Shown in pieces: positions 1 through 64,000 of a stretch of DNA of 64,000 nt. This DNA comes from Xanthocytophaga agilis (GTDB lineage: Bacteria > Bacteroidota > Bacteroidia > Cytophagales > 172606-1): the NCBI RefSeq assembly GCF_030068605.1, contig NZ_JASJOU010000001.1, forward strand, positions 868,001 through 932,000, given 5' to 3'. Position 1 is the stretch's first letter. Each line of letters begins with the position of its first letter. Below the pieces are notes generated by a model that saw only the letters and a list, made by a program, of their open reading frames with translations, was not told the DNA's origin and ran no database searches. The position numbers were made by a program, and so were the translations under genes.

Positions 1-452
1 AAGAGAAATGCGGTCAATGAATTAATTAGAATTCCCACACCTGCAACAATTGCCACTTCACGGCCCTCAATGGGTTGCGGGTGATTTAGTCGCATGGCTG
101 CTTCATAGCCAATGCCTCCAATTGCAATCAATAGGATAACTGCATTCAATAAGGCAACCAGTATAGTTGTTTTTCGATAGCCATATGTGAATGTATGGGT
201 TGGCTTTACTTTGGCAAGACGAAATGCCAGGAGTGCTAATGCCAGACTGGCTACATCACTTAGATTATGACCCGCATCTGTAAGCAGAGCCAGTGATTTG
301 GAGTATAGGCCCACCCCGGCCTCAATAACTACAAACGCCAAATTGAGCACAATACCTACCACAAAAGCTGTGTTTATATTGGTGATAGGGCCATGAATAT
401 GTCCATGATCGTGTGAATGACTGTGCCCGTTATGCGAATGTGTATGTGCCAT
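1..452 (-). CDS. CDF-family cation efflux transporter (5' part; C-terminus beyond the window)
   Basis: Only the first about 150 residues are inside the window, translated by eye from the ATG at 452. The protein opens with a histidine-rich segment (MAHTHSHNGHSHSHDHG), as is usual for zinc-type cation diffusion facilitators. Hydrophobic helices follow, with the family motif LLTDAGHNLSDVASL, whose H and D residues form part of the transmembrane metal site. It should export Zn2+ or a similar divalent metal across the inner membrane in exchange for protons. It lies 44 bp downstream of the copper ATPase on the same strand, so the two are probably co-transcribed. The metal cannot be fixed from sequence alone. 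Confidence 0.93.
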   Translation of the reverse strand, partial: MAHTHSHNGHSHSHDHGHIHGPITNINTAFVVGIVLNLAFVVIEAGVGLYSKSLALLTDAGHNLSDVASLALALLAFRLAKVKPTHTFTYGYRKTTILVALLNAVILLIAIGGIGYEAAMRLNHPQPIEGREVAIVAGVGILINSLTAFL

Positions 453-496
453 AAGATGCAGTAGTAATGGTTGTAAAGTTGCGTACAATCAGGAAT

Positions 497-2926
497 CTAA
501 TTTTTCCAGCGTAACCGAAGGCTATTGCTTACTACAGATACAGAGCTCAATGCCATCGCAGCTCCTGCAATCATGGGATTGAGCATATACCCATACAATG
601 GATAAAGAATACCTGCTGCAACCGGAATACCTATCAGGTTATAGATAAATGCCCAGAACAGATTTTGCCGGATAGCATTGACTGTCAGACCGGATAAACG
701 AATGGCTTGAGGGATACGTTGCAGATCGGATGAAATAAGTGTCATTTTGGCTACATCCATGGCAATGTCTGAACCTTTGCCCATCGCAATACTTACATCT
801 GCCTGTGCAAGTGCCTGTGAGTCATTGATACCATCACCCACCATTGCCACAACTTTTCCCTGTTGTTGCAAGTCTTTGATAAAATCTGCTTTATCAGATG
901 GCATTACCTCTGCCTTATAGTGCCGTATACCGACTTGTTTTGCTACTGCCTGAGCTGTATGTGCATTGTCCCCTGTGAGCATATAAATTTCAATGCCATT
1001 CTTTTGCAAACGACTGATTGCCTGAGAAGATGTCTTTTTAATTGTATCTGCAATAGCCAGAATAGCTAACAATGTGTTGTCTTCTGAAAAGAAAATTACC
1101 GTTTTACCTTCTTTTTGCAAAGTTTGGGATTGATCTTTTAGTGTAGAATCAGCAGAAATGGCATTTTCTTCCATAAAGCTTTGACTACCTATCCGATAGG
1201 TTTTGCCCTCATACATGGCTTCTACACCTTTCCCTGTGATACTTTCAAAAGAGTCCAGCGATACGGATTTGATGCCTTCTTTGCGTAACTTTCTTACAAC
1301 AGCCTCTGCCAACGGATGCTCAGATTGTGATTCAATTCCCAGCAAAATGGATTTCTGCATATCAGATAATGAAGTGATTGAATGCATATCAGTCACTTCT
1401 GGCTTTCCTTCCGTAATGGTTCCGGTTTTGTCCAGCACAATAGCTGTAATTTTATGTGCTAGTTCCAGGCTTTCTGCATCTTTAATCAAAATGCCATTTT
1501 CAGCACCTTTACCAACACCTACCATAATGGCAGTAGGAGTTGCCAGACCGAGAGCACAAGGGCAGGCTATAACCAAAACGGTGACCAGCGCCAGTAAGCC
1601 TTGTGTAAGAGCATTGTCTCCTCCAAAGATTTGCCAGAGTACAAAGCTCAGCATAGCAATACCAATGACTACCGGTACGAAGATACCTGCAATTTTATCT
1701 ACCAGTTTCTGGACAGGTGCTTTGCTACCTTGAGCTTCCTGTACCCGTTGAATAATGTGCGCCAGTAAAGTATCACTTCCTACTTTCTCTGCTATAAACC
1801 GAAAACTTCCTTTTTGATTGACTGTACCTGCCAGTACTTTTAACCCTTCTTTCTTTTCCACAGGTATTGGCTCTCCGCTGATCATGCTTTCGTCTACAAA
1901 GGAACTGCCTGATAGTACTAAACCGTCCACAGGTATTTTATCTCCTGGACGAACCAGTAATTTATCTCCAACTTGTACCTCACTGATAGTGATTGTTTGT
2001 TCCTGTCCTTCCGGAGTGATTCGGGTAACTTGTTTGGGTTGTAAACCAATGAGTTTTTTGATCGCAGAAGAGGTATTGGATTTTGCCTGCTCTTCCAGCA
2101 TTTTTCCTAATAGAATAAAAACAATGACTACGGCAGCAGATTCAAAATATACATGTGAATGTAAACCTCTGTGATGGAAAAATTCGGGATACACTGTAGT
2201 GAATACACTAAATAGAAAGGCAATCCCAGTACTTAACGCTACCAGGGTATCCATATTAGCATTGCCATGACGAGCCAGTTTAAACGCATTCACAAAAAAG
2301 CTTTTACCAAATACAGACAATATAACTGCCGTTAATACCATCATAATCCAGTTGCCATAGGGAAAATCCATCCAGAACATCCCAATAACGACTACAGGTA
2401 CGGCAAGAACCGCTGACCAGATCGTTTTGAACTTTAACGCCAGGTAATGCTTTTGTTGAGCCTCTTCCTGAATATTGCGACCTTCTGCCTGTTCCAATAC
2501 CAGATCATAACCAACAGATTGAACCGCTTTACGGAGTTCCGCTGTGTCAAGAGTGCCTGGAATATATTCTACCTGCGCTGAGCCATTGGCATAGTTTACG
2601 GAAGCATTCACTACTCCTTTCTGAACCTTTAAAATACTTTCTACACTAATAGCACAGGATGCACAGGACATTTCCAATACAGGAAAGGTTTGTTTCAGTG
2701 TAGCTACATCATAGCCAAGATCCCGAATGGAACGTACAATTTGGGGAATGCTGTTTTTTTGCGGATCAAGGCCGACTTTCGCCCATTCATTATTTACATC
2801 TACGCTATGGTTTGTAATGCCATCAATTTTATCTAATTCCTGATCGACAAGCATTGCACAATGTTCATTGTCTACTCCAACCAATGGAATTTTAACAGAT
2901 GTGGTATGTTGAGTTGTTGTTTCCAT
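497..2926 (-). CDS. copA: Copper-translocating P-type ATPase (P1B-1)
   Basis: At 809 aa the length is normal for CopA. There are two N-terminal HMA domains. In the first (about residues 12-75) the metal site reads NEHC, so its first Cys is lost. The second has an intact MSCASC site (C88, C91). Membrane helices follow, then the CPC motif of the transport site (C455-P456-C457), the phosphorylation loop DKTGT (D499), the hinge GDGIND, and a C-terminal helix with [15 protein letters not shown]. The last two membrane signatures fit Cu+ rather than Zn/Cd specificity. It pumps cytosolic Cu+ out through the inner membrane. The start at 2926 is followed upstream by a dyad and a 21-bp repeat that look regulatory. 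The downstream neighbour is the CDF gene. Confidence 0.96.
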
Positions 2927-2932
2927 GACAGC

Positions 2933-3024
2933 TTTGTATCAACGTGTTGTTATGATACAAAAGTATACCTTCAATGCCTGAATAGTATTACATAATTTTC
3001 GGGAAGTATTGCAAGATTTTCGGT
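2933..3024. promoter_or_regulatory. Candidate operator region of copA: 9-bp dyad and 21-bp tandem repeat
   Basis: Just upstream of the copA start are inverted arms TTTGTATCA (2933-2941) and TGATACAAA (2953-2961). Further up are two copies of AGTATTRCAWRATTTTCGGK at 2984-3003 and 3005-3024, matching at 17 of 20 positions with a period of 21 bp. Direct half-sites two helical turns apart are typical of AraC-family binding sites. An AraC regulator with a metal-binding domain is encoded at 5359-5925. That it is the ligand of these sites is inference. Confidence 0.5.
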
Positions 3025-3145
3025 AAAGGTTTTATCAGTTAACCATTAGGCTTTAAAATAAACCTCTGATACAAAAAATTTCAACCACTTATTCTATGGA
3101 TCTATTTTTGAAGGAAAGATAACAAATCCATTCTTTGCGATCAGC

Positions 3146-4024
3146 ATGTTAGCCGCATCCATTTCTCAGATAGAGTATAAAGACAAATGGGTAAGAGCCA
3201 TTATTCTACCCCTTATGTTATCCCTCCAGTTATATCTGGACTATAGTGAAGATTTTTGGGATTGGAAGTTGGCTTATTGCATAGGTGCAGATATTCTGAC
3301 TGCTATTTTGGTTTGGGAGTTAATACGAACGGTTGTTTTACTATTAGACCGATATTATCCCTGGCAGAATGGTTTTCTGAAACGATTGTTACTCCAATTG
3401 CTGATAACTGTTCCCGTCTGTCTGGTACTTATTATTGGTATCACCTGGACGACTTACACATTTATTGTCACGCCACATGATCCCAATCTGTGGCTTTACT
3501 TTTATAAAATTGATTTGCCTGTTATTGTAATTTTGCTGTGTATGCTCAATTTTATTTATGTAAGCCTTTACTTTTATCGCTTCCACGAACAACAAAGTAT
3601 TACCCTGCCATCCATATTGACAGATCTGACAGAGCAAAAACATGTTCGAAAACCAAAAACTGAAACTAATCGACTAATGATAAAATCAGGAAAGAAGGAA
3701 TTAATTCTGGATATGTCGGAAGTTGCAGGAGCGTTTGTTACAGATGGAATTTGTTGGGTAGTAACTACAGAAGGAAAGAAATTGGTTGTGGATTGTTCGT
3801 TGGATTATCTGGAAGAAGCATTGAAAACTGGCAATTTCTTTCGGGCTAATAGGCAATTGATTCTTTCTCGTATGTTGGTAAAATCAATTCATTCAGATAC
3901 ATATGGAAAAATAAAAGTAGTGCTTAAAGAAGGTAGTGGAGTATCAGGAGAAATCTTTGTGAGCCGAACTAAAGCAGCAGAGTTTAGGAAATGGATAAAA
4001 GTGGATATAGCATTTCAGGGTTAA
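3146..4024 (+). CDS. Membrane-bound LytTR-family transcriptional regulator
   Basis: This is a 292-aa one-component regulator. About residues 15-150 hold four hydrophobic segments, typical of the membrane part of Bacteroidota LytTR proteins. A short linker (about 150-175) leads to a C-terminal LytTR DNA-binding domain (about 175-287) with the characteristic FFRANRQLILS stretch. There is no response-receiver domain and no kinase domain. It presumably senses a membrane or envelope signal and binds DNA directly. It is divergent from copA (219 bp between the starts) and precedes the serine hydrolase at 4131, its only same-strand neighbour and possible target. The signal is unknown. Confidence 0.88.
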   Translation: MLAASISQIEYKDKWVRAIILPLMLSLQLYLDYSEDFWDWKLAYCIGADILTAILVWELIRTVVLLLDRYYPWQNGFLKRLLLQLLITVPVCLVLIIGITWTTYTFIVTPHDPNLWLYFYKIDLPVIVILLCMLNFIYVSLYFYRFHEQQSITLPSILTDLTEQKHVRKPKTETNRLMIKSGKKELILDMSEVAGAFVTDGICWVVTTEGKKLVVDCSLDYLEEALKTGNFFRANRQLILSRMLVKSIHSDTYGKIKVVLKEGSGVSGEIFVSRTKAAEFRKWIKVDIAFQG

Positions 4025-4082
4025 ATGAATAGCATTTCAGTCAAAAAGTTGATTCCAAGTCTGGAAATGAAAGAATATGGAT

Positions 4083-4125
4083 CTTGTTTTGAGTGGTCAT
4101 TATTATTTCATTCACTCAAAACAAG
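4083..4125. promoter_or_regulatory. Perfect 13-bp inverted repeat directly before a start codon
   Basis: CTTGTTTTGAGTG (4083-4095) and CACTCAAAACAAG (4113-4125) are perfect complements around a 17-nt loop. The structure ends five bases before the ATG at 4131 and has no T-run, so a leader hairpin or an operator is more likely than a terminator. Confidence 0.5.
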
Positions 4126-4130
4126 TAACT

Positions 4131-5228
4131 ATGAAAACGTATTTAATAAGTATTCTACTCCTTGCCAACTGTCTGGGTTGTAAAGAAGATGCTACCCAAC
4201 CAATTGTGACAAACAATCCACTGACTTCTTCACTTGACCAGACAGTTCATAGCACAGTCGAAAAATATGCTTCTGCATCCAGTACCGGAGGATTTGTGAT
4301 TGGAATCTTTCGCAATGACAGTACATTTATTTATCGGTATGGACACAGCAATAAGGAGACACATCAACTGCCTGATGAAAATACTATTTTTGAAATAGGT
4401 TCTATCTCAAAAACCTTTACTGCTGCACTTATGACTGATTTTACTGCTAGCCGGCAGATAAATCTGGAAGAGCCAGCCAGTAAATTTTTACCTCTTTCTT
4501 TTTTGGAAAAAAATGGAATTCAGGTAAAACTAAAAGATCTACTCAATCATAGTTCCGGATTACCCAGGTTGCCTGATGACTTGGCAAATGGAGCAAATAC
4601 TCAAGAACCGTACAAACATTATGATAGTACGAAAGTATATGTATATCTGAAAAATAAACCATTGAAGAATACACCTGAAACAGTATTCGAGTATTCAAAT
4701 CTGGCTTTTGGAGTTGCAGGGCTAATACTTGAACGAAATACAGGGAAAAGCTATGAACAACTTGTGGAAGAGAAGATAGCTATATCTCTGGGAATGAAGG
4801 ATACAAAAATAACTTTGTCTGAAGATGAAAAGCTGAGATTTGCAAAAGGGTACGATGCGAAAGGTAAACCTGTAGCTTATTGGAATGATCTGAATGGGTT
4901 TAAGGGAGCAGGTGCATTGCGTTCTACTGTAAAGGATTTGTTAGTATATGCACAAGCAAATATAAACCCTGGCAATAATACAATAGGCAAGAGTTTCGCA
5001 TTTTGTCATCAGATTACATCGACTTTAGATGACAAGAAAGTAGGTTTAGCCTGGTTTGAACTCACTATTAATGGTCATGCAGTATATGTGCATGACGGAG
5101 GAACAGGAGGTTTTACCAGTTTCATCCTTTTCTCAAAAGAGAAGAAAAGAGCACTGGTATTATTGGCTAATAACTCAACAGAAAACTTGAGTAGTGTGAT
5201 AGATAGGTTAAGTAAATCGGTCTTTTGA
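4131..5228 (+). CDS. Serine hydrolase of the beta-lactamase/class C family, predicted lipoprotein
   Basis: I place the start at the ATG at 4131 because it gives a lipoprotein signal peptide ending in LLANCLGC. An in-frame start at 4077 would only add sequence inside the upstream hairpin. The 365-aa protein has the serine beta-lactamase/D,D-peptidase motifs: SISK (S91, K94), a YSN tyrosine motif in EYSNLAFG, and HDGGTGGF in place of the KTG box. Such proteins usually act as esterases, peptidases or amidases in the periplasm. The substrate cannot be read from sequence. A bidirectional terminator follows. Confidence 0.9.
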   Translation: MKTYLISILLLANCLGCKEDATQPIVTNNPLTSSLDQTVHSTVEKYASASSTGGFVIGIFRNDSTFIYRYGHSNKETHQLPDENTIFEIGSISKTFTAALMTDFTASRQINLEEPASKFLPLSFLEKNGIQVKLKDLLNHSSGLPRLPDDLANGANTQEPYKHYDSTKVYVYLKNKPLKNTPETVFEYSNLAFGVAGLILERNTGKSYEQLVEEKIAISLGMKDTKITLSEDEKLRFAKGYDAKGKPVAYWNDLNGFKGAGALRSTVKDLLVYAQANINPGNNTIGKSFAFCHQITSTLDDKKVGLAWFELTINGHAVYVHDGGTGGFTSFILFSKEKKRALVLLANNSTENLSSVIDRLSKSVF

Positions 5229-5305
5229 TTAAGAGCTGGACTTTACTGGCTACCCGAAAAGAAGATTTTTTATTAGAAAGCACTGCCAATTTGGAAGTGA
5301 AAGAG

Positions 5306-5333
5306 AATGCCTCATATGCATATATGAGGCATT
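5306..5333. terminator. Bidirectional terminator between convergent genes
   Basis: AATGCCTCATAT (5306-5317) pairs with ATATGAGGCATT (5322-5333) around a 4-nt loop, between the serine hydrolase stop at 5228 and the AraC regulator stop at 5359. There is no strong T-run. Confidence 0.65.
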
Positions 5334-5358
5334 AGTATTGGATTTGTATGGATGTGGT

Positions 5359-5925
5359 TTATACCTGATCCAGAGACTTACGTTTCTTTTCTTTCAACTG
5401 TTTGAAATGACTTGGTGTCAATCCTGTCACTTTTTTGAATTGATTGGAAAGATGTTGTACACTGCTATAGTGAAGTTGATCGGCTATTTCACTCAATGAA
5501 AGTTCATCATACATGAGTAGTTCTTTCACCTTTTCTATTTTCTGATTGATAATGTATTTTTCAATCGTAATACCTTCTACTTCTGAAAAAAGACTGCTTA
5601 GATAGCCATAGTCACGATTAAGCTGTTCAGCTATATAATCGGAGTGATTTACTTTTTGCAGATTATCATTTTCTGAATGAATCAGGGTAATAATTACTGT
5701 TTTGATACGTTCAATCATTTTTTGCTTTTTGTCATCCAGCAGTTCAAATCCTACTTCTTCCAATTTTTCTCTGAGTGACTGAGCTTGATTGACAGCTAAT
5801 TCTTCCTGTATCTGTACTTCTCCCAACTGCATATCTATAGGATGTAATCCTTCTTCCTGGAGTACCTGTTGTACAACCATCTTGCAACGGTTGCAGACCA
5901 TATTTTTTATATATAAAGTATTCAT
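5359..5925 (-). CDS. AraC-family regulator with N-terminal HMA-like metal-binding domain
   Basis: This 188-aa protein joins two modules. Residues 1-65 look like an HMA domain with the metal motif MVCNRC (C11, C14) and a following helix, as in copper chaperones and the N-terminus of CopA. Residues 75-185 form an AraC-type double helix-turn-helix (LSEIADQLHYSSVQHLSNQF, then GLTPSHFKQL). A cytosolic regulator that binds Cu+ (or a related ion) through its own HMA domain and then controls metal-efflux genes is the simplest reading. The copA promoter about 2.4 kb away has a 21-bp tandem repeat that could be its site. Sensing and target are inferred. Confidence 0.88.
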   Translation of the reverse strand: MNTLYIKNMVCNRCKMVVQQVLQEEGLHPIDMQLGEVQIQEELAVNQAQSLREKLEEVGFELLDDKKQKMIERIKTVIITLIHSENDNLQKVNHSDYIAEQLNRDYGYLSSLFSEVEGITIEKYIINQKIEKVKELLMYDELSLSEIADQLHYSSVQHLSNQFKKVTGLTPSHFKQLKEKKRKSLDQV

Positions 5926-6198
5926 TGAAGGATTTTTTTACGTATTTCTATGTTACTGCATTATCCAATAGGATCAAGACGAATTAGTCAAAGATACAAA
6001 AAGCTATATTCAACAGAAGCAAATTTATATAGACATCTTCCTTGTTTTCTATCTTGTTTATAGTAAATAACATAAGATCAGAAAGTTTTGGTTTGACCCA
6101 TTGCTTTTTTGAGTTGAAATTATGTAACATTGTGTACCTCACCTTTATACTATAGGTGTTTTGTTTCACTTATTCACCTCAAATCTTCTGTACAATCC

Positions 6199-7005
6199 AT
6201 GAATGCTAAATTTTTACTGGCATTTGCCGTAACAGGAAGTGTATGGTTATCAGCCTGCAACTCTTCCACTAAGCATGATGAAAACACAACTGATACTGCT
6301 TCTGTAGCGACTAATGATACTACAGCAGTACTGACTGAAACAGCTTCTTTAAATAAACTTACCAGTGAAGAAGAAAGTCAGGGTTTTAAATTGTTATTTG
6401 ATGGACAGTCCACCGCCGGATGGCATAGCTATCTGAAAGGAGATAGTGTAATTGGCTGGAAAGCAGAAGGAGGTATATTGGTGTGTCCGGGTAATACAGG
6501 AGCTGATTTGACCAGTAACGATGAATATGAAAACTTTGAACTTCGTTTTGACTGGAATGTAGAGCCTAAAGGCAACAGTGGAGTAATTTACAAAGTTATT
6601 GAAGACAAAAAGTATAAAAGCTCTTATGAGTCGGGTCCAGAATATCAGATTATAGATGACAATGGCTATCCGCCTTATATGGAAAACGGAAAAGAGATTC
6701 ATATAACAGATAAGCAAAAGTCAGGAGCTAACTATGATATGCAGGCTCCATCAGCTTTCAAAGCCAAAGCACCTGGTGAATGGAACGAAGCAGTAATTAT
6801 TGTAAATAAAAACCATGTGGAACACTGGCTAAACGGTGAGAAGGTAGTGGAATACGAGTATGGAGGACCTGAATGGAAGAAACAATTAGCTGTGAGTAAG
6901 TTTACTAAATGGCCTTACGCTACTCCTCACGCCAAAGGAAAAATAGCTTTCCAGGATCATGAACACAAAGTAGAATACCGAAATATACGCATTAAAATAT
7001 TGTAA
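6199..7005 (+). CDS. DUF1080 (3-keto-disaccharide hydrolase-type) lipoprotein
   Basis: I chose the ATG at 6199 since it begins a lipoprotein signal peptide (MNAKFLLAFAVTGS, lipobox LSAC). An upstream in-frame start at 6130 would bury it. The mature part (about residues 60-268) is a DUF1080 concanavalin-like domain with the family's LLFDGQSTAGWHSY opening, DFRF-type core strands (ELRFDWNVEPKGNSGVIYKV), and GPEYQIIDDNGYP. DUF1080 proteins bind or hydrolyse modified disaccharides at the cell surface in Bacteroidota. The exact substrate is unknown. It is convergent with the HTH-like membrane protein at 7038. Confidence 0.9.
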   Translation: MNAKFLLAFAVTGSVWLSACNSSTKHDENTTDTASVATNDTTAVLTETASLNKLTSEEESQGFKLLFDGQSTAGWHSYLKGDSVIGWKAEGGILVCPGNTGADLTSNDEYENFELRFDWNVEPKGNSGVIYKVIEDKKYKSSYESGPEYQIIDDNGYPPYMENGKEIHITDKQKSGANYDMQAPSAFKAKAPGEWNEAVIIVNKNHVEHWLNGEKVVEYEYGGPEWKKQLAVSKFTKWPYATPHAKGKIAFQDHEHKVEYRNIRIKIL

Positions 7006-7020
7006 GTCCTGCAAACTATC

Positions 7021-7061
7021 TTTCAGACTCAGATAGATTACATAGCTGTCTGAGTCTGAAA
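7021..7061. terminator. Bidirectional terminator
   Basis: TTTCAGACTCAGA (7021-7033) pairs with TCTGAGTCTGAAA (7049-7061), a perfect 13-bp stem. The right arm overlaps the last codons of the minus-strand gene ending at 7038. T-rich sequence flanks both sides. Confidence 0.8.
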
Positions 7062-8366
7062 ATTTTCTTCAAATACGACCTCTCCATTCAATCTTTGAAG
7101 TTTGGTATAACGTATTGACCCCGTTCCCTGAAAACCATAATGAATCCCAACAATCCGAGTGGCGGCATTAGAGAATGAAGTTTCCAGTGCTTTTTTATCA
7201 TTGATGAAAAATTGTACTTTTTTGTTCCTGCATTCCACTCTGACTTTTGTCCAATGACTCATATCACTTCCAAATCCTGACAAATCAGTCGTTTTGCCTT
7301 CCATAAACTTATCGCCTACCGACATATTCAAATCTGATACACAACCTAGGTTACTTAGCGGTATACTCATCATATCATTTTCCAGTAACAACATAATCTG
7401 TGAGAACTGACAAATCGCTGAGCCCTGGTTGTAGTTGCTTTTTACTTCTGTTTCAAAAATGAAATTGTCGTTAAGTATTCCTTTAAAGTCGCGAACATTC
7501 CGAAATATTACAAAAGGAGGTTGAGGTTGCATAGGTATGTGTTTAGCCTCGATCTGTACAGGCGACAATCCAAGTGTACCATTCTTTCTCGTTTCCCGTT
7601 CTGAAAAATAGACAGGAACAGGTTCCTGTTGAACAGCTACAATCCAACCATCTGATGGAATAAGCAAGTCATGTTCTTTAACAATCCGATCTCCTACTAC
7701 AAGTTTTGCTTTAAAGAATCCAGGATAATAATAAATGGAAGTGTATTGATGTTTGTTTTTGGGAACCAGAACCCGTCGTTTAGGGTCCCAGGATTGCTGA
7801 ATAAATACCGAATCAGTAGTAGCCGCAGTAGCATCATAGGTAAATACTACAGAATTTGGGATGCCTTTGGTAACAGGTTTACTAGTAAACGAGAATGGGG
7901 TCGAAGATTGGTTTTCTTTTTTTATGTCTGCTTTGGAAAACGTTTGGATAGTAAGCCAGCCTGCACCTGCCAGTAGCAAAATCAGACTGAATACCCCAAT
8001 GCTCTTTGTCTGAAAACGTGGTTCTGTTTTGGGTGGGTTTATCTGTTGGGATATTACTTCAGTTTGAGGAACAGTAATACGAGGTTGTTCTTCCTGTATA
8101 CTTTTTAGCTTAAACTCTCTCCAGTTTTCATACCCTACAAAGCTAGCCAGTGTATTAAGCGTGCTTAGATTAGGTAAACTCTCATATTTTACTTTTCCCC
8201 ACACACGTTTCAATGTAGTAGGACTGAGGTTTATTTTTGTCTCTTCATAAATCTTTTCACTCAGTTCTGTAAAATCCTGATTTTTCCAGAACTCACTATT
8301 TCCCCAGCCTGTCTTTTCCTCAATCAGGTGTTTACACTTTTCAATAAGAACATCTTCCGATTGCAT
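7038..8366 (-). CDS. Transmembrane protein with N-terminal HTH-like domain and extracytoplasmic lectin-like domain
   Basis: The protein is 442 aa. Residues 1-90 contain LSPTTLKRVWGKV followed by LPNLSTLNTLASFVGYENW, a pattern I associate with a helix-turn-helix-like N-terminal domain seen in many Bacteroidota membrane proteins. A single membrane helix follows (about 122-143, SIGVFSLILLLAGAGWLTI). The rest is predicted outside the membrane: an Ig/PKD-like region (about 160-260) and a concanavalin-like region to the C-terminus (WTKVRVECRNKKVQFFINDK). The layout resembles ToxR/CadC-type one-component regulators that sense a ligand outside and bind DNA inside. The function is inferred from architecture only. 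Its neighbours are also concanavalin-type proteins. Confidence 0.7.
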   Translation of the reverse strand: MQSEDVLIEKCKHLIEEKTGWGNSEFWKNQDFTELSEKIYEETKINLSPTTLKRVWGKVKYESLPNLSTLNTLASFVGYENWREFKLKSIQEEQPRITVPQTEVISQQINPPKTEPRFQTKSIGVFSLILLLAGAGWLTIQTFSKADIKKENQSSTPFSFTSKPVTKGIPNSVVFTYDATAATTDSVFIQQSWDPKRRVLVPKNKHQYTSIYYYPGFFKAKLVVGDRIVKEHDLLIPSDGWIVAVQQEPVPVYFSERETRKNGTLGLSPVQIEAKHIPMQPQPPFVIFRNVRDFKGILNDNFIFETEVKSNYNQGSAICQFSQIMLLLENDMMSIPLSNLGCVSDLNMSVGDKFMEGKTTDLSGFGSDMSHWTKVRVECRNKKVQFFINDKKALETSFSNAATRIVGIHYGFQGTGSIRYTKLQRLNGEVVFEENFQTQTAM

Positions 8367-8504
8367 TGTTGTAAGGGTTTTGCCTTATCAAAGATACTAT
8401 TTTTATGCTTGCACCAACTTGCACCAATTTGGAAAAGTGGTGAATGGCGCATTTGGCCCATATATGGAACCTTTGCACCATGTTTCATTTAAATCTAATC
8501 ACAC

Positions 8505-9029
8505 ATGACAACCCAATTAAGAAAACACACACTGAGTGCCATCCTGTTTATGTTAAGCTTTATCACTATGGATGCATTTGCTCAAAATGACAAGCCACGT
8601 GAGAGTCCCCCAGCTACTGCAAGCGGAAAGGCTGGAAATAAAACCATTACCATTCAGTACAGTCAACCTGCAGTGAAAAACCGGGATGTCTGGGGTAAGC
8701 TGGTTCCTTATGGGCAGGTATGGCGTACAGGTGCCAATGAGACTACTTCTATTGAATTCTCGGATGATGTAACCATAGAAGGAAAACCTCTGGCTAAAGG
8801 AAAATATGCCTTGTTTACCATTCCAAATGAAAAAGAGTGGACGATCATTTTCAATAAAACTATTAAATGGGGTGCTTTTAGCTATAAACAGGAAGAAGAT
8901 GTATTGCGAGTGAATGTGCCAGTAAAAAAATCCAAAAGCTTCACTGAGAGAATGACCTTCACTGTTTCCAATCAGGGACTTGTAACACTTAAGTGGGAAA
9001 ATGCACAGGTAGATTTTACTGTGAAATGA
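8505..9029 (+). CDS. DUF2911 domain secreted protein
   Basis: This 174-aa protein has an N-terminal signal peptide cleaved after DAFAQ. The body matches DUF2911: SGKAGNKTITIQYSQPAVKNR, then VWGKLVPYGQVWRTGANE, and a C-terminal beta-rich part. DUF2911 proteins are common, uncharacterised envelope proteins of Bacteroidota. It is divergent from the HTH-like membrane protein (138 bp between the starts) and is followed 87 bp later by another secreted protein, so the two may be co-transcribed. No enzymatic motif is visible. Confidence 0.88.
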   Translation: MTTQLRKHTLSAILFMLSFITMDAFAQNDKPRESPPATASGKAGNKTITIQYSQPAVKNRDVWGKLVPYGQVWRTGANETTSIEFSDDVTIEGKPLAKGKYALFTIPNEKEWTIIFNKTIKWGAFSYKQEEDVLRVNVPVKKSKSFTERMTFTVSNQGLVTLKWENAQVDFTVK

Positions 9030-9116
9030 CTTCTTCTGCTTTCTTCTATAAACGAATGAAAGCAGAATTTTTACGTTGTTGAATCCGAAAATCTCAATCT
9101 CCAAACTACTACTTAT

Positions 9117-10274
9117 ATGAAAGCTATATATTTATTTCTAGGCTTGTGTTTGACATCGATGGTAGTATTTGCTCAATCTGAGAGCAAATCACGTTCAGGA
9201 GTCTCAAAGCAGAGAAAATCTATCTCTATCCCTATGCAGGCAGATCGCTGGGAGTTTGCACCTCAGAAGGCAGAATTTGTGACCTATAAAAATGTGCAAG
9301 GGATGAAGTTACTGCCTAAATCCGGACCTGTTGTATTGAAAGACTTTATATTCTCAGACGGAACTATTGAGTTTGATGTCGAGCAAACCGAATCAACTTT
9401 TGTGGGTGTATATTTCCGATGGCAGAATGCTATGGAATCTGAATTTGTATACTTACGGGCACAAAGAGTCAATAACGCCAAAGCAATAGATGCTATACAA
9501 TATGCACCAATTATTGGGGGAGTAAACATGTGGGATATGCTACCTCTTTTTCAGGGACCCGCTTTGATTAAAGAAAAAGAGTGGAATCATATTAAACTGG
9601 TTGTTTCAGAGTTACAAATGAGAGTGTATGTCAATAACAACGCTCACTCCACACTTGAAATACCTCGTCTGGAAGGAAATACCAAACAGGGAACTATTGC
9701 CTTTGAAGGCCCAGCTGTTTATGCCAACCTTATTGTAAAGCCTGGAGAAATTGAAGGCTTATCAACTACAGAAGGTATTGATCTGACCAATCATGATTCC
9801 CGATATATTCGTTCCTGGGCCGTTACAAAACCTGATTCTCTTCCAATGGGAAGGGAATTACTTAATGTAAAGGCATTTCCTACAAAAGAGACCTCCTGGG
9901 AATCTATACAATCCGAAAGACAGGGTTTAGTAAATCTGACCCGTATGTATGGAAAGAGTGACTCTAGAAGATATGTATGGTTAAAAACTACCATTAAGGC
10001 AAAGTCAGATCTGATTCGGCAGGTGAGAATGGGCTTCAGTGATGAAGTTTGGGTAATGTTGAATGGCAATCCGGTATATGTAGATAAAAATCTGTATGGT
10101 GCCATCCTGATGAAACCTCCCTTTGGCAGATGCTCTATTGAGAATACATCTTTCACTTTACCTCTAAAGGCTGGTGACAATGAGTTGCTTATTGGTGTTG
10201 CCAATAGCTTTTATGGATGGGGAGTTATTGCCCGCTTTGACAATCTGGACGATATAGAACTGGCTGAAAAATAG
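9117..10274 (+). CDS. Secreted protein with concanavalin-like domain and C-terminal jelly-roll region
   Basis: A signal peptide (MKAIYLFLGLCLTSMVVFAQ) precedes 365 residues of beta-rich sequence. Residues 45-210 look concanavalin/DUF1080-like (FSDGTIEFDVEQTESTFVGVYFRW, and WNHIKLVVSELQMRVYVNN). Residues 225-385 resemble a galactose-binding jelly roll (VWVMLNGNPVYVDKN, LKAGDNELLIGVAN). I see no catalytic signature, and a carbohydrate-binding or accessory role is a guess. It sits in a block with a DUF1080 lipoprotein and a membrane HTH-like protein carrying a similar domain. Confidence 0.8.
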   Translation: MKAIYLFLGLCLTSMVVFAQSESKSRSGVSKQRKSISIPMQADRWEFAPQKAEFVTYKNVQGMKLLPKSGPVVLKDFIFSDGTIEFDVEQTESTFVGVYFRWQNAMESEFVYLRAQRVNNAKAIDAIQYAPIIGGVNMWDMLPLFQGPALIKEKEWNHIKLVVSELQMRVYVNNNAHSTLEIPRLEGNTKQGTIAFEGPAVYANLIVKPGEIEGLSTTEGIDLTNHDSRYIRSWAVTKPDSLPMGRELLNVKAFPTKETSWESIQSERQGLVNLTRMYGKSDSRRYVWLKTTIKAKSDLIRQVRMGFSDEVWVMLNGNPVYVDKNLYGAILMKPPFGRCSIENTSFTLPLKAGDNELLIGVANSFYGWGVIARFDNLDDIELAEK

Positions 10275-10277
10275 TTT

Positions 10278-10323
10278 TATCCAGAGGCAGTTGTTATATG
10301 TTGCCTCTGGATAGTTTTCTTAG
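10278..10323. terminator. Bidirectional terminator
   Basis: TATCCAGAGGCA (10278-10289) pairs with TGCCTCTGGATA (10312-10323), between convergent stops at 10274 and 10361. Confidence 0.75.
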
Positions 10324-10360
10324 TTGTTGACAGGAATGGTAATGCCTCTAGACAAGAAAT

Positions 10361-12088
10361 TTATTTTTCGAACCGGACATTTCGAAAATCGTCAGCACCT
10401 ATAACAAAATGATCTATTCGATCTTTTTCTTTTCCTCCAAACTGAAAGATTGCCTGGTTATCAGGTGCATAAAAAGTATGTATTCTAATAGGAATGGTTT
10501 TGATGCGAATAATACCTTTAAAGGTGACGATCAAATTTTGCTTTTTGACTTTTACCTTCATTCGGCTATGTGTCTCTTTATTGGTGTAGATACCTGTATA
10601 TTTCCTTAGTTCAGCCGTTTGCAGAATAGGAGAGGGATTCATTCGAAAGTGGGTAGTATCATTTTTGAATTTTTGGTGGAGTAAGACTTCTCCATTTTCC
10701 GAATGAGAGAACCAGATGTGAAGGTACAAATCTGGATCTCCAACTTTTGCCACAAAATGATTATTTCCAATAGCCATTAATTCGTGTAGGGACTTATTGG
10801 GTCTGAATGCCAGATATACTTTTTCATCTTTTATCAGAATCTGTCTGAATCGATAGCGATTTTTCTTACTGATGCCTTCATAGTTACTGAGTTTATCTTT
10901 AAAGAAGTTTTTATCGATAGAAAGAAATTGATAAGGTTTTCTAACTGTATCTGTAGGTTGAGATTGGATGTTGAGCATCAGATCTGCCAGAGCAAAGGCT
11001 TTTCTTTCTGTATCATCATAACGGGAACTATTTGCCAGGCAAATAATGCTTAGGTGTTTGTCTGGAAAACGTACCAGCGAAGATGTATATCTGTAATCAT
11101 CACCTCCATGCCCAATTGCAGCATTATTGTGATACGAATGGATATTTAATCCAAATGCATAATGAATGGTATCGCCATTATTGAGTATGTAAGGAGTTTG
11201 CATGGTTGATATAAGAGCCGGATCTTTTTGGCCTAGTTGATTATGCCAAAAGTTTTCATTCCATAAGATCAGATCATCAACTGTCGTGATTAGATTGTGA
11301 TCACCTACTATACCCCCATCTATAGGTGATTTTCGCTTGAATTTTGTCGGATGTTTACGTCTGGGTTGATAGGGAACAGCTCGTGTGGATGGTTCGCCAG
11401 ATACTACATCATTAAAGAACGTATGATTCATCTGAAGAGGTTTGAAAATATACTGATCTGCAAATAATCGTAATGACATTCCACTAATCCTGTGTACAAT
11501 CTCACCCAGTAATACATAGTTTATATTAGTATAGGCATGTTCATCGCCAGGCTTAAAATTCAGATCCTGTTGATTTGACATCAGAGAAAGCATGTTAGCT
11601 GTAGTATTGTATTTTTTTCGAATGTTTCCTTTCAGATTTATTTTGCCTGATAATACCGCCAGTACATATGCTTCCCGTAAACCACTCGTATGTGTGAGCA
11701 AATGTCTGACAGTCACTTTCTCTTTCAACTTAAATTCAGGAAAGAATTTGCGAATATCATCGTCAAAAGAGAGTTTACCTTCTTCTTCCAACAGAGCTAT
11801 ACACATGGCGGTAAACTGTTTGGCTACAGAGGCTACATTAAATGTGGTTTGAGGTGTATTGGGAAGATGCCGTTGGATATTTGCCATACCATATCCTTTG
11901 AGTAATAGCACCTTTCCTTCTAAAACTACTGCAACCGAACCACCAGGGCAATCTGATTTATTCCAGTCAGAAAAAATAGAATCAACTCTATGTTCCATAG
12001 TTTGGAACGTAAATGAAAATGTATTTTGAGAAATACAGGGGCATGAAGCGGCCAGAAACAAGAGCAAGAATAAGAGAGCTTTTTTCAT
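10361..12088 (-). CDS. Serine hydrolase (beta-lactamase family) with C-terminal beta domain
   Basis: I start at the ATG at 12088, which opens a signal peptide (MKKALLFLLLFLAASCPC) with a possible lipoprotein or signal peptidase site. The longer reading from 12127 adds 13 charged residues. The 575-aa protein has SVAKQFTAM (SxxK), YTNINYVLL (YxN) and GHGGDDYRYTS (HxG) in the penicillin-binding-protein-like catalytic half. A C-terminal extension of about 190 residues resembles the extra beta domain of related esterase-type proteins. It is 64 bp downstream of the AraC regulator at 12153 on the same strand, so that regulator may control it. Confidence 0.9.
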   Translation of the reverse strand: MKKALLFLLLFLAASCPCISQNTFSFTFQTMEHRVDSIFSDWNKSDCPGGSVAVVLEGKVLLLKGYGMANIQRHLPNTPQTTFNVASVAKQFTAMCIALLEEEGKLSFDDDIRKFFPEFKLKEKVTVRHLLTHTSGLREAYVLAVLSGKINLKGNIRKKYNTTANMLSLMSNQQDLNFKPGDEHAYTNINYVLLGEIVHRISGMSLRLFADQYIFKPLQMNHTFFNDVVSGEPSTRAVPYQPRRKHPTKFKRKSPIDGGIVGDHNLITTVDDLILWNENFWHNQLGQKDPALISTMQTPYILNNGDTIHYAFGLNIHSYHNNAAIGHGGDDYRYTSSLVRFPDKHLSIICLANSSRYDDTERKAFALADLMLNIQSQPTDTVRKPYQFLSIDKNFFKDKLSNYEGISKKNRYRFRQILIKDEKVYLAFRPNKSLHELMAIGNNHFVAKVGDPDLYLHIWFSHSENGEVLLHQKFKNDTTHFRMNPSPILQTAELRKYTGIYTNKETHSRMKVKVKKQNLIVTFKGIIRIKTIPIRIHTFYAPDNQAIFQFGGKEKDRIDHFVIGADDFRNVRFEK

Positions 12089-12152
12089 TCGTTTTTTTGA
12101 GCGAAACAATAGAAACTCTCTTTTCAAATCTTCTCAAAACTGGTTTTGAGAG

Positions 12153-13271
12153 TTAATTTTTAACTTTTCTGATTTCAGACTGTATAAACTCCTTAGGTGT
12201 CATTTGCGTCATAAGTTTGAAAACACGTTGAAATGTTGCCTGAGAGCTAAATCCACAATCCAGTGCGATCCCTGAAATAGTCATGTGTTGATTTTCGCTA
12301 GCCAACAGGCGTTGTTTAACTTCATTAACACGATACTCATTTACAAACTCACTAAAGCCTTTCTGTAAATGTTGATTGAGAATAGATGAAACTTGTCTTG
12401 AATTTAGGGAAATATGATCTGCTAATTTTGCTACGGTGAGATCTGGGTCGAGATAAAGTTTTTCGCTTTCCATAGCTTCCTGCATTTTTTGTACACAAAC
12501 AGCAATTTCATCAGGTGTTAATGTGTCCAGAGAAGAAGAACCTGCTTTGACGGTTTCAAGATACACTATTTTGGTACGATGATACCCTGCAAAGCTGATC
12601 CAATAAATGAGAATAACTAGTAAGACTTCTGATGGATAGTAATGGTTTTCATTGAAGGTTGGCCATACAAAAGGAGAAATTACTGTAACCACCCAAACAA
12701 TACCTAGTATTAGCATTGCTATAATTAAAATTTTTATCCAGCGGAATTTTGATAACCTATCTGAAGAATCTTGTTGACGTATCAGTTTAACTGAGTAGAG
12801 TAAGTACAGCCAAAATATCAATACACTTAAAGGTTCTGCAATAACTGCCTGCCAATAATCTATTTTTTGAGTAAAAATACTTGAATGAATAAGTTGTGTT
12901 TTCTCCAAAATAAAATAGAGAATGAGAAAACAACGGATTACAAATTGTACAAGTACAGGAGCATAATACCAAACAATAGACTGAGGTGTTTTTTGTTGAG
13001 GATGAACGATTGCATAAACATACAGATACAAGCTGGGACCGAGGGCAAATATCAATGTGAACGGAAAAAGAGCAAAAAAGTAAGAATTTATACCTGAACT
13101 CCAGTTAAAAGTTTCAAATCCATTGTATACAAGCACAGCAATAAACATTCCTAATGCCTTGCTTTTTAGTTTATTTTCATCTTTTGAAAAAAACAAGATG
13201 ATACTTACCAATAACCCCTGTATAGCACCAAATAAAATAAGTAAATTGATAAGACTTAGGTTTAGTGACAT
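12153..13271 (-). CDS. AraC-family regulator with multi-helix membrane domain
   Basis: The protein is 372 aa. Residues 5-235 contain about seven hydrophobic helices, the usual N-terminal sensor half of a large Bacteroidota AraC subfamily. Residues 255-370 hold the AraC DNA-binding domain: DPDLTVAKLADHISLNSRQV for the first HTH and ISGIALDCGFSSQATFQRVF with MTPKEFIQ for the second. It should sense a membrane-associated signal and activate genes directly. It is the first gene of a probable two-gene unit with the serine hydrolase, and divergent from the phosphotriesterase-like gene (118 bp between the starts). Confidence 0.92.
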   Translation of the reverse strand: MSLNLSLINLLILFGAIQGLLVSIILFFSKDENKLKSKALGMFIAVLVYNGFETFNWSSGINSYFFALFPFTLIFALGPSLYLYVYAIVHPQQKTPQSIVWYYAPVLVQFVIRCFLILYFILEKTQLIHSSIFTQKIDYWQAVIAEPLSVLIFWLYLLYSVKLIRQQDSSDRLSKFRWIKILIIAMLILGIVWVVTVISPFVWPTFNENHYYPSEVLLVILIYWISFAGYHRTKIVYLETVKAGSSSLDTLTPDEIAVCVQKMQEAMESEKLYLDPDLTVAKLADHISLNSRQVSSILNQHLQKGFSEFVNEYRVNEVKQRLLASENQHMTISGIALDCGFSSQATFQRVFKLMTQMTPKEFIQSEIRKVKN

Positions 13272-13389
13272 AACTATACTGGTTATCAGTCAAAAGGAGG
13301 GGAAAATATTGTGCTGGTAAGTAAAAATACGTAACTTGAATCAGAACCGAAAACGTACATTTTTCCAAACTCACTATAACTCTAATTCT

Positions 13390-14433
13390 ATGAAAACGGT
13401 GACCCGACGCGAGTTTATACGAGTTTCTTCCGGAGTCCTTAGTGGATTACTAATTGCTCCATCTATTGCTCTCTCCTTACAACGAATACCCCCCAGAATT
13501 CAGTGTGTGACAACCAGCAAAGAGGCATCCTTTATGGGTGTGTCACTCATTCACGAGCATATTCTGGTGGATTTCATAGGAGCAGATAAGTATAATCCAA
13601 ATCGGTGGTACAGGGATCAGGTCTTAAAGAAAGTGTTACCTTATTTGCAGGAAGTAAAAGCTTTGGGGTGTCAGACTATTGTGGACTGTACACCCGCTTA
13701 TTTGGGAAGAGATCCTCTTTTGCTAAAATTAGTCTCACAGGCGACAGGAATACAGATTATTACCAATACAGGATACTATGGTGCCAGACAGAATAAATTT
13801 CTACCAGCTTTTGCATTTACAGAAACAGCAGATCAATTGGCAAGCCGATGGGTGCGTGAATTCAAGCGGGGAATTGATGATACAGGTATTAAACCTGGTT
13901 TTATAAAAATAGGAGTAGACCCGGAACCCTTATCGCCTATTCATCAGAAGCTGGTACAGGCTGCTGCACGTACACATTTAAAAACAGGAATGGTTATCGC
14001 TTCTCATACAGGACCTGCGATACCTGCTTTTGAGCAGATGGAAATATTACGAAATGAGGGGGTACATCCACAGGCATTTATCTGGGTACATGCACAATCT
14101 GAACCTGAAAAAGAAAAGTATATAGAGGCTGTAAATGAAGGAGCTTGGGTGAGTCTGGATGGATTGAGTGATCAGAATGTGGATGAGTATCTGCAATTGC
14201 TACGTTTTATGAAAGAAAAGCAATTATGGCATAGAACACTGATTTCACATGATGCCGGATGGTATCATCCAGGAGAACCTAAAGGTGGAGATTTTCGCCC
14301 CTTTACAACTATTCATAAAAAATTGCTTCCTCTGATGGCGCAGAATGGTTTTACGCAAGTTGAAATAGATCAGCTTCTAAAGATTAATCCTGCTAATGCA
14401 TTTGCCATTCGTATAAAACCTTTGGTTAAATAA
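13390..14433 (+). CDS. Phosphotriesterase-family amidohydrolase with Tat-type signal
   Basis: The ATG at 13390 gives a twin-arginine signal (TRREFIRVSSG). The in-frame codon at 13336 would only extend it upstream. The 347-aa protein has the binuclear-metal signature of the phosphotriesterase/parathion-hydrolase family: HEH (H55, H57), a candidate carbamylated lysine K173 in GFIKIGVD, histidines in ASHTGP and VHAQSEP, and the aspartate in SHDAGW. In Bacteroidota such proteins are usually lactonases or esterases of unknown natural substrate. The Tat signal suggests folding with metals before export. It shares a palindromic terminator with the convergent VOC gene. Confidence 0.92.
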   Translation: MKTVTRREFIRVSSGVLSGLLIAPSIALSLQRIPPRIQCVTTSKEASFMGVSLIHEHILVDFIGADKYNPNRWYRDQVLKKVLPYLQEVKALGCQTIVDCTPAYLGRDPLLLKLVSQATGIQIITNTGYYGARQNKFLPAFAFTETADQLASRWVREFKRGIDDTGIKPGFIKIGVDPEPLSPIHQKLVQAAARTHLKTGMVIASHTGPAIPAFEQMEILRNEGVHPQAFIWVHAQSEPEKEKYIEAVNEGAWVSLDGLSDQNVDEYLQLLRFMKEKQLWHRTLISHDAGWYHPGEPKGGDFRPFTTIHKKLLPLMAQNGFTQVEIDQLLKINPANAFAIRIKPLVK

Positions 14434-14466
14434 AAAAGACAAATGAATTCATTTGTCTTTTTTATT
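14429..14466. terminator. 38-bp perfect palindrome acting as bidirectional terminator
   Basis: The sequence 14429-14466 is its own reverse complement with no mismatch (centre between 14447 and 14448; core GACAAATGAATTCATTTGTC flanked by A6 and T6). It contains the stop codons of both convergent genes. Confidence 0.85.
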
Positions 14467-15468
14467 GCCACTCATTGTTTCTGAAGGCTGATTGATGTAA
14501 ACTGTACGAGGTCCTTCTCTTCCGTCTTCTGCATACATCTCGCAATAGATTCCTTCTGGCGAATGTGTAATGGCTGTTATATAAGGGGTAGGCTTATTAC
14601 GATAAATTAACCGGGAAGGACGGAGGTTAAATTCATAACCTTTAATGGCTGCAGCCTGATACGCAGGCTGAGGGTCTTTGTATAGAAATCCTATCTGTTC
14701 TATTCCAGGTCTGAACTGCATAGTATCCATTTTATGAACAGTGTTTGATGGAATGTTCAACGCCTCTGGAACTGCCATAATGAGTATATGGTCTCCTACT
14801 TTCATTTTGCAGTAAAGATTATTTCTCTTTAAAATTTCCCCATTATACACATCCTTAAAGAAGTTGATATTTTTTTCCAGATTCTCAACCAGCAACATCA
14901 CATGGTCAATGCCATACAGTGTTTCCTGTGATCGTTCCCGATTACGTTGTATGATAACAATACGGGTGTATTCTGGCCCCCATATCATTGCAGCTTTGGA
15001 CGATTCTCCTGGAATATCGACTTCAGTCGATATTACTTTTATACCTTGTGCTTCTAGTGACTTCAGTGAGTATTTAATACTTTCTGTGCGTAAGGCAAGC
15101 CAATGTACACCATAGGTAGGTGGTGTTTTTGCTGAGACTTTAACCGATGTCCGTTTCCAGCGGATAGGATCTTCCTGCATATACATACCCTGATAAGGCC
15201 CACGAGGTGAAATAGCTATAGAGGCTTGTTCTGGTCTTACTTCAAGATAGTCGATAAACGAAAGAGGATTTTTGTCTGGTCTTGCCAATGGCTTTGCCTG
15301 AAAGTGCTTGACAAAAAAATCTTTGGCTGCTTTAGGATCATTCACAAAATAGTGAATATTATCCAGCATGATTGGAGGTGTTTCCTGTTGATCTGTGGGT
15401 ATAAAGGCACAGCAAATCAGTGTAAACACAGATAGCACGCCCAACTGATAAAGTCTTGGCAAAGACAT
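14449..15468 (-). CDS. Exported protein with two VOC (glyoxalase/bleomycin-resistance) modules
   Basis: This 339-aa protein starts with a hydrophobic signal (VLSVFTLICCAF). Two vicinal-oxygen-chelate modules follow: about residues 33-175 (MLDNIHYFVNDPKAAKDFF) and about 185-320 (IDHVMLLVENLEKNINFFK). The family includes glyoxalases, dioxygenases and binding proteins. The metal ligands cannot be assigned confidently and no substrate is evident. The gene stands alone, with the Gfo/Idh gene upstream on the same strand 214 bp away. Confidence 0.85.
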   Translation of the reverse strand: MSLPRLYQLGVLSVFTLICCAFIPTDQQETPPIMLDNIHYFVNDPKAAKDFFVKHFQAKPLARPDKNPLSFIDYLEVRPEQASIAISPRGPYQGMYMQEDPIRWKRTSVKVSAKTPPTYGVHWLALRTESIKYSLKSLEAQGIKVISTEVDIPGESSKAAMIWGPEYTRIVIIQRNRERSQETLYGIDHVMLLVENLEKNINFFKDVYNGEILKRNNLYCKMKVGDHILIMAVPEALNIPSNTVHKMDTMQFRPGIEQIGFLYKDPQPAYQAAAIKGYEFNLRPSRLIYRNKPTPYITAITHSPEGIYCEMYAEDGREGPRTVYINQPSETMSGNKKDK

Positions 15469-15629
15469 AACGCAATGTCAGAGGTAGAAGTGGATAATAT
15501 TTACCAGATAATTTGAAAGTATAGATTAGTCCAATATAATGCTAATGTAATAAATATTCATAAAAGTGTATACTGAACACTTCATTTAATTTCTTTTATT
15601 GGTAGTAAATCTGAAGTTTGGTAAACAAA

Positions 15630-15656
15630 AAAAGCCTCTTTTCCAAAGAGGCTTTT
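15630..15656. terminator. Terminator of the Gfo/Idh/MocA gene
   Basis: AAAAGCCTCTTT (15630-15641) pairs with AAAGAGGCTTTT (15645-15656) around TCC. On the minus strand it follows the stop at 15683 and runs into a T-rich tract. Confidence 0.85.
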
Positions 15657-15682
15657 CATCTGGAAATATATAACGTATTGGT

Positions 15683-17026
15683 TTATAGTTCGAAACCAGA
15701 ACGATATGTTCTCGTTACATATTGATTTAAATCTGGTGTTCCTGGAAACTGCATATTGGCAGAATCCCATGTCAGTTTTTGTCCTGGCATGCGTAAAGCC
15801 ATTACTCCCAATAACATAGTTTCAGTAAGTGGACCTGCATAATCAAACGGACAATTAGCCTTGCCATTTCCTTTACAAGCCTCAGCCCAGTTGCGCTCAT
15901 GACTCATTCCTACTCGTGGGAATAGTTGTTTGGGAGCTTTAAAATCCTGCATCTTTGTAGTTGGGAGCAGACGTGGCTTACTTCCATAGGTATCATGCAT
16001 AAGTTTTCCTTTGCTCCCTATATAAAGTACACCACCTCCACGATCTATCTTTTCTTCAGGTAAAAGTTCTTTCGGTCTTTCTGGCAACAGTCCACCATCA
16101 TACCAGGTCAAACGAACTGCTGGCATTTTACCTCTGGCTGCAAAATCATAATATACAATAGAGGCCACCGGATAGGTTTGTCCATTAAACTGAGAAGAAG
16201 AGGCTTCTACATGTGTGGGTGCTCCCAACCCTAGTGCCCATACAGGGTGATCTATCAGGTGAGCTCCCATATCACCTAATGCACCAACACCATAATCTAC
16301 CCATCCTCTCCATTTAAATGGGTGATAGGCTGGATTATAGGTTCTTGGTTGAGCCGGTCCTAAAAATAGATCCCAATCCAATGAAGGAGGAGTGGCAGGA
16401 GCATCTGTAGGGAATGCGATACCTTGTGGCCAGATAGGTCGATTGGTCCATACATGGACTTCAGTAACTTTGCCAATCATATCTGCAGCAATAATCTCAT
16501 TGATTAAGCGGGCATCGTCATTGGAATGACCTTGGTTTCCCATCTGGGTGACAATTTTAGGCATTGCCTTAGCTAATTTGGCAAGCTCCCGTGCTTCATG
16601 CAATGTATATGTCAATGGTTTTTGTACATACACATGCTTGCCAGCCTTCATAGCTGCTACTGTTTGTACTGCATGTAAGTGATCTGGAGTGGCAATTACT
16701 ACTGCATCTATATCTTTTTGCTGCTCCAGCATTTTACGATAATCCTTATGGCGTTTAGCATTGGGATAGGTATCGTATGTTTTGGCTGCATACGCATCAT
16801 CTACATCACATAATGCTACAATATTCTCGGTAGGTGCCAGATTGCGCAAATTAGCAGCTCCCATACCCCCTACACCAATCCCGGCAATATTTAATTTATC
16901 AGATGGAGGAATAAATCCTTTGCCTAATACATGCCTTGGTACAATCATAAATGAAGATGCTGCTAGTGCAGAATTTTTCAAAAACTTTCGTCTGCTGTTT
17001 GAGTGATCTGTTGTATTTTTTTTCAT
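15683..17026 (-). CDS. Gfo/Idh/MocA-family oxidoreductase with Tat signal
   Basis: The 447-aa protein carries a twin-arginine signal ([17 protein letters not shown]), so it is exported folded, probably with bound NAD(P). A Rossmann domain follows ([19 protein letters not shown] about 45-63; [14 protein letters not shown] about 110-123; [19 protein letters not shown] with the family's conserved EKP-like lysine). The C-terminal half is the substrate domain, with [20 protein letters not shown]. Exported members of this family in Bacteroidota are usually tied to sugar or glycoside conversion, such as 3-keto-sugar routes, the same theme as DUF1080. The specific sugar is not readable. Confidence 0.92.
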
Positions 17027-17330
17027 GAGTAAATGGAAGGGAGATAAACGTATGAATAGAAAAGTAATTAGACCAGGAAACTAATAGAAGATATCCTAAT
17101 TAGTTTTACCTCATTTTGTCTTTGAAAAGTAAAAATATTTCACATTTTAATCAATGTTGTTAAAAAAATATTTCTATTTAATAATCTATCGGTTATACTT
17201 GGTTGATCGATTATTTGAGATTTATTCCAAAGAAAATGATTACTTTCTGCGCAAAATTCCTACTGTATATACATTCTAGGTATTCTATTCTTTAAAACCA
17301 CTGTTTTTTTATTCAATACAATTTTTTCCT
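17027..17330. other. Divergent intergenic region
   Basis: AT-rich spacer between the starts of the Gfo/Idh gene and the CPBP gene. It must hold both promoters, but I see no convincing repeat, hairpin or small gene. Confidence 0.5.
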
Positions 17331-18266
17331 ATGAAGAAAATTATACATTATCTTCTTACACATATTCGTCAGGATTTTACGCTAAGAACATATGGATTAG
17401 TTACCTTGTTTCTGATAGTTAGTATTTCTTTTAACTATTATGTTGATCTGGAGGATAGTATTATTGACAGCTATGTGGGGAGCCCACAACGTTACTTGTG
17501 GTATTTTCTTTTGTATAGCTTTTCCTATTATGGTACAATTGGAATTTTACGAATAACCGGACAGTTGTCTAAAAAGTCTCTCGATAAAAACTTTTGGGTA
17601 TATAGTTTATTTGGAATGCTTGTTCTGAGCATAGAACCTGAATTTTCGTATTCCGTTGGTTCATATGTAAGCAAATTGGATAGTAGCTTATATTACTGGA
17701 ATTATAAACTGGCACATGAATTAGCTCCATTGGTATGCACTTTGATTCCATTGGCTCTGTTTTATGTTTATTACCGTCCTCGGCCGGAAACTTTCTATGG
17801 CCTCACTTTTTATAAGGTTGATTTGAAACCTTATTTTATTATGTGGTTGATTATGATACCTCCCATTATCTGGGCCTCTTTTCAACCAGACTTTCTGGAG
17901 ACCTATCCTACCTATAGATCTCCATTACCAGATGAACAGTTGGGTTTACCAAAGGGTGTATTGGCATTTATCTATGAACTGGCTTATGGCTCTGCATTTG
18001 TGATGACTGAGTTAATTTTCAGAGGTTTTCTGGTGATTGGCATTGCAGTAATAATTGGGAAGGAGGCAATTTTACCTATGGTTGTTACCTATGCGTTTTT
18101 GCATTTTGGTAAACCTTTGGGAGAGACTATCGGAGCTATTTTTGGAGGATATATATTAGGGGTTATTGCATTGTATAGTCGAAATATATGGGGTGGGGTA
18201 GCTATTCATTTGGGCGTTGCCTGGTTGATGGAAGTTGCAGCCTGGATTCAAAAAGGATTAAAGTGA
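17331..18266 (+). CDS. CPBP-family intramembrane metalloprotease (CAAX/Abi type)
   Basis: The protein is 311 aa with about eight membrane helices. The C-terminal third holds the CPBP (Rce1-like) motifs: TELIFRGFL, the ExxxR motif with the usual first Glu replaced by Thr; a histidine in YAFLHFG; and a third histidine in GGVAIHLGVAW. Members are intramembrane proteases or, in bacteria, often proteins of unknown or bacteriocin-immunity function. The missing first Glu of EExxxR means activity cannot be assumed. It is a single gene with its own terminator, convergent with glpK. Confidence 0.82.
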   Translation: MKKIIHYLLTHIRQDFTLRTYGLVTLFLIVSISFNYYVDLEDSIIDSYVGSPQRYLWYFLLYSFSYYGTIGILRITGQLSKKSLDKNFWVYSLFGMLVLSIEPEFSYSVGSYVSKLDSSLYYWNYKLAHELAPLVCTLIPLALFYVYYRPRPETFYGLTFYKVDLKPYFIMWLIMIPPIIWASFQPDFLETYPTYRSPLPDEQLGLPKGVLAFIYELAYGSAFVMTELIFRGFLVIGIAVIIGKEAILPMVVTYAFLHFGKPLGETIGAIFGGYILGVIALYSRNIWGGVAIHLGVAWLMEVAAWIQKGLK

Positions 18267-18296
18267 AGCCTGCTTGTTTAGACAACTAACAGGCTT
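18266..18296. terminator. Terminator between convergent genes
   Basis: AAGCCTG (18266-18272) pairs with CAGGCTT (18290-18296), with a further GTT/AAC pairing inside. It overlaps the stop of the CPBP gene. Confidence 0.65.
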
Positions 18297-18309
18297 TCTC
18301 TTATGTTTC

Positions 18310-20088
<1,779 letters not shown>

Positions 20089-21081
20089 ATGAAAGTTGCT
20101 TTTTTTAGTGCGAAACCTTATGAGAAATCATTTTTTGAGGATGCCAATCGTTCCCGACATTATAGCTTGAACTATCTGGATATTCCATTAAACGTTCATA
20201 CAGCTAATTTGGCAAAAGGAGCAGATGTTGTTTGCATTTTTGTAAATGACAAAGCGGATGCCAAGGTAATTAAAGTTCTTGGACAAAATGGTATACGATT
20301 AATTGCTTTGAGATGTGCAGGGTATAATAATGTGGATTTGTCTGCATGTAGAGAAGAAGGAATACAGGTAGTACGTGTGCCAGCTTACTCACCTTATTCG
20401 GTTGCTGAACATACTGTTGCCCTCATACTTACACTCAATCGCAAAACACATAGGGCGTACAACAGAGTGAAAGAAGGCAATTTTTCCTTAGATGGTCTAA
20501 TGGGTTTTGATCTACATGGAAAAACTGTAGGTATGATAGGACTCGGGAAAATTGGATTGATTACCGCAAAGATACTCAAAGGATTTGGATGTAGAGTATT
20601 AGGGTATGACATCGCAGAAGATAAAGAAGCTAAACAAATAGGAGTGGAGTATGTTTCTCTGCAAGAGCTTTTGCATACTTCAGATATTATTTCTCTGCAT
20701 TGTCCCTTAACTCCACAAACACATCATATCATCAATAAAGAGACAATCAGTCAGATGAAGAAAGGAGTCATGATTATCAATACAGGGCGTGGAGCATTGA
20801 TTGATGCAAAAGCAGCTATCCGGGGTTTAAAAAATGAACATATTGGTTATATGGGTCTTGATGTATATGAAGAAGAGGCAGATTTGTTTTTTGAAGACTT
20901 GTCAGAAAAAGTAATCAAAGACGATGTGTTTATGAGACTATTGACATTTCCTAATGTGCTTATTACGGGGCATCAGGCTTTTTTTACCCAAAATGCTATG
21001 CATAATATTGCAGAAACAACTTTGCAGAGTATTCATGAGTATGAGCAAAAGCTTCCTTTGACAAATCAGGTAAAAGTTTGA
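20089..21081 (+). CDS. ldhA: D-2-hydroxyacid dehydrogenase, probably D-lactate dehydrogenase
   Basis: This 330-aa protein follows the LdhA/HdhD pattern: a catalytic domain beginning MKVAFFSAKPYEKSFFE, the NAD-binding GLGKIGLITAKIL motif, catalytic Arg R234 in NTGRGALID, Glu in GLDVYEEE, and His H295 in TGHQAFFT. The opening segment and the YEEE-ADLFFED region are typical of fermentative NAD-dependent D-lactate dehydrogenases, which reduce pyruvate in the cytosol. It is monocistronic, convergent with a membrane protein gene 19 bp away. Confidence 0.93.
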   Translation: MKVAFFSAKPYEKSFFEDANRSRHYSLNYLDIPLNVHTANLAKGADVVCIFVNDKADAKVIKVLGQNGIRLIALRCAGYNNVDLSACREEGIQVVRVPAYSPYSVAEHTVALILTLNRKTHRAYNRVKEGNFSLDGLMGFDLHGKTVGMIGLGKIGLITAKILKGFGCRVLGYDIAEDKEAKQIGVEYVSLQELLHTSDIISLHCPLTPQTHHIINKETISQMKKGVMIINTGRGALIDAKAAIRGLKNEHIGYMGLDVYEEEADLFFEDLSEKVIKDDVFMRLLTFPNVLITGHQAFFTQNAMHNIAETTLQSIHEYEQKLPLTNQVKV

Positions 21082-21100
21082 GGTACATTGTGCCATAAAC

Positions 21101-22585
21101 TCAATAGATCTCCATATAATAACAGGAAGTACCCGGAAATTCTTTCTTATCCACTATGATTGCTTTGTGTTTTAGCAAAAAGTCTATCATATACGTCTCT
21201 TCTGTATGAGTTGGGCCGGCATACTCATAGATGTGAGAAAATATAAGCCATACCTTTCCTTTTAGCTTTGTTAATTCGGCATCATATGCTGCATTCTGAT
21301 CTCTATGGTTTGTTCCATAGATAAGAGGATTTGTTAATGTATCCCTTCTGGTTTTCTGATAAAACTCCAATCCTGGAATTGCTCCAGTATACACATAAAT
21401 ATGATCATTTGTTTTACTATGGGCTTTCACATAATCCAAAGTTTTATTGATTTCTTCTTTTGTAAAAGGAAATTTCACAGCCAGAGGCCCCAGAATGATC
21501 ACAATAGGTACCAGCAGCAGCCATTCGGGTAATTTTTTGTAGGATGCATTAATCCATTCAAAGACCTCACACAAACTCAGTATATATAACAGGATTAGAA
21601 GTGGGACTAAATATAAAACCAATCTGTTGAAGAATGGATATAACTTCAAACCTGACAATAAGAGGTGAGTAAATAATGGAAAAAGAAGCAGATACAGAAT
21701 AATGCAGTTTTTCTTTTTTAAAAGAAACCAAATTCCTGTAGTTGAAAGTATACATGGTATAGGCCATAAAGGAAAATAGGAGATAAGCTCACTATAGATT
21801 CCTTTTACAGTATTGAATAAGAAAATATAAAAGTTTTTAGAAAAGGGATTCAGAGGAAGAAAGGCATCTTTCCAGAATGTAACCATCAACTTTTGAGTTG
21901 GGTGATTATGTATAAACAATAGGTAATATGTTGCAAAAGAGGCTGTCCAGAACACAATAGGAATCATACTACGAAACTGTCGCTTCTTATAAATCTCCTG
22001 ATGCATAATATATAATCCACAGGTAAATAAAATGATAACAGATACGTTCGAAAACCAGACTGCTATACAACCTGTTAGAGTATATACTATAAAAGATTTT
22101 GCTTTGTCTGACTGGAAGTGAAGAGTAGTGTGATAGATCAAAACACAAAAGAAGACATCTGTAGAATACTGTTTTACCTCATCTGAATATTTGATAAGAA
22201 AAAAAGAGATACTAAAAAATGTGGTTGCAGCTAAAGCAATCTTCTGATCGTTTGTCAGCTTATAAGTGAAAAGATAATAAAATGGGATAGATGCCAGAAA
22301 GCAGAGAAGTGGAAAAAGCCTTAATGCGTATTCATTATTGCCAAAGATGAGGGTATTTATTTTTTCAACGAACAGAAAACCTATGGGTGCTACCTGATCT
22401 TTATCAAGAGGTTTTAACAGTTGATTAAAGTCTTTTGAAACAATATTTACTGCAAGCATTGCTTCATCATACCAGAGACTTCTATTATAGAGGAATTGAA
22501 ATATGGCCAGAAAGCAACCTATGAAAATGATACTGTAATAGGAGAGAATAATTGGAGAAAGGTTCTTTATAGAACGTAGGTTCAT
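21101..22585 (-). CDS. Multi-helix membrane protein, GT39/ArnT-like glycosyltransferase
   Basis: The 494-aa protein has about ten to twelve hydrophobic helices and a soluble C-terminal domain (about 385-494). In the first loop, NRSLWYDEAMLAVNIV matches the acidic DE motif of the GT-C protein-mannosyltransferase/ArnT family, which moves sugars from polyprenyl carriers on the outer face of the inner membrane. Acceptor and sugar are unknown, and no glycan gene is adjacent. It is divergent in style from its neighbours and preceded by a long hairpin at 22615-22661. Confidence 0.78.
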   Translation of the reverse strand: MNLRSIKNLSPIILSYYSIIFIGCFLAIFQFLYNRSLWYDEAMLAVNIVSKDFNQLLKPLDKDQVAPIGFLFVEKINTLIFGNNEYALRLFPLLCFLASIPFYYLFTYKLTNDQKIALAATTFFSISFFLIKYSDEVKQYSTDVFFCVLIYHTTLHFQSDKAKSFIVYTLTGCIAVWFSNVSVIILFTCGLYIMHQEIYKKRQFRSMIPIVFWTASFATYYLLFIHNHPTQKLMVTFWKDAFLPLNPFSKNFYIFLFNTVKGIYSELISYFPLWPIPCILSTTGIWFLLKKKNCIILYLLLFPLFTHLLLSGLKLYPFFNRLVLYLVPLLILLYILSLCEVFEWINASYKKLPEWLLLVPIVIILGPLAVKFPFTKEEINKTLDYVKAHSKTNDHIYVYTGAIPGLEFYQKTRRDTLTNPLIYGTNHRDQNAAYDAELTKLKGKVWLIFSHIYEYAGPTHTEETYMIDFLLKHKAIIVDKKEFPGTSCYYMEIY

Positions 22586-22614
22586 ATAGGATAAGATCGT
22601 GATATATAAGCTAA

Positions 22615-22661
22615 CATGCTACTTATAGAGAATAGTATAAATATTTTCTATAAGTAGCATG
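22615..22661. other. 15-bp perfect hairpin in the leader of the GT39-like gene
   Basis: CATGCTACTTATAGA (22615-22629) pairs with TCTATAAGTAGCATG (22647-22661) around 17 nt. It lies 30 bp before the start at 22585 and 71 bp after the ABC exporter stop. No T-run follows on the minus strand. Confidence 0.6.
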
Positions 22662-22731
22662 CTGCAATAATACATATTGAAAACGACCTTTTATAAATTG
22701 TCTGAATATAATCCAGAACAAATTAAGGAAA

Positions 22732-24516
22732 CTATGCCATTGCTGTAGCTACATGGCTTTCCTGATGACGCCACATTTCCTGAAATACGTGACTACTTGT
22801 ATACAGTTTGTCAAAGGATCCTTCATCTACAATGGATCCGTTTTGAAGAACATAGATATAGTCAAAGTAGCGCAGTAAGTGCAGACGATGCAGTGATGAT
22901 ATCACTGCTTTATCTGAAAATTCTTTGAAAAGGTTTTCATAAATCTTCACTTCTGTTCTTGGATCAATGCTACTTGTCGGTTCGTCCAGTAGTACAATAT
23001 GGCTGCTTTGTGCTGCCAGAATACCTCGGGCTAGTGCCAGTCTTTGTTTTTGTCCACCTGAAATATTGACGCCTTTCTCCTGAATCATTGACTCTAGGCC
23101 ATTCGGAAGGTTTTTAGCGACAGAAGCAAAGTGTGCTCCTTCGCAAACCTGCCATACTTCTTCCTTGGTGAATGGCAATCCCAGAGTGATATTATATTCA
23201 ATGGTATTTTCAAAGATTTCAGGCTCCTGAGGGAATAAGGTCATTGTATTGGTCAATGTTCCCCATTCATTTTGATGATCTCCATTAATTGTAACTTCAA
23301 AGCCTGGCTCCGGCTCATACAGCCCACGCAATACTTTGAGCAACGTACTTTTACCACTTCCACTTTCCCCAATGAATGCTATACGTTGACCACGTCGTAT
23401 CGTCAGATTAATATTCTGTAGTTTTTGTGGTGGTTTTTGCCCTTTTTGAATTACATTCTCCTGATGTGTAAAATTCAGATTAGAAATGTCTATTGTGTGC
23501 CAATAATCAGGCATTGCAACCTGGGCTTCCGGACGGTGCTGGTTTAAATAAGTCAAACTGATGTCTTTTGCTGTTTGAACGTCAGTATTGTATTGAATTA
23601 CTTGAGTGTACTGGTAAGCAACATCATGAAAAACACTGGTGAATTGATTTACATACCCAAGAAGGGTTACAAGACCACCTACGTAGAATACTTCGCCCGG
23701 AGTCCAGTTTTGATAGACATATCCAACTGTAATAATTGCATATGTGACAGCAACAAGTGTATCTGCCGAAAACCATTTCCACTCATTTATAATTACATTG
23801 CGACGCAGGGGAGGAAGAAGATCTTTTACTTTGCTCATTAGCCCAGCCTCCATACTTTTTTCCAGTCGTAAGGTGATGACTGTGATAATGTTAGATAAAC
23901 TGTCAAATAAAGTAGAAGAGACCACATGTTCTTTCTCATTCACCTCTTCCAGTGTTTTAATGAACGGCTTATCAAATTTGAAGATAATCCATACCGTAAT
24001 AATTCCCAGTGCTACGCCAATTCCTCCAAATATGGGTGAAAAATAAAGCATCGCAGCAAAGGAAAATACGAATTTAGAAAGTGCATTCAGGTATTGAAAT
24101 CCACCATCAAAGAAGTTTTTAAGTGCTTCGTATGCTTTACGGATACGATTGATAGTTGATCCACTATGGTGATCCTGATGCCATTTGATAGGCAAATGAA
24201 GTACCTGATGATACATTTCCTGTAGAAAGTTCCGGCTTAAGCTAAACGCCAGTTGCCGTTCCATAACACGCGCAGGGCCATGAAGCGACCATTGAAGGAG
24301 CTTTATCCCCATATACACTGCGGCATAAAAGCCTGCATACTCTAAAACACGTGTTTTGTCATGTTGGATTTTATTCACAAACCAACCAAAAAAGATTGGA
24401 TTCAGGGCGTTGAGCAGGTTAGATAAGATAAACAACGCATAAATAACGAGAAAACGTTTCCGTTCCTGACGCGCATAGCTCCATGCTGTGCGAATGAGTG
24501 ATAAATAAGGATTCAA
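22732..24516 (-). CDS. ABC exporter, fused membrane and ATPase domains
   Basis: This is a 594-aa half-transporter of the MsbA/exporter type. Residues 15-325 are six membrane helices. Residues 350-585 form the ATPase with Walker A GESGSGKST, signature SGGQKQRLALARGIL, Walker B IVLLDEPTSSID and the H-loop histidine in SSLHRLHLL. It should work as a homodimer in the inner membrane. The signature does not tell lipid, drug or peptide export apart. It is not in an obvious operon: the gene upstream (DUF2461) is 220 bp away. Confidence 0.93.
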   Translation of the reverse strand: MNPYLSLIRTAWSYARQERKRFLVIYALFILSNLLNALNPIFFGWFVNKIQHDKTRVLEYAGFYAAVYMGIKLLQWSLHGPARVMERQLAFSLSRNFLQEMYHQVLHLPIKWHQDHHSGSTINRIRKAYEALKNFFDGGFQYLNALSKFVFSFAAMLYFSPIFGGIGVALGIITVWIIFKFDKPFIKTLEEVNEKEHVVSSTLFDSLSNIITVITLRLEKSMEAGLMSKVKDLLPPLRRNVIINEWKWFSADTLVAVTYAIITVGYVYQNWTPGEVFYVGGLVTLLGYVNQFTSVFHDVAYQYTQVIQYNTDVQTAKDISLTYLNQHRPEAQVAMPDYWHTIDISNLNFTHQENVIQKGQKPPQKLQNINLTIRRGQRIAFIGESGSGKSTLLKVLRGLYEPEPGFEVTINGDHQNEWGTLTNTMTLFPQEPEIFENTIEYNITLGLPFTKEEVWQVCEGAHFASVAKNLPNGLESMIQEKGVNISGGQKQRLALARGILAAQSSHIVLLDEPTSSIDPRTEVKIYENLFKEFSDKAVISSLHRLHLLRYFDYIYVLQNGSIVDEGSFDKLYTSSHVFQEMWRHQESHVATAMA

Positions 24517-24736
24517 TTTGGATAATAGCTAGTTAATCTACAAAGAAAAGGATGGTTTATAAGACGTGTATGTAACGTGGTATATGACTTTTTAAAGTTA
24601 CAAAATAAAAACGTGTCGGTTCTTCATTTTGTTACACATTTGTAGATATAGTTTTCAGGAAAAAATTACATTTCTGTAATTTAGTCTGAGCAAACAACCA
24701 GCTAGAATCCTTATTGGTAAAAATCGGGGAAATTAA

Positions 24737-25390
24737 TTATTCAATGGAGGTTTTTAGAAAATCATTTAAAGGTTTGATTGCCTGAAATACCTCAATACAA
24801 GTATCCTTGAATGTTTTTTTACTGAGTTCTGCATCCTTAATCCTACATGAAACAGTAAAACTTTTTAGTTTAAGCCATTCAATATCAGGATGGTCAGAGG
24901 GATATCCTTTGGGTGCTGTTTTTAATTTTTCCTCTTCAGAGAAGTCTTTGAAGAAATTTTGAAAGGTTGTATTATTCACAATCTCATGAAGCTTATGCCC
25001 ATTGTAGTCTATTTCCTGACGGATTTTTTTTAATTGTTCGGCTGGTGGCATCCAGAGTCCTCCTGCCAGAAAAGACTCACCCGGTTGAATATGTATATAA
25101 TACCCTGGCCAAACCAGACTTTTATTAGCATTGGCAATCCAGGCACCATAGTGAGTTTTATATGGACTTTTGTCTTTTGAGAACCGAACATCCCTATAGA
25201 TTCGGAATACACAGCTTTTGGCGTCTAGTTCTGATAATTCAGGTTCAAAAGGTGCCATAGCTGCCAGGATTTCTTTCACCAATTGAATAAATACTGAACG
25301 ACTTTGTTCATATTCGTATTTATGTTCCTGAAACCATTCACGTGTATTGTTATCTTTAAGCTGATTGAGAAAGGTTAAAGCGGTTTGCAT
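24737..25390 (-). CDS. DUF2461 domain protein
   Basis: This 217-aa protein matches DUF2461 (TIGR02453) along its length: FLNQLKDNNTREWFQEHKYEYE at the start, RIYRDVRFSKDKSPYKTH in the middle, and AGGLWMPPAEQLKKIRQEID. The family is widespread, cytosolic and of unknown function. It is 69 bp downstream of ispG on the same strand, so read-through is possible. Confidence 0.92.
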   Translation of the reverse strand: MQTALTFLNQLKDNNTREWFQEHKYEYEQSRSVFIQLVKEILAAMAPFEPELSELDAKSCVFRIYRDVRFSKDKSPYKTHYGAWIANANKSLVWPGYYIHIQPGESFLAGGLWMPPAEQLKKIRQEIDYNGHKLHEIVNNTTFQNFFKDFSEEEKLKTAPKGYPSDHPDIEWLKLKSFTVSCRIKDAELSKKTFKDTCIEVFQAIKPLNDFLKTSIE

Positions 25391-25459
25391 GAGTTAAGTG
25401 ATAATTTATTTTTGGCAACAAACTAAATAGTAATCGAATAGAAATTGCTTTGAGAAATA

Positions 25460-27469
25460 CTAAGCTTCAATAGTTTCTACTTCGTTCCATCGTCCATCTT
25501 CACGTATAAGTTCAATTAGTTCATCCAACGCTTTATCAGACGGAACATTCTTCTTCACCACGTTTTGGCCTCTATATAAGGTGATTTTTCCAACTCCTGA
25601 TCCCACATATCCATAATCTGCATCAGCCATTTCCCCTGGTCCATTGACAATACAACCCATAATGCCAATTTTTATGCCTTTCAGATGATCCGTTCTTTTT
25701 CGGATCATAGCAGTTACATCCTGTAAGTCAAACAATGTACGGCCACAACTTGGACAGGAAATATATTCTGTTTTACTCATTCGAGTACGAGCCGCCTGTA
25801 AAATACCGAAGGCAGTCTGATTGAGAAACGAAAGCTTCTTTAAGAGATCTTCCTTAGAAGTCAGATGGGTTTTCTCCGTGCCCAGCAAAATACCATCTCC
25901 TAAACCATCAATCAACAATCCACCTGCATCTGTAGAGGCATACAACAACGTGTTTTCTTCATTTTCCTGATAGTCTCTTCGAATTATTACAGGACAGGTT
26001 ATCTTTTCTTCCAGTAAAAAGAAAAAGAGTCGACGTAAGGCCGCCATTGCATGGGCATTCTCCGTCTTAATCCACAAAACTACAGTTGTATCTGTTTTTA
26101 GCAATTGAATAAACTCAGGCTGCCACTCCTTGTACGTCATCGTCACAAAGTTAAGCTCCGGATGTTTTTCTGTAGCTTGAAGATAGTCCAATCCATTAAA
26201 AAGAGGATAAGTATTTTGTTTATCTTCTATAGTCTGCCAGGTGGTTGCATCTAAAATCTGACGGGAACCATTGGCAATCATAAATGGAATGGGTTGTCTG
26301 CCTGCATATATATAGTCAGCTCCCAGATCATTCATTTTCCATTTATCGAGCAATGGAAGATAAAAGTGTCCAATTGATTTCAAATTATCCATCTGAACAT
26401 CTGAAACCTGAGAAAAGTCTGCGATGACACGTGGTACATTTTGTCCACCAAAGTTTACTACTTCGTGTGAATGCCTGCGGAAATATTGATAAGGGTTGAT
26501 AAGAGGTTCTGTAGGATCAATTGTAATCGGTTTGATCGGTTTTGCAGTTTCAGCTCTATGTGTATATCTGTCAATAAGGGCCTGGGCTACCGGGGCTTCC
26601 AATTCAGGAGCTTCCGTAAGAGAAACACGAACTGTATCTCCCAAACCATCTTCCAGTAAGGTACCAATGCCCACTGCAGACTTAATACGTCCATCTTCAG
26701 CTTCACCGGCTTCTGTTACACCCAAGTGCAATGGATATGGCTTAAGTCCTTCTTGTGCCAGTTTCTGTACCAGCAATCGATAGGCTTGAACCATAACCTG
26801 CGTATTGGAAGCTTTCATGGATATGACGATATTATAGTAATTCATATCTTCACAGATACGTAAGAACTCCAGTGCTGATTCCACCATACCCAGAGGTGTA
26901 TCTCCATATCTGCTCAAAATTCTGTCAGATAATGATCCATGATTGGTGCCAATCCGCATAGCTGTTCCATATTCTTTACAGATCTTCACCAGTGGAATAA
27001 ACTTCTCTCGTATACGTTCCAGTTCTGCCTGATAGGTAACATCTGTATACTCAATAGTTTCAAACCTTTTCTTATCTGCATAATTTCCTGGATTGATGCG
27101 TACTTTTTCTACCAGCCGGGCGGCTAATTCCGCAGCATTGGGTGTAAAGTGAATATCTGCAACCAAAGGCACTGTGTATCCGCGCAACCGGAGTTCACGT
27201 CGTATGTTACCCAGATTTTCTGCTTCTTTAATGCTGGGTGCAGTAATCCGGACATATTCACAGCCGGATTCAATCATCCGTATCGTTTGTTCAACAGAAC
27301 CCATTGTATCCATTGTATCAATAGTAGTCATGGATTGTACACGAATAGGATAATCGCTACCCATTGGCACATCTCCAATATTGACAGTAATAGTTTTGCG
27401 ACGTTTATATTCTGTCAGTGATTCGCAATACGAAGGATTGAGTATAATAGAATTTTGCTGTGATGTCAT
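25460..27469 (-). CDS. ispG: 4-hydroxy-3-methylbut-2-enyl diphosphate synthase, long form
   Basis: At 669 aa this is the long IspG (GcpE) of Bacteroidota, Chlamydia and plants, with an inserted domain (about residues 290-540) between the TIM barrel and the iron-sulfur domain. The barrel starts with VNIGDVPMGSDYPIRVQSM. The 4Fe-4S ligands are C572, C575 (CPSCGRT) and C606 (GIMGCIVNGPGE). It converts methylerythritol cyclodiphosphate to HMBPP in the non-mevalonate isoprenoid pathway, in the cytosol, using reduced ferredoxin or flavodoxin. No other pathway gene is in the window. Confidence 0.98.
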   Translation of the reverse strand: MTSQQNSIILNPSYCESLTEYKRRKTITVNIGDVPMGSDYPIRVQSMTTIDTMDTMGSVEQTIRMIESGCEYVRITAPSIKEAENLGNIRRELRLRGYTVPLVADIHFTPNAAELAARLVEKVRINPGNYADKKRFETIEYTDVTYQAELERIREKFIPLVKICKEYGTAMRIGTNHGSLSDRILSRYGDTPLGMVESALEFLRICEDMNYYNIVISMKASNTQVMVQAYRLLVQKLAQEGLKPYPLHLGVTEAGEAEDGRIKSAVGIGTLLEDGLGDTVRVSLTEAPELEAPVAQALIDRYTHRAETAKPIKPITIDPTEPLINPYQYFRRHSHEVVNFGGQNVPRVIADFSQVSDVQMDNLKSIGHFYLPLLDKWKMNDLGADYIYAGRQPIPFMIANGSRQILDATTWQTIEDKQNTYPLFNGLDYLQATEKHPELNFVTMTYKEWQPEFIQLLKTDTTVVLWIKTENAHAMAALRRLFFFLLEEKITCPVIIRRDYQENEENTLLYASTDAGGLLIDGLGDGILLGTEKTHLTSKEDLLKKLSFLNQTAFGILQAARTRMSKTEYISCPSCGRTLFDLQDVTAMIRKRTDHLKGIKIGIMGCIVNGPGEMADADYGYVGSGVGKITLYRGQNVVKKNVPSDKALDELIELIREDGRWNEVETIEA

Positions 27470-27563
27470 AGATTATTGAAAATAGTTACACAAAAATACA
27501 GAGGTTTTGTGTAGGTGCAGATACTTTCTGTAAAACGAGTTTATCGTTCAAAATGTTCAGAAC

Positions 27564-28274
27564 TTAATTAATATCTCCCAGTTGAGGACGAAGTACTATG
27601 TCTTCCACAACCGTGTTTTTAGACAGGCAATGAGTACTATATATTGCTTCTGCAACATCTTCGGATTTCATAAATCGATCTGCTGGGAGTGAAGTTCCTT
27701 CCCAACTGGCTGTAAGAGTAGCTCCTGGTAGTATTGCTGTAACCCGTATCCCTTTGTCTTTAAGCTCTTCACGTAATACTTTAGTCATGCCATACAGTGC
27801 AAACTTACTAATGCTATAGGAACCTCCATTGGGATAAGCAATGATACTGGCGATAGAACACATGGTGAAAATATGTCCATCCTGTCGTTTGATCATGGAA
27901 GAAAGTAAGGCCCTGCTCAGGTAATAAGCAGAGTAGAGATTGGCATCTATCTGAGATTCCAGAGCTCCTTCTGGTTCATTGTAAACCTGACCCGGTACAA
28001 AAAAGCCGCTATTATTAACCAGCACATCTATAGGGCGGTTTAGCCAGTTAATAAATTCTGCAAATTGTAAAACTTGTTCCTTTTTTGACAAATCTGCACA
28101 TTGCCAGAATAATTTATTTTGTGTAAAAGCAGATTCAAATTCTTCTTGTAAGGATAGCAAATCTTTTTTTGTACGTGCACAGGTAATTATATCAAAACCA
28201 TTTGCTGCGAATTTCCAGATAATGGCTTTCCCGATACCTTTTGTGCCCCCTGTTACAATTAATAACCTATTCAT
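27564..28274 (-). CDS. Short-chain dehydrogenase/reductase (SDR)
   Basis: I place the start at the ATG at 28274. The open frame continues upstream to 28505, but that extension is low-complexity and the SDR fold starts with MNRLLIVTGGTKGIGKA. The 236-aa product has the cofactor motif TGGTKGIGK, VNNSGF, the catalytic Ser in MCSIASI, and YSISK for the Tyr-Lys pair. It is a cytosolic NAD(P)-dependent oxidoreductase with unknown substrate. It is divergent from mlaE. Confidence 0.9.
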   Translation of the reverse strand: MNRLLIVTGGTKGIGKAIIWKFAANGFDIITCARTKKDLLSLQEEFESAFTQNKLFWQCADLSKKEQVLQFAEFINWLNRPIDVLVNNSGFFVPGQVYNEPEGALESQIDANLYSAYYLSRALLSSMIKRQDGHIFTMCSIASIIAYPNGGSYSISKFALYGMTKVLREELKDKGIRVTAILPGATLTASWEGTSLPADRFMKSEDVAEAIYSTHCLSKNTVVEDIVLRPQLGDIN

Positions 28275-28566
28275 AAAGTAAGAAAAAGCATATTTTGAGA
28301 TCAATACCCCAAAGATAGAATATAAAAATGCATAATCCGTTGCTCTAGTGGAACAGTTATGCTTTGGTTTTCTTATTTTCTCTTTATTCCTTTGCCATGG
28401 TATTTTATAAAGCGAGGCTAGGAACAAAATAAAGGGTAAAAATTGTACTTTAGTTGTTGGAAAGTAAAGTGCATGTAAATAATTTATATTCCAAGCTATT
28501 GCCATTAGAGTTTTTTTTCAATTTTACGTCTCAATCATTCATTATTATTTCAAGAAATCGGTAGCT

Positions 28567-29304
28567 ATGTATCTTCTCTCACAGTTTGGTAAGTATTGTT
28601 TGTTTATTGCTTCCATGTTCAGGAACCGTGAAAAATTCGGTGTATATGTATCCCGGATCTTGGATGAATGTATGTTGATTGGAATTGATTCTATTTTTAT
28701 TGTAGTCATAGTCTCTACTTTTATTGGGGCTGTAACCGCACTGCAAACGGTATACAATCTGGTAAGTCCATTAATTCCCCTTACTATTGTGGGGGTGCTT
28801 GTTCGGGATACTACTATTCTGGAGTTGGCTTCAACCGTTATATGTATTGTATTATGTGGAAAAGTAGGATCTAATATTGCAGGTGGTTTAGGTACCATGC
28901 GTATTACCGAGCAGATTGATGCTTTAGAGGTAATGGGAATTAATTCGGCCAGTTATCTGGTTTTACCAAAAATTATTGCTGCGCTGATTACATTCCCAAT
29001 GTTGGTAATTCTGGCTTCTTTTCTTTCCATCTATGGAGGGTATCTATCCAGTACTTTATCAGGATTAGTAACTAAGTCAGACTATATTTATGGGATCCGA
29101 TCTGATTTCAATCCAGGTAATGTGCGTTTTTCTCTAATTAAATCGTTTGTATTTGCCTTTCTAATTTCTTCTATTTCTGCTTTTCAGGGATATTATACCA
29201 GAGGTGGTGCATTGGAAGTTGGACAGTCCAGTACTAAGGCTGTGACTAATAGCTGTATTGCTGTTCTGTTGGCAGATTATCTGCTTGCTCAATTACTATT
29301 GTGA
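28567..29304 (+). CDS. mlaE: MlaE-family ABC transporter permease
   Basis: The 245-aa protein has about six hydrophobic segments and the MlaE/YrbE core: DSIFIVVIVSTFIGAVTALQ, GKVGSNIAGGLGTMRITEQI and DALEVMGINSASYLVLPK. MlaE dimers are the inner-membrane part of the phospholipid transport system that keeps outer-membrane asymmetry. The ATPase partner follows 55 bp later. The usual MCE-domain substrate-binding subunit (MlaD) is not in this window. Confidence 0.93.
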   Translation: MYLLSQFGKYCLFIASMFRNREKFGVYVSRILDECMLIGIDSIFIVVIVSTFIGAVTALQTVYNLVSPLIPLTIVGVLVRDTTILELASTVICIVLCGKVGSNIAGGLGTMRITEQIDALEVMGINSASYLVLPKIIAALITFPMLVILASFLSIYGGYLSSTLSGLVTKSDYIYGIRSDFNPGNVRFSLIKSFVFAFLISSISAFQGYYTRGGALEVGQSSTKAVTNSCIAVLLADYLLAQLLL

Positions 29305-29359
29305 GTAGATTTGAGAAAATATTTTTATGAGGTTATTCAAAACTATACTTTAAAGATAA

Positions 29360-30124
29360 ATGATTGAAGTTGTTGATGTATCCAAGACATTTGGGGATAA
29401 AGTTGTACTAGATGGTATTAATGCCCGGTTTGATGATAGTAATACGAGTCTGATTATCGGGCAAAGTGGTCATGGAAAATCTGTATTACTGAAATGTATT
29501 GTGGGACTTATTCAGCCAGATAAAGGGAAAGTGTTATATGATGGTCGGGATTTTATCAGTGGTGATGATGATACTAAACGGGAAATTCGAAGAGAGATAG
29601 GTATGTTATTTCAGGGAAATGCTTTGTTTGACTCAAAAGATGTGGAAGGCAATGTGATGTTTCCACTGGATATGCTTACCTCAATGTCCAGGGAAGAAAA
29701 GCTGGAGCGGGTCAATTTTTGTCTGAAGCGGGTAGGACTGGAAAATGTAAATAAACGCATGCCTTCGGAAATTAGTGGAGGTATGCAGAAACGTGTAGGT
29801 ATTGCACGAGCCATTGTCTTAAATCCAAAATATTTATTTTGTGACGAACCCAATTCCGGGTTGGATCCTTTGACTGCCATTAAAATTGATGAACTGATAG
29901 GTGAGATAACGGATGAGTACAAGATAACGACCATTGTGGTAACACATGATATGAATTCAGTAATGACCATTGGGGAGTATATTTTGTATATACATCGGGG
30001 TCGAAAACTCTGGCAGGGAAACAGTCAGACTATTACAGATACTACGTCACCAGAATTGCAGGAATTTATTTTTGCCAACCGATTATTGCGAGATGCCAAT
30101 AATCAAAGAGCAAAAACCTCCTGA
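29360..30124 (+). CDS. mlaF: MlaF-family ABC transporter ATP-binding protein
   Basis: This 254-aa ATPase has Walker A GQSGHGKSVLLK, the signature SGGMQKRVGIARAI and Walker B YLFCDEPNSGLDP, in the order and spacing of MlaF. The GHGKSV variant of Walker A is typical of this group. It drives the MlaE permease encoded just upstream. Its stop codon lies inside the loop of the terminator that follows. Confidence 0.94.
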   Translation: MIEVVDVSKTFGDKVVLDGINARFDDSNTSLIIGQSGHGKSVLLKCIVGLIQPDKGKVLYDGRDFISGDDDTKREIRREIGMLFQGNALFDSKDVEGNVMFPLDMLTSMSREEKLERVNFCLKRVGLENVNKRMPSEISGGMQKRVGIARAIVLNPKYLFCDEPNSGLDPLTAIKIDELIGEITDEYKITTIVVTHDMNSVMTIGEYILYIHRGRKLWQGNSQTITDTTSPELQEFIFANRLLRDANNQRAKTS

Positions 30125-30136
30125 TTGGAGGTTTTT
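30112..30136 (+). terminator. Terminator after mlaF
   Basis: AAAAACCTCC (30112-30121) pairs with GGAGGTTTTT (30127-30136) around a 5-nt loop that carries the mlaF stop codon, followed by T residues. Confidence 0.9.
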
Positions 30137-30161
30137 TTGTTTTAGAATAAAACTACAAACT

Positions 30162-31535
30162 ATGAATTTGACTATTTACCGTAAAGAACTTAAAGAAACT
30201 ATCTATTTAGGAGTACCCATTATTATAGGACAATTGGGGAATGTGTTAATGGGAGTAGGGGACACCATTCAGGTTGGACGATTGGGAGCTTCTCCGGTCG
30301 CTGCTTCAGGGTTTGCTAACTCCGTGTTCTGGCTTATTTCAATTATTGGTATAGGTTCATTAATGGTAGTAGGTCCCCAGACAGCTACTGCAAAAGCTCA
30401 GGGCAATCAGGCTGAATGCAGACGTATTTTATTATCCGGATTGTATTTGGGTTTCTTCTGGGGTATTATCGTTGCTGGACTTTTCCTTCTTGTATCACAA
30501 CATTTTGGTTTGTTCAATCAAAAAACAGATGTACAGGCATTAGCTACAGATTATAGCTTCTATGTGGCTTTTTCTGCGATTCCTTTGATGATATATGCTG
30601 CTTTGCGTCAGTTTACAGATGGACTTTCCTTTACACGGGTCACTATGATTATTACCTTATTGGGAACAGTACTGGATATTTTTCTGAACTGGGTGTTTAT
30701 TAATGGTAAACTGGGAGTACCAGCAATGGGTTTGAATGGTGCTGGGATTACAACCATAATCTCCAGGACCGTTATGGCTATTGGACTTGGGATATATATT
30801 GTAAAAGATGAAATTTTTAAACCTTTTATCTCGGTACAGTCAGAAAATTCGTTGATGCCCTTACTGGTCAAACTGATACGTTTAGGATTACCGGGTGGCT
30901 TACAGTTATTTTTCGAAATAGCTGCTTTTTCATCTGCTACTTTTTTTGCGGGTTGGTTAGGGACATTACAACAGGCTGCACATAGTATTGCTCTCAATAT
31001 GGCATCAGTTACTTATATGGTAGCAGCTGGATTATCATCTGCGGGTGCAATCAGAGTAGGGCAGGCTGTTGGACTTCGGGACCGGCATAAAATTATCCGT
31101 GCTGGAGCTATTACTGTATTTCTTGTTATTTTATTTATGGGTACAGCCTGTCTGACATTTTTGGTACTGGCTCGCCCCTTAACTTCATTGTATACGGATG
31201 ACGTGGCATTGATGACAGTCACTGCCTCACTGGTTATCATTGCTGGATTCTTTCAGCTTTCTGATGGACTTCAGGTAACAGGATTAGGTATATTACGTGG
31301 AATTTCGGATGTAAATATTCCAACCTATATTACGTTAGTTGCCTACTGGATTGTTGGGTTACCTATGGCATACGTCTTTGCTTTTGTCTGGAAACTGGAT
31401 ATTCAAGGAGTTTGGTATGGCCTTTTTCTGGGATTAACTACCTCTGCTTTGCTTTTACTCAAACGTTTTTACAAACTGGCATCCACAACAGATTTTGAGT
31501 TTAAATCTGTGCCTCAGGAGATACTACATGGATAG
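30162..31535 (+). CDS. MATE-family efflux transporter
   Basis: The ATG at 30162 is preferred. An in-frame start at 29970 would overlap mlaF by 155 bp and read through its terminator. The 457-aa protein has twelve hydrophobic segments and MATE features, including the paired repeats starting IIIGQLGNVLMGVGDTIQVG and GLPGGLQLFFEIAAFSSATF. It exports cationic compounds using a Na+ or H+ gradient in the inner membrane. Substrate range is not predictable. It may have its own promoter after the mlaF terminator. Confidence 0.93.
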   Translation: MNLTIYRKELKETIYLGVPIIIGQLGNVLMGVGDTIQVGRLGASPVAASGFANSVFWLISIIGIGSLMVVGPQTATAKAQGNQAECRRILLSGLYLGFFWGIIVAGLFLLVSQHFGLFNQKTDVQALATDYSFYVAFSAIPLMIYAALRQFTDGLSFTRVTMIITLLGTVLDIFLNWVFINGKLGVPAMGLNGAGITTIISRTVMAIGLGIYIVKDEIFKPFISVQSENSLMPLLVKLIRLGLPGGLQLFFEIAAFSSATFFAGWLGTLQQAAHSIALNMASVTYMVAAGLSSAGAIRVGQAVGLRDRHKIIRAGAITVFLVILFMGTACLTFLVLARPLTSLYTDDVALMTVTASLVIIAGFFQLSDGLQVTGLGILRGISDVNIPTYITLVAYWIVGLPMAYVFAFVWKLDIQGVWYGLFLGLTTSALLLLKRFYKLASTTDFEFKSVPQEILHG

Positions 31536-31679
31536 AAGTCTATGCGTATATTAAAGATAATTATTGCATATTGGCCACTTTTTGTGTTCATTAGGACATT
31601 GATTTTCTGAACCATTTAGTGTGGGATCAGGTTTCCCAATTAGTACATATTCATTTCTCCTTCCAAATCATTTTGTGAT

Positions 31680-31856
31680 ATGAGTCGTTTAAAACATTTG
31701 CTGGATCTAAGCCCTGTGGTGTCTTATTGGTTTCGTAAGAAAGATCCAAATAATCGCCCAAACTTTAATCTTCGCATGATGCATGGTATTAATAAGATTT
31801 CTATGGTCATGTTTTTGTTGGGCTTAATCTTTATGATTGTTAAAAAGTTTCTGTAA
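31680..31856 (+). CDS. Small membrane protein, DUF6728-like
   Basis: This 58-aa reading frame opens MSRLKHLLDLSPVVSYWFRK, then has a charged KKDPNNRPNFNLRMMHGINK stretch and one C-terminal membrane helix (SMVMFLLGLIFMIV). The layout agrees with what I know of DUF6728, a small conserved protein of Cytophagales and relatives. Function is unknown. It lies between the MATE gene and the MmcQ-like gene, 48 bp before the latter, on the same strand. Confidence 0.75.
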   Translation: MSRLKHLLDLSPVVSYWFRKKDPNNRPNFNLRMMHGINKISMVMFLLGLIFMIVKKFL

Positions 31857-31904
31857 CAGATAGATCTTTGGTCTTGGCTGTCCTTCTTCTGTAATTTTCA
31901 GGTT

Positions 31905-32264
31905 ATGAATCTTGAGTTTTTCCGTGAGTATTGTCTTTCTAAAAAAGGAGTGACCGAATCTTTACCTTTTGGTGAAGGTACTCTGGTGTTTAAAGTAATG
32001 GATAAGGTATTTGCTTTAACTGGATTTGATAGCCAACCTTTATCTTTTAATATCAAATGTGATCCTGAAAAGGCAATAGAATTACGGGAACAACATAGTT
32101 GTGTATTACCCGGATATCATATGAATAAAAAGCACTGGAATACAATTATAGCTGACGGATCAGTGAAAGACCAATTATTGCAGGAATGGATTGACCATTC
32201 CTATAACCTGGTTGTAAAAGCTCTGACTAAAGCAAAAAAGGAGGAACTCGCTGCTGTTGAATAA
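31905..32264 (+). CDS. MmcQ/YjbR-family protein
   Basis: The 119-aa protein matches the MmcQ/YjbR (CyaY-like fold) family: EYCLSKKGVTESLPFGEGTLVFKVMDKVFAL, then LPGYHMNKKHWNTI and a C-terminal helix with LVVKALTKAKK. These small proteins are described as DNA-binding-like but lack a defined role. It is probably co-transcribed with the small gene at 31680. It is convergent with the small membrane protein at 32275. Confidence 0.92.
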   Translation: MNLEFFREYCLSKKGVTESLPFGEGTLVFKVMDKVFALTGFDSQPLSFNIKCDPEKAIELREQHSCVLPGYHMNKKHWNTIIADGSVKDQLLQEWIDHSYNLVVKALTKAKKEELAAVE

Positions 32265-32274
32265 TATAGATCTA

Positions 32275-32577
32275 TTAATGAGCTACGTTTTTTGATACGT
32301 TTATTTTGCTTGAATCGCTTTCTGTTGAATGAGAAATATGATGTTTAGGATGCTTCGGTTTTTTATCTTCTACAAATAACATTTTCTCATGTAATACGTT
32401 AATAAAGCGATGATACATTCCAGGCTTATACTGTTTTAATTCTCGGTTTGTCGTAAGCATATGACGGTCAGTCGTGTTGACAAAAAGAACACTGACCAGA
32501 AAATAGATAAACAGGAATACAAATGAAGGGCCCAATATGAGTAGCAGCTTTATTTGTCTTTTGGAAAAATTTTTCAT
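32275..32577 (-). CDS. Hypothetical small membrane protein
   Basis: This 100-aa protein has one N-terminal membrane helix (IKLLLILGPSFVFLFIYFLV) and a basic, histidine- and lysine-rich tail (KKPKHPKHHISH). I do not recognise a family. The start at 32577 is well placed, with the terminator of the HtrA gene just upstream at 32598-32627. It could be a membrane anchor or an assembly factor. Confidence 0.65.
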   Translation of the reverse strand: MKNFSKRQIKLLLILGPSFVFLFIYFLVSVLFVNTTDRHMLTTNRELKQYKPGMYHRFINVLHEKMLFVEDKKPKHPKHHISHSTESDSSKINVSKNVAH

Positions 32578-32597
32578 AGATGTATGATTCTAAAAAC

Positions 32598-32627
32598 AAA
32601 GCCTCTGTTGGACACAACAGAGGCTTT
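32598..32627 (-). terminator. Terminator of the HtrA gene
   Basis: AAAGCCTCTGTTG (32598-32610) pairs with CAACAGAGGCTTT (32615-32627) around GACA, 23 bp after the stop at 32650. T-rich sequence follows on the minus strand. Confidence 0.88.
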
Positions 32628-32649
32628 AAAATTACAAATAAAATTCGGA

Positions 32650-34155
32650 TTATTTTTCAAATCCATAAATAAGCTTCTGTGAACTATTAGGATATTTTCC
32701 CATTAGATTGACCATATCATCTGACTGGTTAATCGCTTTCAATAGTTCATCTACATTTTTAACAGGTTGATTATTAACTTTCATAATAATAAAACCTGGG
32801 CGAACACCTGCTTCACGAAGTTTACCAGTATAAATAGAAGCAACTTTTACACCAAATTCAACTCCTGCCTTCTTCTTATCCTCTGCTGATAAATTGGCAA
32901 ATTCAACTCCCAGAGATTCCACAGCTTCGCTACGCTCTCTTTTCACGATAGCTGCATTGTTGGACAGACCTTTCAATGTAACCTTTACAGCGGTTTCACT
33001 ACCTTTGCGGTTAACCAAAACATTGATAACATCTCCTGGACGATGACGAGCAATCTTTTCTTTAATGTCAGCAATGGTTCCGATTGAACTCTCATCAATT
33101 TTAAGAATTACATCGTTTTCTTTCAGACCAGATGAAGCTGCAGAGCCACCTGCAATCAAGCTATCCAAGAACACACCAGATTGGACTTTCAGACCATTTT
33201 TCTCAATAGCCTCTTTGTCTACCTGACCCAGTACTACTCCCAGGTAAGCTTGTTGTACAGAGCCATATTTCAGAATATCCTCTACTACTTTACTTACCAG
33301 ATTAGCTGGGATTGCAAATCCATAACCAGCATAGCTACCTGTAGGAGAAGCAATAGCTGTGTTGATACCAATAAGGTCTCCGTTCAAATTAACCAGAGCT
33401 CCACCACTGTTACCAGGGTTAATGGCTGCGTCTGTCTGAATAAAAGATTCTACAGGAACACGGTTTGCTGCATCTCCTTGTAAGATACCAATGCTACGAC
33501 CTTTCGCACTCACAATACCTGCTGTTACAGTAGATTCCAGTTGCAATGGGAATCCAACTGCCATTGCCCATGAACCGATCTTAACATTGTCAGAGTTGGC
33601 AAAGGCTAATTTAGGAAGGTTATTTGCAGCGATTTTGATAAGAGCAAGATCTGTATTAGGATCTGTACCAATTACTTTCGCTTTGAAGGAACGTTTGTCA
33701 CTCAGGAAAACCTCCAGTTCATCTGCATTTTCAACTACGTGGTTGTTTGTTACAATGTAACCGTCTGAACTGATAATTACGCCAGAACCAGATGCTTTTT
33801 GAGGTCCTTGTGGACGCATTTCGAAATCACGAAAACGGCGGCCAAAGAATTGTTCAAATGGATCCATACCTTCCTGATCTTCTCTCTCTCCACGAGAAGC
33901 TACCTGACTACCAACAGTAGAACGGATGTTTACAACCGCAGGAACAACCGCTTCTGCTGCTGCCGAAAAGTCTCCCTGTGGATTTTCATTGCCAGAAACA
34001 ACAGATGCATTATGATAGAAATCAGCTGCTTTCTCAATAAATACAGGTTTGTTTTCTCCACGATTAAAGCAGGCAAAACCGCCCAATGTTAACATGCTGC
34101 CAAGTATGGCAGCAACAAAGATTTTTGCATATTCTGCACTCAACAACTTTTTCAT
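32650..34155 (-). CDS. htrA: HtrA/DegP-family periplasmic serine protease
   Basis: The 501-aa protein has an N-terminal membrane or signal segment (IFVAAILGSMLTLGGFACF), a trypsin-like domain with catalytic H139 (TNNHVV), D169 (NTDLALIKI) and S250 (NPGNSGGALVN), and two C-terminal PDZ domains (about 310-390 and 400-495). It degrades or refolds damaged envelope proteins. The window also has a small heat-shock gene next to it on the same strand, which fits a stress-related locus, though a terminator separates them. Confidence 0.96.
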   Translation of the reverse strand: MKKLLSAEYAKIFVAAILGSMLTLGGFACFNRGENKPVFIEKAADFYHNASVVSGNENPQGDFSAAAEAVVPAVVNIRSTVGSQVASRGEREDQEGMDPFEQFFGRRFRDFEMRPQGPQKASGSGVIISSDGYIVTNNHVVENADELEVFLSDKRSFKAKVIGTDPNTDLALIKIAANNLPKLAFANSDNVKIGSWAMAVGFPLQLESTVTAGIVSAKGRSIGILQGDAANRVPVESFIQTDAAINPGNSGGALVNLNGDLIGINTAIASPTGSYAGYGFAIPANLVSKVVEDILKYGSVQQAYLGVVLGQVDKEAIEKNGLKVQSGVFLDSLIAGGSAASSGLKENDVILKIDESSIGTIADIKEKIARHRPGDVINVLVNRKGSETAVKVTLKGLSNNAAIVKRERSEAVESLGVEFANLSAEDKKKAGVEFGVKVASIYTGKLREAGVRPGFIIMKVNNQPVKNVDELLKAINQSDDMVNLMGKYPNSSQKLIYGFEK

Positions 34156-34480
34156 ACTTCGGGATTTTTAGACTATTTGAGTTTTGTTAAATAATGTTTT
34201 TTGCTGCTATAATAACAAATTTCATGCGTGTCGGATTGTGTTGTCAGTGTTTTTTAACACAATTTAACTAAGCTTAACAATTATTTAGAACTAAGGTTTT
34301 GTGAATGGGTTTCAATTGCAATTATTACTAAAATTAACTAAAAAACTATGCTATGTGTTGCCTGAAATGAGTGTAATTGTGACAAGTGGTAATTAATGGT
34401 ATTTAAACTATCTGTGTCTTAACATAGAAAAACCTTATGAAGGCAAACTTCATAAGGTTTTGATTGGAAAAACAGTTTGC
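34156..34480. other. Intergenic region before htrA
   Basis: Contains the Hsp20 terminator (34429-34461) and, nearer 34155, the presumed htrA promoter. The stretch GTGTTTTTTAACAC near 34238-34251 is a short dyad. No gene was seen. Confidence 0.5.
34429..34461 (-). terminator. Terminator of the Hsp20 gene
   Basis: AAAACCTTATGAAG (34429-34442) pairs with CTTCATAAGGTTTT (34448-34461) around GCAAA. Confidence 0.88.
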
Positions 34481-34909
34481 TTATTTAACTGCAATAGATT
34501 TAGGTTTTACTTCTTCAGCTTTCGGTACAACTACTACCAGAACACCATTTTCATATTTCGCTTCGATATTTTCTGCGTTCACATTTTCTGGTAAAGTGAA
34601 AGATCTTTTGAAAGAAGAATAGTTGAATTCTTTACGTGTCCATTTTCCGTTTTCTTCTTTCTTCTCTTCTTTTTGTTCTGAAGAAATTGTCAATACACGA
34701 CCATCCAGATTAATGTTGAAGTTTTCTTTATTTTGTCCAGGTGCTGCCACTTCCAATGTATATTCTGTTTCACTTTCATGGACGTTCACAGCTGGAATGT
34801 TGGAGCGATAATCTTGTCCTACAGAAGTATTGAAATCATTCAATAATTCGTTTAAAAGGTTTCTGTAAGGAAACACACTGGATGGTTGGTTGAATCTAAC
34901 GAGTGCCAT
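34481..34909 (-). CDS. Small heat-shock protein (Hsp20/alpha-crystallin family)
   Basis: At 142 aa this is a standard-length Hsp20. The alpha-crystallin domain spans about residues 38-135 (VNVHESETEYTLEVAAPGQNK, NINLDGRVLTISSEQ, FSLP-like SFTLPENVNAENIEAKYENGVL). It closes with the IXI-type tail KSIAVK. It holds unfolded proteins in the cytosol for refolding. It has its own promoter region (34910-35120) and terminator. Confidence 0.96.
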   Translation of the reverse strand: MALVRFNQPSSVFPYRNLLNELLNDFNTSVGQDYRSNIPAVNVHESETEYTLEVAAPGQNKENFNINLDGRVLTISSEQKEEKKEENGKWTRKEFNYSSFKRSFTLPENVNAENIEAKYENGVLVVVVPKAEEVKPKSIAVK

Positions 34910-35221
34910 AGTTTTACTAGTTTTAAGTTATTTAGTTGAATGTTTTTTCGTTTTATGTACCCTTTTGTAATCAGGTACGCTAGGAATTATTCAACTTATG
35001 TACCAACAGGAAAAATCAATTGTTTTTAGCTATTTGGAAAGAAATTAAATGACAAAAAGTCTTGTTTTGATTCTGTTGCGTCTTTTTTTTGTGACATTAT
35101 GTCTTTATTTGCTTTAGTTTGCCAGTCTATTATATATGTGTCCAGCTTTCCCCACATAAAAATATAGCCTTACGTATCGTACGTAAGGCTATATTTAGGT
35201 ATAAACTTGTTTATTCTGCTT
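34910..35221. other. Intergenic region before hsp20
   Basis: Holds the hsp20 promoter and the terminator of the SDR gene at 35160-35196. I do not see a CIRCE-type heat-shock repeat. Confidence 0.45.
35160..35196 (-). terminator. Terminator of the SDR gene
   Basis: Perfect 17-bp arms, 35160-35176 and 35180-35196, around a 3-nt loop (core TAGCCTTACGTA / TACGTAAGGCTA). It follows the stop at 35222 on the minus strand. Confidence 0.88.
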
Positions 35222-35959
35222 TTATCTGCGATTCATTGCTAGTAAGGCATCTTCGGGAGAGGATTTGCTCAAATCATAAATATATGCCGTCTGGCCAACA
35301 TGAATCTCATAAATGTTATTTTCCAGAGCATGAATAAGGTCTGCAGCTACAACTTGAGGGGAGATACCATTTTCTCCACCTATCTCTTTAGAAAAATCTG
35401 TATTGACTAAAGGTGGCATAAGTTCAAAGACCTTAACAGAGGTGTTTTCAAGAGAAATCCGGATGGATTGAGAATATGAGTGTAAAGCGGCTTTACTTGC
35501 TGAATAGGTACTTAATTTATGATTGGGGACGAATGCTACTACAGAAGAGACTTGTACAATAGCTGACTCTGGTTGTTTTTTTAATATGGGCAATAATTTC
35601 TCATTCAGTCGTATGATAGAGAGATAGTTAGTAAGGATTTCTGCACTGGCATAATCAAATGTTTGAGTATTTTCAGAGAGATCATGTAAGTACGCTTTAC
35701 CTGCATTATTAATGACCATATTCAATTGAGGGTATTCTGTCTGTAGTTCTGATACAAGTTTTTCTACATCTTCTTCTTTGCTGATATCACTTACAATAGG
35801 AATAACACCAGGTAATTGTTCTGCTGCATATTTTAGTCTGTTTTCATCTCTACCTGTAATAATTACTTTATTTGACTTTGATACAAATTGTTTGGCGATT
35901 TCAAATCCAATACCAGCACTTCCGCCTGTAATAAGGATTGTATTGTTTGATGTTTTCAT
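35222..35959 (-). CDS. Short-chain dehydrogenase/reductase (SDR), DltE-like
   Basis: This 245-aa protein has the cofactor motif TGGSAGIGFEIAKQF, the NNAGKAYLHDL strand, the catalytic Ser in VQVSSVVAF and YSASKAALHS for the Tyr-Lys pair. VFELMPPLVNTDFSKEIGG resembles the DltE-like SDR subgroup. It is a cytosolic NAD(P)-dependent enzyme. Three operator-like repeats sit in its upstream region, one of them within 30 bp of its start, so a TetR-type repressor is likely but none is encoded here. Confidence 0.9.
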   Translation of the reverse strand: MKTSNNTILITGGSAGIGFEIAKQFVSKSNKVIITGRDENRLKYAAEQLPGVIPIVSDISKEEDVEKLVSELQTEYPQLNMVINNAGKAYLHDLSENTQTFDYASAEILTNYLSIIRLNEKLLPILKKQPESAIVQVSSVVAFVPNHKLSTYSASKAALHSYSQSIRISLENTSVKVFELMPPLVNTDFSKEIGGENGISPQVVAADLIHALENNIYEIHVGQTAYIYDLSKSSPEDALLAMNRR

Positions 35960-35987
35960 TTTGTTGAGGGAAAGATATTTTGGTTAA

Positions 35988-36201
35988 TATACTGATTGGT
36001 TTTATTTGTTGATTTGTTTCTTTTATTTGTTTGTTTTTTGGTTTTATTCTTTGTTTTTTTTCGTAAAATACCTATCAGTATATTTTATAATACAAACTAG
36101 TATTAAATAAGGTTCAGGTAGTTTGTTGTTTTTTTATTTATTAATTAAAAATACAATAAGGTTGATTTTTCCGTTGTTTGTTTAATATACTTATTGGTAT
36201 A
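35988..36201. promoter_or_regulatory. Three operator-like repeats between the SDR gene and the AAA+ cluster
   Basis: Three sites share TATAC-N6-GTATA. They are TATACTGATTGGTTTT (35988-36003), AATACCTATCAGTATA (36067-36082, opposite orientation) and TATACTTATTGGTATA (36186-36201). Dyads of this shape are typical of TetR-family operators. The first lies close to the SDR start and the last 130 bp before the first AAA+ gene. Binding is inferred. The surrounding 370 bp are extremely AT-rich and have no gene. Confidence 0.5.
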
Positions 36202-36331
36202 TAAAAAGTATTTTTAATAGGGTTTTTATTACTGGAGGTAGCCAGTAGAAAAGTAACATGTAATTGAGAGTAGCGATTTAGTAGATTTTAGGAAAAGATT
36301 TATCTTGCTGTCGTCTATTTACTTTTAATGA

Positions 36332-39300
36332 ATGAAAATTCTTCCATTACATTTACTTATTGGTGAGTCTCTGCATCAATCTGGCAATAGAATGTTATTC
36401 CCACTGCATCTGCCAGGAGTTGTTCGTTTTAATACATCACCACAACAACTAGCCAAACAGGTTGCCAGGGCGTTTCAGGACAAAGTGCTTAAGAAGGGGC
36501 TTTACGATCAGATTCTAAGCTATTTTAGTAATGAGGATCTGATACAGGATAGGTTGAATGTGAAGCTGGATGCCTCTGTTGATCAGTTGTTCCCAGAGCT
36601 TGAGCTTCCATTTGATATTTTTTATTTTCAGAATGAAGGTTTACAATTTATAGGATTTGTTCCCTTACTGAGTATTGAGTCTGTAGGAAAAACGCTTGAA
36701 GAACTTTATATAAATCTTTCGGAGAATATAAGATTGGAATTCATACGCAAGAAGCGTTTTCAATCTGTTGCTACATTAATAGCCACTCAGTGGTTTAGTG
36801 AGGTAAAGGTCCATCGTGTGCCAGTTGACCTTACATTCTATACCTTAGGAGAACTTGAAAAAATGGCCGAGGCTGGCAAGCAGCAGATTTTACCAGAAGT
36901 TGCACAAAAAATGAGTTCAGATGCCGGGACGTTGGTAGGATTAAAAAAAGAGTATGACCAATTAGCGTCTCTACTAAGTGGCTATTTGCGAAATAGTGTT
37001 GTAGTGGTAGGTAATTCAGGAAAAGGCAAAACTACATTGATTCGCGAATTTGTTGGAAAAAGAACTCTGCATGGATTGGGGAATGTAGCTGTTTGGGAAA
37101 TTTCTGCAGCACAGTTGCTTCATCGGCTTACTTCCTTGGGTAGCTGGGAAGAATATCTGGCATACATGTGTAATGAACTGAGGACCAAAGGTGACCTGCT
37201 ATATATTAGTAATCTGGCTGAATTATTTGAGGTTGGTCAGTATGTTGGAAACAGTATGTCGTTTGCAGATTATCTGCGTGATTACATAGCTAGGGGGGAG
37301 ATTATTTTGATTAGTGAGTGTACACCTGAACAGATGACACAAATTGAGTTAAAGTCGCCCGGTTATACTGCACTATTTGCACAAGTAAAAATTGAAGAGA
37401 TGTCTGGTCCTGTAATCCAACAGATTGTATTGCAGAAAGTTGCACTGGAAAGTCAAGCCAAGAATATCACTGTTGAAGAAATTGCTACAAAAGAAATTTT
37501 ACGTTTACAGCAATGGTATAGCCCATATTCCGGATTGCCAGGAAAAACCATTCGTTTTCTAGAAGCATTACTTTCAGAAAAGGAAAAGTATTCAACCGTA
37601 TCCAAATCAGATATTTATGCCCGTTTTTGTCAGGAGACCGGTATGCCTGAATTCATGATAAATCCGGATATTCCGTTGGATATTGACGCCATGAGCCAAT
37701 TCTTTTATAAGAATATTTATGGTCAGGAAGATGCCATTCAGACAGTCCTGGATGTCTTGATTTCCATCAAAGCAGCTGTAATACGAAGGGGCAAACCATT
37801 GGCTTCACTATTATTTGTTGGACCCACAGGTGTAGGAAAGACAGAAATGGCAAAGGTGTTGGCAGAATTTGTGTTTGGCAATCGCCAGAAAATGATTCGC
37901 TTTGATATGAGTGAATATGCAGATTATCTATCCGTGTTACGACTTACAGGTGATCTTTATGCCTCGGGTGAGGGCTTGCTGACAGCAGCTGTCAGACGTG
38001 AGCCTTTTTCTGTATTGTTGTTTGACGAACTTGAAAAAGTACATCCCTCTTTCTACGATCTGTTATTGCAGATTCTTGGAGAGGGTCGGCTAACAGATTC
38101 AAAAGGCCGGGTGGCAGATTTTTGTAGCACTATTATTATTCTGACTTCAAATATTGGGGCTCGCAGTTATCAGGTTGGGACGGTTGGTTTTATAGAAACC
38201 AAAGCTCAGAAAGATACTGCCATATCTCATTTTCAGAATGAAGTACAGAATTTCTTCCGGCCTGAATTATTCAATCGCCTGGATCGGATACTGGCATTTG
38301 CTCCTTTGGAGAGATCTGTAATCCGACATATTGTAGATAGAGAAATAGCCATTCTGAAAAAACGGGAAGGTATCAATGGTCGTAACCTTGTGATCGATAT
38401 AGCCAAAGATATATTGGACTACTTAGGTAGAGAAGGTTACAACTGGGCCTATGGAGCACGCTTTCTGCAACGGACCATTCAGGATAAGGTTGTAATTCCG
38501 CTATCTGGTCACCTGAATACATATGAGTTTCATGTGCCTCTGGAAATTTCCATAGAACTAAAAGAAAACGAACCTCATTTTCGGATCAATCGAAGAAATG
38601 AAACACAACTCATTGAGCAGGCAGTTGAGGTAAATTCAGAACTTACTGTTATTGAATTTACAAATGAAGTTACTAAACAACGACGAAATGCCATTACTAT
38701 TCGTAATGGTAGTTACTATGCACATTTTATAAGCCGCCTTGATCAGTTGAATCGGAAACTGGCAAAACTAAAAGATAAAAGACAGGAGGAGAAATTCTGG
38801 AAGGATGATGTGCAGAGCAAAGTATATTATGAACTGATGGGAATCAGAGATGACTTTGATTCGATTATTCAGCAAATACAGGATATTGAAAGCGAAAATT
38901 TCCTTTTATTGAATGGAAATGAGGTAGATAGTTCGGAACTATACCCACTTTTTCAATCGTGGAAGAAAATGTTTCGGAGTCAGAAATTAAAGCTGGTTCA
39001 ACTGGAGAATCCTGAATTCATGAAATGTATCATTGGAATTTATGGACATGCAGGAAGTGTGATGCAACTGACAGATATATACAGGAACCTGAGTCAGGAG
39101 AGAGGATATACTGTTCAGGCTTTTCAGATCTGGCATAATAACCAGGAGGTTGTATTTTCAAGTGACACATGGCAACGTTTTAGAACATATAACCTCTATG
39201 CAGACCTGAAAAAACAGCCTCTGACATATCTGCGATATTCCTATGATAAGCCTACAGACGATAATTTTGCTTTGGTAGGAGTTGAGCTTGAAGTAACAGG

Positions 39301-39601
39301 AAACTTGCCTTTTCTGTTTTTTAAAAGTGAAAATGGTAGACATAATGTGACAACAGTAACAGGTGAGGTTCGAAAATATCAGGTGATTGTATCCACTCAG
39401 CCTTTTGATAAGTTCAGGACTCCAGGAGGTATTCATCGGAAAAATTTCTTTGAAGGAGATAAACCTCGTCGTCACTATACACCCAAGGGTTTGCAGGACA
39501 CTACCTATGAATTAACCACTAGTACCAATCAGTATGAGCAGGCATTGAGCAAGATTTTACAAGAACAGTTGGATACTGCTATTGATAGCTATCTGTTGTA
39601 A
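36332..39601 (+). CDS. Clp/Hsp100-like AAA+ ATPase with degenerate release-factor-2-like C-terminus
   Basis: This 1089-aa protein is the first of three related genes. Residues 1-200 are an unrecognised region shared with its neighbours. NBD1 (about 205-440) keeps Walker A GNSGKGKT (227-234), but the Walker B acidic pair is S293-N294. NBD2 (about 465-750) has GPTGVGKT (497-504), Walker B LLFDELEK (D565, E566), arginine-finger FFRPELFNR (641-649) and sensor-2 GARFLQR. The GYVG pore loop is missing (LTGDLYASGEG, 538-548). VGF (618-620) sits where ClpA/ClpC dock ClpP. Residues 780-1089 resemble RF2: FW(K)DD at 822, a PCRF-like core from 899 with ENGRH (1000-1004), and DKFRTPGGIH (about 1026-1035), aligning with the GGQ loop. 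A chaperone role linked to ribosomes is inference. Confidence 0.85.
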   Translation: MKILPLHLLIGESLHQSGNRMLFPLHLPGVVRFNTSPQQLAKQVARAFQDKVLKKGLYDQILSYFSNEDLIQDRLNVKLDASVDQLFPELELPFDIFYFQNEGLQFIGFVPLLSIESVGKTLEELYINLSENIRLEFIRKKRFQSVATLIATQWFSEVKVHRVPVDLTFYTLGELEKMAEAGKQQILPEVAQKMSSDAGTLVGLKKEYDQLASLLSGYLRNSVVVVGNSGKGKTTLIREFVGKRTLHGLGNVAVWEISAAQLLHRLTSLGSWEEYLAYMCNELRTKGDLLYISNLAELFEVGQYVGNSMSFADYLRDYIARGEIILISECTPEQMTQIELKSPGYTALFAQVKIEEMSGPVIQQIVLQKVALESQAKNITVEEIATKEILRLQQWYSPYSGLPGKTIRFLEALLSEKEKYSTVSKSDIYARFCQETGMPEFMINPDIPLDIDAMSQFFYKNIYGQEDAIQTVLDVLISIKAAVIRRGKPLASLLFVGPTGVGKTEMAKVLAEFVFGNRQKMIRFDMSEYADYLSVLRLTGDLYASGEGLLTAAVRREPFSVLLFDELEKVHPSFYDLLLQILGEGRLTDSKGRVADFCSTIIILTSNIGARSYQVGTVGFIETKAQKDTAISHFQNEVQNFFRPELFNRLDRILAFAPLERSVIRHIVDREIAILKKREGINGRNLVIDIAKDILDYLGREGYNWAYGARFLQRTIQDKVVIPLSGHLNTYEFHVPLEISIELKENEPHFRINRRNETQLIEQAVEVNSELTVIEFTNEVTKQRRNAITIRNGSYYAHFISRLDQLNRKLAKLKDKRQEEKFWKDDVQSKVYYELMGIRDDFDSIIQQIQDIESENFLLLNGNEVDSSELYPLFQSWKKMFRSQKLKLVQLENPEFMKCIIGIYGHAGSVMQLTDIYRNLSQERGYTVQAFQIWHNNQEVVFSSDTWQRFRTYNLYADLKKQPLTYLRYSYDKPTDDNFALVGVELEVTGNLPFLFFKSENGRHNVTTVTGEVRKYQVIVSTQPFDKFRTPGGIHRKNFFEGDKPRRHYTPKGLQDTTYELTTSTNQYEQALSKILQEQLDTAIDSYLL

Positions 39602-39640
39602 AGACCTTTTTCTTTTACTCTCCAGTTTTGTAAATTATAC

Positions 39641-42600
39641 ATGGCTAATCTTCACTTTGAAATACCTATCTGGGTTCAACATAAAAAAGAGCAATACATT
39701 ATTCGTCCGCTGTTTCATTCGGAATGGTATGCAGCTGATGAACGGTATGAGAATGCTATTCGCAAACTTACTCAGCTTATCCGAAAGGAATTTTCACAAT
39801 ATAGAGTTGAGCGGGATAACTCGGATGAGTTGTTATGGCTTTTGTTTAATCCGGAATTCAAGTTTGAATCCATAGATTTTGATTTTAATTATGGGCAACG
39901 CTTTTTTAATGGAAAGTTGTCTGTTGCCTGGTTTGTACAGGGAGAGTATACAGTAGTATTATTGCCCGCATTTGGAAATTATCAGTTTATTTCCAGAAAA
40001 CCCAATGCACGCAGATCTGATGTGATCGAAGAAGTAATACAACAAGTCCAGATCTATGCCCGCAAGTATACAAAGAAGAAAGATGAAGAGTTTATACTGG
40101 ATGGATTTGCATCAGGCAAAGGTGAGTTTTGTACAACATTGGATCTACATATGTTTGTGCCAGGAGAAAAAATCCTTGGAGATACTAACAACCTGTTTCA
40201 ACAGTTTTTTCGTAGTGAAATATCATTTGATGGCAGACGGGAAATTGTACGCGTAGGACACGATCTCAATGACTGGTATCCTACACAACTCAGCAGAGCA
40301 TATTTTTCAGATTTGATAGTGGAACAGCTGAAAACTTTACTCTATAACCGGGAGAATATCCCTGTTGTACTGATAGGAGATCGTAAAGTAGGAAAAACAA
40401 CGATTCTGCATGAAGTAGTATACCGACATGTGGAAGAACATGCCGACAAGCAATTATCTAAGCTGGATAATGTCTGGAATGTTGATCCTTCCCGAATCAT
40501 TGCAGGGATGAGTATAGTCGGTGCCTGGCAACGACGCTTTGAAGCAATCATTCGCTTTGCTATGCATCCCCTTGAAAAGAATCCTCGCCAAGATAAGTTA
40601 TATTTTACAAATATCGTGTCCTTGTTCAGAATTGGGAAGTCTTCACAGAACAGCATGACATTGAGTGATGTGCTGAAACCCTATCTTCAGGGACGTAGAT
40701 TGCAGGTGATTCTGGAAGCTACTCCTGAAGAATGGGCAGTTGTCAGTGAACTAGATCGAGGGTTCACAGATTTGTTTAAGGTTATTCGTTTGTATGAACC
40801 AGATGAGACCACAGGACTGAAGATTATAAGCAAACTTCGTAACCAGCTTGAGCAGGAGCATCAGTTTGGTATTACGAATCTGGCTTTAGTTCGATTAATT
40901 GAACTTCAGAAACGCTTTCATATTTCCAGAGGTTTGGTTGGAGTAGTAGCGGAAAGTTTGCATCAATTGGCAACTAAATATGCTAAAAAAGAGATTGATG
41001 TACAGACGATCATAAGCGAATTTAGTAGTCAGACACATTTGAATGAAAGATTGGCAAATCAGGATATTCGTATTGGTCGTTCTGAATTTGCTGATTATTT
41101 GGCTGAACGCCTTATTGGGCAACCAGAAGCTGTAGATTGCCTTACAGATGTTTTGAATGTAATCAAAGCACAACTGAATAATCCTGAGCGTCCGTTTGGG
41201 GCGTTTTTGTTTATTGGGCCCACAGGGGTAGGCAAGACACAGGCAGCGAAAATTCTGTCCAGATATTTATTCACACATGAGGAAAGTCTGGTTCGTTTTG
41301 ACATGAATGAATTCATTGATGATGACGCTGTAAATCGACTGGTAGGAGATTTTACCAATCCAGAAGGCCAGCTTACTACTAAAATTCGTTATAACTCCTT
41401 TTGTGTTCTTCTATTTGACGAAATTGAGAAAGCACATCCGGATGTACACAATCTGTTGTTGCAGATATTGGGTGAAGGGCGTCTGACAGATGCCTTGGGA
41501 CGGACTGTCAGCTTTTGTAATACTGTTATTATCATGACGTCTAATCTGGGGGCAGAACGTGTTGGAAAGGAAATCAACCTGCAGCGCAGAGAGGATATCA
41601 CGACACGGACATATGAAAAAGCCGTGCGTGATTTCTTCCGACCCGAGTTTATCAACCGTATTGACAGGATTGTATTTTTTCAGAAACTTACCTCACAACA
41701 TATTGGGATCATAGCCTGGCTTCAAATCAAGGAACTGCTCAAACGACACGGTTTTCTGCGTCGTCATACTATTTTGAATGTTTCACCAGAAGTGCTGGAA
41801 GCTATTGCTCAAAAAGGATTTGATCCGGAAATGGGAGGGAGAGCACTGAAACGTCAGATTGAGAAAGAACTCACTGTATTGATTGCCGATAAGCTGGTAC
41901 TGATTGCCCCTGACAAACCTGTTATTTTTAGTTTGTTTCACAGGGATGGTCAGTTTATGCCACATCTTACTCTGTTGGAACATATACCAAGAAACGAAAC
42001 ATCGGAACTGCCTAACCTGGAAAATCTTGAAATTACATTTGATTTGTTTGCTGAATTGTTGGAAACCGTAGAGGATATTAAAGAAGAGTTGCTGGAAATG
42101 GATCAGGAGAATAGTAGTCTGGTATATTCAACTGAAATGAATAAAGAAGCTTCCCAACTGATGTATTTTAAGGAATCGTTAACAGAGATAGACGCAAAGC
42201 TTACGAATATTCTTTGGGAGTATCAGGTTGGTAAGAAAATGAATATTGCAAAGACGGTTCTTCCGTTAAAGAGTGTTTCAGGAGTAAAAAAAATACGTAA
42301 CTATGGTTGGAATGGCGAAGGAAAAGCATTCTTGACAGAATTATATAGTCAGCTGGAAATATCAGATTACTTTAATGAGATTCATGAATCTGCTGCCCGA
42401 ATAGTAAACGAAACGAATGCTTTGTACTTCTATCTGTCACAGGACATAGCATGGCTTGATTTCAACCTTACTTGTTATGTAGAGCAACGACCTGGGCAGA
42501 TTTTACTTCGTATAGCGTCTGCCGTTGAAAACTCAGGAAGTAATGAGATAGAATATATGGAGAAGATGTATAGGACAGTATTTGGACTTACAACAAAAGT

Positions 42601-42976
42601 AAAGCAGGAAAAAGGCTATATCTACCTACATATTCATGCTACAGGTGTATACCATCTGTTTCAGCAGGAAGTTGGATTTCACATGTTTTTTTCTTCTCAT
42701 GAAACCTCTGTTCCTGTTGAAGTGTCTGTGTATCCAGTTGAAATAGGTTCAGACATAAATACCCTCATATATGAGATTGAAAAAGGAAGAAAATCTCCTG
42801 TTGATAGTGATGAACAATCTGTAAGTCACATTGTACGCCTATACATGCTGGGAGATGGTAAAATCAAACGTACACTCATTACGGATTTAAGGTCTGGTAT
42901 TGTTCATAATAAAGACCTGACTTATCAGGAACTCAAATGGTTGTTTTATGCCAATACCATTACTCAGGATGAGTAA
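39641..42976 (+). CDS. Clp/Hsp100-like AAA+ ATPase with release-factor-like C-terminus lacking the GGQ domain
   Basis: This 1111-aa paralogue starts 39 bp after the first gene. NBD1 has Walker A GDRKVGKT (246-253), and Walker B is degraded to T323-N324. NBD2 has GPTGVGKT (526-533), D593-E594, FFRPEFINRID and sensor-2 GGRALKR. The GYVG loop is replaced by LVGDFTNPEGQL (567-578), and no VGF docking motif is present. Residues 795-1111 look release-factor-like. A helical part is followed by GQILLRIASA (952 on), ATGVYHLFQQEVGFHMF (1000-1016, compare DGVYGRLKFESGVHRV of release factors) and VSVYP. VSHIVRLYML with TDLRSG (1061-1086) matches the release-factor domain 4 pattern SQIRNYV...KDVRTG. The GGQ domain between them is missing. 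Role inferred: ribosome-associated remodelling. Confidence 0.85.
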   Translation: MANLHFEIPIWVQHKKEQYIIRPLFHSEWYAADERYENAIRKLTQLIRKEFSQYRVERDNSDELLWLLFNPEFKFESIDFDFNYGQRFFNGKLSVAWFVQGEYTVVLLPAFGNYQFISRKPNARRSDVIEEVIQQVQIYARKYTKKKDEEFILDGFASGKGEFCTTLDLHMFVPGEKILGDTNNLFQQFFRSEISFDGRREIVRVGHDLNDWYPTQLSRAYFSDLIVEQLKTLLYNRENIPVVLIGDRKVGKTTILHEVVYRHVEEHADKQLSKLDNVWNVDPSRIIAGMSIVGAWQRRFEAIIRFAMHPLEKNPRQDKLYFTNIVSLFRIGKSSQNSMTLSDVLKPYLQGRRLQVILEATPEEWAVVSELDRGFTDLFKVIRLYEPDETTGLKIISKLRNQLEQEHQFGITNLALVRLIELQKRFHISRGLVGVVAESLHQLATKYAKKEIDVQTIISEFSSQTHLNERLANQDIRIGRSEFADYLAERLIGQPEAVDCLTDVLNVIKAQLNNPERPFGAFLFIGPTGVGKTQAAKILSRYLFTHEESLVRFDMNEFIDDDAVNRLVGDFTNPEGQLTTKIRYNSFCVLLFDEIEKAHPDVHNLLLQILGEGRLTDALGRTVSFCNTVIIMTSNLGAERVGKEINLQRREDITTRTYEKAVRDFFRPEFINRIDRIVFFQKLTSQHIGIIAWLQIKELLKRHGFLRRHTILNVSPEVLEAIAQKGFDPEMGGRALKRQIEKELTVLIADKLVLIAPDKPVIFSLFHRDGQFMPHLTLLEHIPRNETSELPNLENLEITFDLFAELLETVEDIKEELLEMDQENSSLVYSTEMNKEASQLMYFKESLTEIDAKLTNILWEYQVGKKMNIAKTVLPLKSVSGVKKIRNYGWNGEGKAFLTELYSQLEISDYFNEIHESAARIVNETNALYFYLSQDIAWLDFNLTCYVEQRPGQILLRIASAVENSGSNEIEYMEKMYRTVFGLTTKVKQEKGYIYLHIHATGVYHLFQQEVGFHMFFSSHETSVPVEVSVYPVEIGSDINTLIYEIEKGRKSPVDSDEQSVSHIVRLYMLGDGKIKRTLITDLRSGIVHNKDLTYQELKWLFYANTITQDE

Positions 42977-43052
42977 AGAGAACATATATATATGAAAGAT
43001 TTGTTGCTGATTTTGTTTCAATTATCTTTTAGCGGATTCGCTACTACATTTT

Positions 43053-45293
43053 ATGAAAATACTGGAGTTTCCATTACTGTGTCGCCGAATAGATGAAAAT
43101 ACCATACTGGGTCAGATTATAGGCCTGGATAAACAACTGGTGTCTGATGATATTCGTGGCCTTACTGGTGATTTTTCGGAATATATTGAAAAGCAACTTC
43201 AGCGGGGAGCATACTACGAACCAGAGATTCTGCAACCAAGCATTAAAACACTCAAACTGACTATACGTCCTCACTACCAGGAAAAACAGCGAATTTATCC
43301 TGTAAAAGAATCTATTGAGTTTCCGGTTTATGCTGTGCATGGAAGCAATGAACAGGGGTTTTTCGAGTGCTTTCTACCATTGCTAGATAAAAGTTTTTAT
43401 TTCTATTCTGAAAAAGATCTGGATAAACTCATAGAGCACTTTGCCAAAGATGTACTTCACAACATGGATCCTGGCAAAATCTATAGTTTATTGCAAAGTT
43501 CTGCTCCATGGTTGGAGAGTGTTACTGTGAAAGTACCTAGGGTTGAACAGCCCAAAACTAAGGCAGATGATTTCTCACATCTCCAAATGCTGAACAGTGT
43601 AGCTGAGAGACTTCCTTATGCCAGAAAAAATACCAGGTTAGTCCTGGATGCGGCCTGGGAGAGGGGAGAATTTGTTGATAAGCTGATTTCTTTTCTGTTG
43701 ACAGGAAAAAACAATGTTCTGCTTGTGGGTAATTCAGGTGTTGGTAAAAGTACCATTATCCATGAAGCTATTCGAAAAATACATCAGCAGGAGAAGTCAC
43801 AGGAAGATTTCGAGCGTCATTCATTCTGGCGTACAACTCCTGCCCGTATTACTGCCAAAGCAAAATATCTGGGTGAATGGCAGGAAAACTGTGAAGAACT
43901 GGTCAGTGATCTGGTACATGCAAATGGTATTGTCTGGATTGAGAATTTTGTGATGCTGGCTCTGACTGGTGGAGAAGGACCCGAGGATTCTGTAGCTGCT
44001 TTTCTAACCTCATTTATCCGGCAAAAACAATTGCAGATGATAAGCGAAGTAACTCCTGAGCAATTAGATGTAATGCGTAAGCTTTTGCCTGGCTTTGTCG
44101 ATCATTTTCAGATCTTGCCCGTGCAGGAGATGAATACGGCTACAATGTTAAAAATATTCGATTACTATACAGCACATGCTGAAAAACATCAAAAGGTTTC
44201 TTTTTCACATCAGGCTCTGGAAACAGTGTATATGCTTCTGGATCGATTTGTCCGTTATGAAAGATTCCCAGGTAAGGCCATTCGCTTTCTGAATCAGTGT
44301 GTGAATAAAGCGCTTCAGACCCAACAGTCGATTATTGATCCGCAGGTGGTTATCAAAAATTTTTCTCGCCAAACTGGTTTACCCGATATTTTGCTTCAGG
44401 ATGACTTGCTATTGGATAATAAGGTGCTAAGAAAGCATTTCAGTGATCGCATTAAAGGGCAGGATCATATACTAGATAAAATTATTTCAGTGATCAAAGT
44501 ATTTAAGGCCGGTTTAAATGATCCCAATAAGCCCATTGCTTCCATGATCTTTGCCGGACCTACCGGAGTAGGGAAAACGGCTACTGCTCAGACCCTGGCC
44601 GATTATTTCTTTGGTATTGGTCAGACCTATCAACCTCTGATACGGCTTGATATGAGTGAGTTTCAGCACCCTGGACAAATTTATCGATTGATTGGAGCTG
44701 AAGGCAAGCTGGTACAGTTTGTCAGAGAAAAGCCGTTTTGTGTAGTTTTATTGGATGAAATTGAAAAGGCGCACCCATTGATTTTCGATGCCTTGCTTAC
44801 TGTGTTAGATGAAGGGATCTTAATTGATTCAACAGGACGGGTAACAGATTTCCGGAATTCGATCATTATTATGACATCCAATCTGGGTGCTTCGCAGCGT
44901 GGTTCTGTAGGATTTCGTAATTACCAGACAAATGATTTTGAGGCTGGTATCAAAGCCTTTTTTCGCCCTGAATTTTTTAACCGGATTGATCTCATACTGC
45001 CATTCTATGCATTGGATCAGAATACCATCCGTGAAATTACTTTATATGAACTGAGTCATATTGGGACGCGGGATGGTATTAAGAATCGTGGATTAAAACT
45101 TTCCTATACAGATGAGTTAGTCTATTATATAGCAGAGAAAGGCTTTGATAAAAAATATGGGGCTCGTCCTCTCCAGCGGGAAATTGAACGGTTGATCGTC
45201 GCCCCATTGGCTCGCTTGATTTTGCAGCGTCCAGAATTATACAATCAGGAGGTCTTGATCGGGTATGAGAAGGATTCAGTTGTATTTGTCTGA
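43053..45293 (+). CDS. Clp/Hsp100-like AAA+ ATPase without C-terminal extension
   Basis: This 746-aa paralogue lies 76 bp after the second gene and completes the three-gene unit. It shares the N-terminal region (about 1-195) and both ATPase domains but ends after NBD2. NBD1: Walker A GNSGVGKS (226-233); pore-loop KYLGEW (271-276) keeps the aromatic residue of the ClpB KYRGEF motif; Walker B is E297-N298. NBD2: GPTGVGKT (502-509), D568-E569, FFRPEFFNRID and sensor-2 GARPLQR. The GYVG loop is shortened to LIGAEGKL (546-553). VGF (619-621) occupies the ClpP-docking position. It may be the core ring subunit that partners the two release-factor-like proteins. Confidence 0.87.
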   Translation: MKILEFPLLCRRIDENTILGQIIGLDKQLVSDDIRGLTGDFSEYIEKQLQRGAYYEPEILQPSIKTLKLTIRPHYQEKQRIYPVKESIEFPVYAVHGSNEQGFFECFLPLLDKSFYFYSEKDLDKLIEHFAKDVLHNMDPGKIYSLLQSSAPWLESVTVKVPRVEQPKTKADDFSHLQMLNSVAERLPYARKNTRLVLDAAWERGEFVDKLISFLLTGKNNVLLVGNSGVGKSTIIHEAIRKIHQQEKSQEDFERHSFWRTTPARITAKAKYLGEWQENCEELVSDLVHANGIVWIENFVMLALTGGEGPEDSVAAFLTSFIRQKQLQMISEVTPEQLDVMRKLLPGFVDHFQILPVQEMNTATMLKIFDYYTAHAEKHQKVSFSHQALETVYMLLDRFVRYERFPGKAIRFLNQCVNKALQTQQSIIDPQVVIKNFSRQTGLPDILLQDDLLLDNKVLRKHFSDRIKGQDHILDKIISVIKVFKAGLNDPNKPIASMIFAGPTGVGKTATAQTLADYFFGIGQTYQPLIRLDMSEFQHPGQIYRLIGAEGKLVQFVREKPFCVVLLDEIEKAHPLIFDALLTVLDEGILIDSTGRVTDFRNSIIIMTSNLGASQRGSVGFRNYQTNDFEAGIKAFFRPEFFNRIDLILPFYALDQNTIREITLYELSHIGTRDGIKNRGLKLSYTDELVYYIAEKGFDKKYGARPLQREIERLIVAPLARLILQRPELYNQEVLIGYEKDSVVFV

Positions 45294-45301
45294 TAGTTTA
45301 T

Positions 45302-45345
45302 AATTTTTTCTTTGACGTCTTTTAAACAACTTCAAAGAAAAAATT
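45302..45345. terminator. Bidirectional terminator closing the AAA+ cluster
   Basis: AATTTTTTCTTTGA (45302-45315) pairs with TCAAAGAAAAAATT (45332-45345), between the third AAA+ gene and the convergent peptidase. Confidence 0.78.
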
Positions 45346-46573
45346 ACTCAAGTCGATTATATTCTTTCAGGATTTTGACCACTTTGTCCATAGGTAACGC
45401 TTCAATTACATGTTGTTCTTTACCTGTTGTGGTTTCGGCTTTAGTCATTGAGTTGATAATAGCTTCCTCTGTGGCTTCAATTACTGCCATAAATAGGGAA
45501 GACATGTAATCGTTGTGTAACAATGTAACAGTTTGGGTTGGTTGAGAGGGTTCATAGGGTATCCGAAGTGCTGGATCTGTAGAAAATGCTATGACATAAT
45601 CGCCACTACCGTTGGCTGCAATTCCTCCGGTTTTTGCAAGTCCAAGCATAGCACGTTTTGCCAGACGTTCCAGATTACGGGCATCCAGTGGTGCATCTGT
45701 TGCTACGATGATCATACAGGAGCCATCTGAGTCCTCTGTTTTTTTCGTGTTTTGAGACTTGCTGTCACCAGGAGTTTTTCTGGATTCTTTCTCTTTTTTC
45801 AATTGTGGACTTAGGTAATATTGGTCAAGGCGCTCTCCTACAGGTGCACCTGCTATTTGTAATACGCCACCAAAGTTGGTTTGGACAAGGACGCCTACTG
45901 TATATCCTCCAACCGCTTGTGGTAGCATTCTGGAGGAGGTGCCAATACCTCCTTTGAATCCAAAGCAAACAGTGCCTGTGCCAGCTCCAACATTACCTTC
46001 CTGAACAGGTCCGTCTGTGGCTTTTTGAATTGCTTCCAGTACATGTGCTTTGGTGACATGTTTTCCACGAATATCATTCAGATAGCCATCATTCGTTTCT
46101 CCTATTACTGCATTTACTGATTGTACTTTCTCATTGCCAGCCTGGTCCAATGTATACTGAACAGTAGCTTCCATTGCTGTACCAACACTGAGGGTATTGG
46201 TGAGAATAATTGGTGTTTCCAGATTGCCCAATTCTGTTACCTGTGTACTGCCACTTAATTTTCCAAAACCATTGCCAACATAGACTGCTGCAGGTACTTT
46301 TTGCTGGAATATGTTGCCATCATGTGGTGAAATAGCCGTAACACCCGTCCGGATTGAGTTGTCTATATGTAAAGTCACATGTCCAACTTTAACTCCTTGT
46401 ACATCCGTTATTGCGTTGTGGGTGCCTGTTGGTAGTATTCCGATCCGGATACCATATTCTCTTGCTCTTTTTCGTCCAGAAGAAGCTTGTTTGGTTTGGC
46501 TGTGCACTTGAACCAGGAATAAAGGGGTAATCAGGATGGCAAAACAAAGTCGCCTGGAAGATAGGCTATACAC
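45344..46573 (-). CDS. P1-family aminopeptidase (DmpA/peptidase S58 type)
   Basis: This 409-aa protein has a signal peptide (ILITPLFLVQVHSQ) and the P1/DmpA pattern: REYGIRIGILPTGTHNAITD, GVKVGHVTL, TNTLSVGTAMEATV, GGIGTSSRMLP, and IAANGSGDYVIAFST with the self-processing nucleophile region. These Ntn-hydrolase-like enzymes cleave L/D-aminopeptide or beta-peptide substrates after autocatalytic splitting. A lysine/serine-rich insert (about 265-290) is unusual. It is exported, so it acts in the periplasm. It is convergent with the AAA+ cluster. Confidence 0.92.
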   Translation of the reverse strand: MYSLSSRRLCFAILITPLFLVQVHSQTKQASSGRKRAREYGIRIGILPTGTHNAITDVQGVKVGHVTLHIDNSIRTGVTAISPHDGNIFQQKVPAAVYVGNGFGKLSGSTQVTELGNLETPIILTNTLSVGTAMEATVQYTLDQAGNEKVQSVNAVIGETNDGYLNDIRGKHVTKAHVLEAIQKATDGPVQEGNVGAGTGTVCFGFKGGIGTSSRMLPQAVGGYTVGVLVQTNFGGVLQIAGAPVGERLDQYYLSPQLKKEKESRKTPGDSKSQNTKKTEDSDGSCMIIVATDAPLDARNLERLAKRAMLGLAKTGGIAANGSGDYVIAFSTDPALRIPYEPSQPTQTVTLLHNDYMSSLFMAVIEATEEAIINSMTKAETTTGKEQHVIEALPMDKVVKILKEYNRLE

Positions 46574-46627
46574 TATAAAATGAGAGTTGATGAAAATGGA
46601 AGAAGATCCTATAATCTAAAAATAAAA

Positions 46628-46666
46628 GTTGCCCTTTCTGAGTGTATTGTAATCAAAAAGGGCAAC
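46628..46666 (-). terminator. Terminator of the molybdopterin oxidoreductase genes
   Basis: GTTGCCCTTT (46628-46637) pairs with AAAGGGCAAC (46657-46666), just after the stop at 46675 on the minus strand and before a T-rich tract. Confidence 0.8.
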
Positions 46667-46674
46667 AAAACAAA

Positions 46675-48819
46675 TTATGAAACTCCTTTCATTCCTTCCT
46701 GTTCTGCAAAAGGCTGGTTACGGAGTCGTTTGCCTGTAGCTTTGAAAAGGGCATTAGCAACTGCGGCTCCGGTAGGAGGCAAGGCCGGTTCACCCAAACC
46801 TGTGGGATCAATAGTATTTTCAACAAAATGCACTTCTACTTCCGGAATCTCATTCATGCGGATCAGACGATAGGTATTGAAATTAGATTGTTGGGGTGCA
46901 CCATCTTTGAATGTCAGATTCGCGTACATAGCATGTCCTAGTCCGTCTACAATACCCCCCATTATTTGCTGACGTGCTCCACTTTTATTGATGACTACTC
47001 CACAATCAGCGGCTGCATAGATTTTCGTTAGTACTGGTTTCCCTTTTTGCATGACTACTTCACCTACCTGTGCAACATAGGAGAAGTGTGAAAAATAAAC
47101 ACTAAATCCTTGAGATACTCCTTTCTTTTTACCCCAACCTGATTTTTCGACTACCAGCAGAATAACAGATTTCATACGGTCAATATCGTACTTAATGGCA
47201 CCTGTCGGAGATTTTTTTGCTTTGTCTAGTAACTCAAGCCGGAATTGTACCGGATCTTTTTTGGCAGCAGAAGCTACTTCATCCAGAAAAGCTTGTTCTG
47301 CAAAGGCCAGAAAGTTGGTAATAGGAGCCCTCCACGGACCTGTTGTGATTGGAGATTTATGTTCTACTGTATCAATGAGCAGATTCTCAACTGCTCCTGA
47401 GGGGAAGTTATCTTCACGGGTACAGTTGCCTGAATTCATCCCTACGCCTCGTAATTTGTAGCCAACCAGATTGCCTTGTTTGTCTAATGCTGCTTCAAAA
47501 CGATAACGTACTGCCGGACGGTAACTGCCGCCTGTCATATCATCTTCCCGTGTCCAGATCACTTTTACAGGTGCTTTTACAAGATTGGATACTTCTACTG
47601 CTTCCAGTACATAGTCTGTTTTTAGCCGACGACCAAAACCTCCTCCCATACGCGTCATTTCAACAGAGACTTTTTCAGGAGCAATATTCAGTAGTTTGGC
47701 TGTTTCGTTGCGTGCGGCCTCGGGGGTTTGGGTTGAGCCTATGAGCTCTACGCTATCTGGTTTGACATGCGCAAAGAAGTTCATAGGTTCCAGTGGACTG
47801 TGCGAAATAAAAGGACACTGATATTCGCTTTTGATTACCTTGGCTGCATTCTTAAACGCCATCTCTACGTCTCCATCTTTTCTGCGAACAGTTGTATTAG
47901 TACTATTTAATAATTCTTCGAAAATACGATTGTGATCCGTAGTGCTTTCCAGATCACTTTCTTTTTCATACTCTATTTTCAGCGAATCAATAGCTTTCTT
48001 CACCTGCCAGGTTGATTTACCTACCACAGCCACATTGTTTTTAAAGGTAACTACATCGGTAATACCAGACATAGATTTGGCTGCTGTGGAATCTACAGAT
48101 TTTAATTTCAAGCCAAAAGCTGAGGGGCGTTTGATCATTGCAAACAACATTCCCTCCCGATAGAAGTCTATTCCATACAGGGGCTGACCTATGAGAATCT
48201 TAGGATTATCAACATTTTTAGCTACCTGTCCAATGAGTTGAAAGTCTTTGACTTCTTTAAGCTTTACATCTGAAGGTACGGATAACTTAGCTGCTTCTGA
48301 AGCCAGTTCTCCATAACTTAGCTTACGCCCTGATGTATTATGAATAACCATCCCTTTTTCCGTCTTACATTCAGCTACTGGTACTTTCCATTGTTTTGCC
48401 CCAGCTTCCAGAAGCATCTGACGAGCTGTGGCTCCTGCTTTACGTAGTCTTTGCCAGGAATGTCTGATAGAACCGCTACCTCCTGCTACCTGTCGTTCAA
48501 ATTTTTGGGTGTCGAGAGGTGCCTGCATCACGTTGACATTCTTCCAGTCCACATCCAGTTCTTCGGCAACAATCATAGGAAAAGCTGTTTTGATGCCTTG
48601 TCCTACTTCCGGATTAGGGGAGAAAATAGTCACAATACCATTGGGTGCAATAGAGAGATAACTGTTGAAATCAATAGCCCCAGCAAGAGTGCCTTCAGTT
48701 AGAATAGCTTGTGTATCTGCGCTGGCAGTGTTCCAGTTAAATCCCAGAAATAGCCCCCCACTCGTTGCTATTGCTAGTTTTAAGAAATTTCTTCGGCTAG
48801 GGTTAGGTAGAGTAGACAT
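46675..48819 (-). CDS. Molybdopterin-binding oxidoreductase large subunit (IorB/aldehyde dehydrogenase type)
   Basis: The 714-aa protein has a Tat signal (PSRRNFLKLAIATSGGLFLG) and xanthine-dehydrogenase-family molybdenum-cofactor motifs, including QTPEAARNETAKLL, TRMGGGFGRRLKTDYVLEA, the TGPWRAP loop and GLGEPALPPTGAAVANAL with the active-site Glu near the C-terminus. This layout fits the IorB group (isoquinoline 1-oxidoreductase-like), which oxidises aldehydes or N-heterocycles in the periplasm. The gene overlaps closely with the 2Fe-2S subunit upstream (2 bp gap), so the two form one operon and one complex. Confidence 0.92.
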   Translation of the reverse strand: MSTLPNPSRRNFLKLAIATSGGLFLGFNWNTASADTQAILTEGTLAGAIDFNSYLSIAPNGIVTIFSPNPEVGQGIKTAFPMIVAEELDVDWKNVNVMQAPLDTQKFERQVAGGSGSIRHSWQRLRKAGATARQMLLEAGAKQWKVPVAECKTEKGMVIHNTSGRKLSYGELASEAAKLSVPSDVKLKEVKDFQLIGQVAKNVDNPKILIGQPLYGIDFYREGMLFAMIKRPSAFGLKLKSVDSTAAKSMSGITDVVTFKNNVAVVGKSTWQVKKAIDSLKIEYEKESDLESTTDHNRIFEELLNSTNTTVRRKDGDVEMAFKNAAKVIKSEYQCPFISHSPLEPMNFFAHVKPDSVELIGSTQTPEAARNETAKLLNIAPEKVSVEMTRMGGGFGRRLKTDYVLEAVEVSNLVKAPVKVIWTREDDMTGGSYRPAVRYRFEAALDKQGNLVGYKLRGVGMNSGNCTREDNFPSGAVENLLIDTVEHKSPITTGPWRAPITNFLAFAEQAFLDEVASAAKKDPVQFRLELLDKAKKSPTGAIKYDIDRMKSVILLVVEKSGWGKKKGVSQGFSVYFSHFSYVAQVGEVVMQKGKPVLTKIYAAADCGVVINKSGARQQIMGGIVDGLGHAMYANLTFKDGAPQQSNFNTYRLIRMNEIPEVEVHFVENTIDPTGLGEPALPPTGAAVANALFKATGKRLRNQPFAEQEGMKGVS

Positions 48820-48821
48820 AG

Positions 48822-49283
48822 CTATTTGAGTTTAGTAGAGGCAAGTTTTACAGCTTCACGGATACGATGGTAGGTTCCACACCGACAAAGGTTACCTGAC
48901 ATTGCTACTTCTATTTCTTCCTCTGTAGGTTTAGTATTATGTTTTAGAAAGGAAGCCGCTGTCATTATCTGACCAGCCTGACAATATCCACATTGAGGTA
49001 CATCTACTTCATCCCATGCCAACTGTACTGGATGGTCACCAGTAGAGGAAAGTCCTTCTATGGTTGTTACCTTTGCTGTACCGATAGCGGATACAGGTAA
49101 TACACATGAACGGGTTGCCTCTCCATCCAGATGAATAGTACAGGCTCCACATTGAGCTATACCACAACCATATTTAGTACCTACTAGTCCTAAATGGTCT
49201 CTCAAGACCCATAAAAGAGGAGTTTCTGGATCAACATCTGCTTCATAATTGCGTCCGTTGACAAGTAGTTTGAAAAGTGCCAT
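48822..49283 (-). CDS. 2Fe-2S subunit of the molybdopterin oxidoreductase (IorA type)
   Basis: I start at the ATG at 49283 (MALFKLLVNGRNYEADVD). The upstream in-frame codon at 49343 adds 20 residues with no family match. The 153-aa protein has the plant-ferredoxin-type cluster site GCGIAQCGACTIHL plus a later Cys, then a second cluster site CGYCQAGQIM...GNLCRCGTYHRI. It passes electrons from the molybdenum subunit to an unknown acceptor. There is no signal peptide; it is likely carried out with the Tat-dependent partner. Confidence 0.94.
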   Translation of the reverse strand: MALFKLLVNGRNYEADVDPETPLLWVLRDHLGLVGTKYGCGIAQCGACTIHLDGEATRSCVLPVSAIGTAKVTTIEGLSSTGDHPVQLAWDEVDVPQCGYCQAGQIMTAASFLKHNTKPTEEEIEVAMSGNLCRCGTYHRIREAVKLASTKLK

Positions 49284-49490
49284 TGGTATAGTTAGGAGGT
49301 TAGTATAAACTAAATTACAAAAATTAGTGGATGGCTTATACAAATCTGGAGAGAAATTTATACAATTAAGTGAAAAGATGCTTTTGCTATAAGGTATTTG
49401 ACTAAAGGAGGTATATCGGAGTTTGGTATTTAGATATGAGCAATAATGAAACAGCAGTTACTTAGCATCTTGTTAATTTACCCTTTATCA

Positions 49491-49546
49491 GTTTTTTGGT
49501 ACATGTGTTCCCTCCCCTATAGGAGGGAACACATGTACCAAAAAAC
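49491..49546. repeat. 25-bp perfect inverted repeat with 6-nt loop
   Basis: Left arm 49491-49515 begins GTTTTTTGGTACATG and ends TTCCCTCC. Right arm 49522-49546 is its exact complement. The loop is CCTATA. The A/T-rich outer ends and GC core would work as a terminator in both directions, but a stem this long is unusual. Confidence 0.75.
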
Positions 49547-49754
49547 AAAAAATTTAAAGTAAGCTGAGTACAATTTTTGCTAGGGGGCTGCCTTTGTTTC
49601 TATGGAATACATCTATTTTTAATGATGAACCTCCCTAGTCAGACTGCTTCATCCTATACATAATTGAACTCACTACTTAACCTAACGAGAAGTATTAGCT
49701 GATACCTAAAAGAGTAATGAACTGAGTTCCGATCAAAATTCAATTTGCTGTGAG

Positions 49755-49913
49755 TTATGCACATAGAAAAAATGATCGGAACTCTGATTAAAATCAAAAG
49801 TGATTGAAGTTATGTTGAGAATCAAAACTGTTGTGTATAATGAGTAATCTCTCTGCCAATCAGTGTGGCTGCATTGTCTTTGCAAAAAGAGTTTTTGCTA
49901 TGAATTATACACA
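49755..49913. other. Cluster of three DnaA-box-like nonamers
   Basis: TTATGCACA (49755-49763), TTATACACA on the minus strand (49832-49840) and TTATACACA (49905-49913) all match TTWTNCACA. No dnaA or dnaN gene is in the window, so a replication origin is not claimed. Confidence 0.35.
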
Positions 49914-49932
49914 TATAGGATTGATTGTCCTC

Positions 49933-51792
49933 TCATTTTTTGAGTTCCAGTACCAAAGATGTTTTTGCCGGGACCTTTAGTGTAGTCAAATCAGAGAAGT
50001 TTTCTCCAGAAATAATATCCCTGGCTTGTTTAAAGGATTGCAACCGCTCTGAGAATCGTTTTGTTGAAAGGTTTTTTTCCTGAGAGCTACCATTGAGGAT
50101 TACCATAACAGATTCATTTGCTGTATAGCGGAAGTATACATATACATTGTCTTCCGGTAAATAATGCATCAGCTTGCCTGTATGAATAACGGATTGCGTT
50201 TTGCGCCAGTCCAGTAGCTTCTTTATATGCTCATAGGCTTCATTTTGACTGGCATTACGTCCCTGACCGGTAAATGCATTGATCGGATCTCCAGGCCAGC
50301 CTCCGGGAAAATCTTTGCGTACATCAGGATGCACAGATCCATCTCCATCCATTAACAGCTCAGTGCCATAATAAAGCTGAGGGATACCACGTGTAGTTAA
50401 CAGTAGTGTAATGCCAAGTTTAAACTTCTGAATATCTCGTCCAATACTTAAGAAAAAGCGTGTCAGATCATGATTATCGAGAAAGATTACATTGTTATTC
50501 GGATTGGGATAAATAAAGTCCTGCCCTAACAACATATAAAGCCGAACCAGGCCAGTATCCCAGTTTCCTTCTTCCTGTAGAGCCTGTATCACTGTACCAT
50601 AAAACGGAAAGTCTGTCACTGAAGGAAGTTGAGTTACATATCCATCTGTGCCTTTAAAGCCTTTTTGCCAGTAAGCAGTCATTGGTACAGAGTTAATCCA
50701 TGCCTCACCCACCAGGTTAAATTTGGGGTATTCGTTTTGTAAGGCTGCTGCATAGTTAGCCATAAATTCTTTATCAGGGTATGGGTAGGTATCCATACGT
50801 ATTCCATCAATCCCCGCATATTCAATCCACCATAGGGAGTTTTGAATCAGATAAGTTGCAAATCTTGGATTGGTTTGATTGATATCAGGCATAGAGGGAA
50901 CAAACCATCCATCTGTCATTTTACGTAAGTCAAATTGTGAGGCATAGGGATCTGATGGCGTGCCAGTTCTATAACTTGTAAGCATAGGTTCTTTTGCCTG
51001 TGAGTCATGTATCCAGTCTTTTTCCGGTAAGTCTTTCATTAGCCAGTGTTCAATTCCTATATGATTGGCTACCATATCCTGAATAACCTTCAATCCTGAT
51101 TGATGGCTCTGATTTACAAAGCTGACATATTCCTCATTACTTCCGAACCGACGATCTACCTGATAAAGATCCGTAATAGCATACCCATGATAGCTTTCTC
51201 TGCGTTGGTTGTTTTCTAAAACCGGGTTTAACCAGATGGCTGTAACTCCAAGATTTTTAATATAGTCAAGATGATTGGAAATTCCTTTTAAGTCGCCTCC
51301 ATGTCTGCCAAAAGGCTTGTTTCGGTGAGTTCCTTCATACATACCAGCTATGGTATCGTTTTGCTGATTTCCGTTAGAAAAGCGATCGGGCATGATAAGA
51401 TAAAGCACATCTGCCGGACTAAATCCCTGGATACGATTGGTGGATGAAGATTTTGTTCGCAGTTCGTACTGATGGGTAAATGTTTTTTTGCCTATTTTAA
51501 AGACTATAGGTACTTTACCAGCTATAGCATCCGGGGAGATCTGGAGATTTAAAAAAAGATAATTGGGACTCTCAACTTTTTCAATGCCAGATAAGTTTAC
51601 ACCTTTATAAGATAGTGAAACTTGTGCCTGACCTATTCCAGGTCCGTGTACTAAAATCTGTAGTTCAGGATTTTTCATTCCTACCCACCAGAAGGCAGGT
51701 TCAACGTGCGACAGGGTTATTTTTTGTGCAAAGGCGGATGATGAAAAAATGACCCAGATAAAATAAAAACTCAAATGAGTAATAGTTTTCAT
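49933..51792 (-). CDS. GH13 alpha-glucan hydrolase (cyclomaltodextrinase/neopullulanase type)
   Basis: This 619-aa secreted protein has a signal peptide (IFSSSAFAQ), an N-terminal Ig-like domain (about 24-115, typical of cyclomaltodextrinases), a GH13 barrel and a short C-terminal beta domain. Catalytic residues are D334 (GIRMDTYPY), E363 (LVGEAWI) and D439 (FLDNHDL). KVIQDMVANHIG is conserved region I. It cleaves alpha-1,4 glucans or cyclodextrins outside the cytosol, possibly supplying maltodextrins. No SusC/SusD pair or regulator is adjacent, so it is not in a standard starch locus. Confidence 0.93.
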   Translation of the reverse strand: MKTITHLSFYFIWVIFSSSAFAQKITLSHVEPAFWWVGMKNPELQILVHGPGIGQAQVSLSYKGVNLSGIEKVESPNYLFLNLQISPDAIAGKVPIVFKIGKKTFTHQYELRTKSSSTNRIQGFSPADVLYLIMPDRFSNGNQQNDTIAGMYEGTHRNKPFGRHGGDLKGISNHLDYIKNLGVTAIWLNPVLENNQRRESYHGYAITDLYQVDRRFGSNEEYVSFVNQSHQSGLKVIQDMVANHIGIEHWLMKDLPEKDWIHDSQAKEPMLTSYRTGTPSDPYASQFDLRKMTDGWFVPSMPDINQTNPRFATYLIQNSLWWIEYAGIDGIRMDTYPYPDKEFMANYAAALQNEYPKFNLVGEAWINSVPMTAYWQKGFKGTDGYVTQLPSVTDFPFYGTVIQALQEEGNWDTGLVRLYMLLGQDFIYPNPNNNVIFLDNHDLTRFFLSIGRDIQKFKLGITLLLTTRGIPQLYYGTELLMDGDGSVHPDVRKDFPGGWPGDPINAFTGQGRNASQNEAYEHIKKLLDWRKTQSVIHTGKLMHYLPEDNVYVYFRYTANESVMVILNGSSQEKNLSTKRFSERLQSFKQARDIISGENFSDLTTLKVPAKTSLVLELKK

Positions 51793-52034
51793 ATGTAAAT
51801 ATTTCTGGATAATAAATATAGGTTCAAAAGTACAAACAATTAGTACGAAAGCAAGAAGTTTAGTACAATTGGAAAGTGAATTGAGAATATGTTGATGTAG
51901 TTGAAATGTAAGGGTGAAAGGAAATTTCTGTGAAGAAGCTAATATGTAAGAATTTACGTGTAGAATGGTGGAAATAAAATAATGAAAGGTCTGTATTTGG
52001 ATAGGAAAAATTAATATTGTATAAAGTGTTGATT

Positions 52035-53675
52035 ATGAATGTAGAACAGGAGTTTAAACAGTTTGTGGAGTTCGGACATATTTTTGATAAGTCCACACGC
52101 AGAGAGTTGGTCCGCTATCTGAAAACAAAATTGTATGAACCGTCATCTTTGAAAGACAATGAGTTAGCTGTTACGGATTCTCAGGAAGGATGGATAACTG
52201 TTCTGGACAAAATTTTTACAGAAGACAAGCTTCTTCGGGTTACAGTAGGGAATGAAGCACTCGCTACCCAGATTATTCATGATACGCTTCTATGGATGCG
52301 TAGATCACAGAATGAGATCAACAAAAACAATCCGTGTCAGGAGGAGTTTGGGATGTTCCAATCCTGGAGAGATCGTCCTTTACGACTGTGGGCTGAAACC
52401 TGGTATCATCTTACAAACTTTCTGAAAGAGGCTTATACAAGAGAACAACTGGATGTTAGTTTTTATGAATATCATTTTGATCCGGTTTTCAGAGATAGGG
52501 AACGATTCTATAAAGAGATTGAAGGTGAAGGCGAAGATACTCATCCTGTTAACCGTTTGGTGAATGATTTACTCCGACAATGGGAGATACTATTGGTTCA
52601 GAAAAGTCTTCAGTATGAAATGCAGGAGATACAGGAAAAAATGCAAGCTTATAGTGAACTTTTATATGCTAAAGCCTCCGAATATGAAAAGATGGTTGAC
52701 TTACTGGAACCCTTTGCTCAGGAAGTAGGGCGATTCTGGAATATGTCAAGAGGATTATGGAAACAGACCAACTTTGATGTATTACAAAAGTATCAGGAAC
52801 TTTTGAAAAATGAAGATTCTATTAAGGAACTGGCTGATTTATTAGGGCGTATGAGAGAGGCACAGATTGAAATTGAGCATGAACAATATGAATATGCTAT
52901 TGCTAAGGCTACCTACAGGCCTAGTCTGGATGAGTCAACTGAGATTGGTGGGGTTTATGAGAGTAATAATCTGAATTATCTTCTGCCTGCAGAGACTGTT
53001 TTGTTAGGTGATACAGAGACAGAAATGGCTTTTTACAAAAAATACATAGACAACGGATTATTAACTTTTCAGTTTCAGGGAAGAGAAATTGTAAAAGGAG
53101 AGGGGAGCGCTTCTGGAAATCGTGAACTGATACGACGCAAACACAAAGGTCCGTTTATTATTTGTGTAGATGCGAGCGCCTCTATGGAGGGGACACCGGA
53201 ATATGTGGCTAAAGTCTGTTGTTTTGCTATTTTGCAAATGGCTGCACGGGAAAAACGAAGCTGTTATCTGATATCGTTTTCTACGAGCTTGCATACCATT
53301 AACTTACTGGAGTTGGAAAATTCCATGGACCAACTGGTCAAGTTTCTATCTATGACTTTTAATGGCGGTACTGACATCCATCCACCTATGTATGAGGCAT
53401 TGACTATGTTGCAGACTCACAACTACAAAGAGGCGGATGTCCTAATGATTTCTGATTTTATTATGTATGAAATGCAAGACCCTCTGTTAAAGCGTATTCG
53501 TCAGGAACAACAAAAGGGAACCCACTTTCATAGTCTTACGGTACATACTGGTACTGATCCGAATATCCGGGTTGTGGAAGTATTTGATAATTACTGGATT
53601 TACAATCCGGAAAGTAAGGAGATTGGTCGGCAACTGGCAGTGGATTTACAAAAAATTAATCTTGGAACATCCTAA
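52035..53675 (+). CDS. VWA-domain protein (CoxE/ViaA-like)
   Basis: I prefer the ATG at 52035. A TTG-started frame extends 18 bp upstream. The 546-aa protein has a largely helical N-terminal half (about 1-330, including coiled-coil-like stretches near 185-245) and a C-terminal von Willebrand A domain with an intact MIDAS: D379, S381, S383 (DASAS), T446 (GGTDI) and D474 (ISDF). VWA proteins of this kind usually pair with MoxR-type AAA+ ATPases (RavA-ViaA, CoxD-CoxE). No MoxR gene is next to it. The nearest AAA+ genes are the Clp-like trio 6.7 kb upstream. It is cytosolic, with no signal peptide. Confidence 0.82.
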   Translation: MNVEQEFKQFVEFGHIFDKSTRRELVRYLKTKLYEPSSLKDNELAVTDSQEGWITVLDKIFTEDKLLRVTVGNEALATQIIHDTLLWMRRSQNEINKNNPCQEEFGMFQSWRDRPLRLWAETWYHLTNFLKEAYTREQLDVSFYEYHFDPVFRDRERFYKEIEGEGEDTHPVNRLVNDLLRQWEILLVQKSLQYEMQEIQEKMQAYSELLYAKASEYEKMVDLLEPFAQEVGRFWNMSRGLWKQTNFDVLQKYQELLKNEDSIKELADLLGRMREAQIEIEHEQYEYAIAKATYRPSLDESTEIGGVYESNNLNYLLPAETVLLGDTETEMAFYKKYIDNGLLTFQFQGREIVKGEGSASGNRELIRRKHKGPFIICVDASASMEGTPEYVAKVCCFAILQMAAREKRSCYLISFSTSLHTINLLELENSMDQLVKFLSMTFNGGTDIHPPMYEALTMLQTHNYKEADVLMISDFIMYEMQDPLLKRIRQEQQKGTHFHSLTVHTGTDPNIRVVEVFDNYWIYNPESKEIGRQLAVDLQKINLGTS

Positions 53676-53751
53676 ATATAGATCTCTTTCATAATACACT
53701 CATATCTAAGATAACGTCCTTTTGCCAGCAATATAGATAGGTACCTTACTC

Positions 53752-54867
53752 TTAAAATGAGAATGGATTACGCGCCATACGTTTTTGTTCTTGTTTAAAT
53801 GCTTTCAATAACTCTCGCACATATACTGGATCTCTCAATATTTGTACTTCCTCCTTCAATTGTTTGATATACTTCTTGAGTACATTTACTTCTCGTTTTA
53901 CATTGGCATCAAGGCGTTCTGGAGGCATACATAATTGAGAGTAAAGGGAGGGTACAAATGGATTGTCACCCATTTGGAGAGAGTATAATTCTGCTTCTAG
54001 TTCATCAATTTGTTCCTTTAGTAACTTGTTGTAATATTTCAATTGTTCATCTGGAAGAAGCTCAAAATCTCCATGATCTTTTTGTTTATATTCTAATTGC
54101 AATCGTAAAAGTTCAAAGAGGTCATCGTTTTCATATGCTTGGGTGATTCGTTGCATAATCAACGTTTTTCTTTCTTTTTCAAGTGCATCAGGTTCTCTGT
54201 CCGGATGGAATTCTTTAACCAGTTGCATATATACAGAACGTACTGTTTTAGTTATATTTTGTGCTTCCTGGCGTATTTTTTCTTCTTTAGCTATTTGTTT
54301 GGCTGTTTTTTTTTTGTTGGCCTTTCGTTCTTCCTCTGTAGCAGCTTCCTGTTCTATTTTGCGTTCATACGCTTCCTTAAAGGTATTGACATCACTAAAG
54401 TCTGCATCCTCATCCATATCAATGCCCATATTGGCAAACATTTCTTTCATCATTCCACCCGTTTCTTCATTGGCCTGTTGATTGTATTCGTCAAATGATT
54501 GTCCTTCATATTTTTCGAACAGGGGCTTCAGATCTTCATAACCTAAGTCTGCAATTAAGGGATATACCTGCGTGACAATGAACTCTGCCAGGGTTTCATT
54601 ATCACGCTTCTTTAATACACCTGAGTCATGTACTTTATCAAGTGTCCAAAGGGATTGAATCTTGAGTTCTATTTTCTGTTTTTCCAGAGGAACCAAAAAA
54701 TCGTTAACTTTTTGCTGAGCTTTTTCCAGAACAGTTTGTGTATTGGTAAGAGCCTGCTTGAGTTTATCAACTTTTTGCGAATAGTTGTTAAACTGTTTCT
54801 GGAGTTTGGATAATTGCTTTCCTTCTTTTGTCTGAATAGCAATTATATGTTGATTTTCTCTATCCAT
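53752..54867 (-). CDS. Coiled-coil protein with internal J domain
   Basis: This 371-aa protein starts with a coiled coil (about 15-75), has an acidic mid part and then a J-domain-like segment around residues 205-250: SVYMQLVKEFHPDREPD, with the HPD triad at 221-223, followed by LIMQRITQAYENDDLFELL. A second coiled coil follows (about 270-350). The J domain should stimulate an Hsp70 (DnaK) ATPase, so the protein may recruit DnaK to a specific client or complex. It is convergent with the VWA gene (76 bp apart), with no shared terminator hairpin seen. Client unknown. Confidence 0.75.
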   Translation of the reverse strand: MDRENQHIIAIQTKEGKQLSKLQKQFNNYSQKVDKLKQALTNTQTVLEKAQQKVNDFLVPLEKQKIELKIQSLWTLDKVHDSGVLKKRDNETLAEFIVTQVYPLIADLGYEDLKPLFEKYEGQSFDEYNQQANEETGGMMKEMFANMGIDMDEDADFSDVNTFKEAYERKIEQEAATEEERKANKKKTAKQIAKEEKIRQEAQNITKTVRSVYMQLVKEFHPDREPDALEKERKTLIMQRITQAYENDDLFELLRLQLEYKQKDHGDFELLPDEQLKYYNKLLKEQIDELEAELYSLQMGDNPFVPSLYSQLCMPPERLDANVKREVNVLKKYIKQLKEEVQILRDPVYVRELLKAFKQEQKRMARNPFSF

Positions 54868-54943
54868 AGTTTTGTTAGTGATCTGTGCAAAAGTGAAACT
54901 TTGTGAAGTCTACTGAATTGGCTTTGATATTTTTTTACAACTA

Positions 54944-56047
54944 TTATAGTTTGAGAGCTAGTTGTTCAAATACCTGTTCCCATCTGACATTTTTTCCGGG
55001 TTGTTTGCCCAGGCGGACAATGATCAGATTTTTGGAAGGATTGACATAAATGTATTGCCCATGAAATCCATTGGCTTCAAAATTACCTTTTTTTGTATTG
55101 GTAAACCACCACTGGTATTGATAATATGGCACACTTCCCTGAGTTGTGTCTATTTGAGTAGATTCTTCAACCCATTTTGCTGGTATCAATTGTTTGCCAT
55201 TCCAGTTGCCTTTATGAAGATAGAGCCTTCCAAATTTAGCAAAGTCTCTTGCTTTGGCATTAATACAACAAAATGTCTTTTCAAGTCCGTTCTTCTTTTT
55301 ATCAATACTCCAGGTGGCATCATACTCCATTCCAATAGGTTGCCACAATTTTTCATTCATGTATTCTGTTACATTTTTATGTGTAGCCCGCTCCAGTATT
55401 AACCCTAGCAACTGAGTATTGATGCTACGATAGGCAAATTGGGTTCCTGGCTCATAATCCATTTTCAGACGGGAAATGTATTTACGAAGATTACGACCAT
55501 AATAAATCTTTGCAGCCATACCAAATGGTGAGTAATAGCTTTCATTGGCTTTAATACCTGATGTCATTTGTAGTAAATGGCGAATGGTAACTTTGTCAAA
55601 ATCTTTTTTGTCTTTAAATTCAGGAATATAGGCTATGATTTTATCATTGACGCTATGAATGTGACCTTCAGAGATGGCAATTCCAATCAATGCCGAGGTG
55701 TAAGACTTTGCCATAGAGAATGAAGCTACAGTTGAGTTCTTTTCATACGCTCTGTAGTATTTTTCAAACAGAATAGAATCATTTCGGATGATCAAAAAGG
55801 CTACTGTTGGTGTATTTTCTAAGAGGCTATCCAGTGTTTGAAGCTTCATGTGCTGGAATGTTTTCTGACTCAAATGTTGTGCTTCAATAAAATGGAAAGG
55901 AGTAGGGCTTGCCGGAAGAGGACGAGAAGGAAATATCTTATAATCAGTGATATTGGAAAAGTTGTACCAGACAAACCTGCCAACCAGACAGGAGGTACAA
56001 TTAAAAAAGATAATAACAAGTAAAAGACTTTTAACTATGTTGCGCAT
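54944..56047 (-). CDS. Serine hydrolase (beta-lactamase family), predicted lipoprotein
   Basis: This 367-aa protein has a lipoprotein signal (LLLVIIFFNCTSC). Its motifs are SMAKSYTSALIG (SxxK), a Tyr region in FAYRSINTQLLGLIL and NGFHGQYIYVNP in place of KTG. The arrangement (SxxK, YxS/N, HGQ) matches 6-aminohexanoate-oligomer hydrolase/EstB-type esterases as much as beta-lactamases. It is envelope-associated with unknown substrate. This is the third member of this fold in the window, and the three are not close sequence copies. Confidence 0.9.
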   Translation of the reverse strand: MRNIVKSLLLVIIFFNCTSCLVGRFVWYNFSNITDYKIFPSRPLPASPTPFHFIEAQHLSQKTFQHMKLQTLDSLLENTPTVAFLIIRNDSILFEKYYRAYEKNSTVASFSMAKSYTSALIGIAISEGHIHSVNDKIIAYIPEFKDKKDFDKVTIRHLLQMTSGIKANESYYSPFGMAAKIYYGRNLRKYISRLKMDYEPGTQFAYRSINTQLLGLILERATHKNVTEYMNEKLWQPIGMEYDATWSIDKKKNGLEKTFCCINAKARDFAKFGRLYLHKGNWNGKQLIPAKWVEESTQIDTTQGSVPYYQYQWWFTNTKKGNFEANGFHGQYIYVNPSKNLIIVRLGKQPGKNVRWEQVFEQLALKL

Positions 56048-56130
56048 AGAGTAGTGAAGAGAAAAAAATAATACTGGAGAATAGTTTCAAACAGTTGAGT
56101 TTTCAAAAATAGAAATTTACTAAAAAATAT

Positions 56131-56160
56131 CCCCCTTCCGAAACTTAATTCAGAAGGGGG
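56131..56160 (-). terminator. Terminator of the subtilase gene
   Basis: CCCCCTTC (56131-56138) pairs with GAAGGGGG (56153-56160). On the minus strand it follows the stop at 56186 and is followed by ATATTTTTT. Confidence 0.88.
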
Positions 56161-56185
56161 GATCATATACAGAATAAGCGTTTAC

Positions 56186-58633
56186 TTATTGTTTGACAAT
56201 TTTCAATGTTTGTCTCTTATCTCCCTGAGCTACCTGCATCAGATATAAACCATTTGGCAGACGACTAGTATCTACAGGTAATAGACTATTATTTATTTCA
56301 GGGGTATATTGATGTGTATATACTTGTTGTCCCTTCACATCATACATTTTTACACTTACTTTTGCCTGGTCACTTCCCAAAAACAGTAAATTGAATTTGC
56401 CATCAGACGGGTTTGGATAGGCTGTAAGAATTTCAAATGCATCCGCTTTGTTTGCCAGAAGTTCTGAACTTTCACGAGCGGCACCACAGGCTGCACTGGT
56501 AGATGCTTTACTATTGAATTTACTTACTCCAGCACCATCTTTCCATGAGATTGTAGTAGTATTTGATCCTGCTACAGTGATTGTTGTAAAGTAGCTATAT
56601 CCCGGAGGAGCTATAACACTGCCTTTTTGGTTTGTCTGGTATACTGACCAATCTACACGAACATTAAATGGATTAGGATTATTAATACGCCAGCGACGTA
56701 ATGAGTCTGGTGATGCAGAGCAAACTGCTGCAAAGCCAAGAGAACTGATGTAATCAGGTGTAACAGCTACAGTAGCTATAGCTGCTTCGGCATTTACCAG
56801 CCCAGATCCTGTACGATAGTCAAATCCCTCATCAAATCCTGTAGAATTCGGATCATCCATATCTACTGCAGTATAAGATAGTGTACCTTTGATATGTTCA
56901 GGTGTAAGTCCCTGTGGGCTTCGGCTTGCTTCGATCATCAATGCCGCTACTGCAGCTGCATGAGGTGCAGCTGCTGAAGTTCCAAAGAAATTAGGCAGCG
57001 TGTCACTATCCTGAGGGCTATCCTCTTTAAAAAAAGTAGTATTTGTACCATCAACTGCTGTAATTTCTGGCTTGTTACGCACTACATAGCCTATTCTGTT
57101 TCCGTCAGTATCAAAAAAAGTCGGTGTACCACCTAGTGAAGAAAAGCTATTGATATAAGGTGGATTAACACCAAATGCAGGGGTATTATAATAGGCGGAT
57201 GCTCCTACTGCTACTGCACCAGATGCATTGGCATGTCCTACCAGAGTAGAACTTAAGATACCTGGAATTTCAGGAGTAGTTAAATAAAAAGCACCATCAC
57301 CAAAATTGACATATTTCAGTCTGTTGGGATCTGGACCCGCATATTTTACGATATATAGGTAAAATGTTTCTGTCGTAGTAGTATTTAAAGGGTTGTTAAA
57401 GTAACTGAATACCTCAACAGGATTTCCACTGGCAATATTATCACTTGCAGCACCTGCTATAATAGTACCTTGTGCATTTAACAGATAAATATCCATATCT
57501 GACTCCGCACCTACTCCTGAAGCTGAATAAAAAGAGTCATCCCATTGAAAAGAACAACGATAAGTACCTCCTTTAGGAATAAAGATAGGTTGATAATACC
57601 TGGCAGGATTTGTATACGCACCAAAGTTATGAGCTTCACCCAAATCACTTCCCATTGGAGATTCACCTGTGTTACGGAAATCGCTTTCATATGATGCACG
57701 TCCCTGATTACCGGCAGAAGAGAAATAGCTAACACCCTGAGCAGCAACTATATCAATCGCCTGAGCAATGATACCATCCTGAAAAAAAGGCTCGGCAAAA
57801 TAAATAACGTCATCTGTGATTACTTTGCAGCCACTGTTTGCCAGACGAATAATCCCTTGAGCAAAATCTGCCTGACCATTGAAAGCTGTGTGGAATGCTA
57901 GTTCAGATCCTGGAGCTACATCGTGGATTAATTCTATCATAGCCCGTCCTTCGTCTGAGCCTCCGGATGTAATATCAGACAATACCTGAACAGGTTTGGT
58001 ATGATTGTAAGGATTTCCTGGGCCTGGAAGGTCACCTGTCAGGACACCTTGTGCAGCTCCATTTAGATTATTATAGCTGTCAGATAGGACACCAATTTTT
58101 ACTCCCAAACCGTCAACTCCATAGTTTTTCTTAGCAAGTGTACTGCGCATTGCTGAATCTGCCTGGCTGGTAGCAAGGCCAACGTTTTTCCAGGGTTTAT
58201 AGGCAGGCATTACAAATTTTACGGAAGAAATTTGTTGCATTTCAGAGATAGCACTTATTGGAAGCAATCCTGAAATTACTCTGCCAAACATGCCTTTTAT
58301 AATCATTCCTTTGGATTCAAGAATTGACTTTAAGGCTGCTGCATCTCCTTTAACTGTAATATCAACCACTACCTTGTTATCTACAACCTGTAAAAGCTGC
58401 TCGTTGGAAGGTATGGAAGTGCGTGCACTACTTTTACGTGCTGAAGAAGAGTAGGATTGCTCAAGCTCCAACAGATCAGATGTAACTTTTGTTTTTACTG
58501 GTTTAATGTTGGTTTTTACAGGCGTTTGCAATGTAGGATTACCTACAATTTGAGCTGATAATACGGATGGGGTTAATAGCCCAAGCAACGCCAAACAAAA
58601 AAATGCAAAGCGGTTTAGTAGTCTGTGTTTCAT
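56186..58633 (-). CDS. Subtilisin-like serine peptidase with Glu in the His position and T9SS tail
   Basis: I start at the ATG at 58633 (signal peptide MKHRLLNRFAFFCLALLGLL). The frame runs on to 58693, but that part is not signal-like. The 815-aa protein is an S8-fold peptidase with D185 (GVLSDSYNN) and S553 (GTSAAAPHAAA). The segment that should carry the catalytic His reads SDEGRAMIELIHD, with E228 where HGT is expected. A PPC-like beta domain is inserted between Glu and Ser (about 360-470). The C-terminus (about 735-815, YPNPSDGKFNLLF...LPNGLYLMQV...KIVKQ) is a type IX secretion sorting domain. It should therefore be a secreted or surface protein. Confidence 0.9.
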   Translation of the reverse strand: MKHRLLNRFAFFCLALLGLLTPSVLSAQIVGNPTLQTPVKTNIKPVKTKVTSDLLELEQSYSSSARKSSARTSIPSNEQLLQVVDNKVVVDITVKGDAAALKSILESKGMIIKGMFGRVISGLLPISAISEMQQISSVKFVMPAYKPWKNVGLATSQADSAMRSTLAKKNYGVDGLGVKIGVLSDSYNNLNGAAQGVLTGDLPGPGNPYNHTKPVQVLSDITSGGSDEGRAMIELIHDVAPGSELAFHTAFNGQADFAQGIIRLANSGCKVITDDVIYFAEPFFQDGIIAQAIDIVAAQGVSYFSSAGNQGRASYESDFRNTGESPMGSDLGEAHNFGAYTNPARYYQPIFIPKGGTYRCSFQWDDSFYSASGVGAESDMDIYLLNAQGTIIAGAASDNIASGNPVEVFSYFNNPLNTTTTETFYLYIVKYAGPDPNRLKYVNFGDGAFYLTTPEIPGILSSTLVGHANASGAVAVGASAYYNTPAFGVNPPYINSFSSLGGTPTFFDTDGNRIGYVVRNKPEITAVDGTNTTFFKEDSPQDSDTLPNFFGTSAAAPHAAAVAALMIEASRSPQGLTPEHIKGTLSYTAVDMDDPNSTGFDEGFDYRTGSGLVNAEAAIATVAVTPDYISSLGFAAVCSASPDSLRRWRINNPNPFNVRVDWSVYQTNQKGSVIAPPGYSYFTTITVAGSNTTTISWKDGAGVSKFNSKASTSAACGAARESSELLANKADAFEILTAYPNPSDGKFNLLFLGSDQAKVSVKMYDVKGQQVYTHQYTPEINNSLLPVDTSRLPNGLYLMQVAQGDKRQTLKIVKQ

Positions 58634-59045
58634 AAAAAAATAAGGATTTGTGATTCTTGTATATGAAAAAAGTTTAAATAATGGGGTTTTCAAAATTATT
58701 GCTCCGATTTTCGATGAATTTTTTATATTAATTACTGTATTTGGTTGATATACTGAAGTTTCTTGTCTCTTTTTGAATGGGCTTTGTGGGTTAATTGGTT
58801 GATTATCTGTTGTGTAGTAGGTAGAAGAGGATCTTTAACTGAGAGATGTAAGTTCTTTGGGAAAATCTCACTGATTTTTGAAGAGGTAGTTATCTATATC
58901 GCTTTTACTTGAAAGGGACAGTGTCTTTATATGTATCATAGCTATGATTTTGTAGTGCTTTTCTCTGAGGAAATATTTTTACTTCTCTGATTTCCTCCTA
59001 TTTTTGCCCCGTCTTCATTATTCAACCTTAACTCAGCCGAATGTC
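58634..59045. other. Divergent intergenic region
   Basis: 412-bp AT-rich spacer between the subtilase and sucD starts. It must hold both promoters. I see no repeat, hairpin or small gene. Confidence 0.5.
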
Positions 59046-59921
59046 ATGAGTGTATTAGTCAATAAAAACTCCAAAATTATTGTACAAGGCTTTACTGGTT
59101 CTGAGGGTAGTTTTCATGCCCAGCAAATGATAGAATATGGTACTAACGTAGTAGGAGGAGTAACGCCAGGTAAAGGTGGCTCGACTCATCTGGAGCGTCC
59201 GGTATTCAATACAGTAAGAGATGCAGTAACTTCTACAGGTGCTGATGTTTCAATTATTTTTGTGCCTCCTGCATTTGCAGCAGATGCTATTATGGAAGCT
59301 GCTGAAGCAGGAATAAAAGTAATTATCACTATTACTGAAGGTATTCCTGTTAAAGATATGATTCCTGTAAAAGAATTCGTGAAAAAGAAAGGAATTACAT
59401 TGATTGGACCTAACTGTCCGGGCGTTATCACTCCAGGAGAAGCTAAGGTAGGAATTATGCCTGGATTCGTTTTCAAATCAGGAAAGGTTGGCATCGTTTC
59501 AAAATCAGGTACATTAACATATGAGGCTGCAGATCAGATTGTGAAGGCTGGTTATGGTATTTCTACTGCCATTGGTATTGGCGGTGATCCTATCATTGGT
59601 ACTTCAACCAAACAAGCAGTTGAATTACTAATGAATGATCCTGATACAGATGCTATTGTTATGATAGGTGAGATTGGTGGTAGCTATGAGCCTGAAGCTG
59701 CTCGCTGGATTCGCGAAAATGGAAATCGCAAACCTGTAATCGGATTTATTGCCGGACAAACTGCCCCTAAAGGTCGTCGTATGGGTCATGCTGGTGCCAT
59801 TATTGGTGGAGCAGATGATACTGCTGAAGCAAAAATGCGTATTATGAGTGAATGTGGCTTGCATGTTGTTCAATCTCCTGCTTTGATTGGAGATACAGTT
59901 GCAAAAGTATTAGGTGCATAA
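59046..59921 (+). CDS. sucD: Succinyl-CoA synthetase (succinate-CoA ligase) alpha subunit
   Basis: I start at the ATG at 59046 ([24 protein letters not shown]). A TTG-started frame from 59004 only adds upstream sequence. The 291-aa product has the CoA-binding N-terminal domain, [27 protein letters not shown] and GHAGAIIGG with the phosphorylated His (H248). It makes ATP or GTP while converting succinyl-CoA to succinate in the TCA cycle. The beta subunit gene is not adjacent, which is common in Bacteroidota. Confidence 0.97.
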
Positions 59922-59951
59922 TCTTGTATTTATAAAGTAAATTGACTGCTT

Positions 59952-59985
59952 AAAGCCTGCTTGTGGTATGCCCGCAAGCAGGCTT
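59952..59985 (+). terminator. Terminator of sucD
   Basis: AAAGCCTGCTTG (59952-59963) pairs with CAAGCAGGCTTT (59974-59985), followed by a T-run. Confidence 0.92.
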
Positions 59986-60290
59986 TTTTATTGATATACC
60001 CAATAAATAATTCGATTGGGTATTAAATTCCACACAATTCCACAAAATAGTGAATGTAAAGGCTGTTTTTAGCCTGAAAACTGGTGGCATGAGGTTTTTA
60101 AATTACTAGGCATACAGAACAAAGTAGGAGGCTGGAAGGAGGAGGAGTGATTCAATCAATATAACAGCTGTTTACCATTTATTAGGTGGTGAACTAACAA
60201 TTAGTAAGACAGATAAGAGTTCTTTTTAAGAACCTCAAAAATAATAAAGATTAGAGTGGGTTAGATTAAAAATAGACGGTGGTTTCGCTG

Positions 60291-60321
60291 AAAATAGTTG
60301 GTAACATTTACCAACTATTTT
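60291..60321 (+). terminator. Terminator-like hairpin with no gene in front of it
   Basis: AAAATAGTTGGTAA (60291-60304) pairs with TTACCAACTATTTT (60308-60321) around CAT, and four more T residues follow. The preceding 300 bp hold no clear protein gene, so a small RNA ending here is possible. Confidence 0.65.
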
Positions 60322-60416
60322 TTTTGCCTTCCCTTTTCAAAATATGTGGTTTGTTATATAGTAATTTGAGTAGTCAATTCTACAATTACCTGCCAAATCA
60401 ATGGCTGAAAGGCTTT

Positions 60417-60431
60417 TTATTCTGAGGTATG
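60417..60431 (+). promoter_or_regulatory. Upstream motif shared with csbD, copy 1
   Basis: TTATTCTGAGGTATG lies 103 bp before the start of the small membrane gene. A copy with one difference (TTATTCTGAGGCATG) is at 62047-62061, 75 bp before csbD. Confidence 0.4.
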
Positions 60432-60533
60432 TATTTTTCAATTATGTAAGAAATCTCAGAAAGAGGTTAGAAGATACATTAACCTTTTCTGTTTGATTTT
60501 CGTATAAAAAATAGTCATATAACAGATAAGACA

Positions 60534-60719
60534 ATGGTACGCAGGCGATTACTTATATTATCAGCGATTTTACTTTTGATCTGGATAGCAGGGATGTTTG
60601 TATTTCATACTACCCTGGAAGGGTATTTACATATGTTTTTACTACTGGCTACAAATAGTGCCTTATTTTGTATAGTGCGAGAAGAGAAAGAGAAACGTGC
60701 AGATGAACAAATTGGGTAG
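60534..60719 (+). CDS. Small membrane protein, DUF5670/lmo0937-like
   Basis: This 61-aa protein has two membrane helices: LLILSAILLLIWIAGMFVF and LEGYLHMFLLLATNSALF. The pattern LLLIWIAGMF...GYLHMFLLLA is close to the lmo0937/DUF5670 family of small stress-associated membrane proteins. The charged tail (REEKEKRADEQ) lies in the cytosol or periplasm. It is likely stress-induced, as csbD and a stress-type SDR gene are nearby and an upstream motif is shared with csbD. Confidence 0.75.
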   Translation: MVRRRLLILSAILLLIWIAGMFVFHTTLEGYLHMFLLLATNSALFCIVREEKEKRADEQIG

Positions 60720-60870
60720 TACTTTGTAGGAGAACAGGATTTTAACTTCAGTTCTAAAAAACATATAAAGGCTCACAAGCGAAATTGTATTTTTTCTGTG
60801 TTTTGCTTTACTTGCGAGCTATTCATTTAAAGATTAAACCCTTTACTATAACAAACCACTTTTTAGCACA

Positions 60871-60902
60871 AAAAAGCTGATCTTCTTTAAGATCAGCTTT
60901 TT
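60871..60902. terminator. Bidirectional terminator
   Basis: AAAAAGCTGATCTT (60871-60884) pairs with AAGATCAGCTTTTT (60889-60902) around CTTT, between convergent stops at 60719 and 60925. Confidence 0.9.
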
Positions 60903-60924
60903 TATATCCAAGGATAATACACTA

Positions 60925-61791
60925 TTAGCTATTTACAACAGTTCCGCCATTTACATGTATTGTCTGGCCACTAATATAACTGCTATCCTTAGAAGCAAGG
61001 AACACATAAGCTGGTGCTACTTCGGATGGTTGACCTGCTCTGCCTAATGGAGTATCCTGACCAAATTTGCTTACTTTCTCTTTATCAAAGGTAGCAGGAA
61101 TGAGAGGTGTCCATATTGGACCTGGTGCTACTGCATTAACCCTAATTCCTTTAGAGGCCAGATTCTGAGAGAGAGCTCTTGTAAACGATATAATTGCTCC
61201 TTTTGTAGAGGAGTAATCCAACAAAGTAGGATTGCCTTTAAATGCTGTTACTGAAGCCGTATTGATAATGGTGGCATTTTCAGACATAACGTTCAGAGCT
61301 GCTTTGGTGAAATAGAACATAGAAAATATATTCGTTTCAAAGGTTGCACTCAATTGCTCTTTCGTAATTGTCTGTATATCTTCCTGTGGATGTTGTTCGG
61401 CTGCATTGTTAACTAGAATGTGTAATTTTCCGAATCGTTCTACAGTCTGTTGAACTGCATTACGACAAAAGATCTCATCTCTGATATCACCTTGAATCAA
61501 CAGGCATTGCTGACCTTCCTCTTCTATCATTTGCTGGGTGATATGGGCATCTTCGTTTTCTGTTAGATAAACAATGGCTACATGAGCTCCTTCACGGGCA
61601 TAATGTACAGCTACTGCGCGACCAATGCCACTGTCGCCACCTGTTATCAAAGCTACTTTGTTGGACAGCTTACCACTTCCTTTGTAATCATTACGAATAA
61701 CTTCAGGCTGTGGCTGCATCTCAGTTTCCAACCCAGGCTGGAAACTTTGTTCCTGTTTAGGAAAATGATTGGGATATTGATCAGTTGGCAT
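60925..61791 (-). CDS. SDR oxidoreductase of the YghA/general-stress-protein-39 type
   Basis: This 288-aa protein has the long N-terminal extension (PNHFPKQEQSFQPGLE) typical of this SDR subgroup, the cofactor motif ITGGDSGIGRAVA, VNNAAEQHP, catalytic Ser and Tyr-Lys in INTASVTAF and YSSTKGAI, and GPIWTPLIPATF. Members are induced by general stress in Bacillus and others. Substrate unknown; it is NAD(P)-dependent and cytosolic. It is divergent from csbD (344 bp between the starts). Confidence 0.94.
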   Translation of the reverse strand: MPTDQYPNHFPKQEQSFQPGLETEMQPQPEVIRNDYKGSGKLSNKVALITGGDSGIGRAVAVHYAREGAHVAIVYLTENEDAHITQQMIEEEGQQCLLIQGDIRDEIFCRNAVQQTVERFGKLHILVNNAAEQHPQEDIQTITKEQLSATFETNIFSMFYFTKAALNVMSENATIINTASVTAFKGNPTLLDYSSTKGAIISFTRALSQNLASKGIRVNAVAPGPIWTPLIPATFDKEKVSKFGQDTPLGRAGQPSEVAPAYVFLASKDSSYISGQTIHVNGGTVVNS

Positions 61792-62135
61792 AATATAAAA
61801 GTAAATTGGTTATATATATAGAAAGTACTTAATTCTAACAGGAGAGACGATAGTGTTGGACAAAGAATGGATTACTATTAACTGCTTTGCTATTTAGGTA
61901 AGTGGGGCTGATATCTGCAGTTAAAAACTTATGCCTTTTACCAGTTAGTTATTGATGTTTTTGGGTGTGCAAAAAAGGCAACAGAAGGATAGTCTTTTGG
62001 GTATTAGATCCCGATAAAAACAGTGCATATTGCAAGAAAAACCTCCTTATTCTGAGGCATGATTCTGGATATATATGTAGTATAATCAGTGATTTTAACA
62101 CTGTATTCTACTTATCAACTTAAAATTATATCGTT
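61792..62135. other. Divergent intergenic region upstream of csbD
   Basis: 344 bp holding the promoters of the SDR and csbD genes. The 15-bp motif at 62047-62061 is its only notable element. No small gene was seen. Confidence 0.5.
62047..62061 (+). promoter_or_regulatory. Upstream motif shared with the DUF5670-like gene, copy 2
   Basis: TTATTCTGAGGCATG differs at one position from the copy at 60417-60431. Both copies lie in the same orientation 75-103 bp before a small stress-type gene. Confidence 0.4.
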
Positions 62136-62321
62136 ATGAATAAGCTATCAATGAAAGGTAACTGGAACGAAGTAAAAGGAAAATTAAAGCAAAAATATGG
62201 TCAGTTAACGGATGATGATCTAATATTTGCTGAAGGAAAAGATGATGAATTGCTGGGTCGTCTGCAACAGAAGCTTGGTAAAACTAAAGATGAGATTCGA
62301 AAAGAAATTGCCGAATTCTGA
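62136..62321 (+). CDS. CsbD-family stress protein
   Basis: The 61-aa protein matches CsbD from end to end: [40 protein letters not shown] and [18 protein letters not shown]. CsbD-like proteins are small, helical, cytosolic and strongly induced by general stress, with unclear molecular function. It ends in a strong terminator and appears monocistronic. Confidence 0.94.
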
Positions 62322-62335
62322 TAGGGGAGATCTAG

Positions 62336-62380
62336 TACATGAAAAGGGCCTGCTCATTATGAGCAGGCCCTTTTCATGTA
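62336..62380 (+). terminator. Terminator of csbD
   Basis: A perfect 21-bp stem, 62336-62356 with 62360-62380, around a 3-nt loop (core GGGCCTGCTCA / TGAGCAGGCCC). Confidence 0.9.
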
Positions 62381-63131
62381 TAGACTTACATATTACTTGT
62401 GCTCTTTAGAATAGAGTCCACCGACCCATGTATTGGAATAGCATAATACAAAACCATAAAGCTATCTCACCGCTTATGCCTGACTCTGGAGCCAGGTTTT
62501 TGTGTCCTCGTAAGAGCCGAATGATTTACTACTATCTGAACTGGACATTGTTGTTCTGATAACCAATCCATTTACAGTGCATAATTTTTGAAAACGGCTC
62601 AAAGCTACTCTCTATGTTTTTTGATTTGTACATTGATTGCATAGAACATCATTTTTAGTTATGATACTAAATTTAGTCATATCGGATAAGCCTTCAATCA
62701 TACCTGACATTTGTTATTCCTTTGCTGATGTAATGAAAGTATAACTCTGTTTAGTAGAGAGTTGCCTTGCTATAAGTTTCTGATTTATTGAATTAATAAC
62801 CAATGTGATATAGTTAAAATACAGCTTTTTGTGTGTTATAATGATAAACAACAAACGAATGATAACAGATTGCTTGTTAGAAAGTAAATATCTGCGTTAA
62901 AAGTTAATTAATTGTGATCGCTACCACATATTTATGAGATAACTTGTCGCTCTATAGGTTGTTAATTATAGGTCTATATGCTTTTATTTTAAACAATTCC
63001 TTACAGTAATACCAAACTCAACATACTTAATGGTTGATCTCAGTGGGGAAGAAAAAAGGTAAACATAGCGTTTACATAACAAGAATACACAGCTCAATTC
63101 TTATATGTGAGATTAGTTGTGTAAAAAATAG
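62381..63131. other. Long intergenic region with possible gene remnant
   Basis: About 750 bp with no standard gene. A minus-strand open stretch at 62474-62611 reads like protein but lacks an early ATG. The rest is AT-rich and I see nothing in it. Confidence 0.45.
62474..62611 (-). pseudogene. Possible remnant or tiny gene with protein-like reading frame
   Basis: The frame between an upstream TAG and the TAA at 62474-62476 gives 45 residues, including TVNGLVIRTTMSSSDSSKSF and SYEDTKTWLQSQA. The only ATG is at residue 22, leaving 24 residues. I do not recognise it. It may be the end of a decayed gene or chance. Confidence 0.25.
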
Positions 63132-63163
63132 AAAGGGAACCTATAGATAGGCTCCCTTTCTAA
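63132..63163 (-). terminator. Terminator of the OmpA-family gene
   Basis: AGAAAGGGA (63132-63140) pairs with TCCCTTTCT (63155-63163), with a further CCTAT/ATAGG pairing inside. It follows the stop at 63183 on the minus strand. Confidence 0.85.
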
Positions 63164-63182
63164 TGAGGATAATATCAATTTA

Positions 63183-63878
63183 TTATTTCAGACTTAAACT
63201 GCCGTCTTTAGCATCTTTTTTAAGGTCATCATTGGCAAACACTGCTACTTCTACACGTCGGTTTTGCTGACGTCCATTATCGGTATCATTGGAAGCAACG
63301 GGTTCAGTTTCTCCAAAGCCTCTGGTTCCCAAACGATCAGTGTCAACATTTAGTGATTTCAGGTACTTACTTACTGCTTTAGCTCTTTTTTCAGATAGTT
63401 TCAGGTTATAATCATCTGAACCAACATTATCCGTATAGCCATCTATCAGAATATTGGTGTCTTTGTATTTCTTTAATACATCAGCCATTTTCTGAATATT
63501 CTTTTTAGATTCGTCGCTTAGCTCGTCTGAGTTGAATGCGAACAGAATACCTGAATTGAAGGTGATTTTTATACCTTCTCCAACCCGTTCTATTTTGGCA
63601 TTGTCAACTTCTTTGTTTAATTCTGCCGCTTGTTTATCCATATAACGTCCTATGGCGCCACCTGCAACACCACCAATTGCAGCACCAATTATTACCCCAC
63701 CTGCAGTGTTTCCTGCTTTGTTTCCAAGTATGCCACCTACAGCACCACCTACAGCTACTCCTGCACCTGTCCCTATAGCAGTTCTTTTATTGTTACGAAT
63801 TGTATTACAACTAAATAATAGAGATGCACCTAGTGCAATTGTCACAATCGATTTTAGATTAAGGGTTTGTCTTTTCAT
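63183..63878 (-). CDS. OmpA-family lipoprotein with glycine-zipper domain
   Basis: I start at the ATG at 63878 (MKRQTLNLKSIVTIALGAS). The frame runs on to 63968 without signal features. The 231-aa product has a lipobox (LLFSCN), a glycine-zipper segment (about 33-80, GAGVAVGGAVGGILGNKAG), and a C-terminal OmpA/MotB peptidoglycan-binding domain (about 110-220) with DGYTDNVGSDDYNLKLSEKRA and the conserved RGFGETEPVASN. It should anchor the outer membrane to peptidoglycan, in the manner of YiaD/Pal-type proteins. Confidence 0.95.
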   Translation of the reverse strand: MKRQTLNLKSIVTIALGASLLFSCNTIRNNKRTAIGTGAGVAVGGAVGGILGNKAGNTAGGVIIGAAIGGVAGGAIGRYMDKQAAELNKEVDNAKIERVGEGIKITFNSGILFAFNSDELSDESKKNIQKMADVLKKYKDTNILIDGYTDNVGSDDYNLKLSEKRAKAVSKYLKSLNVDTDRLGTRGFGETEPVASNDTDNGRQQNRRVEVAVFANDDLKKDAKDGSLSLK

Positions 63879-64000
63879 AGTTATAATTTTTAGTACTGCA
63901 TATAGTTTTACAAAAAATATGCCTTTTTGTCTTATTGGAGCAACCTTGTATACTAAAATGTAGACCATTTATGTCAAAAATGTGGAGATTTCGGGACGAG

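Follow-up and report, generated by a model that had tools for sequence, protein, structure and literature searches.

The analysed stretch of DNA, below called the window, comprises 64 kb and contains the gene of an HMA–AraC regulator at positions 5359..5925 of the reverse strand. The gene starts with ATG and encodes a protein of 188 aa, the N-terminal sequence of which begins with MNTLYIKNMVCNRCK; a 99% identical counterpart was found in Xanthocytophaga flavus. The protein is composed of an HMA-type N-terminal domain with the motif C11xxC14 (residues 3–64, positions 5734..5919, reverse strand), assigned by profile, model and fold comparisons, and an AraC-type DNA-binding domain, Pfam HTH_18 (residues 98–176, positions 5398..5634, reverse strand). 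The AraC half exceeds the curated Pfam scores, with 60.4 bits for HTH_18 (cut-off 33.6) and 48.6 bits for HTH_AraC (cut-off 26.6). Neither a MerR-type DNA-binding domain nor the CsoR domain PF02583 is present among the seven Pfam matches of the regulator, and no CueR model was found among the 25 of 33 NCBIfam matches listed.

By gathering score alone, the N-terminal domain does not qualify as HMA (PF00403): the Pfam match at residues 3–60 spans nearly the whole length of the model, but reaches only 17.9 bits against the cut-off of 24.8, and HMA was detected singly at E ≤ 0.001 in just 2 of 77 aligned family proteins. In one HHalign comparison, the N-terminal columns of the family were matched to pump HMA domains with a probability of 96.6 and an E-value of 5.6e-10, CxxC being aligned on CxxC; the partner domains came from pumps encoded at the survey loci and were picked by MxCxxC (55 before duplicate removal). 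The family profile also matched the solved metal-binding domains of ATP7B, CopA and CopZ. The AlphaFold2 model of the regulator (mean pLDDT 88.2) has the order beta-alpha-beta-beta-alpha-beta at residues 2–63, followed by a linker helix at residues 66–83 and the AraC helices. In VIA-align, residues 1–64 gave Z of 7.6–8.4 with GolB, Atx1 and CopZ, which are among the best structural matches, and Z of 7.3–8.1 with chains labelled prephenate dehydratase, AcuB and Rel ACT domain. Since ACT-type chains score nearly alike, the fold alone cannot distinguish HMA from other ferredoxin-like domains; membership by profile homology, combined with the ferredoxin-like order of strands and helices and with MxCxxC in the first loop, is fulfilled. 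The joining of an HMA-like domain with C11 and C14 directly to an AraC domain within 188 residues, as proposed in the earlier note, is confirmed; binding of metal by the HMA-type domain is inferred.

The predicted target is copA (positions 497..2926, reverse strand), encoding a P1B-1 Cu+-exporting ATPase, identified by TIGR01511 (623.8 bits, cut-off 397) and the motif M.SS. All pumps, including copA as P1B-1, were typed by the P1B motif classes. Contrary to the earlier note, the regulator is not adjacent to copA: the two genes lie about 2.4 kb apart in the 64-kb window, and two genes of the opposite strand intervene, namely, a LytTR-type gene (positions 3146..4024, forward strand) and a serine-hydrolase-like gene (positions 4077..5228, forward strand), both named by eye and not part of the system. 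A single operon of the regulator and copA in the window is ruled out by these two genes. In X. flavus (L038:5710-7181), the two intervening genes are partly deleted or split, and the regulator, the operator and copA are intact. Directly downstream of copA, an ORF at positions 3..488 (reverse strand), which runs off the window, has a His-rich start and by eye resembles CDF metal transporters. CopA has two HMA stretches according to Pfam, yet a single CxxC (residue 88) within its first 200 residues; its first HMA-like stretch (window positions 2831..2890, residues 13–32; GVDNEHC) is devoid of CxxC.

Residues M9, C11, R13 and C14 are invariant in the 77 aligned proteins, but C11 was part of one of the six search patterns, which biases this result. 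A less biased set is represented by 140 regulators from a phylum sample of 158 Bacteroidota genomes, each at least 90% complete, all of them from places outside the own genome. By motif, it includes 86 CxRC, 13 CxHC, 6 other CxxC, 20 SxxC and 15 degenerate members. Loss of CxxC in orthologues had been named in advance as grounds for refutation; conservation held for 105 of the 140 members, while the remaining 35 have lost the motif, none of them with a linked P1B pump.

A pump was considered linked if a P1B pump, typed by motifs, was located on the same strand no more than 3 kb downstream. Among the 86 CxRC members, 49 are linked to P1B-1 pumps, 1 to P1B-2, 2 to pumps with CPH and 1 to a pump of unclear type, and 33 have none; the share of P1B-1 (Cu+-type) is 49 of 53 linked pumps. 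All linked pumps of the CxHC members are of P1B-2 (Zn/Cd-type), being present in 10 of the 13 and absent from 3. By this criterion, none of the other CxxC (6), SxxC (20) and degenerate (15) members is linked to a P1B pump. Under a looser rule, accepting any match to CopA, linkage is present in 65 of 105 CxxC and 0 of 35 non-CxxC members. Of 80 named loci, 56 also have a P-type ATPase match in the downstream flank (up to 5 kb, some shorter), encoded on the same strand. In a quick tree of the family, built without the six motif columns, CxHC members form a single clade (SH-aLRT 100), and CxxC and non-CxxC states are separated by 5 changes. The link between CxxC and the pump is clustered on this tree, with few independent events, and its Fisher p of 2.7e-12 is therefore overstated; the test was dropped as independent evidence, and no significance was obtained for phylogenetically independent pairs. 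In CxxC loci without a directly following pump, 6 of 10 genes scanned (nine loci) bear HMA joined to MauE or ArsP_1; these six HMA-bearing membrane proteins are the downstream neighbours of some pump-less CxxC members.

Upstream of copA, a putative operator of two direct repeats with a period of 21 was found at positions 2984..3023 (reverse strand), for which there are no binding data. It is represented by two 19-nt units, identical in 16 of 19 positions and 21 bp apart, its end being 57 nt from the start codon of copA. The operator matrix was seeded by one site of another genus and trained on loci L039–L117 (80 sites), the window's genus being excluded. In the 64-kb window it scored 33.1 bits at 3023..2984 (reverse strand), followed by 11.4 bits at the same place with a shift by one repeat and 10.5 bits elsewhere. 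The connection of the regulator with copA is supported by this recovery, before the copA gene of the window, of a putative operator derived from other genera. With a sequence-only model from 52 foreign sites, the copA site is the top match in the own genome (E 6.6e-4, the next 0.023) and the sole match at E ≤ 10 in the window (E 8.1e-7, cmsearch). In a check by a different method, two places in the own genome (9.77 Mb) match the core pattern perfectly, one of which is the copA operator; with up to two mismatches, 88 matches were counted vs. 51 for a backward control, and the surplus beyond the copA site is weak at best. Weaker sites may be missed, since only 150 of the 11,910 first-look candidates of the own genome were scored by the model and, under stricter filters, only 112 in each relative. 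When all loci were scanned loosely for pairs with a spacing of 20 to 22, 27 were obtained, some places being counted repeatedly owing to overlapping loci, all at a spacing of 21, vs. 1–2 in shuffled sequence. No sign of autoregulation via the same operator was found, as the 12 highest-scoring sites in the window all lie away from the regulator start.

Sites scoring 14 bits or higher were found in the survey loci for 48 of 86 CxRC, 9 of 20 SxxC, 9 of 15 degenerate, 2 of 6 other CxxC and 1 of 13 CxHC members, counted per regulator, a few of which share a locus; no such site is present in 38 of 86 CxRC and 12 of 13 CxHC loci. At the same threshold, no site was detected in 140 loci that were each shuffled twice with unchanged base composition, and 2 of 130 loci read backwards had one. 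Two of the 130 survey loci share DNA with training loci, and without them the CxRC sites number 46 of 84. As loci without CxxC also carry sites, the site appears to be common to the whole family and is not in itself proof of copper control. By eye, an apparent variant of the repeat is located in CxHC loci just after the stop codon of the regulator. In 59 relatives of the window's genome, an operator match at E ≤ 0.02 is present in 22, and the regulator was found in 20 of these 22, compared with 13 of the other 37 (Fisher p 2.9e-5); a possible species overlap with the training loci is not excluded. Of the 38 operator hits in the relatives, 18 have a regulator gene no more than 5 kb away. Two operator-positive relatives, G037 and G041, are without a regulator match, and that of G023 is partial. 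The 149 sites are followed by a P1B pump in 74 cases, by an HMA–AraC gene in 3 and by other ORFs in 44, while 28 have no ORF of at least 100 aa; 12 of the 44 other ORFs contain GM[TS]CxxC in the first 50 residues. Operator-like sites were also noticed before small proteins that by eye resemble Dps/ferritin (L158:5079-5549 and L252:3038-3508), near a CxRC and a degenerate member.

The promoter of copA is represented by the −7 box TACTTTTG at positions 2958..2965 (reverse strand), 18 nt after the operator, the same spacing being present in other genera. The consensus of the −7 element in Bacteroidota is TAnnTTTG, and that of the −33 element is TTTG. TAnnTTTG with no more than one mismatch was found 17–19 nt after the 40-nt site in 120 of 143 unique sites (72 of 80 in training loci and 48 of 63 in survey loci) and is exact in 30. 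Offset 18 alone accounts for 96 box matches, with no more than 3 at any offset in the 80 nt upstream. With 18 nt between the operator and the −7 box, the downstream half-site of the operator lies where the −33 element would be, and at the position expected for TTTG the operator matrix reads AACA. With an operator at fixed spacing next to the promoter core and over the upstream element, the layout of a class-II activator is met. Judged by sequence, the arrangement of operator and −7 box is that of class-II AraC activators, and activation itself is inferred. A perfect 9-bp inverted repeat, TTTGTATCA/TGATACAAA, seen by eye at window positions 2933..2961, reaches from the −7 box almost to the start of copA; it is possibly a second regulator site or a hairpin.

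A match to the regulator at E ≤ 1e-25 is present in 75 of the 158 sampled phylum genomes and, at E ≤ 1e-15, in 33 of the 59 relatives. A genome-contig scan confirmed 483 relatives of the protein; 80 were kept, all of which carry names of Bacteroidota. Matches at E ≤ 1e-15 were also found in 31 plasmid records, all of Bacteroidota genera, mostly annotated as ‘AraC family transcriptional regulator’ or ‘helix-turn-helix’. The regulator represents a large, generically annotated family of Bacteroidota. In the own genome, a near paralogue (L118:7808-8368, reverse strand; 53% identity) has MVSLRC in place of MVCNRC, the first Cys being lost, and no copper gene was seen by eye near it. Side-by-side pairs of HMA–AraC paralogues, one nearer to the window protein and one more distant, were observed in several relatives (among others G003:C18, G006:C88 and G007:C551). 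The second operator match of the own genome (G000:C1:523022-523058; L292:5022, forward strand; E 0.023) has, by eye, a near match to the −7 box at the same spacing, and no ORF of at least 80 aa is present on the forward strand directly downstream; a small RNA could be expressed from it, or the SLRC paralogue could act on it. As for known copper regulators, no CsoR match was found in the own genome, while such matches are present in 4 of the 59 relatives. The CueR cut-off was passed in none of the 59 relatives, 56 of which have weaker MerR-type matches (best 81.9 bits vs. 147.4), and in 1 of 14 control genomes.

Related genomes and the shared target site upstream of copA suggest that the regulator is a sensor that turns copA on. 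It is probable, in our estimation, that it acts as a one-component cytoplasmic Cu+ sensor and activator of copA, both metal binding and activation being inferred. The HMA domain (M9-x-C11-x-R13-C14) would bind Cu+ via both cysteines, in the manner of copper chaperones. Metal loading, possibly with a Cu+ bridge between two HMA domains, may then drive dimerization or reorientation, and two subunits would sit head to tail on the direct repeat with its 21-bp period; the operator is derived from comparison, the dimer and its binding are presumed. A class-II contact with RNA polymerase would switch on copA, which is predicted to have its own operator despite the two genes between it and the regulator. 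The domain make-up, conservation, the shared repeat, its place before copA and the promoter spacing can be read from the DNA itself; binding of the regulator to the repeat, binding of Cu+ by C11 and C14, metal-driven dimerization or reorientation and activation are inferred. The idea of a one-protein Cu+ sensor, already put forward in the earlier note, gains support from CxxC in 105 of 140 members, the pairing with pumps and the copA operator, binding of Cu+ remaining an inference. This reading is limited by the absence of biochemical data, by the HMA match below the Pfam cut-off and by the 33 of 86 CxRC members without a typed pump. As a copper sensor of Bacteroidota, the regulator is a strong candidate that lends itself to direct testing.

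Part of the same evidence can be read otherwise. The operator overlaps the expected −33 place, where a repressor could act too: the apo-protein would cover the copA promoter and Cu+ would remove it, as with CsoR or CopY. Such a repressor, however, needs neither the fixed spacing of 17–19 nt found in 120 of 143 sites nor AACA in place of the −33 TTTG, and AraC proteins binding direct repeats beside the −35 region are mostly activators; we consider Cu+-released repression distinctly unlikely. It is unlikely, too, that the regulator controls copA in response to another metal or to thiol stress (Ag+, Zn2+, Hg2+, redox) rather than to Cu+. The protein of the window is of the CxRC type with a P1B-1 pump as its predicted target, and P1B-1 is present in 49 of 53 linked CxRC cases, which speaks against this; CxxC sites nevertheless bind other soft metals too, or form disulfides, and the CxHC members of the family pair with P1B-2 (Zn/Cd-type) pumps.

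It is also conceivable, although very improbable, that the N-terminal domain serves only for dimerization, being a degenerate HMA-like fold with cysteines that bind no metal. C11 and C14 are invariant in the 77 aligned proteins, a biased sample, and no linked pump was found for any of the 35 non-CxxC members; a degenerate fold would agree with the sub-threshold HMA score (17.9 vs. 24.8 bits), the similar fold scores of ACT-type domains and the persistence of CxxC-less members, 18 of 35 of which have operator-like sites.

Bacteroidota are major bacteria of gut, soil and marine environments, and Bizionia argentinensis is a member of this phylum. The regulator belongs to a known superfamily; no description of its sensor module, an HMA–AraC copper regulator, was found in a full-text literature search (titles and abstracts, with subscription journals mostly uncovered). 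According to the available part of a survey of 76 marine bacteria, the few Bacteroidota included had only two-component and ECF copper-regulator homologues, and no homologues of one-component Cu sensors are given for them there (PMC10141476). Copper genes of Bizionia argentinensis were the subject of a study in 2024, which, so far as its accessible text goes, reports MerR and CopY homologues without copper-binding sites and names two ArsR–SmtB candidates; its main text nowhere contains the word AraC (PMC11213822). Cytoplasmic copper sensing in Bacteroidota is unsettled, and the HMA–AraC protein is a concrete candidate with an operator, a promoter layout and a predicted target. The HMA variants of the family form a natural series for studying the origin of a transcriptional switch from a chaperone domain and the basis of metal choice. 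With about even confidence, a broader proposal can be made: HMA–AraC proteins would be phylum-wide metallosensors of Bacteroidota, structurally unlike MerR, CsoR, CopY, ArsR and Fur, and activators on a 21-bp direct repeat common to them; the residue before the second Cys would track the metal of the pump (Arg for Cu+, His for Zn/Cd), and paralogues without the first Cys would keep the operator code and read other signals.

Among known systems, the regulator shares its DNA-binding domain with AraC of E. coli (AraC/XylS family), as follows from Pfam, sequence and fold matches. The putative operator resembles araI1–I2 of E. coli, where two direct half-sites with a distance of 21 bp lie beside the −35 region. 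The sensor domain of AraC is a cupin, whereas the regulator has an N-terminal HMA-type domain of about 64 residues, and its presumed ligand is a metal ion. The nearest precedent found is YbtA of the Yersinia high-pathogenicity island, an AraC-type activator in the copper response, which responds to the Cu(II)–yersiniabactin complex, controls the yersiniabactin genes and requires CXXC (C206, C209) for activity, in the part of the paper available (PMC8725597). It differs in that its targets are yersiniabactin genes and not a copper pump, and no HMA domain is mentioned in that part (PMC8725597). CueR of the MerR family, as described in the available part of the marine survey, is a one-component Cu+ sensor activating copA, which is the role proposed for the regulator (PMC10141476). 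It has another DNA-binding fold and metal site and, according to the same partial text, acts on a promoter with a long spacer, in contrast to the direct repeat upstream of the −7 box (PMC10141476). The metallochaperones CopZ and Atx1 and the HMA domains of CopA are of the same domain type with MxCxxC as the N-terminus of the regulator; the regulator differs from them in that this domain is joined to a DNA-binding domain, and in CxRC members Arg precedes the second Cys.
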